NCBI GenBank assembly: GCA_008933995.1
Contig: WARS01000016.1
Location: 12,788,848 to 12,852,847 of the forward strand
Origin: Datnioides undecimradiatus
Lineage: Eukaryota; Chordata; Actinopteri; Lobotiformes; Datnioididae
Direction: 5' to 3'
DNA length: 64,000 nt
Part shown: positions 1 to 64,000 of the stretch, piece by piece
How the letters are laid out: each line of letters opens with the position of its first letter
How positions within the stretch are numbered: the stretch's first letter is position 1
The notes under the pieces: generated by a model
The model's database searches: none
Seen by the model: only the letters and a program-made list of their open reading frames with translations
What the model was told of the DNA's origin: nothing
Made by a program: the position numbers and the translations under genes

Positions 1-3000
1 ACACAGAATCATATTTACACCACAAGAGAACCTGGCCTGTATGGAGCAACTGAACTGACAAAATGTTGTGAAAGGTAATCAAACAAGTCAAAAATATAAC
101 TGAATGCATCAATAATTAACATAATTAGTTAAATATTATGCACACAGACTGGAGTCCAAGTTATATGATGGGATGTGTGCATATTGCATGTTCACATTTT
201 TTTTTATATTATACCATCCATCTTTGTATTACAACTGCTATGTATCTTATCTTATCCTCTTTTATGTATTGATGATAAAGATAAAGTTATGAAGATAGCA
301 AGGTATCTCTATCGCGTTTTGCTAGCCAGCTAACCTTGCTAGTGTTAGCTGTCTGGTTTATACAGTGCCAATATTCTGGTATGAAGTACATATTTGATTA
401 ACATTTTATGGACATTAGCCTGTAGAAAGTTAGCACCAGCTGGGTAGCTACCTGAAAGTGCTTGTCTCCAGTGTGTTGGGTTACCAGTGTTTTTACTTAA
501 GGTTAAACTAAAATGGGAAATAGAGAACAGTTGGATATGTGTCTTAATTATCTGCATTAAAAAACTTGTCTGGTAACCCCTTGCTTCCTAAACCTGTAGC
601 TAACTGTCAAGGAGAGACTCCAGGATGTTAAAGTGAGGAAATGCCTTGAGGAAACTGAAAGAGTGATTTGTAATGAATTCCTTCCATGCAGGGAATTTCC
701 ACAAGCTGGTGGCATTACTATTAGACTAGTCTAAACTGTATATCTTTCATGCCAATGTGTAAAGTATCCCCCTCCCCCTCATCCATAGAACCCCAACTAT
801 GCAGCAATGTTAATTAAAAACCAAATTACTTAATGGATTTTGGTGAGATGACTGTGCAACCATAGATCTGGCAGACACTCTCTGTGGCTAAACTTCCAGT
901 AACAGCACAGTCATCATCTTCTCCTTATGTTTTTTTTTTTTTGTTCAACCCTGTCTTATCTTTTTTATAATTTCTGTATTTTCATTTTACTAATCTTTGT
1001 TTACTGTATTTTTTAAATTTCACTGTATTCTCAGCAGCTGATGTTTTTAAATGTGATTTTTAAATAAACTGACATGACTGGACTTGACAAACAGTCTGAC
1101 AGCTTGTTTGCATGCTTGTATGTGCAGATTTATTTTTATCCCGATGAAGTAATGTGACCAGGTGCTGCCTGCTAGAGTTGAGAGAAAGGATGAGGTAACT
1201 ATATAAGGATAATTAAAGGACCCCGTCTATATGCATGTGTGCGTGTCAAGAGTTTGTAAAGTCAACTCTCTGTCTGTCTACGTTGGACACCTTTTACATG
1301 TTCACTGTGTGAGTGTGAGTGTTCATGTCTTGGAATGAGTATGACTAAACCTGCTCGTTGTTACAGTGACAGACACACACAGTAGCGTCTGACACACCTG
1401 TTCACACCACGTCACCTCCTGAAGTGTCTGGTTTTGGCTCAACTCTTTTATTATGAGACCTTAAAGGCATGTCTCTGTGAATCCTCTTCACTATAAGTTG
1501 ATAAAGAGGTGATTAAAAAGCATGCGTGTGACTCAAAAAACCCTCCTGGTTTCATGCATTTACAATCAATATGTACATCATAGGTCTGACAGCAAGCATG
1601 TCTCTGTGTCTTAATGTCTGTGTCTGTGACCGTGTCAGCAGGAAACCCCAGAGTCATAACTCACCCAGCGCGGCGACAGGAGCTGCTGTGATGCCCACTG
1701 CAGATACACCATCACGGCTCAGGCGACACTGCACACAGTTGCCTCTTTTCCAGGAACAGCCACACCAGACCGTTCAACTGCCACCTGCCAAAGCTTTATC
1801 ATCACCTCCCTGTCCTGGTGTAAAAATGTGTGTGTGTGTGTGGACACGAAGGGGAAAGCATGCAATGTGGCCACTGGTATGAGATAAAGTGAATGAGCCA
1901 GCTTAAAGAACTTTATTGTATGAAAGCGTGTCAGAAAGAAAGAATAATAGTGACAAAAAAGCTGGTGGAAGGCAGATGTGTGTGCATGTATTTGCGTGCA
2001 TGCGCATGCACTCTAATTTCCAAAATGAAAATCATGCTAAACATTAATTATTTCCACAAAGAGAGCACAGTCTTACCAATATGACAGCCTGTGTAATGTT
2101 CATTTACTTAACAAATTATCATCTCAATTGAATGGAGGCTTTGGCTGCTCTTTGGATCATACCTCATGTAATGTAATATCTTTTTTTACTGGACAATGTC
2201 TGCCCTGAAAGTATAGTGTAATGAGAGTTTTTTGCCAGTTTGAACTAGATGACTTTTCCTGAGTTTGATTCGACCCAGTTGGGCCTTTTCTCTCCTTCTC
2301 TTGCACGCTCTCTGATCCATCTCCTCATAAATCTGTCCCATCTTAATCCTTCTCCAGCCTACTGCACAAACCCCTGAGATCTAAAAAGAATGAAGCCTTT
2401 GTTTAAGTTTGCTTAAGCGTTGCATGAATCTTAAATCATCACCAGTCTCTTACAGCTTTGGAGAGACTAATCTTCTCACATGTCTTCAACCACAGCAGAG
2501 CTTTTGGTACAAACACCAACATCAGAGAAAAACCGAGATTACATCTGAAGCACAAAAGAAAAAATCCTCCACAGCTCGTTCAGGCTCTGTCGGTGTGTAT
2601 GTCATTGCAAGACTGCAAAACAAATTGAAGAGGAGTTGTTTGTATGCAGAACTTCAAGTGATTTCACACGTGTTGGGACTCTACAAACTCTTGCAAACAG
2701 ATCAGCCCATGGGAGGCACTTTAATTGTCTTTCAGTTGTCTGACAAGTTTTTTTTAGACTTCTAAAGCAAAATATTTAAAATTATTTCACCACATTTAGA
2801 CAATTTAAATCCAGGAAAAAGAAACTAGCCGAAGATGACCTGCATACATCATGTGAATTAGGTGCCAAGTGGCACATGTGACACACTCATAAGCCGGAAT
2901 TTACCCACATTAGGCTGTCAGAAATTATTTAGCATGAGATTTCACATGACATCTTAATGGGGTGGTTTTGTTCACTAAATTACTAATCTAATTTTTTCAC

Positions 3001-6000
3001 TGAACTATAGTGGTAGAGTTCTGCATTTGTTTTGTTCAAGTTTATTGATGTGCCTCTTTGTTTCTGCCTTCACCCCAGTACAGTGGGACAGCAGGAATTT
3101 CATTTGTGATGCTCTTAAAGTTTTTCACATTTCAAGAGCAGCATATCTTTCCAGACTCTGTGCCCCTTCATTTTGGATGATTCACAGACAGCTGCATCTT
3201 TCATTAGAAGTACTGAAGTATTTCAGTAATAATGAAGAGATTTAAGATTTATATCACAAGGATAAAGACACAAATGAATATATCAAGATAGGCAGCGTAT
3301 GTTGTTTTTACAGTGTTACATTTTGTGGCAGTGTGAACAGTCGTGTGTATTATGGACCAAGACACATCCCAGACTGGCCTACACCACTGGCCTCTTGAGT
3401 TGTCTTTTATCATCTCTGCTCTGCAACGATAAAGCCACAAGCTCCATACAATAACAGCAGGCAGTAGACCACAACCCTAACATGTTCAATACACACACAA
3501 GCTACGCACAGGGCTAAACTGACATACATAGAATAACATATAAGATCTGCATACTACCCCATTCATCAGGATACAAAACAATCCATTTACTGCGTATCTT
3601 TAATTAGCATTAAACTAATGGTTTGGAAGAGACGTGACTCTTTTAAAGCTCAGACCAAATACAGATTTAATCAATGATGACAATTCCAAGGTTTTTTAAA
3701 ATCATGTTACATACATACATACATGGTGCCTTTGGAAGAGACTAATAATTTTGAACTTCTTTCATATAGTCTTCCTGGAAAACATAACAAGTTATGTAAC
3801 AATAAAACAATATTTGTGCCACACAAGAAATGAGCTGTCGTGGACCGTTTCAATCTGCAGACATCACTGATAACACTGTTTAGACTGGTGATGCTGTAGA
3901 CATGTCTGTCTTATTCATTTAAAAAAGGGGAAAAAAGTGCTTGTGTTTTGTTTCAGGCATGAAGTGAACGAGGGATAGGGGTTTTTGGAAAACGTGCTGG
4001 TTAAAAAAAGAGAGACAGAAGTAAAGTAAGCCAGGAAAAGCAAAAATGATGTACTGACTGAGACGTGCGTGATATCAGGGTGAGGCTTTTCCTTGAAGCT
4101 CTAGAGTTGACAAGAAGAAGAGCATATCAAAATAATGTCCACCATGATGCCATAAATGGCATGAATTTTGGTCTTCCTGCAAATTTTCATTGTTGATTTA
4201 ATGGAGATTTAATCATCCTTTAAAGGCAGGAACAGAAAGTAGAAAGTGAGTTAACTTCTCACCCTTTTTATTCTCTCTGTAAACTGCTTTATTCTGTCTT
4301 TTGTTTCACTGTTTGCCCTTTTGGAGCCTAAGGAAAGAGGAAATTATTTACAACTGTGAACCATGTTTAAAAAATGATCCAACTTGACCCACAAGACCAG
4401 ACAGATGCAAAACTGAATACAGTGTACCTTGATGGTTTGCAAAGTGCTTAATCAGACCCTGCTTTGTGTGTGCTACATAGGGGACAGTACCCTTACTTCT
4501 TTTTTATATAAAGCAAATTACTTTTAAATGTTAAACGCAATCCACTTTGAAAACCAAGTTGATGTTTTCTAAAATACTAATCTTTCATTTTGAAATATTC
4601 TGCTGACATAACGAAAATTTATAGCGGCAATGAAAAGTTGGATCATGTGGAGTGAAACAGAGTCCAGTTTGTCACAGAGTTAACACCTCTCAGTCCCTGG
4701 AGAGACATTGTGCTCTGTTTGGGACTAAATGTTTCACAGAGGCCAGGTCTGGATCAGGGAGGGTCAATTACAGTCACTGCTACAGCCATAATTCAACTCC
4801 ATGAACAGACGCACACACACACACAGGCAAGCAGTCAGTCATTTTAATTTGGACTAAAGTGTACGTAGACAGATAAATATGTGCACATTAAAGAATTAAC
4901 ATAAATTTATTTACATAATATAATGTCCTCTTTCACCAAATCACACACATAAATCCACAAACATACACTCTTTGTCCTAGTAAAAGCGATCTTTACCTGC
5001 TGTCAACACAGCAGAGGGGATGCCATGAGCTGCTCTCCATCCCCAAGGAGCCTATCAATCATTCTGCTGCCATGACAACATTGGACAGCCTGTGACAGGC
5101 TCATAGAATGATCCTAGAATGCTTATGTTTCCCTGGTAACCACTGAGTGATTGGCAGGTTGTTGTTCAGTAGGAAAGCCCTGATAGAAAAGGAGAGGGAA
5201 AGAGACATTGTGAGCACAGCAACTGATGAGTAAATAATTTTAAAGAATGAACTTAAAGCTGTTCATTATTTTATTGATTATCAACAAATCCCATAAAAAG
5301 AATGAAAGGTTATTTAAAGCTCCAAACGTTTGTTATTTCACTAGTTTCAGTAATAATAACTAATAATAATAAGTAATAATAAGTAATAATAACTACTGTT
5401 TTTAGCTATCAGAAGAAATTACAGAGCCTTTCTCAACAAGTGCCACAGAGAGAGTATAGATGTCAGAAACTATTGAGAGATTAATAAATGCATCACTGGT
5501 TTTGGTCTTTTTGTGAGATTTGTTGACAATAAGACAATAAACAGAAAAGCACTAGTCTTTTCACATTGCTGGTTTTGATCTTATCATTTAAATGTGATAA
5601 AAACCAACATGGATACTGTATACCTCTAATAAAATGGCATTTTTATATAAATGCAAATATATTTACATCTTCAACAGAGAAACCTTTTAACACATTTAAC
5701 AACAAAGAAGCATAATTGGAATGCAGTGTTTGGATTTATTGACATGATTCGTTGCACCTCTGTGACCTCCCAAGTCTTTGACCTCTCTCTGTAGCTTTTC
5801 TTTATCTGGTGTCAAAGGTCAACAGTCAGCGGTCAGAGCTGTCTATCACAAGCCAGACGCTAGTCGCTCAGACCACAGACAGAAACCACTAAACCACATC
5901 CAGACCTAAAACAAGCTAAAACAAACACTATTGCTGCTGGCTGCTGTGCAGTTTTTAGTACAATGTGTGAAAAGGTCATTAATTCCAAACAACTTCAACA

Positions 6001-7532
6001 CAACCTTGAGCCCCGGAGCGACTCCTAAAACATTTCTATGTTTAAATGTGTGACACATAATAGAGAAAGTGTTCCAGACACATAAACATTACAAAGGTTT
6101 GACTAAGAAACCTTTTTCCCTTGTAACAGGGCCAACTCCCAGGCTGCTGTGTTTACTCACATTGATGGTAAGTTTCCCTTTTGTCTGGGTAAGAAACAAG
6201 CATTCCCACACACATGAAGCATGAAAGGGCATAGGGGCACATCTTTTTTTTAACCTGTTTCTAATTAGTTACTCTCAGAAGTCTGTGTGAGTCACCTGAG
6301 AGACGGGAGTCATGACACTGCTTGCACAATGCTGCTCATGTGCACAACTGCAGGTACACGCATGCATAAAAACTCTCTCTCACACACAGTGGCTTCAGAC
6401 AGTTAGATGATGATAAGATTAAATGGAAGTCACTTACAGTAGTTCAGACATGCCCCAGTGTCAATACATTTGCTTTAAGGTCATACTCAGCAGGATGGCA
6501 ACTCTAATGCTTCTCTAAGTGCTTCTGAAACAATTATTTTAACATTTTCAGAATCCTCATTGTTTCATTGAACTCGGCATAAAAAGGAAATCTCTAATTT
6601 CAGGTTTGAGCTGGAGACGTTTGCTGGCACTTTGCTGCATTGTTCATCTGCTGCAGCTTTATAAGCAATGTTGCTGAGTCAAACATTCAAACACCCGCTT
6701 GAACACACATCTGACAACGGTCTAACTCTGAGCAGACTGTTCCCAAAGGAGAGCAGTAAAACAAGGAAAATCAAATAAACCGGCTGCTGTCTTTCAACTT
6801 GGCGGCCTAATATAGATCATCATAACTGAAGATGTGCTTACAGTAAAGCTAGAAATAACATGAAATACGGGAACCAAAATTTGCATGTAGACAGTGACTA
6901 AGTGTGCAAGAGACGTTTGCAGTCACATTCACACATATCAACTTGCTTTGAAAAACTGCAATTCTGAAGATATTCTTCTAGTTTTAGTTCTTATAGGGTT
7001 ACTAAGTACAAAGTTCAGTAAAACTCTACAAATGTCTGGGTCTTATAAACTAAACCAAAGTATATGAATGATTTTACTATGTATTTCAATTAATATAATT
7101 GAAATATCAACACCTCCAAGATGTTATTTCCTCTTTAAATACTCTTTGACTTCCTTTTCAAGTGTCTTTTAGTAGGTGTCTTTTAGGACAGTTTTACTAA
7201 CAGGGCCAAATATACGTAGCTTCCCTTTTAAGAAAGGTGAACTAAACTCCTCAATATGCTGGACACTGCATTTTTTCCACAAGTAGTAAAAAAGAATTAA
7301 ATAATTTTTTTTCTGGAAACTATTCTCAGTTGATTGTTCACAAAAGATGTATTTGGCTCTTTTTTTTAAGTATTTTTAGCAGACAGAGAGAAAAAAGCTG
7401 CATTAGGCTTTGGCTGATTCTTGTTATTAGAATGTATTCTTGTGATAGTTAGGATTCTGTTGTTCTACTGAACTTGCCGCTACTGTCAATTCCATCTTTA
7501 TGTACAACTTGTAAGTGTACTAAAAGTGTTAA

Positions 7533-7695
7533 AAGGAAGTTTTTCCTTGCCACTGTTGCCAAGTGCTTGCTCATGGTGGAACTGTTGGGTGTAATTAATA
7601 GTAATGAATATGGTCTAGACTTGCTCTTTTTGTAAAGTGCCCTGAGATGACCTTGGTTGTGAATTGGTGCTCTATAAATAAAACTGGATTGATAC
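7533..7695 (+). repeat. L2-like LINE/SINE 3' tail
   Basis: The stretch reads as the familiar fish retroposon tail: a block around 'tttttccttgccactgttgc' followed by 'caagtgcttgctcatggtgg', then 'gtctagacttgctc', 'taaagtgccctgagatgacc' and a terminal 'ctctataaataaaactgg'. These blocks, in this order, mark the 3' end shared by L2-clade LINEs and SINEs that borrow their tail in many teleosts. The copy is truncated and diverged. The family assignment is from memory of fish repeats, not a library search. Confidence 0.7.
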
Positions 7696-8164
7696 TTTGG
7701 TGGTGATCATTTCATGTAATTAGTAAGTAGAATATTGCCTGGTTTATTCTAAAAAAGACAAGAAAATAAACTAGTTTTTTCAAGTTCCAGTTGGTGACTT
7801 AAACTATTGCACTCAATTCTGTTGTGAAGGCAAGGTGGGAAAAGTTTGATGAATAAAAAACAATAATGGCAGCGATGATGGGAGTGATTGTATGGCCCCC
7901 AAAGGACTGCTGGGAAATGATGTGTTTTTTCATTCTTTATCTGTCCTTGGAAATATTAGCTGTAAACATACACATGGTGTACTCTGGGGAGATTTAGATA
8001 GATCACTATATCGCTGCTAAAACGTCCACACATGCTGTTGCTGCTGGGCTCTGGGTGAGCAACATATGTTAGAAGAGTGTCTGTTCACTGTGTGTGTATC
8101 TGTTACATGCATATCTGTATTAAGAAGTCTTGTGTAAGTATTTCAGTGTGCTGAAGAGGAAGCC

Positions 8165-8230
8165 TGTGTGTGTATGTATGTGTGTGTGTGTTTGTGTGTG
8201 GGTGTGTGCGTGTGTGAGTGTGTATGTGCT
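8165..8230. repeat. Imperfect GT-rich microsatellite
   Basis: An interrupted (TG)n tract with gtat, gttt, gggt and gcgt interruptions. It is not perfect enough to be highly unstable. Confidence 0.85.
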
Positions 8231-8342
8231 TAAGTTATGGTACTGCCTAGTCATCAGGGAGTGAAGGAAATGTAATCTGAAGGAACAGCTAGGGGCCACT
8301 TCATAACCAAGTCATGTGCAACAACCTCCACCCACCACACCT

Positions 8343-8345
<3 letters not shown>

Positions 8346-8392
<47 letters not shown>
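8346..8392. repeat. (CA)n microsatellite
   Basis: An uninterrupted CA tract of about 47 bp, likely length-polymorphic. Confidence 0.97.
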
Positions 8393-8393
<1 letters not shown>

Positions 8394-9360
8394 ACTAACA
8401 CACACCTGCAGGACCTGTGGACAACAGGGCCCAATGATATACTAAATGCTGTAAATTCACAGACTTCATAGAGTCATAAAGTAAACTGTCCCATGGGCAC
8501 TAATCCTGTGCAGGTGTGTGTCTGAGAGGACATGAAACATGAAAGTGTAATGGTGTTTCATTATGTGGATTTAGAGTATATAAAGTGTAATAATCTATAT
8601 GCCAGTGAGTTGACTCCCAGCCATATTTATTTTTTATGGCCATGGATGGAACCTCTGCAGTCAGCGTTAGATGGGGGTTAGTATATATCTTAAAGCCCAC
8701 TTTAATACTGGATTTCCGTCAGATCATAATGAGATAGTGAAGTAAAGATAAGAAAAGAAATAAGAATTATAGTGCTATTCCAGCAGATGAGCTCATCAGT
8801 CATTACAGAGTTACTAGAGCATATAAATCCTATCTCAAGTATCAACACAATGCTCCTCTGTGGGAGTTTTACTGCTCTGTAAAGGGATTATATATTTAAT
8901 GGCTCAGTTTTTTGTAAGATAACTTCTCTCTCCAAGAAGATGTCAAGGACAGAGAAAGAGAAAACTTAGCGCCTGAGCACTTCACCTGCCTCTAGTCATA
9001 ACATCACTCCTCTGTCATCACACACCAGTGGTCTCAGCTTTCTACTCCCAATCTGCACCAGATTTCTTATCTAGGTTTGTCTTCCTCTACAGAGCACATA
9101 AACAAGGCAGAACATGTATATACCGTTGTGTTACTGGTAAGAGGAGAGTTTAAGACTGAATGAGAATTTGTGGAAAGATAAAGTATCTTGTTTTGATTCT
9201 TTTGAACCGTAGGCAGAGCTGCCTCCTTTACCAAAGCCGTAACCTTAACATGCTAGGACCGGTCAGAGCTGCAACCAGAATAAAATACAATAGCACCAAA
9301 AGTGTTATGCTTACATAAAGTATCACAAAACATTTATACCAGAATTTAAAATCTAAAATC

Positions 9361-9700
9361 CAGCATTCAGATCATTTTAAAGTATTCAAATCCTTTAGTT
9401 CATAAAAACTACAGGTCCTATATTTTACTCAAATAAAGTCTACAACTTTTATTGGTAATGTTATGTAAGAAAACTTGTAGGTCCCATTTCAAATTGACAT
9501 AGTTATGTATTTTACTTTATTTGAATATGATTATTGTATTGTATTATTGCCATGTAAGCAGCATTTTAGACTTGTAGTGTACAAGCCATAGTGGCCAATT
9601 ACAAATACTCCACATGTTGTAAGGTACATTAACTTATAACAATATATCATATCTTATGAGCTGATCACATCACATATGGAAAATAACTCTGTACATTTCC
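9361..9700 (-). repeat. Degenerate fish interspersed repeat (copy 1)
   Basis: Diagnostic blocks remain: 'attcaaatcctttagttcat' near the left end, 'catgtaagcagcattttaga' in the middle, and 'atcatatcttatgagctgat' near the right. The same order appears in copies at 21865-22432 (opposite orientation) and 49375-49800 (same orientation). The family is very common in teleost genomes, where its ends contain TACTT/AAGTA-rich motifs. This copy is the most decayed of the three. I do not know its formal class; a non-autonomous DNA element is a guess. Confidence 0.55.
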
Positions 9701-10168
9701 TCAGGTAATGAACAAGTTTGAGGAACTTGCACTTGAGCATTTTACATTTTACATATAGCTTTAGCAAGTAGCTACATAGATCATATCATATAATATATTA
9801 TCCTGTGTCATACAATAAAAAACCCAAGAGCAGGCTATACAAGCAGATAAAAATGGCTCAATATTAATTATCCAATAGCAATGACATGGAGTAACATATT
9901 GACAGAGGTTATTCTGCACATGTAGTACTTTTGTTTTGAAAGTATATTTTGTTGGAGGCACTTAAGTAAATCATCTCTGTATATGAGAATACCTCCTAAA
10001 CAACTGGCAGCCTTCAAAACATGATAGTTTAAGGTTTAACTAGAGCTTGTGCACTGTGTGAAGCAGCAGCGCCCTCTGCTGTCAGAGCTTTGCGTCACAG
10101 CAGAGACGGCATCCCGGCAGCGCTCTTCTCCTATTAGCCGCTTTCGGCCATGTGACCAAAACAGAATC

Positions 10169-11800
<1,632 letters not shown>

Positions 11801-12919
11801 GAAGATATATGGATGAATAAGAAGTGGACTGGAGGAAAATGAGAGGATGTCTCAGCACTGCCTCTTGACTGAGGGTGTGTGACCAGGAAGAGATGCAGGG
11901 CTAGGATAGCAAAGTCCGTAGAAAATTCCAAGACGTCTTGCTGACTGACAGATTTCACCATTGACCAATGACAGGACAGACCTGCAGATGATACCAGGCA
12001 GAGTCAAACACTTTATGAGTGAAGGTGAATGGTTACTTCCAAAAAAAACTGTGATGGTTTAATTGACAGTGTATTTATTTAAGTGGAGCGTTCTCAGGCC
12101 AGAATTACAACACCTTTCAATCTCACAACGTGTTCTTTGCTAAAACATCTGACAATTTAAAGACATTTCTTGTTTGTTTTATACATTGCAGAGCAAGTTT
12201 TAACAAAGTGAATGTTTGTGCTGTTAAATTGAACATTCCTTGTTACAGCTAATATACGCACAAGTTTCACAAGATGATGTTCTCAAGTCATTTCTGCCAG
12301 TCTGACATTGCCACCCTGATTTACTTGCCAGATATTGTATGATGCATATCCATTTACTTTTATTCTTTATGTACCAAGTTCATTTGTAGGTGTTGTGATA
12401 GCAAATCAGTGAGTACCCACTGACTCTCGGTATCATGAAGTCATAAACCTCAAAATCATTTTCTTCTGTATAGCACTGAAGTCAGACACACAAGAAGAAG
12501 CCATAGAATGAACTGTATTTGAAAGAAAATTAGCCTGAAACCTAAAGGGTGCACTCTTAAATGTAATACATTTGTATTTGGACTGTTAAAACACTTTAAA
12601 ACATTTAATTCACTATACACATTTCAAAACATTCAGCTGAATTGTATTTAAAGTGTCAGACCAAAAGAATATTTTAAACACTTAGCAGCAGTGATGAAGG
12701 TTTGATAAGCTCATGTGGTTCAAGTGTGCTTTGATCCAGAGCTGGATGGAGGTGGAGGTGAGCCTGTTTTGAAGCTGGTGGGCTTCAGGTTACAATGGAA
12801 TAAGTTTACCACAGCCACATTTACTTGTTAAGTCTACTGTACTTGTCCAACTTACGCACAAATATAAGTGAATTGTGTATATTATATGTCTTAGAAATTA
12901 AAAATATTTAAAGTTGTGC

Positions 12920-12925
12920 AATAAA
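12920..12925 (+). terminator. Poly(A) signal of fdx2
   Basis: AATAAA about 1.1 kb after the fdx2 stop codon, in AT-rich DNA. It is the first good hexamer on this strand after the gene. The cleavage site is inferred, not seen. Confidence 0.55.
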
Positions 12926-12949
12926 ATCAGTTTTAAAAAAGTTATTTTT

Positions 12950-14464
12950 GAAAGCTGCTCATTAACTATCAACCATAAACAAAAAAAGGACTCAAAGGGA
13001 AATAACATATTGCTTTACCCAAGCCTATGTAACCTATAGATCTTGTTGAATACATAATTAGCAAGCTGGAACTATCACCTGTAAGAGCAAATATCTAAGC
13101 AGGCATTCGCGTTGTCGCAAAAAGCGCTTTGCAGCAGACATTTCAACGAGTGTAATCTAGCAAACCAAGAACACCCGCGCAACTCCTCCCAGTAAAAAAA
13201 AACAAAACCCAAACAGTGTTACCGGCTCCATCAGTGTGAGTTCCCAGTATGCTGACACACTTTAACAGTTATTTGATCGATTTGGAGATCTAAGGTGAGC
13301 ATCAACAGCAGTGCACAGAAGTGGCAGCTAAACTGGGCTCCGTAGGCCCATTTGATACTGACATGGTGATCCACGTAGTCCATGACAGGTCGAAATCAGG
13401 AAAATATAAACTGTGATCTGCGAATTTGAAGCCGGAGTGCAAGCGAAAAGCCGAGATCACAGTTACTTGAACCAAAGTATGCGACCTTTCAACTTTAATT
13501 TAATTCTGCATGCAAGGAGCGTGGTGGATCCTCATAAAACTATGAGACAATAAACTGTATGCTTCATAATGCCCATAGCGTTACGTACACCATTTATGTA
13601 TTAAAGTTAAGCTAGTTTTAAATGGACCCATGGCTTGCTAATAGAATCCTGAGATAGCTCAAATATGTAAGTCGATCAATTTTCCGTCACGATTTCGGAG
13701 ATTTTTCAGTATTAGCTCTGAGTCGGTGTCTTGCTGCCTCTCTGCGCGCGACCGTCCAACTCAGAGAACCGCGAAAATCTTGGTCATTTTTCGAACGGGA
13801 ACGTTACATTCGTGTTCTAGAACGCAGTCAAAGTCGGTTCGACGGGTTGTTACATTTCTTCCGGTGAGATAAAGTTACATTTCGATAGAACACATCTCTC
13901 ATTAGAATGATGTTTATAAGTAAAATGACAGCTAGGCCATGTCACGTTTTCAGGAGAACAACATAAGATAAGTCCCATTAGCCCTACTTATATACTGTGT
14001 ATATATATATTACGAGCGCTTGCACTGTTGTCCACAGTTTGGAAACAAAATGTTAAATTACTGCTATAGCTTTAGCTTATTTGCTTTCTTGTTGTCATTT
14101 GTGTATGAATGCTCAGTTGTGGATATGCTCAAAACATAATAATATTGCTCAAAATGTCTAATATTCTCAGTTGCGCTAATGTTTAAGATCCATGTCACAT
14201 CTAGAATAGTGCGTTCTAACATTTGTAGCCATAGTTTCTTTCCACCTATATTCACAGTGTCTTTGACAAGAAGTTGCACAATTCACTTAAGTAGGTGTTT
14301 AGTTTTCTATCAGAGTGTTAGAAAACCATTTAGTGGCTGAAGAGGTAATACTATGCAAAACATTACAAGAAAAAAGGAAACCTGAAAGAAATGATTGAAT
14401 TATGTGGAGAACTAATGATCTGAAACCTTTTTGATTGTGTTTATGTTGCAGACTCTGCCTCAGC
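12950..14464 (+). promoter_or_regulatory. Probable zglp1 promoter and 5' UTR region
   Basis: This interval between fdx2 and zglp1 is relatively rich in CpG around 13090-13180 and 13680-13870, unlike the flanking AT-rich DNA. A good donor (CCG|GTGAGA, exon end 13863) could close a noncoding first exon that splices to the acceptor at 14450-14451, just before the zglp1 ATG. No TATA box is evident. The exon is inferred from splice motifs only. Confidence 0.4.
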
Positions 14465-17400
14465 ATGAGCACAGGACCAAGGACACAAGCTGCTTTCACC
14501 CAGGGGAGCCATAGCACAACTGAACATGAAGCCTCCCAATCAGCACTCTTCTACCTTTTCCAAGAAGTTTCCAAGCTTGCCACTCCCATTCACAACAGTT
14601 TCTTAGACGCAAATTCACCTTCCACATGGCTAAATGAGACTTCTCAGAAGGGTCCTTTCATGGTTAACAATGAAGAAGTGGATGCACAGTCATTTCAAAT
14701 CTCAAATATCTCTTGTCAGCACTGTTTGTCCTGTGTGTCACCTTATAAGCAGGTGGAAAGTCACAGCAGCAAGGTCTCAACTTTGGCTGAGGCATATCCT
14801 GAACACAACAGCCCCTGGAGGGTATTAAGTCTGATCAACCTTCAGTGTGAGAGGCTCCTGCATCACAGTGATGTGGAGGAGTCAGTCCCAAGTTCAGTGG
14901 TATGTGCCACAAAATCAGGATATTTGATAGATAGCACATCGACCTCAACGGCAGATGTAACTGATCAAGAAGTTGGAGGTGACTGCATTAGTGATGAATG
15001 CACTTTGACACCATCTGTCCTAATCAGTGAGACAGAAGACATCCCAGCCCATTTCAGTCCTGTGGAAGATGTGAGCTGCAGTGTACGAGCTGGTATGAAA
15101 GACCACAGTCAGTCACGGATGACTGAAAAAACAGATACTGTGAGATCAGGGCTGGTGGAGAAAAATGCAGTGTTATCTTCTCAACCTGACCACACAGACA
15201 AGAAGGAGGACTACAGTCAATTTGAGTTGAACCCGGAGTGTAAGAAGGAGTGCTTCTCTTCTGGACAGGATATTCTGAATGTACCAGTTGCCAGAAATGC
15301 TTTGATAAAAACACAGAACTCCAGTGCATCTGCTGATACCCTGCTGACTTTTAATTCAAATGAAGATGTATGTGTAGCTCTGTCAAAGCCAGTACTAGCA
15401 CTAGACCAAAATGCAAACTTTGCTTTGACTCTGGAACCCACATGTGACAACCAGCTGCACCCTATGAGCTCTGTCCTGTCAAATTCACAATCGATGTCAC
15501 TCTTACTTAGCAAATTCACTACATCTAAGCGAGAATGTACACAGGCTCCCATAGAAGAGAGATGTCCTCCAGTTGTGCAACTGAAATCCTCAAGCTATAA
15601 TGGAAGAGGAAACCCCTCACCTTCTGCACCATTGCAACCAGAACCCAGGGCAGAGCAGAAGGAGGATATTCCTCCTCTATGTGCCCAGCAGTGGAGAACC
15701 AAGACTCCTAGAAAACAACCTCATCCCAGACGAAGTGTTGATATCCAGGACCCTGACTTCCAGGGAGTGACTTTCAGGATGGACACAGAGTTGGATGACA
15801 GTAGGGAACAGTGTCGGCTCCTCATAACTTCAGAATACAGGTAGTGATGGATTCATCACAGTTTTGTTTAGGAATTTAAAGGATGGTAATGAATCCCAAA
15901 CTTAATGTAAGTTAAATGTATAAATATATTGCTTTCTGCTGCTTATGTTACTATTACAGCAAGGAACTCTGCAAGACTGTTAGAAAACCAAAGCTGAGGA
16001 CACGGACCTCCCAGAAATCCTTTAAAACCAGCAGCTCAGATGAAGAGAGTGACCCGACAACCAGTGTTTCCAGTGAGTATCTGCACTGCTCAGGGAAGTT
16101 GATGTCAGTTTCTGGTCTTTATGGTTTTACAAGCTCTCCAGACAGCATTGTGGAGGCCCTGCACTTTCAACTGAGAATCCTATTATAAGAATAAATAAAA
16201 ATCAGTTGAATCTAATGTATATTGTTGCACTCAAAATGACAAGTTTGTCTAATGGAGGAAATGAAATGGGGAAAAAATCAAAGGGAAAAACAACTCCAGT
16301 ACTGAATACATATTAACTGAACACTTGTAATAATTAAGGCAGTTTCAGAAACATGTTCAAATATAAATGTATTATCATGTATTAGAAAATTAATACATCA
16401 GAGGCATTACTGTCAAGTTGAAATAATGTCAAGTACGTGTTTGCGTGAAATGTCAATTCTCTCCACTAGAGGTCCCCACCACATCACAACATGTGACAAG
16501 ACCGCATCACTCCGGACAGGTGGTAAAGAGTTCATGAGTGGGTGTTTTAAGAAACACCTGATGACCACAGTGTGCGTCACCTAGTGGTTGATACAGAACC
16601 TTAAATTTCAAATCATAATTTGTACTTTAAGCTGTAAAGCCATGTTCAAGTTGTTTTGAATTAATAGCAGTGATTGGTATCTCTCCTTACTAACACATTT
16701 TAAATCCTACACAGTTTTGAAATTTGACTTTTTTCTTGTCAACATGGTTTGTATCTTCAATGTTAAGAGACCAGACAGGACTCTTATCAGTCACACCACC
16801 TAGATATACACTGTCTGTTACATTAGTGATCAAAGGGAAATTGCATCATAGATGTTGTGCTGAACTTCTATACTTAGTTTATGCACAAAAACAGTTTATA
16901 TTTAACAGAAAAGAAAATCTTCCCTTTCAGCCAAAACCAAACAGTTTCCAGTCAGACATTTTTTTTTATCAGTTACAGAGGTCTTAGGCTGGCATCATAA
17001 TACTTTTCCAGGTTATACTGTAATATTGAGTTTTTTTCTGTCTTGTCCATAAACCTGTTTAGTGCATCATCAAGTATTTCCTTTATTTAGGTCAAACCTG
17101 TTGCCTGTAAAGAAGTTTTAAGTATATTCACTTCAAAATTACTTTTTTTCTGTGTCACCAGAGGGTAAAGTGTGTGCCTCATGCTGCACCAGGAAGACTC
17201 CTATGTGGAGGGATGCAGAGGATGGGACCCCACTCTGCAATGCTTGTGGAATAAGGTAACCTTATTATTTCTGCTGGCAGCTGAATATTTTAAATGCATA
17301 TACACAAAGCTGTGGACAAAGGCTGATGTACTGGATAATCTATTATTATTATCTATTAAATTTAACACTGAGCCCCATAATGATTCATCCAGAAGACTGA

Positions 17401-17939
17401 AGACTGTAATTTGTACATAAAGTTAAGTATTACTGACAAATCATATTCTGTGCTGTGTCACCAACTGTGGTTTTTAATAAGTGGAACGGTGAAAAACAAA
17501 TACTCATTTTCTTTTTATGGTCATGTGACACAAACCTTTCTCCTTTCATGTAATGAGATACATACTGAACCTTTGCAACACTTTATCTGAGGATTAATGA
17601 GGACTATGTAAAGCACTTGGTGTCACTGCATTGATTACTTTGTTTCTTACATAATCTTATTTTGCAGAAATAAACACATACTATGGATTAGTGTTGCTGT
17701 GATCCTAACCTGGAAATGATCAAATATATAAGTAATAGACAAATACCAATATAAAAATAAAAGAAGTTTAATTATCAGTGTTATTTTTCCTTCTTGGCTT
17801 TTGAAGGTATAAGAAGTACAGAGTGCGCTGTGTCAACTGCTGGCATATCCCTAGGAAAGAGGGCAACTCCAACTCATGCTGCCTTAAGTGTGGAAACTTT
17901 GTGAGGCTGACCTCAGCTCAGCGGAAACACACCACCTAG
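14465..17939 (+). CDS. zglp1: GATA-like zinc finger protein 1 (ZGLP1), 4 coding exons
   Basis: ZGLP1 is a nuclear GATA-type factor known in mammals for germline roles (female meiotic programme; gonadal soma). Coding exons are 14465-15840, 15960-16072, 17162-17255 and 17807-17939, all GT-AG and in phase, giving 571 aa. Residues 1-458 come from one long, Ser/Thr-rich, apparently disordered exon. A basic linker follows. The GATA finger has C501-x2-C504-x17-C522-x2-C525 with TPMWR and LCNACGIR, the hallmark of this fold. A second, shorter Cys4 pattern (CVNC...CLKC) follows, as in ZGLP1 relatives. The start chosen lies 13 nt inside an exon opened by a clear acceptor. It lies downstream of fdx2 on the same strand, the neighbour relationship also found in mammals. 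Classical GATA1-6 are excluded because there is no standard tandem pair of full fingers. Confidence 0.88.
16190..16199 (+). terminator. Possible intronic poly(A) signal in zglp1
   Basis: Two overlapping AATAAA hexamers lie in zglp1 intron 2. They begin one base after the stop codon (16186-16188) reached when exon 2 is read through its donor. Use of this signal would give a protein without the zinc finger. This is sequence-based inference only. Confidence 0.35.
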
Positions 17940-20151
17940 GGAACATACACAGAGGAAAGGATTTTATGTCCATGTGACAACGCTTTTCACACACACTTGT
18001 GCACAACAGTTCAAGGCTACACTTTCTGCTCTTTTAGCTCTTAGTCCTCTACAATTCACTACAGATGTGAACACAAGCATGAAGGAGCAGCACCAGCTTC
18101 TTACATCTTACTTGACTCAGAGTGTTTAAATTAGTCCCATCGCTGCAACGATGCACCTCAGGCAGCAGCAATTCCCTTGATTCTGCACACACCAGAGAAA
18201 AGATAAACAGGCTAAAAACTTGTAAAACTCTTAAAATACACTTAAAAATGTCTGAAAATGATATTTACTTCCATCTCTACTTCACTGATCCTGTTTGTGC
18301 TACCTGCTATAAAATGTATAGAGTTGACGGGTGTGTGTTCCTCTGTCTACACTAAGAAGGATGTATTAATGAAGCACAGTTTGTTGCAGAGCTCAGGAAC
18401 ATTGGTGCATACATACTGAATGACTCCTATGAGACAGTGGAAAGTTTAGTTGACATTGTTGACATTTTTCATCTAAATAGCTTCAGTGTTGCTTGCATGT
18501 GATGGCCTGCAGTGCCAGATGGCTGCAATAGAAACTTGTTTCTGTACAGGACCAAAAACAGCAACCTGAGCTCAGTGTTGTGTTCACTGTAACTAACTGC
18601 AAAACATTTTACTTCTTTTGACAGTAAGACTGTCTGCTGAGTTCAGTAGATGCATATTTCAGTACACAAAAGTTAAATCAAATTATTTATTTGTTGCCTT
18701 TGTCATTATTTCTAATTGTCATTGTTTGTGGAGGGTTTGTTTCTTTTCTGATTGTTTGGGATGTTGCTGGTTTAACTGGTGCTCTGTTTTCCTTAGCATT
18801 ACTGTTTTCTGTGAGAAGAAAAAATAGATTTTTGTGTGAACTTGCATGGGTTTTGGTCTGTATTAAATTCAGTATGAAACATCCAGCATGTTTCCTGGTT
18901 CTTTTTAGCTACACAAGTAATGCCTGCGTTTTAAATAAATCCCCTACTAAAAATGCAATGACTATAAAATAGTATAATAGTTTCACAGGGGTACACATAT
19001 CACATTAAACTAGAAGGAGAGGTACAAGGAAGAATTGTTCATTAATGAGACTTCCCACAGTTTCCTCAGCCCACCCTGCAGTACGGACCCATTTGCCAAG
19101 TGGGTGGGCTCACATGAATTGATACAGTGCAGCTATTATTTCAGAAACGGATTACGTCTTCCTCTTATTTGAAACAGCCAGCTAAAGAGAGAGCTGCGTC
19201 TCTCACCATGTGCCAAACCATCCAGCAATGAGGAACACCAAAGGAAATGAGCATCACGTAAGCCAAGAGCATAAAAGATAGAAACAGGCTCAATAAAAAC
19301 GCGCGTGCTTGCTTCATTTTTACATTAAGAATATTTCAGTTCAAAACAGTCTCACCTGCTGTGGTCATTTAAACATCAGCTGTAAAACATAACGAACAGT
19401 AATGGAGAGTGCTTTACTTGGTACAACTTTTGCTCCAACATACTTTTACTTTTATTTATGTGGCAGCAATAGTTACTTTGAGGATTACATATCTTTCATA
19501 TAACACATGATCAGCTAAGTGAAATATGAATCTGCTACAGATGAAACTGCCAGTATATTTAGTTTAGCTTAGGTCAAAAGTGTTTGCAACCAATGCAATC
19601 TCAGTACTTCATAGCTTATAATTAATATATGCTATGAGACATTTTTGATCCAGCAAACTATAATAGGCATACTATAAAACATATTTAATAGAATACAGAT
19701 TAAATATAATATAAAATTTAGCAAAGCCGATGTCATACATAAAAAGGTAACTAAAACAGGAAGTGAAACCCAGTCATCTTTACCAAAATTAAAGCATGTG
19801 CCTATTTGTATAAACGTTGTCTTTTGATGATTATTATGGTGCCCTCAGTCTCACCAATTAATTTTCATTATCCTACTGTACCATTCACAATCTGAACCTG
19901 ACATTCAGAGTTTGTTGCTATAGGTATGTCTCTGCTGCTGTTTTTGATGACTTCTGATGAAGACAGACTATTAGCGGCAGCAGCAGCAGGAGGAGGAGAA
20001 AGTTTAGAGTGGGAGGCTAAAAAGTCAAAGATGCAGTCAGACACACAACTTTTTTGTGAATGAAAGGGGAGACGGGGGTCTGCGCTGTCTTGTCCCAGAC
20101 AGGCAGTAGTCTCGCCTGTTGGGGCCGCCGTGCCACCGGACCCTCTGGACC
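17940..20151 (+). other. zglp1 3' UTR and foxd upstream region
   Basis: The first kilobase is probably zglp1 3' UTR, with a candidate AATAAA at 18934-18939. Short hydrophobic open frames in this T-rich part have no family resemblance. The remainder, to the forkhead gene, contains no exon. A short CAG/GGAGGA run (about 19976-20000) lies about 150-180 bp before the forkhead start, probably in its 5' UTR or core promoter. No TATA box was identified. Confidence 0.45.
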
Positions 20152-21069
20152 ATGACTTTGGACGGCAAACTCATGGACGAGACGGACATTGACGTGGAGG
20201 GAAAGACGGAGTGTGGTGAAGATGTGAAGAACACCGGGTTCTCGGTGTTCGGGAAGAGTAACGCCGAGTATGAGCAAAGCGCTTCTTCCTTCGCTACTGA
20301 AAACCGGGAGCAAGGAGACTTTGCAGTGCGGCTTCAGGATGGTCCAGGCGGGAGAGCCTCCCCGGTGAAGCCCCCGTACTCTTACATCGCTCTCATCACC
20401 ATGGCCATCCTCCAGAGCCCGAAAAAGAGACTCACCCTTAGTGAGATATGTGACTTTATTAGCCAGCGCTTTGTGTATTACCGGGAGAAGTTCCCTGCGT
20501 GGCAAAACTCAATCCGTCACAACCTGTCTTTAAATGACTGCTTTGTCAAAATGCCCCGCGAGCCTGGAAATCCTGGAAAGGGAAACTATTGGACCCTAGA
20601 CCCTATGTCGGCTGATATGTTTGAAAACGGGAGTTTTCTTCGGCGTAGGAAACGCTTCAAGAGGCAGCATTTCTATTTTGGCGCTTTGAAGGACTCCAGG
20701 GCGCAGGAGCGCACCCTGATGCCTGTTTTTCCTCTCCTTGGAGCGCACAGGATGGGCTCATGTCTCCAGGGTCCTGACTTGTTTCACGACCTCGGCATAA
20801 GAAGTCGTTTAAGCCCCCACACTAGTCCCGGCATCCCACCTGTAAGCAGCATCATACCTGCGTTGTCCTCGCTCCTATCCAAGAATTTCCCTTCTTGTGT
20901 TACCTTTGAGCATTTCGAGCCGGGACGCTGCGCCGCTGTCCCATCTCTGGCCCCGAACTCCTCGTTCATGCCTCCTGTCTCGCTGCACGGAACAATTCCC
21001 AACTACCATGTTTCTCACATGTCCGGTTTCCCCACTGGGATCTTGAAAGTTTCGTCTAATTCAGTTTAA
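20152..21069 (+). CDS. foxd5: Forkhead transcription factor, FOXD class (likely foxd5)
   Basis: This is a single-exon gene of 305 aa, as expected for FOXD genes. The forkhead (winged helix) domain spans about residues 72-171, beginning [14 protein letters not shown], with recognition helix [17 protein letters not shown] and a basic end [14 protein letters not shown] proteins are nuclear DNA-binding regulators of early neural, mesodermal and neural-crest fate. The start chosen (context accATGa) gives MTLDGK plus an acidic DIDVEG motif, both typical of FOXD N-termini; an ATG 33 bases upstream is in frame but lacks this match. The C-terminus is short and I cannot see a clear FSIxxII-type Groucho-binding motif. 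Shortness and divergent tail favour foxd5 (the fish member of the FOXD4 group) over foxd1, foxd2 or foxd3, but the paralogue call is uncertain; FOXD class membership is secure. Confidence 0.85.
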
Positions 21070-21864
21070 TGTAACGACGTCCGGCTGTCTTCAACTCACG
21101 GAAAACTGACTCCTCTGCCTCTCAGCCTTTAAAATACAGTTTCAATATTGGCCTAAACTTAAAAAACAGGCCATCATATTTAGCGATTTGTTTTCTTAAG
21201 ACAAATATTTTTGAAAAAAAACCCAACTGATATTTGGTAGTACTTTGTTTGGAATAAAACGTGATTGAATTTACAGAGTCTGTGAAATTTGGATTAAATA
21301 TCGCAGCATTTATCGTTCTCGAAACCATCAAACGCAGCCCTGCAGCCCATCTCTGCCACGATCCTTTTACATTTTGATTTACTCATTTACATAAGACTGC
21401 AATTTGTTTTTAAACTGGACTTAAGTGAAAGATTGAAGCAACTTCAACAGCACCAGAGTAAACAAGCAAAGCCATCACACAACAATATTTATTACATATT
21501 CTGAATATAATTTTACACACTTGATTAAACATTAATATCAGCATTTTGGGGCAAATCGGACCTTTAATTCTTTAAGATCAAAACGAGGAAAATAAAAATA
21601 ACAAACAAACAAACGAAAAGTAATTTAAAATCAACAGTCGGCTATAATACCCTAATGAGTAAAAAGTATGCTTCTTCGTGAAATCAACTGAACAACAGTA
21701 ACTTAGAACAACTAATCAATACTCTGCGTGTTTTGTTGAACATATGAGGCCCACAGATTTATGTACTTGCACTTGTGAACAAAAAGGGAAACTGTGACGA
21801 CAGTGCGTTGGTTTTACCGTAAATCAGTGAGCAGCTTTGTTATAAGTATAGAGTGGAAGATAAC

Positions 21865-22432
21865 CAGTGTTAGATGTAACTAAGTACATATACTCAGGTT
21901 ACTCGGGTATTGCGCTAAAGTGCAGTTTTGACAAATTTGTACTTTACTTCTGTTTTTTTGTTGCTTTAATACTTCCACTCCACTACAGCTCACAAGGAAA
22001 TACTGTTTTTACTCCACTACATTTATTTGACAGCTAAAGTTACTGGTCATCTTGGAGATTTAGATTAATAGTGCAAAATAAAATCAATAAAAAAGGATGT
22101 ATAATTACATATTGTGACCTTACTGATCTGCAGGAGGAAGTCACGTGATTCCCAGCAGCATATAAAATGATTAAAATGAGCTCCACTTTCACAAGCTGTA
22201 ACAATAAAATACAAATATGACTCATTAATGATAATCCAATAAAATGACATATGTTTATCTAAAATGGGCTATTCTACATAATGAGTGCTTTCACTGTTGG
22301 TTCTTTAAGTATATTTTGATGCAAATACTTTTATACATTTAATTAAATTAAATTTTGCATGCAGTATTCGTAGGGGTAGCTGAATATTTCTACACTGTGG
22401 TATTAGTACTTTTACTTCAGTAAACAATTAAA
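21865..22432 (+). repeat. Fish interspersed repeat (copy 2, best preserved)
   Basis: The element starts near 'tgtaactaagtacatatact', passes through 'tacttccactccactacagc' and 'tttttactccactacattta', and ends with 'tacactgtggtattagtact' then 'tttacttcagtaaa'. These are the standard blocks of a family scattered through percomorph genomes. It is inverted relative to copies at 9361-9700 and 49375-49800. No protein is encoded. Confidence 0.75.
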
Positions 22433-22521
22433 TTACTTCCTTCTCCTCTGATGTAAGAAGTCACAAAAGAACTGAGCGTCTGCACATTTTCTCCCTCCTG
22501 CCCTTGTTTATTGACTGTCCT

Positions 22522-22560
22522 TGTGTGTGTGTGCGTGTGTGTGTGTGCGTGTGTGTGTGT
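22522..22560. repeat. (GT)n microsatellite
   Basis: GT tract of about 39 bp, interrupted twice by GC. Confidence 0.93.
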
Positions 22561-25500
22561 AATTTCTTCCACATCATGTTTGCTTTAGTTAAAAACAGGC
22601 CTTCATATTACAACACACGCTGGTCTGGTCAGTCTCTGCAGCCTACATTTGATCATCCAGCCGTCAGATATTATTACAAGTTGAAACTGTACCGCTGGTT
22701 TTAATCGGATGTACTAAGTGCTATTTGTTTTGTTATGTGGAAATAGGAGCAGCAGAAGGGCATAAAGGGATGAATGATTCAGATCGTTTAGTTGCAGCAC
22801 CACTACTAAGCAACACATAGTCATAATTTGATTTAAATACTGTAGCTATAGACGTGTGAGGGGTAAAATGTACTGAAACTTTATAGGCAAAGGAGTCATG
22901 CTAACAGACCTGTTCTGAGTGATTCATTTATTGAATCTATCACCATTTTAATGTTGCTTTGAGTGATATTAACTGTAAATGTAAAAAGCTTATCATGTTT
23001 TGTAACACAAAATGTAATTTGCTATTTCTGAAGTCAGCCATCAAATGAGTTTAAGACTCCATTCAGTGGCTGTAATTACTCGAGTAAAAAGTACACATGT
23101 AGGCTGTATAAAAACTTTGCATCAGTGCGTTTGTTTTGGTGTGAAACAGTCTGTGTGTGAGCAGCTGGATTACAGATTTAAACAGAGGGAATAAGTAGGC
23201 GGAGATAAGGAAGTGTCATGCGTAATAGAAAGAGAAACAAATCAGTAACATGGTAATTGTTAATCTGCTTTCTTGCACAGTGTTGTCCTGTCACATCCCT
23301 TAATACGCGCTGACATTACTCAAAAGAATAAACCCAAACTATTTAATATCTTACACAATAACTATACAGTTTCATCTAGTTTGAAGTTAAAGTCTGAAAG
23401 TTTTACCGTTTATTCAATCATCCAAAATTTCGGAAACATGTGAAAAACATTTGATTTCAGTCCATCAAGATAAGTTTAGCATGTTTTTACAGTTTTCTGT
23501 ATGGTCTTAGCTGTTTTTTACAATCAGTCCTTCAATACAGGCTTGCTGAGGAGGCAGGCCTTTGCTGTTGCTTTTATCAGACAGGCACTGGATAAATGTG
23601 CAGAGGTAATCTGTCCCAGTATGTAGCTGCTGGTGTTAAGTGTGATGTGTCTCACAGCGGCTCTTCTGCTCTCTGTAAACAGCTGCCGTCCACCTAAATA
23701 CACCCTCAGGGAGTCGTTTGCTTTTCCTGGCACACTCAGTCATATTTCAGTTTAATTCAATTATAGTGCACATGCATGCTCACAGTTCTGTTCCCCTCTT
23801 TGTGAAAAAAATCTCCATATATCTCCATGGAGTGTGGCCCATTAAAGTCAGTGATGTGTGAGCCAAAGTTGGACTGCAGCATGAGCAGTGTGACAGGAAA
23901 TATGATGGGGTGTGTATATTTGAAGAAAGGGGGGACCCCTCTCAAATTCCCACAGACTGGAATGGACAGATGTCAGAGACGTATAACAGCAGCGCCACAC
24001 ATGAGCTCATAATTTATCCACAGGTCTGTATAGAAAAAAAAAAGACTTTATTGAAGCGGTAGAATGGTTTTTGCAAAAGTTTGAAGGCCATTTCCACCAG
24101 TAAAGGTAAAGTAAAGGAAACAAAACAGATGAAAAGTTAGTCATGATAAAAACTGAAATTTAAATAAAAAGTCACTTGCTATCACATAATTTTGGCTTAA
24201 CATGAGCATTCAATTCATAAAAAGTTTTAATTTATTTTGGCAGAAATGGGCTTCCATACAAACGAAAACAATGTGAGTGTAACATTTAAATAGACAGTCT
24301 ATGAGGCAGAGAGGAGATGACCACCCAAATGTTCACTCACACAGCCGCAATCACAATATCTTGATAGATCCTCAGCTCTCTCTCTCAGATGTGTGTACGT
24401 GTGTTCAGGACAAATGTGTTTGATTATAGTCAGGGTTTGAAATAAGACCACAACAAAAGCAGAACATTAGAAAATTGCGGAAATAGTCCTCTTTTCTGTG
24501 GCTGTGTTTAGCCTCCAAACAATTGGAGACTGATAGCAGCCAAAGCAAAGAGCTGGAGACATGATGTAATCAGCTGAGCCTCAGTCACCCATTAACTGAT
24601 CCAACACAGTGGAGAATTTCTCCTTGTGTGTTTCTGTGTTTTATGCTTGGAAACTTACATTTCTTGGTTGACAAAGCAACAGAGGTGGACGATGAAAAAA
24701 AACATCAAGACTGCTATTGTCATTTATAGCTTGGTTGGGGAGATATTTCATTTCAATGAATCTTTTTATCTGTTTTCTTTTTTTGCATTCTTCCTACCCT
24801 GCACCACCTGATGTAGATGTGTAGTTATTTAAATGACCACAAACCAACCCAGTGACTATATAAGCATGTGATGTTGTTTTAAGTAGAGACAGTTTGCTTG
24901 CAGCAAGGGACAGCTTGTTTCCAACCCAACCTGTTTACCCGCCGGAAACAGGAAACAGAAGTTTCCCACTTTGTTTTAATCAGTAAAATAACATTTTCCC
25001 TGGACTGACACATAAACCAACTTGAGGGGAATTTTTTTCTGGAGATTTGTTGTCACCATGAGGTGAGCAAAGCCACCCTTGCATGGTTTAACTAATTACA
25101 TACTATATTATTTATTCAGGTTTATCAAAAATAGGGCAGTTACTATTTAGTGTATTTAATTTAGTATTTAATGATGCCATCCACAAAATATGACTTGATT
25201 AGAGTCAAAATATTTCCTTGGAAAAGAGGAAGAAGAATTTTCCTGCTGCCTTTTTTTTTTTGGCAAAACAGCAGTTTCCTGTGAGAGGAAGCCATTGTAA
25301 GTGTAAAACGATGACATGACCCTATTGTTTTCTCATAAACAAGCTTTTATTTTATTTCTTATAGTCACCAGCATTAAACACCCTCTAAATCTGGCATCTA
25401 TTGAATTACACTTCAGAAGCATCAATACAATCTTAGCAGAGTATCTTAGATTTTCAAGGGGTGGGTGGGTAAATAAGACAGCATCTTAAAGTCATCATAA

Positions 25501-25583
25501 ACATTACAGGGGAATGGTCTCATACTAGGAATGCAAAACATCTTTTTAAAAATAAAGCCATGAACTCCTAATAGACAAAGACG

Positions 25584-25589
25584 TTTATT
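25584..25589 (-). terminator. Poly(A) signal overlapping the neu3 stop codon
   Basis: AATAAA on the minus strand; its first A is the last base of the TAA stop. If used, the 3' UTR would be only about 15-25 nt. Other minus-strand hexamers lie near 25347, so a longer UTR is equally possible. Confidence 0.35.
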
Positions 25590-26868
25590 TACTCCACAAT
25601 GCCCTGCTTGACCTGTCTGTAGTTAAATACTACAGAGGCAATTTGCTCAGTTTCCTTCTGCTCGCCACACTCCATTAGGCATGCAAACCAACCATGGTCA
25701 GTGTAAGCCAGGTCGGAGTAACCACTGGGTCCCTCGTTGATGATCCAGGGTTTACTCCATGCATTTGGATCCTTTGGATATTCATTTAGATACACTCCTA
25801 ACTGAAGCCTTTTGGACTTGTTGTTTGGGTGGGTGAAGAGCAGCTTGTTTGGTTTCTGGCTTGGATCATCACCTGAATGTGCTGGAAAGGAGACCACACT
25901 TCCCTGACAGCCCCAACCTGTTTCCACAAGCTTTTTAGCACTGCACGGCTTGGAGATATCATTTGTATAACTTTCACTGATAGCTTCTTCTCGATAGCCT
26001 CCCCTTCTTCGGGCATTGCAGTAGATGAAGCTGTTGTCTTTATCATCAAAAAACTCTGCCATTTCACACTCAAGTGACTCATTGTTAAGCATTTTTCCCA
26101 TCTTCCATGTTTTACCAGAATCCTCACTGTACAGTGGGAGTGCATGTGGACGAGTTTTCTTACATTTGAAACAGAGGCAATTTGAGCTGCAGCAGGAAAC
26201 ATAAGCATAAGTTGGAACAATCAATGTACCGCTCCTCATTTGAAGACCGTGGCCTGGCCCGACGGCAAATGTAGCCCACATCTTGATTTCACCCAGTGTG
26301 TCAGTCAAATCAGTCACATTACTCCAACTTTGCCCAAGATCTGTGCTTGTGATGTAGCAGAGACGGGCCTTATTGTCGAAATTTTGTATCTGCCAGCTCT
26401 CTGAGACGGTGCCTTTAACACAAATGAAAAACAGGAAAAGTGTTTTGCTGTTTTTCTCATACACTGGGCAGGGGTTCATAGGACGGTGTCCATCAATATG
26501 TGCCTCTTCCACTGTTCTGAGCTCAGACCACTAGAAAGGAGATTGCTGAAATGTGAGTAAACAAAACAGAGAAGAGTTGCAGAGCAATAACGTATATTCA
26601 CAAGCAATTCAGAAATGAAACGTTTGTTTGAGATAATTACCTCAATCGTCCCCTCAGAGCTTTCCTCTGCCTTCCTCAGTTTTCCTGTTTTCATAACCAG
26701 CATTTTTGTGCTGGTATCGTCTGTCTTCTCCCTCTGCTCTGCAAAAGCTAGAAGAGTTTCACTTTCTCTCTCGTAGAAAAGAGCAGGAATCCTATAAACC
26801 CATTCACTATCAGACTTAAAGACGGTTTGCTTCTGTAGCTGAAAATCCCTTAAAGTCATGTCATCCAT
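25589..26868 (-). CDS. neu3: Neu3-type membrane-associated sialidase, 2 coding exons
   Basis: Exo-alpha-sialidase (GH33) that removes sialic acid, in NEU3 mainly from gangliosides at the plasma membrane. Coding exons are 26868-26641 and 26530-25589, joined in phase 0, giving 389 aa. Seen: the substrate-binding Arg in YRIP (residues 25-28), Asp boxes STDLGQSW (138-145) and SEDSGKTW (211-218), the YAY pair (184-186), an Arg-rich NARRR segment (248-252), SKRLQLGVYL (315-324) and the presumed nucleophile Tyr in SGYSDLAY (Y347). No signal peptide or membrane helix is present, as usual for NEU3. The start ATG has a strong context (accATGg). A Cys-rich loop (residues 189-199) is unusual. The poly(A)-type hexamer AATAAA begins on the last base of the stop codon. 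Teleosts carry several neu3 paralogues, so the number suffix is not assigned. Confidence 0.9.
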
Positions 26869-27711
26869 GGTTGGTTTAAAATGATCAGACAACAGATTGT
26901 AAAGAGCAACTTAGAGTGTATATCTCTGCAATTGTCAGAGACTTCTTGCTGAGTGTTTCATAAGACTGGGTGGATACAGTTTGTGAATGAGGGAGGGGTC
27001 TTTTATCATAGCCTGTAACTGTCAAGAAGTGAGTCATTGAAAAAATATTTTACAGGAGTTGAAATTTTCAACAATTACAGTCAGAAGAAAGCAGAACTTC
27101 AGTTTAACACATCAGTGATGTGTTCGTGACACCTCACCTTCCACAAACACATATTTATAGGATTCATTAAGACACTGAAAATAAGGCAGTTGTGTGTCTT
27201 TGTATTAGATTGTGGGTGTATGTATTAGATGGATGCTTTGTTTATATACAGCAACAGTATATGAACAGAAAAAGGATGCAAAAACAATCTAAACCACATT
27301 AGCAAATCATAATCGAAAAACATATATTCCCATTTAAGCACTTGCATGCGTGCCAGTGTGCAAAATCGATATTTTCTTCAGAAAAACAATTAAGAACACT
27401 TTTACACCCCACCCCCACCCCTCACTGAATAAAAATTATTCTGTGTCAATAATGCATCTTTTAAATTACATCTCAGTATGATGCATATTTAAAATAGTTA
27501 GAGCTGAAATTAAAACAAAGTTAATAATTTTAAGGGGACTATTATAACTTATTGCAAATTATTATTCAACACTTTAAGTATATTCATCAGTGCAATAGTA
27601 TGTGTTGTATTACACAAGAGATTCCTATAAAATGTCATATGAAGAAAACCAAATGTCATTTGTGGTACAACCACGGAGAAAGGTGTCCAGTCTTTTACAA
27701 TGACTGTTAAC

Positions 27712-27815
27712 CTTCCACTGACCTGCTTGACATCATTATAGCTAAAAAAACTTGAAGGTTATCTGGTCAGTTTCACAGTGCTCCTCACTCTTCATTAGCA
27801 TTAGAGAGAAGGCTT
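27712..27815 (-). pseudogene. Decayed neu3-like sialidase 3' end, relic B
   Basis: Directly downstream of relic A on the minus strand, one frame reads FSLMLMKSEEHCETDQI, matching FACLMECGEQKETEQI of the intact gene. After a stop and frameshift it reads YNDVKQV, matching YRQVKQG. Because relic A already contains its own NYNEIKQV-stop, this is a second copy of the same 3' end. There are too few bases for an active enzyme, and the catalytic SGYSDL motif is missing. Confidence 0.65.
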
Positions 27816-27839
27816 AACACCAGATAAAAGCATTGCTTT

Positions 27840-28050
27840 TTACTCTTCAATGACTTGCTTAATTTCATTGTAGTTACAAACCACAACCATCAATTTAAGT
27901 CAGGTCTAACACTGTTGATGATCCTGCCTTCATTCCATGTGTTTGGGTCATTTTGTGTCCAGGTGTGTCTCTTTTTCACACAGTGGTATTAGTAATATAC
28001 TCATTTGAAAGGAAGTCGTGAATGGAGTCACAGTCCAAGCTGTGCTGAAG
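27840..28050 (-). pseudogene. Decayed neu3-like sialidase 3' end, relic A
   Basis: On the minus strand, one frame reads NDPNTWNEGRIINSVRPDLN (27897-27956), closely matching KDPNAWSKPWIINEGPSGYSDL of the intact gene. It is followed, after loss of the central SGYSDL-to-ETEQIAS part, by VVVCNYNEIKQVIEE and a stop at 27840-27842, matching SVVFNYRQVKQGIVE-stop. Upstream, shifted frames keep ITNTTV/KKR resembling the THPNNKSKR block, and a weaker match to the GCQGSVVSF block near 28015-28050. Frameshifts and the internal deletion show it is dead. It lies 5' of, and parallel to, the intact gene, so it is a tandem duplicate remnant. Confidence 0.75.
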
Positions 28051-31000
28051 TCTTTATGAACAATAATTACCATATTAGATATATGATAACTTGGGGTAAA
28101 ACAGCCTCAAAGGCAGTCGTGGTGGTACTGGACTGGATGAGAGTGAGAAAGAGATCTGCTGTAAGAGCTGCTCCCTAAAACTCTGTGTGCTGCCCATGTG
28201 CCACACTGCAGCCCATAAATATCGCAAATACCCCCCTTTCCTCTCCTCCTCCCATTCCCCTGCTTCTCCTCCCTCCAAACTGCTTTACCCTGTTGCTCTG
28301 TATCCACTTCTGCCTCCACTGCTCATAAAAAAGCGGAGCTGACAGGTGCTGGAGACCCAAGCCAGGGGTAAGAGAGTTGCCGGGCTCATTAATGAGCTCT
28401 GGCCTGATAACTCCTGAATATTCTTGGATCAAATAAATCTGTACTTTAGATGCTTTCCAAATATATACACATCAACAGCTGCCATTAAAATGAAACTGAC
28501 TGTTTTTTCAGCAAAGAAAAGTGGAGACCTGATTCAGCAAAAACAAACAGCTGCAAAGTGTTTTGAAGACACACTGCTAGCCAGAGATAACTTGAGGTCT
28601 AGTTAGCTGGAAGGAGAAGTAACACTAAGACAGAGGCAAGGACAGTGTCAATAGTGGCTTTGTTATCTCCTCCGCCCACCACTAAACTGGCCAGCCCTGG
28701 ATGTGGCTGCTGCTGCAGTTGGAGAAGTTAGGAAGAGCTGGGATGACTTGGATGTTTGCTGTTGTGTTGACAAGCCTCCCATCTGAGTGTGCAGCTATGG
28801 ACCACCCTGGTCGACTCTCATAAAGCACAATCCCCATCGCCTTTGCTCGCTCTTTCCTTGTCATGTGAGCTTGTGAACTTTTCTCAGCTGGCTGCTTTGC
28901 TCTCTTTGTTCATTTTGTCCATGTCTATCATGCTGGAGAGTTTCTAATGAATCCAGGGCTCCACCATCAAAACAGCAATCAGACAGGCCGTCATGCCATC
29001 TAATGTGTAAAGATGAAATAACCGAATCTGTTTCCAAAAAAAAAAAAAGTGCTTCACATCCATGATATCCAATAAAACACATTGATTTGCAACATTAGCC
29101 ACAAAGTTAAAGCACGCTTAAGCACAAATCTAATTTGGAATATGTGCAATATGAGCAGAAAATAAACTTCAATAACACAGGACTTAAAACTAGATTTTAT
29201 TTCAGTGTCCCTCTAAAAGAAATGTCCACAGTATTAGATAACAGTGTTGATTCTGAAAACTAAATCTTAATGGGGTCCTGAAGTTAAAACAGTTTTAGTT
29301 ATTTCACATAAGAGATTTTTATATTTGCGTTTTTCCTGTGTGCTTCTGATTGGTTTAAAGTGTGCAGAAAAGGTGATGTCATGTGCTTCTATACATCAAT
29401 CTAGATTCAGTCACATTTAAATCAGATTTTGCTGATTGTTGTAGGGCTGTTTGGTTACTAACCTCTGTTAAAACTGTCATAACAACTTCCACACATTACC
29501 ATGTGATTTTGGCATATTTAGCACATTAATATTAGCAAGTTAACATTACAGAGAAATCGTTTGCATTGTGCTTTAGGTGTTTAAAGAAACTAATTTGCAA
29601 TTTAACCTATAATGTCAGACTTCTGTGTCCTCCTTTGGCAATAAGAGTAATTAACATTAACATTAACACTGTAGACATGATTATGATGCCATAAACTCCA
29701 CTATGTTCTTGGCTGCTGTAGATTACTCTGTAATTACAGGAAAACAAATTGGTGCTAGTTGACATAAAAAACATTTGTAGTAGCATGAACCATCCGGGAA
29801 ATGTCACACCAGACACCTGAATATAACAGACACTCACAGTATATGTAAAAATCCTATCTTTAAGTACATGTCCACAAAGTAATGGCCCCATGGTGAACTT
29901 GGAGCCTTCAGTGTCCGTGATGGTCTGTAGCAGGACAGGGTTATCATCCCAGTGTATTGTATAGTATATTGTGTCATGTAGTGTATCGCCCTCTAATAAC
30001 CACTATCATCTTTAAATGTTGCTCATATTATCTCTGTGCTCAGTTTTTGTACTTTATCTGCCTTTGACTGCATGTCTCATAAACTGACTGTGCTGTATCT
30101 GTTTTCTGTGCTCTTCAAAGTGAGCGGTGATCCAACTAAAGGTCAACATTAGATTAATGTCAGAACCAGGGAGCAATAATATGGAAGCAATCTGCAATAC
30201 ATTTCCCCACTATTGACAACCTGTAACAGAAGAGTGAATATGCAGGCTGGAGTCATCTGTACAAGCTCAGCACAGCCCCTTTGAACCATAATCCCCCAAA
30301 GGTTCACTCACACAGCAGAAGGCCTTGCTAAGTGGAGCAATGTCAGCAACCACACAATGCTAGGATTCACTTCAAAAACAATAAGAATACGAAACAAGGG
30401 AGATGCACATGTGTGGAGAAGCAGACTCTTTCATAAAATAAGAAAAAAGAACTAAGTTGAAAGACATGAAAGCTGAATATGTCCCAGCATATGGTTGCCA
30501 GATTTGTAGCAGATTTCCGATCGTACAAATACAAGCTTTAGAAAGATGGATGGGAGAGGGGGCCACAATGAGAGGGAGTCTGTTTCGTTTCAGCCTGCCA
30601 GCGGCTGGTGGCTCATGTATGTGCGAAAGCTGACAGACAGCTCCATTCACAGTGATACATGCTTTGAATGTAATGCTCATCTGTCAGAACAGTGGAGAGG
30701 AAAGATCCTGTCTGTGAGGCCATGCGCTTCAATAAAATGCTCAGTATTTATTAATGTTAGCCGCAGTGTTGATGAGGTGGAATGAGAGCAAAATGACAGA
30801 TGAAATAAAGGCTTTAAGCTTCTTTCAAAAGTCAGATTTATCTTTTTAATCCTAATTTGTCTGCAAGAGCTGCACTCAGATTGATTTTAAGATACATATA
30901 AAATATTTGACATCTGAGTGTTTTTTGAGGGAAGGTTGACCGAAGACTCCACAGACAGACAGACAGCGTGTCATGTTTTTTCTTTGAGGGGAAAGCAGTG

Positions 31001-33010
31001 AAACTAGATTTGTGTTAGATGTCTGTTTCACAAAATTTGCTTACAGTGTTTGCATGCAGATCAGGGATGGCTGCATCAAGTTTTACAGGTTGTATGTTGA
31101 CCTATGCTCGTGCACAGGTTCTTATACCTAGGCTGTTTGCTTTGATTAATAAAGCATAAAATGACAGCAAGAGAAAAGAACCTCATGTTACAAAAATGGT
31201 CAAATGGGCTGCAGATTTGTAGACAGAATTCATTCATGCATTTCATTTCTTTTTATTATTCAATCTAACATTGTGTTCATGTTGGCCCTGTTTAGGACAG
31301 CTTGTTTTTTGTTGCCCATTACAATCATTTGTCAGTTTCTATCCCACAGTGATCATGAATATCATAGTAAGAGAAATTTATTAAAGAAGCTATAATGATA
31401 ATGAGCATCAATGTTTCAAAAAACGGCATGAAGGAAACTTCAAAGAATTATCATAAATTGTGTAATCATTGAAAAAAAGAGGACAGATTTACAATGTTTG
31501 AGGGTCCCATCGTCTTTGAGCATTCACAGTAAACATCTTACACTATGACAGGTACATATAGCCACACACAGGGATCAACACCCATGCAGGCCCACACACA
31601 CACCTCTCATAATGGTGAGCTTTCCCATTTTCAGAATCCAAGTAATTACATGAGATAACACTGAGTTTTTAAAACGAATCCAGGCACTTTATTTTCAAGC
31701 ATTTATTGCTCTATAACTTGAGCGAGAAAGGTACATTTCACTTCTCAGCTCTGAAAGAACAACAACTGTTAAAGCGCCAAGTCGGATAAAACCTAATAGC
31801 ACCCAATAACCAGAGCATCAACGAAAATAACTTTTAACAGTTCCAGGTAACGCATTTCGCCGTTGCAGCTTAGCTGGAGTGAACGTGGGTCGAGTGTGTG
31901 TGTTTCCCTCTCTGCTGGTTTAACTTAATATCTCATTAATAGAGTGAGCTCTGAGGTCAACTGAGCCGGCGGGGAAAAATATGAAGGATCATGTAAAGAC
32001 CCTATATGGAAAGGGCAAAACATTAAATGCACCAAGGACGTATACAAACACAAATTGGTCAATTTTATAGGACGCCCTATGGCCAGGAACTCACAACTAC
32101 AGATTGTTTTCTGTCATTTGAGGAGGGCAATTTTAATGTCATGCTGTGTAACAAGCCACATCTTTATACTGTTAAACTTTATTAATTTGGCCCCAACTTT
32201 CATCCAGAGTTTACAGGCCTTCGAAATGCCTCAATCCCAGAGGTGGGGCTTGTTGAACAGGGCTCACCCACTGTTAGCTATGTAAACAGCTGTAACCCAC
32301 ACACACACCCATGCTGCAAAGGAAAGAAACTATGAATCCGTAGGAACTGAAAAAAAGATGTTCAACCAAAGCTGGACCTCAAAGCAGCTCTGTGTTAGTG
32401 TCATGTAATATTTTGTGTTCATGCCAAATCTCTCAATGCAAATATTCAGAAGTGAGGGAGGAAAAATGAGACATATTTGTACAGTAAGTATAAGAAGGAG
32501 GGGTGCAAGTTGTAATCACAAAAATGAAAAACATTACTGTTTAATTTGAATCATTTGTCACTGATTTATTCAACCACAAAAATGTGGTTCAGACGGAAAA
32601 AGTATAACTGTACACATCACAGTGATGACAAATACAGTTAAGTTTGAAAGTCCACTCTTGGAAGTCGACAGTTTCACCACGAGGTCGACTCACTGGCTGC
32701 TCTGAAGCTTCGCCACCTTCCCTGGCAGATGAGGATTGGGTAGTCAATGGCACGAGTGGGCATTTAAGCCCTGAATCTGAGTACTTTAGGAGCCCTTTGC
32801 TTGCTTAAAAGTTAGGATCGAAAAATTATTCTTGACGTCAATAACAATATATATTTTTTCATTTTTAAGGTCACCTTAGGGCAGATCTTTTTTAATTTAA
32901 TTATTTTGATTTATCTATTAGAATTTTTCCTAAATATTATTTTTTCATGTCTCTTCATGTACGAACATGTGTGGCATTGTATGGTGTTAAACTTGATCTG
33001 TATTAATTCA

Positions 33011-33012
<2 letters not shown>

Positions 33013-33056
<44 letters not shown>
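33013..33056. repeat. (GT)n microsatellite
   Basis: A perfect GT tract of about 44 bp. Confidence 0.97.
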
Positions 33057-33058
<2 letters not shown>

Positions 33059-36000
33059 TATGATGCTAAGCCATCAAATGTGTGTGGTCAGGAAGCGCTG
33101 CTATGAGTAGAACAACTGTGTCTTCAAAGGAGGTTTACTGTAAATAGATGATGGTTTAAGTGTTTGTCTGTCCTGTTATTCATGGCTGCATGATATTTAT
33201 TTGTAGAGCAGCTGAAATTAAACATAGAACTGATCTAACAATGGAGTACAACTTCCAACTGTGGTTTTAGGTGTCCAACAGTAGTATCACAGTCATATAA
33301 TGAACTCAAGTTGATTATCATCCCTGGAAACAGTGTTTTTAACAAAACAATAGTTAACTTATTGAGCTGCAGTGCACAACCTTTATTGGAAGTGTCAGTG
33401 CGTCAGTTTTCACTATTCAGCAGAAAGCCCTGGCCCTTGAGTAAAGATCGAAAGGTTTTATTTGTCTCATGCAGTATGAGCAACGAAATGCAGGGTTGCA
33501 TACTCTAGAAGCTGGGCTGAAAAGGCTAGTGTGCAATAATGAATGATAAATATATGTAATGTATAAATGATAACAAAAAGTAAGAATATGCAATGTTTTT
33601 CAGGTCTTTGTATTGCACTACCGACAGTGCTCTACTCTATTTTTAAACATGTTTAACATTAAAATCAGTCTTTTGTTACTCAGTGAGTTCAACCTGTCTC
33701 ATTCCCTCTCATCAACACCTTCCTAAAACAGTCACACACTCACACACACACCCACACACACACACACACACAGAGTAACTGGACATGTTTTGACAGGTGG
33801 TCATCACTGGTTTATACTGTATAATAGCAGCCTGCAGAAGTTCCTCCGGGAACGGAAGAAGAGACGGAAAGAGAGTGTGTGTGTGAGTGTGTGTTATGTA
33901 TATAACGAATTGACAGACAACCAGAGCTAACACACACACACACACAGAAAAAAGAGTGATTGAGCAAGAAGGAGAGGGAGGCTGCATGTTATTTCAGTCA
34001 CAATGCATCCAGTTGTCACTTAGCCCCATGACCAAGAGTCTTTTCATTCCCTCCTCTCTGTCTCATAAACCACCTCCGTATGCTGAGCTGCACATCTGGT
34101 GGACAGATGTCTATCTCTTGTTTTCCCTCCCTCTGTACTTCTTTTTCCTTCAGGCAGGCCTGGTGTTAATCCTTCTCTCCTCCACCTGGCCCAGACCACC
34201 CACACACTGAGCGGGGCAGCGGCGGCCCACCACCAGAGAGCGAGCGGTGTGTGTGTGTGTACGTGTGAGTCTGTATTGCACATTCAGACAAGAGGAGAGC
34301 TGTACTTAGGTTTGGACAGAAGCAATAATATATAATGAACATATACATTACATAAGTGTTAATTTGTCTGAAATATTATTTAGTTAATGTTTCTCATGGC
34401 ACATCATAATGGTAGTCAAACTTTTGTTTATAATTGTAAAAAACCTCACTGCGTTCAGTTGAGAATTTTCTTACATTACATTTTTATGCTCTGCGACACA
34501 ACAACAGCTGATTTACAAGCAGCAAAAGTTTATGTATGGAAATATGGATAAAAACCAGCAGTGTCTCGTTCTTTCCTTTTAGAGAGTAAAAGCACTTGCT
34601 GAGGTTATTTGGGTGTCTGGCGATAGAACATTCAGTTCCACTGTATTCATATAAAAGTACTGCAGCACCTAGGACACTTCAGATCTGACCTTACTGCACA
34701 TGAAAAGTTTTCTGAATTACAAAGGTACAAATTGAGGAAGCATGAGTAAATGTCAACCTTTTATACACTTAAACACTATACTTCCCAGTGCTGTGGGCAG
34801 TGCAGTAGAACTTTTGTCTACTTAAATTGCACATGTGATGATACATTTATAGACATTTTCATATTTAAAACAGATGACATAATGACAACAATAATATGAC
34901 AAACACATGGAGATAATGTTGATAAAATGCATCAAGGGACTTGAGAGTAATACTTAGCTTTTGTCGCCATCTAGTGCTTAGGTGACCAAAACACATACAA
35001 TCCAATGAGAAGGACCTCTATTGCCCCTTGATATGCACTCATTTGCTAGTTAATTATGTACACCTGACTTAGAGTAATGAAGTCTCACACAGATCCTGCA
35101 AATGATGTTATAAAACTGCTGATTCAGCTTGATATTGATTTTAGATGATGTAGTTGGTGATGTTGCTTTATACAGAGAGTATTTCATTTATTCACCCCCA
35201 CTGATATGAATGTTTGGGACAAAATAATGGAAACATTATTTGTCCTTTGTAGTGGGCTGAGGTAAGGAAGATAGGCTTGGTGGCGGTTCAGTTGATTACC
35301 CTGAATAGGAGGAAAGTGAAAGAGCAGAATTCCTCCTCCCTTGTCATGTGCTGAGGTGCCCTTTGTAAGAATCTTCACCCACAGCAACTCCAGTTCAGCC
35401 AGTAGCCAACTGTGGCTGGACTGCAGAGCCCAGTGAGGACACTGAGTGTGGTGCTCCCTGTCTTTTGGTGAATATGTAGGTCTTTGCTACTACTACTTTT
35501 GTGTAAATAGGAAATAGGGCGGCATATTCGCTGGGCCACAGCTCCAGCAGGTCAGGTCAGATGGAGAACTGGAGGTAACAGAACAGGACAACAGAAAAGT
35601 TTATTTTTCTCTTGGTCTAGCTGAAACAAAGAGGTCACATACATTATATGTGCTTAATCAAAAGAAAGTAACATTGCTTAATATACTGTAACGCCTTCTG
35701 TCTTTACCTCCAAGCATGCATGGTTTATTCCCTTTTATTACATTACAAAAATGTAAAACATCATAATGGCAGTATTTGTGCGAAAAAAGAGACATGGTTG
35801 CCACTTAATAAAATGTTTCCAACTTTCACCAAAAGCAGCCAACAAGAGCGTTTAAGATAACAAAGCAAACTGCATGCAGCTTTTATCCAAAACAAACAAT
35901 CAAGTCCAAAGTGAGAAATCTCCAAACAGGAACTCATATATTTTGGATTAGCAGTGAAAAGTGAGGTAGAAAGTGGAAAAGTGATGCTGTGTTTCCTATT

Positions 36001-36166
36001 ATTGCAGGATGGGGGCTGACAACAGGGCCGGGTCCCTCCGCCACGCTGTGAACACACCAGTGGAATTTGGGCGTCCGCGGTGCTGATGGAGAGAAATATG
36101 AGAGAGGAAGACACAATATGCTGTTGTTCCACGCAGTGTCATTGTGACCCAAGGGCACTCCCGCCA

Positions 36167-36167
<1 letters not shown>

Positions 36168-36218
<51 letters not shown>
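36168..36218. repeat. (CA)n microsatellite
   Basis: A perfect CA tract of about 51 bp. The Cys-Val and Thr-His runs read through it on either strand are artefacts of the repeat. Confidence 0.97.
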
Positions 36219-36220
<2 letters not shown>

Positions 36221-39200
36221 CACACACATTTTATGTACAGTATGACTGTTGAAAGAAAATCACACTCACAGATTAAGTCATCCTCAAATTCACAATTAGA
36301 AACTCTCACACACACACACACAACACACAGCACACACATGCACCCACAGGCTATTGTCATTGCTCATCTCATCAGGAAATATTTGTAGTTGTCTTGCCAG
36401 CAGTGGAAGTGGATGCAAGTGTTGCTGTTTGAAATGCCACAGTTCAGTCGTAAAGTTTTGCACGTAATCCAGTGCAGGCGATGACACTCCAGAGTCAAAG
36501 GTGGCAGCGAGGCTTCAAGGTCAAATGAGTCAGACCAGTCCTCCCAGTGAGAGTTACTGGGCTGGTGCCATTTTCCCACTCAGTGAAGTTATTATAAGGA
36601 AAATAAAGGCTCATGTTATATCTGATAATGGCTTCAAAAATAGAAACAAGCCAATTATTATTTACTAAATCTTATTGATTTACTTTTTGCATTTAGAAGT
36701 TTATGTCTCTCTGAAAAAATGTCACCAATTATGAAGCCTCTGAAGTAACAACGACCATTAATTCATGCCTTCAGCAAAAATAAAAGATGTCCTGAGCTCA
36801 TGCTGTACTCATGGGCCAAAGAGACCAATATTTACCTCATCATCTTCAGTATCAGTCACTTATTTCTCTGCTGGGTCTTTATAAATAATTTTACACAGTT
36901 GTTAGGCTTTAAGTGTTTTTTTGGGGGGGTGGCCATAAGAACATTGTATTTTGCCATTAGCAGTCTAGAGTGAAACATCATCACAGGTTTGTATATTCCA
37001 GACTCCTTATTTAGGAACCTCATGAAAAAACAACACCGTGCTGCCTTCCAGGCTCCTGTTCAGCTGCTGATGTTGAATGTACAGTATGTGTGCAATCAAG
37101 GAAACGATTGATTGAACCCATTATACTCTGATTAGCTCACCGGCCGCGCTCTCCCTCCCAGCTGTGTGAGTCTATTCTGAGACAGGAGACAATAAAAAGG
37201 AGCCCTTTCTCCTCTCTCCCTCCCGCCCTTCGTTTGTCTGTCTGTCTGAACCTTCATTTCTTTTTCCTCAACTGCTCTTTGTTCACTCATCTGCTTTTTC
37301 TTCCACTTCCCACCATCATGCCTCTAAGAAGTGACTAAACCCCTCACTTCCAATCAGAAAGGTCTTTCTTTTTGTTAAATGTGTGTATATATGAGGAGTG
37401 TTGGTATCCTAACACCTGCAGCTGTGGCATATGTAAAGTATCCTGTTTGGAAAAGGCCTCACTAAACACCATAATCCACCCCTTCACCTACCCAACCTCT
37501 CTCTTCATACTAAAACACCCCCCACCACAACCCTCCTCACCCCTTCTGCGCTGCCAAACCAGGAAGTGTGCACAGGAAACAGCTGTCCCCCACGTCCGCC
37601 TGCTCGCCCCTCGCCAGGTGCATCCTGGGAACGGAGCAATGTGCGACATGTGGCTGACACTGTACGAGGTGCCGTTACAGTAATCAGGAGTGCAATGAAC
37701 TTTATGCAGCGACAAGATTTTTAAAAAAAGCACCTAGCCGTGTTTTTTTTTTTTTTTTTCAAATCTTACTTCTTGGCTGAACAAAAATCAACAATGTTTG
37801 GGCCTTGATGTCTCACAGTTGTTGAGGGGGTGAACTGAATAATTAATGTTTGCAGATGCACTTGACTCATGAGTGATCACTTCTCTTCAACTTGGAGGGG
37901 AACTCCACCGACGATACACGTCAGTCTGTTTACAGGTGTTGAGGAGTACTACTAGATATGTGAAAGAAGCTGTATAAGGCCTTGTTTGTCCCCGATGGAG
38001 CCGCATCAAGTCTGAAAATTTACCTCAAGTGATGTCAGCGTTTGTTAGAGAAGAAGACTAGCAGTTTGAAAAGTAAAACAATTTGAATGTGTAGAGTTAG
38101 AACGAAGTGAGGTTACCAGACATCTGTAGTTGACTGAACATCTCTGCTTTAGACTGTCAAGTCAAGGCTACATTAGTCGGTGCCAGCATAGCAGACACCT
38201 GACTGTAGTGTCAGTAGTTGAGTTGCATTGTGGGTAATGGATTGGAAAATGGATTTGAAAAGAAGAAATTTAAGATCTCTGACTGTGTTGCATTGAGTTT
38301 GACAACTTTTTGTTGCTTCACTGCTTTCTTTTACTCATGTGTATAGTGTTAATAATATTGCAACATGCTTCTTCTTGACACCTCTGGTCAATCAAACATC
38401 TGCAGAGACCTGGTCTACATCATGTTAATGCAAGAGGTTAAGATCTGCCTCTATGTGCTGACAGTGTAAACACAAACTCCTGTTTTGTCCCGAATCTCCT
38501 ACAAAAACTGAAACTCCTCTTGTTGTGGTTTTCAGTGGTTGGATGGCTGGTTTCCAGGACAATCAGGAAAAATAAACAGAGTTGACATCTGTCGCAGTAG
38601 AGGAGGAGAGAGCGCGTCTGTCCCGGCCAGCGCTCGCAGCATTGTTTGTCACTTTCTCCATGAAATGCACTGCGAATATTGCCTCAAACAATTAGGTTCC
38701 AGTGATCCCTATCGCCCAGCACACAATAGTGTTTACATGATCTGGAGGAAACGTGGCCATGGAGCCCACTTTAGGGAGTGTGTGAGTGTGTTTTCTTGGG
38801 CATGTGCGGGTGTGCGTTTGTATCCTCACTATATGTTCATAAGACTTTTATGAATCTAAGCACAGTCGCACTATTCTGTGATGGGAAAATGTTGATGTAT
38901 GATAACAAAATTTAAAAATTCAAAATTGTATTTTTTTAATTTCATTCTCCACTTCTCATGGTTTCTTTATAGTGAGACTGTGACTTTGTACCAACATCTT
39001 CTGTTTCATTACTGTCTGTTGAACATGCATCAGCTACCATTAACTGTTTCTAAAATAAGAGGGTTAAATACAAGTAGACGGTGTTACTCACCAAAGCTTC
39101 GTTCATCTTGGACTCTTCACTTCTCTGCTTCCCCCAAAGATCAGGTCATGATTTACAATTGCTCATTTGTGCTGATTGAAACTTGAAAAATTTTACAAAT

Positions 39201-42162
39201 TTGTGTTCCTTCAAAGGGTTTTGGCTGATGGCAGCGATCCACTGAAATGGATTTATTCCACAGCAAAGTTTCACTGTTTCAAATTCTGCTAAACAGGCCT
39301 CTATTCTACTACTACTGTGCAAGAAACACAGGTAGGTTAAAGTGTGTCAAAAGGCTGTTTGTATCAGTTAGTATCATTCAGTTTGGTTCCTGGACTGCAA
39401 CATGACAGCTGATGTTTTCTTTAGGCCACAAATAAGCCGCAAGGTTTTCATTTTCCACTCCTCACCCACCCATGATTACTGGCCCAGCAAGAAGATCACT
39501 GTTGTTTCTGCAGGTGTGCACAGACACACACACACACACACACACACAAACATGAATACACAGACACACAAACAAACACACACAAAGTGAGAACGCGTTT
39601 ACATACACCTTTATTTTTACTGAAGTCTCTGGGGCATTTAACAGATAGTCCAACCGAGGGTTCCACACACACAGACACACACTGTGGTCATGCACCAAGG
39701 CTCCACCATCAATACTCCATTTATTGAGCCGGGTATTTTGAGGTAGCCAGGAGGAGGGTGTGACAGCTCGGCTCTGAGATTAAAACAATCCTCTCTTGAT
39801 TTCTTCCTCACTCAGGGGAAAAGCGGAAGCTGTCTGTTCGTTATCGTTTGTTTCTATTATTATTCCCCATCTACAGCGTGGGTGTTCACACGGGGCCTTA
39901 AATGAGAGAGTCAACAATTTATCTTCTGTGTTTTTCCTTTTTTGAGACAGCTGCCCAGAAAACTGTGAGCCTCTGAGAAGTCCCAGTCTTTTTACAGTAA
40001 GATGGGAGAAACCCAAGATGTTCACTGATCCGGTGCTGGCTCGCAGGGTTTCATCTGACTTTCATCTGACACGATAATGCAGGACAAACTGTGGCGCCAC
40101 ACTATGAACTATAGCTTCAATACAAAGTGAAAGCAGTTCAGAGGCTTTTGCAACTAAATTTCATTTTCAAACACTTCGGAGCCCAGATTCATTGTCAGAT
40201 TTTTTTCTGCATATATTTTCTTTTTGTCTTCAAAGTCAGACAGCTATAAAGTTGTCATTAATCCAAAATGCACAAATAAAATGACACAGGCAGTTATCAA
40301 AAATTACAAATATTTTGTGATAGTCCCCTAAAATTATATTGCAGACCATGGAGGTCAAGCATGTTATTATTCATTAGTTGGCAGAAGAAAATGTTAAAGA
40401 TACAACTATAGTACAGTCTTCTTTCATGTAAATCGCTGTTCTTCAATATTGTTCTATGATGTGATGCTTTAATGTCAATTTGTCTTCACTTTGCAAAAAT
40501 TGCATCTATGACACAGAAAAAGAGAGCATTTCAATCATTCAGCTTTGACTTTGAAAATGTCAAATTTTTTCATTTAATTTCAGCACAACAACATATTCTT
40601 GGCAAGGCATATAACAATTAAAATTAATTTATTAAAGCTATATTTTGAATGAGCCCCAAAAAGCAGCTAAACGAAAACACAACACAAGAGCCAAAACCAA
40701 CCTGACAACACGACAATATTGAATTATATTACTTTTAAGAGAAACATACAAAGCACAGGAACTGTTAATCCCTTAAGGATTTCTAGCTGTCCCTTGTGTA
40801 GCTTTTTATATGTTACAGGCAAATTTAAGCAGCATCTGCAGGCACAGCGGTGCCACTGCAACGTTATTCTGGCTCACAGAGAGCGATCAACTGGAAACAC
40901 AGCTGCTGGACGCAAACCAGTGTGACAGACCAATAGATGACACTGTCTGCACTCTGATTGTGCTCAGACTTTTGTTTTTTCAGCAAATTTAGACGCCAGG
41001 GCAGTTATTGTTCACATTGAGGATGACGACAACAATGATGATGATGATGATTATGGTGAAGGCATCGATGACTACAGTGAAAGAAAATAACAATGATGAT
41101 GAGGATGATGAGGGTAATGACAGATTTGTTGAGCAGTTGCTCAGCAAACTGCTTTGTTTCCCAGGACCTTGAAGGTCACGTAACTGTAAAGCCTTTATAA
41201 TGTTTGTGTTTCAGTCTGTCTAAGAAGGAAATGGCCGAGGGAATGTAAAAGAGGCGTTGACCCTGAGGTTCAGAGAGCGAGAGAGAGACTTTGGGAGGGA
41301 GGTAACAGGAATGGCTGAGCTCAGAGGGGAATGGTGAGAGATGGTTCAGGAAGGAAGTTAGGTAGCTCTTGGAGAGGAAAGTTACCACGATGATGACTTG
41401 TGTCATCAGTGATACAGGTGTGCTCTAATGCCATCAATCCCAAAATCTGTTTAGACTCCAGAGAGTAGGGTCTTGAGTGTGTTTATGCAACATGGTATGC
41501 AACGCAAACATGCACATGAATCTTATTTGTGATGATATTGTAAAACTGTGACAAATTATTCAAGATCCTAAATTTACTGAGTTAAATATTAAAAATAAAA
41601 AAGACACTGAATCCTTATTACTGAAATAAAACCAAGAAATAATTTGTTTTTTTTCTTGAGAAAATTCTCAATTGATTATCACAATAATTGACCACTAATT
41701 GTGTGTTGATTATGACTTGCAAGACAATCAACGATAATATGACAAAATCTCAAGGACCACATTTGCTTATCTTATCGCCTTCTCACATCTTTTGTATCAA
41801 ATCCACAATAGAAGAGTATAAATGTGTTTTATCATGGCACAAATACGAGCTTCTATATGGATTCATTGATTGTAACTGAGATGTAAAAATGACCATTATA
41901 GTACCATTTCAGTATAAATGATAACAGATTTTAGGCTATTCCCCATCTATGTCTATGAATGAATATGTGTGTATTAATAAGCATGTGCATGTGTACAGAA
42001 CACCTTTGTCTGTTTATTATATTGTGATATAAGTGCAGTTGCGGATATTTTCTTGGAAACAAGCCAGGTCCCTTCAAAGTCTGGCACTGACCAGTCTGGT
42101 GTCTTGTGTGTGCGTGCGTGCATGCATGTATACGCGAGACCCAGCACATGTATGTGTGTGCA

Positions 42163-42165
<3 letters not shown>

Positions 42166-42200
<35 letters not shown>
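42166..42200. repeat. (GT)n microsatellite
   Basis: A perfect GT tract of about 35 bp, 0.7 kb upstream of the candidate lyl1 first exon. Confidence 0.95.
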
Positions 42201-42202
<2 letters not shown>

Positions 42203-42519
42203 CTAGAGACGTGCTATGAAAAGTGTATATGTGTGTAGGTATTGGTTGTGGAGGTTCCTTATCTACAGGCCACAGGCAGCTTTTGAGGCTCTTATCAGCA
42301 GCCACCACATTGTACGAGCACATCCTCTTGTCCAGCAGGGAGCGGAAAACTCTCCTTGCAACATGGTTCCCTCCCCCTCCACCACCACCTCCCCCTTTCT
42401 CACTCTCTTTCTCTCTCCCACCTCACATTTGCCAGTACCACAGCTCTACAACTGGCAACCAACTGGAGCATTGTGTCTTCTTGGCGAAGAGAGTGAGATG
42501 AGGAAGAGGTAGATGGGAC

Positions 42520-42943
42520 AGTGAAAGAGAGAAAGAGACAGAGAGAGAGGGGTGAGAGAGGTGAGAGTGACATACGAACAGAGACTCACACCACCCATTT
42601 CCACGCTTTCAGTGTGTCTTTGATTACTTCACAACGTTTGGACTGTCTTTCGGTCTCATTTCTGAGTTCATCTTTTCATGAATACTTGGGACTTTTATTT
42701 ATTTTTCATTTCTAGTCATTTTTAAAGAGATGTCAGGTGACAGCTCCAGTTCTGATCTCAGAGACTGACAGACAGACAGTGACAGGCTGTGGTAGAGTGT
42801 AAGCAACCTGAGGAGAAGGAGGAGGGGGAGGAGAAGGACGTTAAGGACTGAGGAGATACACCATGTGCGTTCTCAGATCACTTGAACTCTGATGGATTTT
42901 GCACGACAGAAAGACGTGCCACACTGGATGTCGTAATGTATCT
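42520..42943 (+). promoter_or_regulatory. Candidate lyl1 promoter and noncoding first exon
   Basis: A strong donor (TCT|GTAAGTA, exon end 42943) follows a purine-rich GAGA/GGAGGA region without a coding frame that continues. It could splice to the strong acceptor at 44118-44119 (pyrimidine tract, then CAACAG), producing a 5' UTR that runs into the lyl1 start at 44828. The exon's 5' end and the transcription start cannot be fixed from sequence. Short upstream ATGs are present in it. Confidence 0.4.
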
Positions 42944-44827
42944 GTAAGTATTTTGTTTAATAAGTTTTTTTCTATTTTTTTATACCGGCAGAAGTGTGTG
43001 TGTGGTTTGCAGGCACTAAAGTCTATTTAATTTAACTGTATTTATTATATTTATGATAATGACAACAACAACAAAATCAATCAGACAGGGTTTTCTGTCA
43101 TTTGAGCCATGTGTCATTTTAAAATGTCCTTCAGTGAAAGTGAACTCTATGTTCTACTGAATACTGGTGTAGTATAATGGGGGATGTTAATGGTAAATTG
43201 ATAAAATAAGATGAACATTTTCAAATTAAGTTTTGTCAGCTGGTTTGTTGGAGGTGGTTAACCATATTATTAATTTCTATTTTTCGTTACAATGTAGTGG
43301 TTAATGTAATTATATAATATATGGCTTAAAAACAGTATAAGACAATAACACAGAAATGGATTCAAACAAAAGATCGGACATTGGGCAAATTTAAAATCTA
43401 GTTATTAGTTATAAGAGTATTTTAATTGAATTTATAGCTTTATTTGATAAAAGATTTTAGGAAGAACATTGTGTAAACAATTGTGCCAGAGAATATTAGC
43501 TTGATGACGATTAAAACGCTGTATCATAGAAATTGCAGCAATATATGTAGGGGGTCAGACTGGCTGTGTTTCAGGGCAACCACTGCAAAATGAATTAGCT
43601 TTAAAATTTGTGCAAAAATAATAATCCATAACTTCATTTAGTTCTTCTTACTGGGATTGTATGATTTGTATGACAGTAAATGCAACACTACTGCAAAATT
43701 AGATGTTAAAAAGTGTTGCTCGTACATCATTATGAAAGAAGGAACTGTCCAAAATAAAGTCATGACCACTAGAAAAGACAAAACAGGAACATTCACAATT
43801 GCAAAACCTGACAAATCATAAGAGTGTTAAGCCTTTGCAGGGCAGAGTAAAAACAAATGTCTCTCTGCGTAATGTAGAGGACCACATCCCGTCAGGGCTG
43901 TAGTGAGAGATGAATATGGACTTTTCCATGAGCTAAATACACATTTTAAACTGGACCAACTTCCACTGAGAATACTAACATGAATTACATTTTAGTGCAG
44001 GCTTGTGAGATGGATCTGCAAAATTTTGACCATTGAGCACATTTCCATATCAAATTCCTTTTACTAAATATAACAAATATATATCCTGAGTCTTTTTTTC
44101 GTTTTCTTTTGTTCAACAGACTCTTTGATATCAATCCAATCTTCAGCCGTTGGGGACGTTTTGAATGCTTAAAAGGATTTTGACTCACATCCTCAAAATA
44201 CAACCAGACAGACAGACAGATTCATTAAGAGCAGGCACTGGAGACTTGTTCAAAAATCTAGACTCTGCTGCTCAGGATGTACTATAAGAAAACCCCACAC
44301 CAAATCAGACCACAACAACCACCTCGGCTCTACACTGCACACTGCACGAAACCACAGAACTAGTTGTCCATTAAGGATTGCGGGGACTACACAAAACACA
44401 CATGAAAACACTTGTTTCTTTGGCATGTTTTGTCACATTGTAATGAAGGAATGAATTTACGTCTGCTTGCACTCTGTATACAGCCAGCAGAGGTGGGAAG
44501 GACAGGAGACTCACATACTGAGAACATAATGGATTTCAGGTTGGCCAAAAGAAAATCTACAGTTTGAGTGAGGTAGAGCAGCAACGTATTACATAATCTG
44601 CCTGAGCAAAGAGAGGGGAAATAAAGAGTTATAAACCGCCTATATGGACAAGACACATTCACTTGTCAAGGTGAGGTTTGAAGGGCTCTGTAAGAGAAAT
44701 TGTAGGTTGTTTACATGAACATGTTAGTTTCTGTCACACACATATAGACACTGGGACAAGACAAACGTGCAGCTGGAAGAACCACAAGCATACCACTGAC
44801 AGGGATTCCCCCAGACAATTCACCACC

Positions 44828-47800
44828 ATGATGGAGAAGCTAAATCCCGCCGGCACACCTGCCTCACCCCCCGACCTACCTCGCTCCTCCTCCTCTTCCT
44901 CTGCCTCCTCTCCATCCTGCACCCCTGTAGAGCAGCACAGTCCTCTCCAGTACAAGACATCATCAAAAGCCGTCAGCAGCCCACAGTCTACAAACAAGAC
45001 AGTGCACGAGGGACACGCGGATGTGCCCGTTGCCACGACAGCAGTGTTAAACAGTCACCACACAGATACAACTGCTGCACCTGAGCCCATCGTCATGGAG
45101 ACCAAGGAGGAGGAGGAGGAGAGGCAAGGACGACCAACTTCCACCATATCCCCAGTAGCCAGTGGGTCCCCAACTCTTTCAACTCCACCTCCACTTCTCC
45201 CCGCACCAGCCAAGACTTCTCCATGCCCTATTCCACCTCCCAACTCCAGTGTGTCCTTCCCTTCGTCTTCATCATCCTCTCCTCTTCCTCCACATATTCC
45301 TGTCATCAGCCTTGGTCACAGCAAACCACCTCTCCCGCTCACCAATACCCCTTTGACTGCCCTCCACCCGATTCCTAATCTCCTACATGGGGCCCATGGA
45401 GACCTTCGCCGTAGTCAGCTGACCTGCCTGCCAGTTTCCAGCCCTGGAGCTACTGGGTCATCTGTATGTTCAGGGGGTCCATCAGCCACCTCTCCAGGAC
45501 CACTGTTGGCTCAGCAGTACCTGTCTACACACCCCTTTTTCACCAGGTGAGGTTTCGCTCATACAGACAGTTTTTGAAATCCTCGCGATCCTTAACAGTT
45601 TATCTGAATAATGGTTTGGTACATAAAGAGGCAAAATGATAATTTACGTCTTTGTGATCTGGTTAATTCTTTTGCAACTCCTTCTTTTTATTTTGCGACC
45701 ACATTGAGGGCTTTTGACCAAAGAGTCGGGTACCAAAACACCAGCAGACAGAACTGACAATGTCATCCAGTCTCCAAATGTTAAGGCTGGACTGAATAAT
45801 TGCGTTGTTGTGAAATGTATTTCATGACCAGTTAAATAACTCATTGAACTGCATCCTTGCATTTGAACATGCAAGAAATTATAGGAAATCTTTTAATAAC
45901 TTGAGCCTTCAGCATAACTTCATGCCAAATATTAATACCACCTTCACCTTCTTTTGGCATTCAAACCGATGTGCGACTCCAAACTATAACTATGAAATAC
46001 CACAATACTCTTTCCTGGGATGTTACTAGTCATGATGCCCCTTCGTTGGTAACTACGGCAAGTTTCTGTTTCATAGGAAACCTCAACTGCTGGGATTTCA
46101 TGACTTCCCACTGTGATTAATAGTCGCTGTGGTGCACGGTTATGTGAAACTGACAGCAGGATGTGTGCTGTTATAAAGGGACTTCACATTTCTCACGTTA
46201 AATTCACTCATCAGAATGTTTGCAGCTTAATGCAAGTTGCATCCTGGATTTTTTTTTATTGTGCATTTAGTACCAAAAATCCAAATACATAATCACATAA
46301 TTTAAAACTATATGTTTTCTTTTTGAATGCTGCTAAGTTTAGTTGTTGAAGGGACAAAAAGCAACAGAACAGAAGTCTTAAGGCTCTTTTTGGGCACAAA
46401 GAGTTGGCAACTCTTGGTTTAGATTCATGAAGAAAGGCATTTATTTGCAGACATTATCAAAGCTTTCCTACTGTTTATCTATTCTCTACTCCAAAAAGCT
46501 TTTCTGTAACAGAGCAGCATCAGTTAAAAGCAGGACTTTTTTTACTACATCTATGGTTCCACCATCTGTCATGGAGGTCTGGGAATAAGATGCTCTCCTC
46601 ACTTCTCTCTCGTCTGTTTGTAGCGGCAAGCATTGATCTATTTCACCCCTCCCTGCAGTAGAATCAGCCAGTAACAAGACTTAATGAGACTGGGCTAAAA
46701 CTCTGCATGCACACTCAATCAATGCCACCAACATAATCACACCTCAGCTAATGGCTTCCACCATCTTCTTGATTTCTCCATCCGCTCTCTATTTAAGAGA
46801 GGAGGTGCTGGAGCGACTTAACATCTTCAACTGCTTTCTGTATTTATCTGTAGTGTGTGTTGTCAGATGATTGTAAAAGGAGCTGCATTAATGTAATTTT
46901 TTCTCACATGTTGTGTTTTCATCTCCAGTTCTTACCTGGGACCCTCAGGAGGAAACTATGGTGTCATCAACAACAGCCGGATCAAGAGAAGGCCCTCAAC
47001 ACACTTTGAGATGGAGCTCAGCGAATGTGAGTTTCTGTGCGACTAAATAAACAATCAGATGTAAGAGTCATATTGAAAGCATTCAAAGAATGAAGTATTC
47101 TGTATTTTTTACCATTTTCAACAGCATTGATGTGTCCATCTGTCTCTCACTTCTTTCCTACTGCATTATGCTGTCTGTGGCTTTTAGCCCAAATCCTAGT
47201 TGTTCCTCTGAAGAACATAAATGTAAAAAAATAAGTGATTGACACATATTTATTTTAAATAGGTTAAATAATTCCTTAAACTAGCCACTCACTGTTCTTT
47301 TAAATAAGCATTATTCAAATAGAGTAATAGTGCATTTGTTGCCTGGGGTACACAGCTCTGTGCAACAACGTGGCTCTCTGACATGTTTTTAATGGTTGTA
47401 ATTGAGGATTAAGGCACTAATCAGTTTTGGCCACACAACAATTGTTTATATCATTTCATTCTTATTTTTCTATAAGATTTGTTTGCAAAAAAAGTGTTTA
47501 CATGTTCACTACAGGCCCTCCTCAGAAAATCGCACGCCGTGTCTTTACCAACAGCCGTGAACGCTGGCGACAGCAGAACGTGAACGGGGCCTTCTCCGAG
47601 CTAAGAAAACTCATTCCCACACACCCGCCTGACAAGAAGCTCAGCAAGAATGAAATCCTCCGTCTGGCTGTGAAGTACATTAACTTCTTGGTCACTCTGC
47701 TCAATGACCAGGCGCAGGACAAGAGCAGGGACTCAGCTGAGGACGAGCCTGAGGACGAAAGCGCCACGGCTGGGTTGGACAGTAACAAACTGAACCCACT

Positions 47801-48062
47801 TTTTCAGTGTGACACCTCTCCCCCTCCTCCCCGTGCTGCCCCGCCATCATCAACCCATCCTGCTTTGGCGACCGTCCACAGAGACAGAGACTCAACCGAT
47901 TCAATCATTGCTCTGGCTAACTCCCCAGCAACGTCCAGTTGCTATGGTGACACGGACAGTGAGGAGAGCTTCGGGGCTAAGACCTCTTTGGTGACCCATG
48001 GCATTCTGGGAAAGGTTAAGGGTCAGATAAGGATGGTTGCAGCCACAAATGACGAGCGGTGA
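44828..48062 (+). CDS. lyl1: bHLH transcription factor LYL1, 3 coding exons
   Basis: LYL1 is a TAL-family class II bHLH factor that pairs with E proteins, binds E-boxes with GATA/LMO2/LDB1 partners and acts in blood stem cells and vessels. Coding exons are 44828-45546, 46929-47026 and 47515-48062, all GT-AG and in phase, giving 454 aa. The bHLH spans residues 280-335 ([20 protein letters not shown], then helix 2 ending [10 protein letters not shown]). LYL1 rather than TAL1 is favoured by [13 protein letters not shown] (residues 156-168), the [10 protein letters not shown] junction and the SRIKRRPS block in exon 2. The N-terminal ~150 residues are Ser/Pro-rich with an acidic EEEEE run, longer than in human LYL1. 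The start follows CACCACC, and a second ATG comes immediately after. Exon 2 and 3 borders match the TAL-family gene structure. Poly(A) candidates lie at 48461-48466 and 49148-49153. Confidence 0.93.
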
Positions 48063-48460
48063 CACCAAGGACAGAAAGTGGTGTAAAGCATCTGGGAGTT
48101 TTAAATGTCACACTGCCAGACAGGACAGGACACAGAATCACCTTCGGATACCAAAAGTAGCGTGAAAGAGTAACAGAAAGAGAGTTGGTGATATTTTATA
48201 CTTTTTACAGTCTCTGTCACTGAGTGTGAAGCTGAACTCTGCTCCGGGGCAAGTTGATACATGACACATGAAACATCAGAGAACATTCAAACAGACTCAT
48301 ACATGTTTTATATCCAAATTAAGTCACAAGGTTTCTTTGTTAAACATTACACCTCAATGTCAAACAAAATGGATCCAAAACATGAGTGAATTATGCAAAA
48401 CAACTTCAAACAGACCATTTTGGGCTGGAGCTAAAAGCTTTGTGTTAATGACAAAAGTCT

Positions 48461-48466
48461 AATAAA
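48461..48466 (+). terminator. Poly(A) signal of lyl1 (proximal)
   Basis: AATAAA about 400 bases after the lyl1 stop codon, followed by a T-rich stretch. A distal AATAAA at 49148-49153 would include the 20-bp hairpin at 48961-49005 in a longer 3' UTR. Confidence 0.5.
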
Positions 48467-48960
48467 CTTTTTTCTGTCAAAGTTTCAATATCTTGAATTC
48501 CCCCTCTGTAGATCTTCTAATCAGGAATCATTTCACAAGAGGCTTAAAACCTAGTTTTAAAAATGTACATGTAAATAAGGAGCATTGCCCCAGTTGGAGC
48601 TGGAGAGCCACATACTCGTTACAAGCGTTCATGGATCAAAGTTGCAGTTTTAATGTTCCTGCTGTTCTTATTGTCAGAGGAGCAGGCTCGATGGTCCCTC
48701 CCTGACATTGTGACACACTTGTACCAGACAGAAATAAAGTGTGTTTTAGTTTGCTGTTCCGTATTCAACATCCTCTTATTGCGCTCCAGAGACTCCTCTT
48801 TGTCAGCAAGATTTCTCAACACATCCAAATGTTTTGCCCTGGTTGTCAAATGTTTATCTTACATTGGTTCAGTGAGCAGTTATGATAAAACAATAATTTT
48901 AATCGTGCTGTTGGACGGGGGATATCAGTCAACCAGCTCAAACGTGAACCCTTATTTTAC

Positions 48961-49005
48961 AAACATTTTGACACATGACTTCTCTAGTCATGTGTCAAAA
49001 TGTTT
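48961..49005. repeat. Perfect 20-bp inverted repeat with 5-nt loop
   Basis: Left arm 48961-48980 and right arm 48986-49005 are exact reverse complements around the loop TCTCT. The arms start AAACATTTTG and contain GACACATGAC. It lies about 0.9 kb past the lyl1 stop, between two candidate poly(A) signals. It may be a hairpin in a long 3' UTR, or the remnant of a small inverted-repeat element; no flanking target-site duplication is obvious. Confidence 0.85.
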
Positions 49006-49374
49006 AAGGATCAACATAACTCACTTGTCACCAGCACATTTTGCAGTATGAGTCAAATCTACATGTTGGGGACTTTTTCACCAGAATGAGAGATTAATAA
49101 TGGTACTTTCAACACGGGAGCCATGAACAATGTAAATAGTTAAAAACAATAAAAATAATGAGTGATGTGACACCGTGAAGCACAAAATAACTGTTGACTA
49201 ACATTATTGGAAAAAAAAATCCCATCACTGGAAAACAAGCTGAAATAGTGGTTGGCCTAATTGCTGTTGATGAAGTGCTGGTGTTTTCCCAGCAGGTCTA
49301 GGGACGAATGCTGTTGCCGTGTATTGTGCTAGTTTTTAGAAAGATGTATTTGGATCTTCTATTTAAGTAACAGT

Positions 49375-49800
49375 AGCAACCACTGTGTAAAAATACTTTG
49401 TTACAAGTAAAAGACCTGCATGAAAAATGCAGCAAAATGCAGTATTAGCAAGCATTAAAATACATTCAGTATTTGGCAGAATGGCCTATATTAAAATAAT
49501 TATATTTTATAATTAAATTATATTACTGAATCGTAATTAGTGACGATAAGCATCCCTAGTGTTCCAGCTAATTTTAACTGTTTCATTTACTGGCAGAATA
49601 GTGTATCTATAATAATACATTATAATTTATTAGGTGATTCAGGTTTTGTATTACAGGTTTGTAGGTAACTGATAAACACAGAGGAGTAAAAAGTTCAATA
49701 TTTGCTTCCAAAATGTAGAGGAGGAGTATAGAGTAAACATAAAATAGCATTAAATACAGTTATCCAGTACTGTACTTATTCTGTTTAGTTACATTTCAAC
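49375..49800 (-). repeat. Fish interspersed repeat (copy 3)
   Basis: The copy begins near 'aaaatactttgttacaagta' followed by 'aaaagacctgcatg', keeps 'ttccagctaattttaact' centrally, and ends near 'ccagtactgtacttattctg'. These are the reverse complement of blocks in the copy at 21865-22432 plus the central part seen at 9361-9700. It is moderately diverged. Confidence 0.7.
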
Positions 49801-50825
49801 ACTGCATGTTTTAGTTTGTTTGTGTGTGTGACATAGAGAGCGAGAGAGGGAGAGAGTGGAAGCAATCTAGTGGATGCATAGGTGGCAAAAGATTTTTGTA
49901 ACAGCAACATTTGTAGATGTGTGGTTGTGTGTGAGGAAAGCCAGGGTGGATGTGGGACTGTGGTTAGAGATGGGGTTCAGCGTGGTGGTGGTGGTGGTGG
50001 TGATGGGGGTGCACAAGTGAGAGGTTTGGGGGTTTGGGGGCTATGTTGCAGCTGTGTCGTGGTGCTGCTGGTGTCTCGCTGCCTGTGTGCTCGGTTCTAT
50101 CAAGTGTCCAGGAAACGCCTACAGTTAGTGCTGTCTCATTGACGGCCAACGAGTTTCCTGGAGGAGGGGGTGGTGGTGGCGGTGTATGTCTGTGTGCATG
50201 TGTATGTGTGTTTGATGGGTGTTTGGACATGTGGGGTGGCAACCGCTGTATTGGAAGAAAGGGAGAGGGGAAAACAGACAAAGAATAAAGCCACCAGGAT
50301 GCTCTGGGAACCCCTACACAACCGGTTTCGGGGCCACACAACAGGAAGTGCTGCTTTCACAATGCTGTTACGGCTGCCTCTGCCCGCTCTGCTGTGCCAG
50401 GCTCCTCTGCCCCCTCCCTGCTGCAGTCTGAAACCACAGAGAGGATTACAGACTGAGGCAGGGGTCACACAGAGTAAAGGGGTACTGCAGAATTTTGCAA
50501 CTAAACACACACACTAAAGGTTTTGGCACTTTTTTGCAGCAACACAAGGGGGTTTGATACGTTGAAGCTACTTGACAATTTAGCATTATTATTATTATTA
50601 TGAATTATTGAAGAACATCTATACAAATGGCCTGATGTCATGGTGTGATGCATTAGATGATAAACTATAAAAATAAAATTAAAACAACTGCAACTCCCAT
50701 CAGGTGAGCTGGTTCCAGAGGGTTTCGTCAACTCGTCAACGTCAATTTGTTTCACCATGCTCCTCCTGTCTGCGCAGATGATATCTATTAAGATGAGACT
50801 GAATGAATTGAATTTCTTGCCATTT

Positions 50826-51060
50826 TTTAAGGACGAATTTGTAGGATTTAGTGGCATTGAGCAGTGAGGTTGCAGACACTACCAGCTGAATAGTTTTCCA
50901 CCTGCCCTCCTCCAGAATGTCCCTCTATTGAACCAGCATGTGGATTGGCCTATGTAGGCCACTGGAGAAACATGGCGGTGAGACAGGACTGATGTTACAA
51001 AACCAACGCAGATTATTATTACTATTTTAAGTGATTATAGTAATTCAGTTCTAACAGTTC
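50826..51060 (+). repeat. Second fish interspersed repeat family
   Basis: The blocks 'tttgtaggatttagtggcat', 'gagcagtgaggttgcaga', 'agctgaatagttttccac' and 'ctggagaaacatggcggtg' match, in order, a repeat I recognise as widespread in teleost genomes. The 3' limit is uncertain. The assignment needs a repeat library; the sequence encodes nothing. Confidence 0.55.
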
Positions 51061-52995
51061 TAATATGTACTGACTTCACAGGTATCAGCTGCATCTAGCT
51101 ACCAACACAAGCACGTAGGTGAAGACTGAACATGTGTATGTGTCGTGTGTTACATCTTGAAACCTACCAGGAACTTACTTATTATATTTCTATTCGTCAG
51201 TATTTTCTTTACCCTCTCATATCCACATTCATTCATCGCGCAGTCATACAACATTCACACAGGCCAGATTGTTCTTTTACTCAGGCTGAAACTTTTTAAC
51301 GACAGGTGCTGATTTTCACAGCTAAGACTGAAAAGGCCTTTTTTGGCAGAGGACATTTTGATGAAAGCAAAAAAGTGTTACTGATCACATTAAACACGCA
51401 GTAGCTGACTGTATCAGACACTTACTTATGTACTTATTTTCTGATTCAACAGGTACAGGTCAACAAAGTGTTTGATTTGTAGTCGTGCTGATAAATATCT
51501 GTGTCTTTAGTTACTTTTTGCTCCCCTTTGTTCAGCAGATTGTCTCAAGCTGTAATTTAACCATTAACGGCTGCCTGCTGTGGTCAAAAAATGATAAACG
51601 CAGTGTTTAACCTGCTGTAATGCTGCAGATTCAGGTGATACTTTTCAGTAGGTCTATTAAAATGAGTGATACCTTTCACATTGTCATTTTCTGTTTTTCT
51701 TGCTGTGACATGTTTATGAAAAAGGCATTTTTACAACAGTGTGCATCCAGTAACGTGTTTGCTTTTATGTGTAATTGTGGTACATATAAGAATTTGCTTC
51801 ATGCTCTGTACACACCTTAAAATCACATTCAATGTGAAAATATTAAGACTGTGTTCTTATTTTTGAATTGAAACCTGTAATTCCCTGTCCTATATTATCC
51901 ATCCAACGAATGGGGTGAATGTACTGAAAACTACTAAAAATCACAGTTTTTGCCTAAGTTCAGCTCTTTTAGAGAAAAGGTAAAGCCGACAGAAAACTTT
52001 GTATTAAATATTGTGATGATGCGCAATATTGGTCAAGAAAGTGAAACCTTAGACATTGGGTGTTAACCTTCTCTCCTTCTTCAGATACAGGAGGCCATGC
52101 AGGGTGACTCTGACCAGTCTGCATCTTAGAGATAATGCCTTTGCCTCCACCCCTCTGTTGTGCCCCTCTTGCCACCAGAGTCACACCCACATGTGTACAG
52201 AAATACCAGCAGCTCTGTTTCACCATTCACACACCAAACTAAACCTGCACATCCCATGAGAGGAACCGAGGTGGTCCTAAAGCAGCTTTACTGTTGCTTG
52301 CTTAATGCAGAGGTTTAAACAAAGTATAACACAAACAAAGTGAGCATAGATATATTTACAATTTTGTCAAATTATAAAACTGTTCTTCATATTTGCATCA
52401 AATGTGCAATGAGACTTTTTCAAATGTTAAATTACAACTCAAAAACAGACACAATATTATACTGAACATGTTTAATTAGGTGCTGAAGAAAATTACATCA
52501 GAAGGAGATAAGTGTTAAATGACCAATATACTGTGTATTTTCAATATGACTTACTAAATAACTTACAGAAATTCACTTTAAATTTACGTTAACAGATGGA
52601 CCATAAATAATAATGATTGGTGGTTTACAAGCTTTGGCAAAACTAATAATTGCATTTTCATGTTCTTACATAATTTGATGCATCTTGCACATATGTATAT
52701 GACAAACACCTAAATACTTGACATTTGACCCTACAAATCAATTTGGCCTAGTTTAGCTAAATTAATTTAGTCAAAATGTGTAGAATACTTACTCCAGTTT
52801 GACAATGGGTTTTTGAAATTAACTTGTGACTTGTGTTATATTTGTGTAGAACGAAAAAAGGACAGAAGTACTAATAGAAAAGTGTCTGTGAAGATCCAGT
52901 AAATTTGCCAGCATTTTTCAATTTTACACTCTGATGGTGCTAATTCAGAAGAAATAAACATCTTTACATTTGTTGTACAATTTATTTACATCCAT

Positions 52996-55900
52996 TCACT
53001 CAGTTTTCAACACTTTCTCTCCTTGTTTCACCAGAGAGTCCATGCTGTCGTCCACTGTTCTCTGCACACTTTTTGCAGCATCGTTTGTCGTTTCAAGCGT
53101 ATTTTTGTTGCTGAATTTTCTTCTGCCCACCTCAGATACCGCCGATCCAGCAGCTGCCCCGACAGCTCCGCCGATCGCACCACCCAAAAATACGCCAAGC
53201 ACCAGACCCAGCAATGCACCTGCTATGACTACCTTGGGCATCTGTTTAGCTGTGGCCCCAATTTTCTCCCATGCTGAGCTCTCGGCCACCATTTTGGCCC
53301 CTGTTTTGGCCCCGGAGCCCAACTTCCCCCACACTGGACTCTGTGCCACCGTCTTTGCACCAGCTCCGATTCCAGCTCCAACTCGCACAGAGCCGTCAGC
53401 CACTAGTTTTGCTCCAGTTTTGGCTCCGGATCCTATATTTTCCCACATAGGACTCTGGGCCAAATTTTTTGCTCTGGCCCCAATTTCAGCTCCAACACGC
53501 ACAGAACTGTCTGCCACAAGTTTGGCCCCTGAACCAACTTTCCCCCACATGGGACTTGCTGCTGCTGCCTTTGCTCCAGATCCCACCCAAGCAGAACCAT
53601 CCACCACTACCTTGGGAACTCTGTCTCCTACTAGTTTGGACACGTGTCCGGCACCAGCTCCCACCTTCCCCCACACAGAGCTATCGACTACCATTTTCTG
53701 GACATTTTGGGCTCCACTGCCGACTGTCCCCCACACAGGACTACTTGTCACCTTCTTTGCCCCCTCACCGACCCACACAGAGCCATCTGCCCACAGCCTG
53801 GGTAAATTCTTTACACCAGACTCCATCTTCTCCATCATGGAACGGAGAAGAGAAGGGGACATGGTAGAAAGTGTGACAGGAGGAATGCTCTCAATATTCA
53901 TGGTTCTTACACTCATCTCAGCCTCATCCCTTGTTTTTTCAATCTCATCCTGTCTCACTTCCTCTTCTGCTTCAGCCACAGACTGCATGTAGGGATAAAG
54001 TACCCGTCTGTCAGAGCTGAGCTGTCCAGCAGATCCTCGTCTTTCCTCATCTAGCGTTTTCCCTTTTCTCTCCCTTGCTATCTCCACCTGCCTTTCCCTT
54101 ACTCTTTTCTCCGCCTCCTGAAAAGCAGGACAAGAATAGCACTGTCCTCCGGCTTCCTTCACCGTCTGCTCCACCTTCTCTAGCAGCTCTGCCACATTCC
54201 TCCTGTCTTTTGAACCTCCTCCCTTCTCCATCACATGAAACCTGTCCCCACATTTCTCCACGAGCTTTAACAAATCCCCTCGATGACCAGCGATGTATGC
54301 CTCCACGCTATCGTTTCCAGCCTTCCCGCTCTCCCTCAGCCGGTCTGCATGAGTAAAGACAACCAGAGTGTGTCTCTGGACTGCCTCTGGGCCAAAAATA
54401 CACTCAAGGGCTTTGAGAGCCTGCAGCTCAGTCTTTGCAGGCTGGTCTAAGGGGACGCAGAGAAGGAAGGCGTGAGGACCGGGAGTGGACAAAGTCACAC
54501 AGGATGAGATCTGAGCTCGCACCTCATCTGGAGTTTTCTCTGAGTTGAACCAGTCTGGGGTATCCACCACTGCCACCTGCAGGGGAGAGAGGACACATTA
54601 AGCGTTGGTTCATGGGAAATCAGCCAGACTGTACTGTTTCATAACACAAAACAAGAAGACCGTGTCAAAGATTAGATGTTTGGGGTTTGACACATGTTGG
54701 AATGTGTGGAAGGAAAATGAAAGCAAAAGACATTTTAATAACATACTCGTCTTCCTTCAACCAGAGCTTTCTTTTTCTCACACTCCAGAGTGATTGCTGT
54801 GAGGCTTTCCGGGTGTGACTCAAACTCCCCCTGCCCTATTATGTCATTGCCAGTTGCACTCTTCCCTGCTCCAGATCGTCCAAGCAGCACCAGACGCAGC
54901 TCCGGAGAGGATGAGGAGGAGGAGGATGAGGCAAATGAGGAGGGAGGGGAGGAGAAGGTCGGCGAGGAAGGTGAAGAGGAGAAGACAGGTGAATGAGAAG
55001 TAGAGGTTGGAGATGCCTCAGGGGATCTCTCTTCAAAGCTGTTGATTCTGTGGTGAACTGACAACAAACGAGTGGTGATTTAATATGAAAAATGACAATC
55101 AAACCTGGAAGTTACCTTTTCATTGACACAATATGAGTCAGTGAGGTCCCGTGACTTACAAGTAGTGACCACTTTCGGAGATGATGATTTTTCCTCAGAC
55201 ATTTGTGAGAGTATAGCTCCATCTACAGAGGAGAAACAGTAAACAGGAGTCCTGTTCATTTTCTGCTCGCACTCATTCTTTTTCTTTATTTTTTTCTGTC
55301 AAATTGTGACAGAAAAACAACATATGGTACAAAAATTGGTTCCCTAATCAGTTTATCAGCTCTATAAGCATTTACCTGCATTTAGTCTGAAACTGGGCGT
55401 CTTCTTCAGCTGCCTGTCATTATGGGGCTCTGAATATGATTGTTGCTCTGCTGCCGGAGTTGAATGAAGCCCATTAGACACCAGGCTCACACCCACTCTT
55501 CCCTCTGTCACATCCAGCTCTTCTCTTCTCCTCCTCTCCAAGACAGTGCTGTACTCCTCTCCTCGACTGACTCTCCGCTGTGTTTCTGTGTTTGGGATGT
55601 GCGTTGAAGCGCCCGTCTCTCTTCTGTCCTCCTTTTGAGCTCTGAAACTTTCCATAAGTTCTCGTTTTCTGTCTTTGATCCGTTTCTCGAGCTCTCTCTC
55701 CTGGGCCGTTTTCATATAGTATACTCCATTTGTCTTCACCATATTGTCCACCTGTGACATAAATAAAAAAAAAATAGACACGATTAGAAACCTAATGTGA
55801 TGTGAAATGTGAAAATCACAGTGTCTTGTTTCATAATTCTTGCATTTGTCTTCACTGTGGAGTGAATTCCCATATTACTCAGGACTACATGTAGCCTGAT

Positions 55901-57425
55901 CATTAATACCCAAACTGGTCCTGAATACGGCTGGGTGTGATTGTATGAGAGTGAAACAGGGCGTTGGTGGGAAAAAAACAACAGACAAAGTAATTACAAC
56001 AGAGGGAGACAACAGGCTGCGACACAGCAGGAGATAATTTCACTTGCTGAAAAAGTCACAAAATCCGCTGTGTCTCATTTCACGTTTTGTTTTTTAAGTA
56101 TACAGAACTGTATACAGACCATGGTATATTGCTCATGGTCAGTATGAACACAGAATCTGTTGACATTTCACATTGTCAAGTTTGTGTGCAAACTCCTCTC
56201 TTGATACTCTTCTGTTTACTGTGCTCTTTCTTAACTTCTCACCTTCTCCAGCAGCTCGCAGACCTGATCCCTGTCCTGCCGCTGACGATTATTGATGACG
56301 TGGAACCTCCCACCGCATTGCTCGATTATCTGCCTCAAGCCTGGGTGTTCTTTCTGCAGGTATTCCTGTGGAAAACAAGATTTCATTAGGAATGGGTTAA
56401 TTCTGCTCTCCGTTCTTGCAAATGACAGCTGATCAGTCCATGTTGGACACAGTGAATAGTGAGGAAAAACTGGAAGTAAGTCTGAGGGAGATGCAGTTTA
56501 CACAAAATGATGCATCATTGTCTGAAAGACGTTAACAAGACCTGAGCTGAAAGGTTTTTGTTCTCTTTCTTTCAGTGTGTCACAAAAATGCACAAATCAT
56601 TTCAAAATTAAATACCAAAGCACAATTTAAAATGTATCCATATCATAAAACAATGGTTGAAATCAGTTAAGACAGCAGACTGAAAAGAAGGTAGAAGGTA
56701 TTTTGTACTTGTACAGACCTGCAGCCTCCAAAAGTCACAATTCTGTGAAGTTCATGGTATCAAAATACATAAAATATCTCAGCACTTCCCAGACACTAAG
56801 TGTGCAAATCTAATACCTCCACTTTTCTTCCCATCAGGTAGTCTCCACATGTCAGCAGGACAAGGGTGTGATCCATAGCCTCCTCCCCAAATGCCTCCTC
56901 CAGCAACGCAGGAACACGACCCTCCATCTGTGAAGGGTGGAGGAAGGGACAACATAAAAATGTATTATTTGAGCAAATATTAGGACTTGTTTGAATACTA
57001 TATACTAAGAAGCAGGAATGTAGTTATAGTCATTTACATTCAAAATTGATGCCAAAACACAAGTGGAAGTGTGAACAGAGACTACTACTAACCTCTGTAA
57101 ACTGGCTAACAGGCACCAGCAGCAAAATGGCGTGTGGGCCGGGTGCTACCAGAGTCATCGCTCGCTCTGTCTCCTTCTTGACACTGTCCTCCATCTTGCC
57201 GCCAGTCCAGTACCATCTTGGCGCCTCCACCAGGGTCACTCTCCTGCCATCTGAGACGCCCTGTCGCAGCTGGCAGCTCCTGGAGGCACTGGGAGAGACA
57301 GGGGACAACTGGCCCAGGATTGTGTCTGCTGATGATGTCTTCCCACATCCAATGTTGCCCAAAAGGACAAGTCTGAGCTCTGGGGGCGAGGACCCATAGT
57401 AGCTTCCAGTCAGGTGTTCACTCAT
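52996..57425 (-). CDS. GIMAP/AIG1-type GTPase with two G domains and a C-terminal repeat tail
   Basis: AIG1 GTPases (GIMAPs) are immune-linked, often membrane or lipid-droplet associated proteins that self-assemble through their G domains. Coding exons: 57425-57093, 56927-56817, 56365-56243, 55751-55376, 55222-55160, 55057-54747 and 54576-52996. All are GT-AG and phase-compatible, giving 965 aa. Domain 1 (about 15-190) has P-loop GNIGCGKT (23-30), EAPR in place of DTPG, TCGD (137-140) and RFHVINN. A charged helical linker follows (about 195-240), then a Ser-rich stretch. Domain 2 (about 385-575) has GRSGAGKS (395-402), DTPD (444-447), THAD (514-517) and RFHVMEK. Next come a charged helix, ten short repeats (700-887) and a Gly/Ala hydrophobic tail (888-923). 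A noncoding exon probably ends at 57850. AATAAA (52986-52981) lies just after the stop. Two tandem genes are possible: exon 5 contains an internal MSEEK start, like MSEH in exon 1. Confidence 0.8.
53125..53232 (-). other. Glycine-zipper-like hydrophobic tail of the GIMAP-type protein
   Basis: Residues about 888-923 read IAGALLGLVLGVFLGGAI followed by GGAVGAAAGSAV. Glycines recur every third or fourth residue in a long uncharged stretch, which fits a transmembrane helix or helical hairpin. It is followed by a basic GRRKF segment. Several GIMAPs end in a hydrophobic anchor, so a membrane role is plausible. Confidence 0.7.
53233..53796 (-). repeat. Alternating ~19-residue coding repeats in the GIMAP-type gene
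   Basis: Protein residues about 700-887 contain ten related units of 15-28 residues. The approximate pattern is [VA]-x-S-[SPG]-[VMA]-[WR]-x2-[IV]-G-x-G-A-K, often followed by TGAKL or similar. Examples are SPMWENIGSGAKTGAKL and ADGSVRVGAGIGAGAK. Neighbouring units alternate between Trp and Arg at the same position in the C-terminal half. A Ser-Gly-Ala-Lys core with one aromatic per unit suggests an amphipathic, membrane- or lipid-surface-binding array; that is inference. The opposite strand is open for 340 codons here only because of this composition. Confidence 0.85.
55291..55317. repeat. 11-bp inverted repeat in GIMAP-type gene intron
   Basis: Arms 55291-55301 and 55307-55317 (TTTTTCTGTCA and its complement) flank a 5-nt loop. 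It lies between coding exons 4 and 5 (55376 and 55222). No known element is recognised. Confidence 0.7.
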
Positions 57426-59616
57426 GGCTGAGAGGGGAGAAAGGTAAAAGAAGTGGTTAAATGTGCTGTTGAGATACATTCAGTCCCACAGGTTACTGGC
57501 TCTGTTTGGCAGCAAAAAAACAAAAAGGTGTGTTGTAAGAACTTGTGTTCATACATGTGACTTTAAACAAAGGTTTGTCTGTGAGATGAACATGAAACCA
57601 CATGCAAATAGAACAGGAAAAACGGAAGATTGGACACGTTGTGTAAGAGTTTAATTGTCTAATATGTGGCTAAGACAAGTCCAGGATACTTCTAAAAATA
57701 AACATGAAAGTTGTGCTGTCTGTCTTGTCAGTCGCTGTGAGTATGAGAGCCTATTTTCTCTGTTCGAGTCCAATAGTTAAAAGAACAGTCTCATTTAGTT
57801 TCCACTCAGAATTACATTTCTTTCCTACATATTCATGCTGTCCTCTTACCTGTTGCGCATGAGTTAACAAGAACTGAGGTGATTGATAATAGCTATGCTC
57901 TTAGACAGAGCTTTCATTTTATTGAACTTCTTTGTAACTGCATCCCTTTTTTCTCAGTGTGCCTGATAAGACCACACCTCACCAGTCCTGTCCAACTACA
58001 TTCTGCCCGAACCTTTATATTTGGACTGATATGCATACATGCACAGAACACAACATTCACCAACAAATACACACAAAATCCAAGGCTGAACATGTGGCAC
58101 CACCCAACAGGGTAGTATTTTATAAAGACTACAGACATGTGGCACAAAGGTGAAATGTAAACTTGAACCAATAACAAGTATCAACAGTGTAACTAGACAA
58201 CAGACACCTGCACAACTGACACACAGCTGGTATTAAAACCACTATGGTGCACATGACAGAGTTTAAATAGAAACATGGCCAGAAAACTTTGTCGATCAGT
58301 AATAAATATATTCGCTGCTTCAGTTAAACTCACACAAAAGTATTCTTCAATAATAAAGTAGTTGAACAGAGTTGAGTAAACAGATGTTTTATTCAAACAG
58401 TAAGACACATACTTACTCAGTTGTTTGAGGTGTCTGAAGATGTGTTCATGTATGGTCTCCTCTGTTCAACTGGCACTGAATTATGTCTCTTATCCAGACA
58501 ACTTCAGTACATGTCGACTTCTAATGGTGAGGTTCATCCCAGGAAGCAAGCCGTCTCACCACTCCCAATTCTGAACACATGCACACTTGAGCGATCTCTT
58601 AAATATATTTTTGCACGCACAACAGGTTTCTTTGTCTGCAGGTTGCTGAGCATTCCAAGATGGGGCGGAGGAGGCGTATCCTGCGGCACATGTGAATCAT
58701 TCTGCCTGAGTTTTATCTACCACACCCATTAAGTGTCAAAACTCATGGATGAGCTTCAAGGTTTAGACTCATTAAAATGGTTGATAATTGGTCAAATGTC
58801 TGTAAAGGTTTTGATATTCTGCAGTTGTCATCTCTAATTAAGAATAATGTCATGACACAGGCAGACACTAGTTTACAATGTAAAGTAAATCAAAGAGGAA
58901 CATTGTGTTGTGTGTCATAGCGACAGACATTAACAATATAGTGCTTTGCAAAGTGTGCGACATCCTTCAAGCCTCAAGCTTCAGTTCTTTATTATGTATT
59001 AACTGAAAACAAATGAACAGGTGCTGGTTTTCAGGGCACTTAGGGACATTTAATAGACCTCATTATAAAGTTGTCTTACAATAACATTTGTATAGAAATA
59101 ATGACTTAAGTTCTAACCTGTGGTCAACTGGTAATTTATAAAACACTGAAATTACTCTGCAATAGTGTTGCAGGTTTGGATGCACACATCCTATAAACTG
59201 GGAGCAGAATTTGAAAGTAACTAATACATGGCCACTCTTTGCCTCTGTGTGAAAGAGAAAGTGAGAGACAAACCAGTTATTCTGTGAGGTGCATGTGCAG
59301 CAGAAATTAAAAACAGAAGTAGACACTGTTTATATGTCCAGTGACACAGAGGGAGAGCGCCTGGCTAAAAAAAAGAAAGTAACATAATTCAATCTTCAGG
59401 CACATGTTTCAGCAACTAGTGCAAGAAAAGAATCTTAACATTCAAAGGTGAACTTGCTTATTCGGAATACAAAAAATATATCTTATACTGCAGACAAAAG
59501 TAATTATTTACAAACAAAAAAGAGGTTATATTTATTTTCCAAATCTAAACTAATTTATCATGTCTCCACGCATATTAGAACATGCTGTATACTTTTAGTG
59601 GCGTCTTCGTCATCGC
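57426..59616. other. 5' flank of the GIMAP-type gene and 3' flank of the HMGXB4-like gene
   Basis: No coding exon was found. On the minus strand a clean donor (CAACAG|GTAAGAG, exon end 57850) could end the noncoding first exon of the GIMAP-type gene, splicing to the acceptor at 57429-57428 two bases before its ATG. The remaining DNA is AT-rich with short unrelated open frames. Confidence 0.45.
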
Positions 59617-62387
59617 TCACAACCCGGGCATCAAATAGGCGATATTTTCCAGAGTGGATGTCTTGAAAAGAAAGATATAGAACAAATGTTTCATCCTTAA
59701 CATATAACATACACCAATCATTCATTCATGTGCATGCAAGCCGAGTGTAAAGTATGAGGTGTGAATGCTTTGTTAAGTAGCTGAATAGACTCTCACCAGT
59801 GTGTGATGTGTGTAGCTCCTCAGTTCTGGTATCTCTGCAGTGAGGCAGATTAAAGGAGCCAGGGCACACAGCAGAGAGTCCAGCAGCAGAGACAAGCTAC
59901 ACGACATGCTCACCCTTTTCTGCAGTGAAACAAAGAAGAGACGATAATCAGCCCTGAATGTACTGAATATGAATAACACATGCTCTGTACATTCAGTCAG
60001 CTGTCAGCTGTTGTCACGTAAAGACACATGATTGTGTCAACTGGAGCAGACAAACCAGTCAAGTGTTAAGAGTTCTGGGACTACAATAGTTCACAGATTT
60101 GTTTTTGCTAAAAATTATCTTGTATCTTTTCAACCAGATTTGTTTAATAAATTTTGTTCCTGTTTATAAAAATGTAAACCGGTGTAAAACTGGCTGAAAT
60201 CACCCACACCATTAGCAACAACAAGAACATTTAAGGACTCATAACTGATCAAATGTTTTGGTACATTTTTCATTTCCTTTGTTTTTATCACAGTTTTCTA
60301 TCAAAAATACTGTGCAACAATAGAAAGAACGTTCATTACTTTAACTCTATTGCACACATACCGTATCATTGTAAATTACAAAATTGCCTTCTGCTTTGTC
60401 TTGTCTTGGTGCTTCACTTACTTTTAACAATTGCCAAAGTCTAAAAATATGTGAGACACTGCTTTCAAACTGCCCAGGAGAGGAATCAACATGTAAGAGT
60501 TGCCCATTTCTGACAGTGAAACTTTTACTGTCTCACCTTGATCATAACTCATTTCTGCATTTTAATTCTACATTCTACATTTAATTCTACTCAGTTCGCC
60601 ACCTTATTTTTGTGTTTACTCACAGGCTGCTTTAATCATTTTAAACTCAGTTTACTCAGTAAAGTAAGTTTCAGTAAACTCAGTCTTTATTCTTCCATAT
60701 TCAAACCTTGCATTACACCTCTGGACCGATCATGGATTGTAAAATATACTTTGGCGGCTGTTAATATAGCTGAGCAGCCAACCCAAGAATAGACTTTGAA
60801 ACTCTGCTTTGTCTTCATTGTTTACCCTTCTCTTTTGAGAGCACACCATGTACACCATCTATATTTTGATATGAGATTTCTGTACTGTTTACCCAATACT
60901 GTAAAGGCTAGAAATGATGTGCAAGGTAAAATAGAAATGCTCCACCAAAACTTACTAATTCTCTAATTTAATTTGTCAATAATTAAATTGGTTATAGGTC
61001 CAGATAAAATACTGGCAGGGACATGTCAAACAGGGGCAAACCAATGTCACTGGATATCTAGATATCAAATTATGAAAGCAAATATAATATGCACACAATA
61101 TATAGGAAAAACTCCAGAGCAGTATTCATGAGAACATCAGTAATAAAATTTTGTATTTGCTACACTCAGTTTACTCACATTTGTCTCCTGAAGATGGTGT
61201 CCTATCAGGGACAACGATTCACCCAACAGGTGCAGGTGAGCTGCAGCACTGACAGGATCCCGATCGGAGCAGTCAGGACTCGTAGATGTGGATCTGAGAG
61301 TGCCACAGGCTGAACCAGTGGGGCTGCACATAGAACTAATGGGACTGCAGGTGTCAGTCACAGGGCTAGATACCACGGGATTAACTCCAGAGCTCACTGA
61401 AGAGGCTGTCTCTAAACTAGGAATAGGTATGAAGGGACAAGGCCTGCAGGCTACTGGAGTGGCAGGAGGGGTGATAGTTTTAGTAACAGGACAGTCTGCC
61501 ATGTATTGCTGGTTATCTAGATAAACCCAGTACTCCAACATTGGGTTTGGACTTGCCTGGGAGAGTCAAAATAGTAGAAAATCAACTTAAGCAAAGCTTA
61601 AGTAAAAGTAGTCATATACTATGTCACAACTTACAAGATAATTACCTGATCAGTGCTGCCCTCTGCTGTGCAGCATGAAGGCAACAGCTTGTCTTGGACA
61701 TCCTGGAATACAGAGGTAACATGTTGGTCAAGAGTAAACATGGGGGCGTGTAAAGAACTCATCTTTCTTACAATGTCAATTTCTACAGACAAATGTCCCC
61801 TGGCTGCGTTAAATGTTCTTCTTCTATCCCATCTGTTCTCTCACCTCCTCTCCTCTGTCGACACAGACCAGATAAGCAGCAGGTGCGCTGCAGGACTCTG
61901 CTCCATGAAGTTCAGACTCAGCTCTACTCTTACCTGCAATGTGACATGTATTCATATTAAAAACCTGCTAAACACCACTTTATTTTGTGAAGTGTCCTTC
62001 CTGAACACTTACACTGCACTACTACTGAGTGGATGGACTCAGTACCACTTCTGCAATCTACACAGCTGACACCTCATAAACAACAAACACAGCTATGTGA
62101 AGAAAACCTTACCAGAGTGTTGCCTTTTCTCACTGATTGAGCCTTTTGGATCCTGAAAAAAGGGGAACACTAAGCAATCATGAATGGAGTTAGGAATTAA
62201 ATCACAACATCCCAAAAAAATAAGGTTATGTACAACAATGACTGTAACTGATTAGAACCACGTCTAATCAGAGATCAACAATCAGTCATACAGTTCACTT
62301 TATTTATTCAGTACATTACAAAAACTGCATGTTTCACAAAGAGTAAATAGGACAATGTGTGCCAAACTGTAGAGCCTGAGCCTAGGC

Positions 62388-62427
<40 letters not shown>

Positions 62428-63504
62428 CTATAAACTGGCAAACAGCTGACGCGAAGCAGAACAGCTCAGAGTTCAATTATCTGCAGTTAAGGATACACCT
62501 TTGACATTGCAACAGCACACAATATCTAAGTGCACTATCATGCCAAAGCATTATATCATAAATCTTAAACCTTATATCTCACACCTCTGGTGCAGGCCCA
62601 GAGTACACCTTGTTAATATCTTGTTCCTCCTGCAGCACCTCCACATCCATCATTAAGTGTTCGTAGGATGTTGTCCTGCTCCCTGGGTCTGCTTCATCAT
62701 CCATCTGCACAGCCACAGAGAGAATGCAAAAGGAGAATAAAGTGATCGATAGACTGATTTAAAGAGCATTTATTTGTAGAAAAGAAGTTTATTTTGATGC
62801 AGTATCTGCTATTTGTTTAGATTTATTTCAGACCAAGATGGAGGGTAGATGAGACATATTCTGCCAATTGAAACTGTGTTTGCGAGAAATAGTACATGTG
62901 CGCTTGGCAAGTAAATGAATCATTAACCTATATTTTAAGGTGACCTAACATGAATAAGTAATGCCAGCGTAAGCTAACAGAGTGGAAATATGTTGGTGCC
63001 ACGGAGGTCATATTAAGACATGTAGAAAACAATGTTACACATGACCGTGAGGGTTCACTGTTGCTAAGAATACAGTGTAAACTTGGGACTGTCGGTGTGC
63101 TCCACTTCGTATGTCAGACTGCCCACCTGTTTGTTGGTGGGCAGTCTGTTTCGCTTTTTTCTCCTAAAACAAACAAGATTAGTCAGGCTCTGTGGACCGA
63201 TTAACTAACGTACATGTCGCCAGGATACAAGTTCAAAGTCTGATGTCGTTTCCAGGTTACACAGACGGCAAAAGTTCACAATTTGTCCGAAACACGGTTA
63301 AAAGCTAACTGTTTGTGCAGAATATCATCGGGTTTTTACAATGAAGCGGGCTAACACAACGAGCTAAGATATGGCTAATAACTCCGGACACCTGCCTTGC
63401 ACTCAGACCATGTATTTGGCCGATGGTGCCGGGTCAACTCACCCGTCTCGCTGCTGCCTGGCAAAGAATGCTGACTCACGTTTAGAGCCTGTCTGCTGAT
63501 TCAT
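59617..63504 (-). CDS. HMGXB4-like protein without an HMG box, 9 exons
   Basis: Coding exons: 63504-63443, 63163-63127, 62704-62585, 62152-62113, 61933-61845, 61702-61646, 61556-61179, 59919-59797 and 59661-59617. All are GT-AG and in phase, giving 316 aa. The last ~85 residues closely resemble the end of HMGXB4: AAAHLHLLGESLSLIGHHLQ, then a Leu-rich segment with LLLDSLLCALAPLICLTAEI, and the terminal LENIAYLMPGL. HMGXB4 is a nuclear HMG-box protein of about 600 aa reported as a Wnt-pathway repressor and NuRF-linked factor. Here no HMG box is encoded; in its place is a Ser/Thr/Pro-rich segment (about 150-235). The N-terminus has a basic RKKRNRL motif (about 21-27), a possible nuclear signal, followed by an acidic stretch. 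It is therefore a short paralogue; function by shared C-terminal partner binding is inference. It could be the fish hmgxb4b copy, but I am not sure of that symbol. Confidence 0.8.
62392..62426. repeat. (CA)n microsatellite
   Basis: A perfect CA tract of about 35 bp inside intron 3 of the HMGXB4-like gene. Confidence 0.96.
63115..63148 (-). promoter_or_regulatory. 13-bp hairpin covering a 5' splice site
   Basis: Arms 63115-63127 and 63136-63148 are exact reverse complements with an 8-nt loop. On the transcribed strand the upstream arm lies in exon 2 of the HMGXB4-like gene. The downstream arm begins at the last exon base and contains the donor GT (63126-63125). The donor CAG|GTGGGC is itself not optimal. 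Folding would bury the splice site, so regulated or inefficient splicing is possible. The function is inference. Confidence 0.6.
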
Positions 63505-64000
63505 GTTAGGCTTGAACGAGAGCAGACTCGTCAAACTAAACGCCACAGTGCTGCATATTTGTCTCCCCCCTCTGGCCATAATGTTAGAACAGACCCCAGA
63601 GTCAAAAGCTCTGTGTACTGTAAAATACAGTGATGGCGACAGGCTTATTCAGCATTATGTGAACTTATGTGACAAAGTTCATTTAATTGTAAAAGTCACG
63701 CTCTATAGCTTTAGGGGACCAATTATTGTGTCTGCAGTTAGCAGATTAGCTCTGTAACACAGAAAACGTAAAATTATTATCATTTTATGCTTGAAATGAT
63801 TTTAATCACCATAGACAGAACTCATTTCTACATTTATATGCAAATTAATTTAAAAATGTTAATGTCCAGGTGGGCCTTTTAATAATGGGATTAATTACAT
63901 GTTCCATCCAGCTTGCTTAATTTTGGTGTTTGGTTTGTTTGTCTGTTTTATGGTTGTAGTTGGTTAGCTCCTTAATTACCACTCAAGGGAAATCCTAATT
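63505..64000. other. Right flank, upstream of the HMGXB4-like gene
   Basis: This is the upstream side of the minus-strand gene starting at 63504. No further exon was recognised up to the window edge. The sequence soon becomes AT-rich, and no TATA box or second, divergent gene start was identified. Confidence 0.4.

Follow-up and report, generated by a model that had tools for sequence, protein, structure and literature searches.

The GIMAP-type gene predicted at positions 57425-52996 (minus strand) of the window, by which we mean the whole 64,000-nucleotide stretch of Datnioides undecimradiatus DNA that was analysed, combines two AIG1 G domains with an array of ten short repeat units that adjoins a glycine-zipper hydrophobic segment. 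A duplicate in the same genome, on contig C489, carries one G domain, a single unit and a homologous hydrophobic segment. The most likely reading is of a GIMAP anchored in a membrane, with weak, basic helices that carry Trp and would spread on the membrane surface. To a more specific version we give an even chance: a tail-anchored teleost GIMAP in which a single Trp-containing juxtamembrane helix was multiplied tenfold after the duplication, and in which a G-domain switch works together with a membrane carpet.

The gene has seven coding exons that predict 965 aa, with junction phases of 0, 0, 0, 1, 1 and 0 and GT/AG at every junction. Seven phase-matched exons and ∼965 aa were also what the original prediction had proposed, and the coordinates and matching phases agree with it. 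Exon 1 (57093..57425, aa 1-111; all features are on the minus strand) contains the start codon and the first part of G domain 1, with the P-loop GNIGCGKT and a changed G3, EAPRW, as located by the AIG1 match and the GIMAP7 alignment. G domain 1 continues through exon 2 (56817..56927, aa 112-148) and ends in exon 3 (56243..56365, aa 149-189). Exon 4 (55376..55751, aa 190-315) encodes a charged linker that appears helical by eye, and exon 5 (55160..55222) encodes further linker; with its 63 nt and symmetric phase (1/1) the latter could be skipped in frame. Exon 6 (54747..55057, aa 336-439) encodes a Ser-rich linker and the P-loop of G domain 2 (GRSGAGKS). Exon 7 (52996..54576) encodes aa 440-965 and the TGA stop: the rest of G domain 2 (DTPDW, THAD), a coil, the repeat array (53233..53814, aa 694-887), the glycine-zipper hydrophobic anchor (53137..53232, aa 888-919) and 46 C-terminal aa (52999..53136) with an early basic RRK and otherwise polar residues. 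A probable poly(A) signal, AATAAA (52981..52986), starts ten bases past the stop. At the other end a splice-acceptor sequence (57428..57447) lies just upstream of the start codon, and the gene is therefore expected to have a non-coding 5′ exon beyond it.

The profile search of the spliced protein with AIG1 (PF04548) gave 287.7 bits (cut-off 27, E 5.6e-86) in two stretches, which bears out the two AIG1 domains claimed beforehand, and the exons of the gene belong to the 86 AIG1 matches of this genome. The assignment of the predicted product to the GIMAP/AIG1 family is thus supported. In the alignment G domain 2 keeps GKS, DTP and T/D, while G domain 1 keeps GKT and T/D and has EAP at G3. Between G3 and G4 both contain the PGPHA region, which we take to be a conserved box of the family, preceded by Ala in domain 1 (APGPHA) and by Thr in domain 2 (TPGPHA). 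The arginine of the GIMAP7 motif LGRYT, presumably the catalytic R103, is replaced by Gln in domain 1, in domain 2 and in the C489 paralog; Arg occupies this position in 19 of the 33 other aligned domains of this genome. It is no defining GIMAP-wide feature.

Domains 1 and 2 are deeply divergent (distance 1.46) and their intron positions differ. Both observations would also fit two neighbouring genes, of which exons 1-4 would encode a soluble single-G GIMAP and exons 5-7 a domain-2 GIMAP with the repeat tail; an in-frame Met within exon 5 would fit this as well. Moreover, the C489 paralog corresponds to the domain-2 part alone; its motifs are degenerate and it has a single G domain, so that a gene of its own is conceivable for domain 1. 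However, exons 4, 5 and 6 join in matching phase at canonical sites, introns 4 and 5 (153 and 102 bases) leave scant space for a terminator and a promoter, and no Met precedes the P-loop in exon 6. In addition, seven ORFs in the GIMAP loci examined have more than one G domain (five have three and two have two). We consider two genes rather improbable, and we infer that exons 1-4 and exons 5-7 are joined in a single mRNA.

The array spans 194 aa and consists of ten units of 15-21 aa, mostly 19-20, and one 8-aa fragment. The unit borders were set by eye, and the rough consensus is S-x-[W/R]-[GE]-K-[VIL]-G-x-G-A-K. Self-similarity was highest at lags of 38, 20 and 34 (z 8.8, 6.4 and 5.8, respectively), whereas 1000 shuffles reached 4.9 at most. 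The ten units first noticed by reading the sequence are confirmed. The alternation of Trp and Arg that was noticed with them is confined to units 5-9 (W-R-W-R-W); over the whole array the key position is Trp in eight of the ten units and Arg in two. Units 6-7 and 8-9 (53293..53520) are the two clearest duplicates, each of 38 aa (114 nt). Between them dS is 1.14 and dN 0.14, with 20 of the 28 differences on third codon positions (Fisher p 7.6e-7), and the array copies are under purifying selection. An assembly error in the array is unlikely because the units differ by a dS of ∼1. An antisense ORF of 344 aa (52958-53992) was also rejected, as the splice sites, the G domain and the paralog favour the sense strand; over the six frames pN/pS was lowest in the sense frame (0.21), with one antisense frame near it (0.29), and is thus a weak discriminator alone.

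Within the 581-Mb genome the array was found solely at this locus, in a genome search of which the best 5 and best 3 candidates were scored. A strict unit motif matched four times in the array-bearing tail and not at all in the C489 paralog, and at least two such motifs occurred in none of the other GIMAP loci checked. A looser motif matched ten times in the tail, and no other ORF in the loci examined had more than three matches. A search of a viral-contig set gave no match, and nine pattern matches in a set of genome contigs included no relative. Among the literature matches listed, at the level of titles and starts of abstracts, such a repeat tail is undescribed. The rarity suggested for the whole architecture holds for the array only; multiple G domains and glycine-rich tails recur in this genome: several of the GIMAP loci examined have glycine-rich hydrophobic tails, and the readable tails of the multi-G GIMAPs, judged by eye, are coiled-coil-like, some with a hydrophobic end. 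The array-bearing tail also matched the Gly/Ala-rich tail of a further locus, L027, with E 4.7e-5 (tblastn, uncorrected for composition).

The C489 paralog (L037/L039) has the domain-2 gene structure and the glycine-zipper anchor in common with the array-bearing gene, and carries a single unit. The array-bearing tail and L037 align without gaps over 54 aa (48% identity, E 3.4e-11), and within this match a unit, SLWEKLTGWMKWLPTIVRREALLG, stands opposite its L037 counterpart, SAWEKIGATAKQMPKVVIAGALLG. Domain 2 is 43% identical to the paralog over 272 columns, the intron before the domain-2 G3 lies at an identical position in both genes, and the tree groups domain 2 with the paralog (support 0.984). 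The single G domain of the paralog has GKR in the P-loop, not GKS/T, and SCP at G3, not DTP. A tblastn search of the stretch between the paralog and its hmgxb4-like neighbour gave no domain-1 match, even with hits up to E 10 admitted. The hmgxb4-like gene has two matches in the genome, one adjoining each GIMAP. For the forkhead gene of the window, the best match elsewhere is situated ∼22 kb from the paralog, in conserved orientation. The two GIMAPs are duplicates within a collinear block. Given the single unit of the paralog and the shared hmgxb4-like and forkhead neighbours, tandem expansion of a single juxtamembrane unit is the most probable origin of the array, ahead of unit loss in the paralog, although in this comparison of two copies the direction may have been the reverse.

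We then considered what the tail might do. The Gly-spaced hydrophobic segment is confirmed by 19-aa Kyte-Doolittle windows above 1.6 that start at aa 884-898 and 901. The array has a net charge of +14, Gly and Ala make up 32% of it, and Trp and Pro are present. Its periodicity was best at 100° among 21 angles on the Eisenberg scale (z 4.0), with z 2.4 for the same angle on the Fauchere-Pliska scale. The mean hydrophobic moment at 100° was 0.24, and five hand-chosen 18-aa windows reached 0.31-0.41; over the 18-aa windows of the array, 38% passed D>0.68, the cut that the consulted part of PMC11238149 applies to septins, and the moment exceeded 0.4 in 6%. AlphaFold (AF2) models were unusable (pLDDT 43.8 and 37.5), and Pro and Gly would interrupt long helices in the array. 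Such modest, interrupted amphipathicity, with 62% of the windows failing the D cut, could also be that of a structural spacer or of a tandem protein-binding motif that docks through Trp and Lys, in which case only the glycine zipper would contact the membrane; the conserved unit sequence would fit a docking motif too. We find this doubtful in view of the charge of the array and of the paralog, where the one unit, immediately ahead of the anchor, is amphipathic, hydrophobic and rich in Trp (moment 0.47, hydrophobicity 0.94), as would be expected for an interfacial helix.

The array also has a 180° signal (z 3.3), and therefore an extended or beta form is conceivable. Together with the Gly and Ala content, this signal would suit a pore or a beta/amyloid-like assembly formed through the Gly-Ala-rich units and the glycine zipper, as would two sub-threshold matches, to DUF456 in the tail (21.2 bits, cut-off 29.4) and to DUF1269 in the whole protein (14.7 bits, cut-off 26.9), both of which we take to be Gly-rich membrane families. 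However, the helical signal is at least equal in strength, no Pfam family scored above its cut-off in the tail, and the best match of the tail to PDB sequences (E 1.5) was not beyond chance, which makes such an assembly very improbable. CAF1 ribonuclease was rejected as well: it exceeded its cut-off (24.7 against 24.2) only in an intron-readthrough ORF, while the spliced protein stayed below it (E 0.09).

The membrane-surface helices that we prefer resemble parts of known systems. The array-bearing protein is like GIMAP2 in its AIG1 G domain (PDB chain matches) and C-terminal hydrophobic anchor, which in GIMAP2 is a double hydrophobic segment; it differs in that GIMAP2 has one G domain and, in the alignment, keeps the LGRYT arginine. 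According to PMC8201404, GIMAP2 resides on lipid droplets and dimerises with GTP; a repeat array goes unmentioned in the part consulted. More than one AIG1 domain is shared with the multi-G GIMAPs of this genome and with GIMAP8, which has three (PMC4201521, in part). The septins, relatives in the GTPase class, have amphipathic helices in terminal extensions, but in the portion of PMC11238149 consulted these are separate helices, sometimes several per septin, and no tandem array next to a hydrophobic anchor is described. Perilipin 4 likewise has tandem, net-positive, weakly amphipathic repeats, and its moment of 0.257 (PMC5889406, Table 1), although computed for a 3-11 helix, is close to that of the array. 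Its 33-mers are made of 11-mers nearly without aromatic residues (PMC5889406, in part), whereas most units of the array are 19-20 aa long, and Trp and Pro occur in them. An 11-mer lipid repeat of the perilipin, synuclein or apolipoprotein kind was rejected, since among lags 5-59 lag 11 was outside the top ten and lag 22 had z 2.4. We know of no G domain in perilipin 4. The original suggestion of an amphipathic lipid-surface tail is compatible with these data: the 100° signal, the charge and the perilipin 4-like moment favour it, the missing 11-mer period and the Trp and Pro residues do not, and lipid binding itself is predicted from sequence features.

In the mechanism that we propose, gene duplication would have been followed by multiplication of one juxtamembrane Trp-bearing amphipathic helix into ten weak basic ones, and the glycine-zipper segment would tail-anchor the protein in an internal membrane. 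The C-terminal G domain, with its intact nucleotide-binding motifs, would act as a switch, and the N-terminal one, with its changed G3, is a probable dimerisation or regulatory module. Nucleotide-bound protein would self-associate via the G domains in a GIMAP2-like manner and the anchors would pack within the membrane through their glycines. In the orientation that we infer, the ten-helix carpet would cover the acidic leaflet that an organelle or a lipid droplet turns towards the cytosol, and could provide avidity, and perhaps curvature sensing, beyond the reach of one helix. The protein may also act in immunity. It is possible, but in our opinion unlikely, that after a fish genome duplication the tenfold carpet and the second G domain produced a GTP-switched, perilipin-4-like coat of an immune-cell organelle, while the sister kept one helix and lost its GTPase motifs. 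As regards interferon control, which was rejected, the part of the window from 52,048 onwards contains no exact ISRE-like site and the nearest (52037) lies on the 3′ side. Exact ISRE-like sites in the window number six, against 1.1 expected.

If the unlikely reading of a perilipin-4-like coat were true, a repeat-based membrane coat would have evolved within the GIMAP family. The duplicates form a paired natural experiment in one genome, with a common anchor and one versus ten interfacial units, and swaps or truncations of the array would bear on whether organelle choice or membrane strength depends on the number of units. The two genes would represent the start and the end of a route by which a single helix became a repeat domain in a vertebrate, with the copies under purifying selection.

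We assembled the GIMAP-type gene (57425-52996) from seven minus-strand exons, all bordered by GT/AG and compatible in phase, which join into a single 965-codon open frame, exactly reproducing the originally predicted model of seven phase-matched exons. Both of its proposed AIG1 domains are carried by the spliced protein (E 5.6e-86), and solved structures of GIMAP4, 7, 5, 2 and 1 are matched by exon 7 and by domain 1, the N-terminal G domain. We consider it unlikely that this model represents two genes and not one transcript. A splice acceptor lies immediately before the start codon, which predicts one or more 5' non-coding exons, and AATAAA starts 10 bases beyond the stop codon. A 344-aa antisense ORF (52958-53992, plus strand) overlies the tail exon and is probably a by-product of the sense coding sequence.

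The array (residues 694-887) comprises ten units, cut by eye, with one 8-aa fragment between them. Its self-similarity peaked at lags 38 (z 8.8), 20 (z 6.4) and 34 (z 5.8), all above the highest value reached by 1000 shuffles (4.9), and Tandem Repeats Finder independently detected a 114-base unit in 2.1 copies at 53285-53529. The key position is Trp in eight of the ten units and Arg in the other two; thus the alternation of Trp and Arg originally described holds in units 5-9 but not over the whole array. The protein sequence of the units was kept while silent sites diverged, because between units 6-7 and units 8-9 dS was 1.14 and dN 0.14, with 20 of the 28 differences at third positions (Fisher 7.6e-7; codon positions chi-square p 1e-4). 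In all eight unit comparisons, which overlap and contain few sites each, pN was lower than pS.

How unusual is this architecture within the genome? The AIG1 model gave 86 matches, counted as exons or domains and not as genes; among 14 bacteria and archaea used as controls it also matched 12 (7 of them above its cut-off), so the weakest genome matches may be other GTPases. We compared 27 stretches covering part of these matches, which with eight overlapping cuts form loci L001-L035. With a strict unit motif, which scores 4 in the window's own tail, no ORF in these loci had two or more; a looser motif occurred 10 times in the tail and at most 3 times in any other ORF. The repeat search originally proposed was run within this genome; in the loci compared and among the best-scored candidates, the array was seen only in the window gene. 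Three G domains were found in 5 ORFs of the fetched loci and two in 2 ORFs. GIMAP8-like ORFs carrying three G domains each are clustered at C328:16242000-16273500 and C129:3598500-3627500, and their aligned first and second domains have a changed G3 (E, K or N at Asp). At C5:447385-452706, a pair of AIG1 matches is separated by about 4.2 kb; each lies in an open frame given as 1816 aa, which is probably one and the same. A PGPH-type signature was present in 23 ORFs, 20 with a readable tail. On visual inspection, about ten of these tails resembled charged coiled coils, and four (those of L017, L021 and L027 and one in L020) were Gly/Ala-rich (0.28-0.36) with a hydrophobic stretch. Since multi-G ORFs and glycine-rich tails recur, neither the two G domains nor the glycine-rich anchor is rare in this genome, contrary to what was first supposed; the array is what is rare.

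We searched the same genome (581 Mb, 497 contigs) with the tail, and the best-scored candidates were the tail itself, locus L037 on contig C489 (E 2.4e-7) and one at 0.02 with an internal stop. With the array alone as query, the best-scored candidates were only the array and one chance match (E 4.75). L037 contains a 288-aa open frame that begins at the intron position of exon 7 and aligns with that exon across the coil and G domain at 43% identity (272 columns, E 8e-54). One unit and the glycine-zipper anchor are spanned by a further, ungapped alignment (48% over 54 aa, E 3e-11). In this paralog (L037 and L039, C489:4556212-4564300) the P-loop exon sits upstream of the last exon and reads GKR instead of GKS/T, and SCP replaces DTP at G3. 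From these motifs the paralog, whose last exon is intact, is likely a pseudo-GTPase. A tblastn search with the full-length protein (E up to 10) revealed no further G domain in the interval up to the neighbouring upstream gene. In the G-domain tree, domain 2, the C-terminal G domain, paired with the paralog (support 0.984), and domain 1 was distant from both. Only the paralog and domain 1 came closer to domain 2 than the single-G GIMAP of L027 (L027:6244-8268, minus strand, contig C489:5377000-5386500). Its tail is about 400 aa long, much of it Gly/Ala-rich (G+A 0.36), and matched the window tail at E 4.7e-5 by tblastn with no composition correction; L027 was absent among the best-scored candidates of the genome search with the tail.

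By tblastx, the window gene and the paralog each adjoin, in the same orientation, a gene that we take to be hmgxb4-like, one exon of which has just two matching places in the genome, one per GIMAP. Among 71 listed matches of the forkhead gene (window 20110-21069), the best one elsewhere is at C489:4535056, on the same strand and about 22 kb from the paralog. Collinearity of these three genes suggests that the block was duplicated segmentally or with the whole genome, the teleost duplication being the obvious candidate; the gene content of the window reads as that of a teleost. The bHLH gene, presumably tal1-like (44675-48062), had no C489 match among 45 listed and would therefore have been lost there. 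Between the forkhead and tal1-like genes sits a sialidase-like gene (25589-26530, minus strand; BNR_2 match). About 5 kb separate the tal1-like gene from the GIMAP gene downstream of it; TAL1 activates the GIMAP super-enhancer in T-ALL cells (PMC8201404), and shared tal1 enhancers may drive this gene.

A Trp at the second residue past the G3 proline is common to domain 1, domain 2 and the paralog and was found in none of 33 other aligned domains. All three also have Gln at the position of the LGRYT arginine, which is Arg in GIMAP7 and in 19 of the 33. We take this arginine to be GIMAP7 R103, reportedly a catalytic finger (Schwefel 2013). Given the Gln, GTP hydrolysis is predicted to be slow or partner-dependent. 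According to PMC8066113 and PMC8201404, GIMAP7 provides an arginine finger or has a stimulating effect on GIMAP2.

Finally, we analyzed the amphipathicity of the array. Its hydrophobicity was periodic at the alpha-helical 100 degrees (z 4.0, best of 21 angles) and also at 180 degrees (z 3.3). The mean hydrophobic moment was 0.24 compared to 0.184 in shuffles (z 2.4), with a mean hydrophobicity of 0.30 (Heliquest scale), and D exceeded 0.68 in only 38% of array windows. Moments were 0.31-0.41 in five hand-chosen windows and 0.21 to 0.44 over whole units, and the single helix of the paralog, also hand-chosen, had a moment of 0.47 and a hydrophobicity of 0.94. AlphaFold prediction without relatives gave no usable model. 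The array mean is comparable to the 0.257 of perilipin 4, of which a 66-aa construct was cytosolic and longer constructs were on lipid droplets (PMC5889406). The single unit of the paralog may reflect loss of units there. The most economical reading is instead the conversion of one strong interfacial helix into many weak ones, by which strength would have been traded for number in putative membrane binding.
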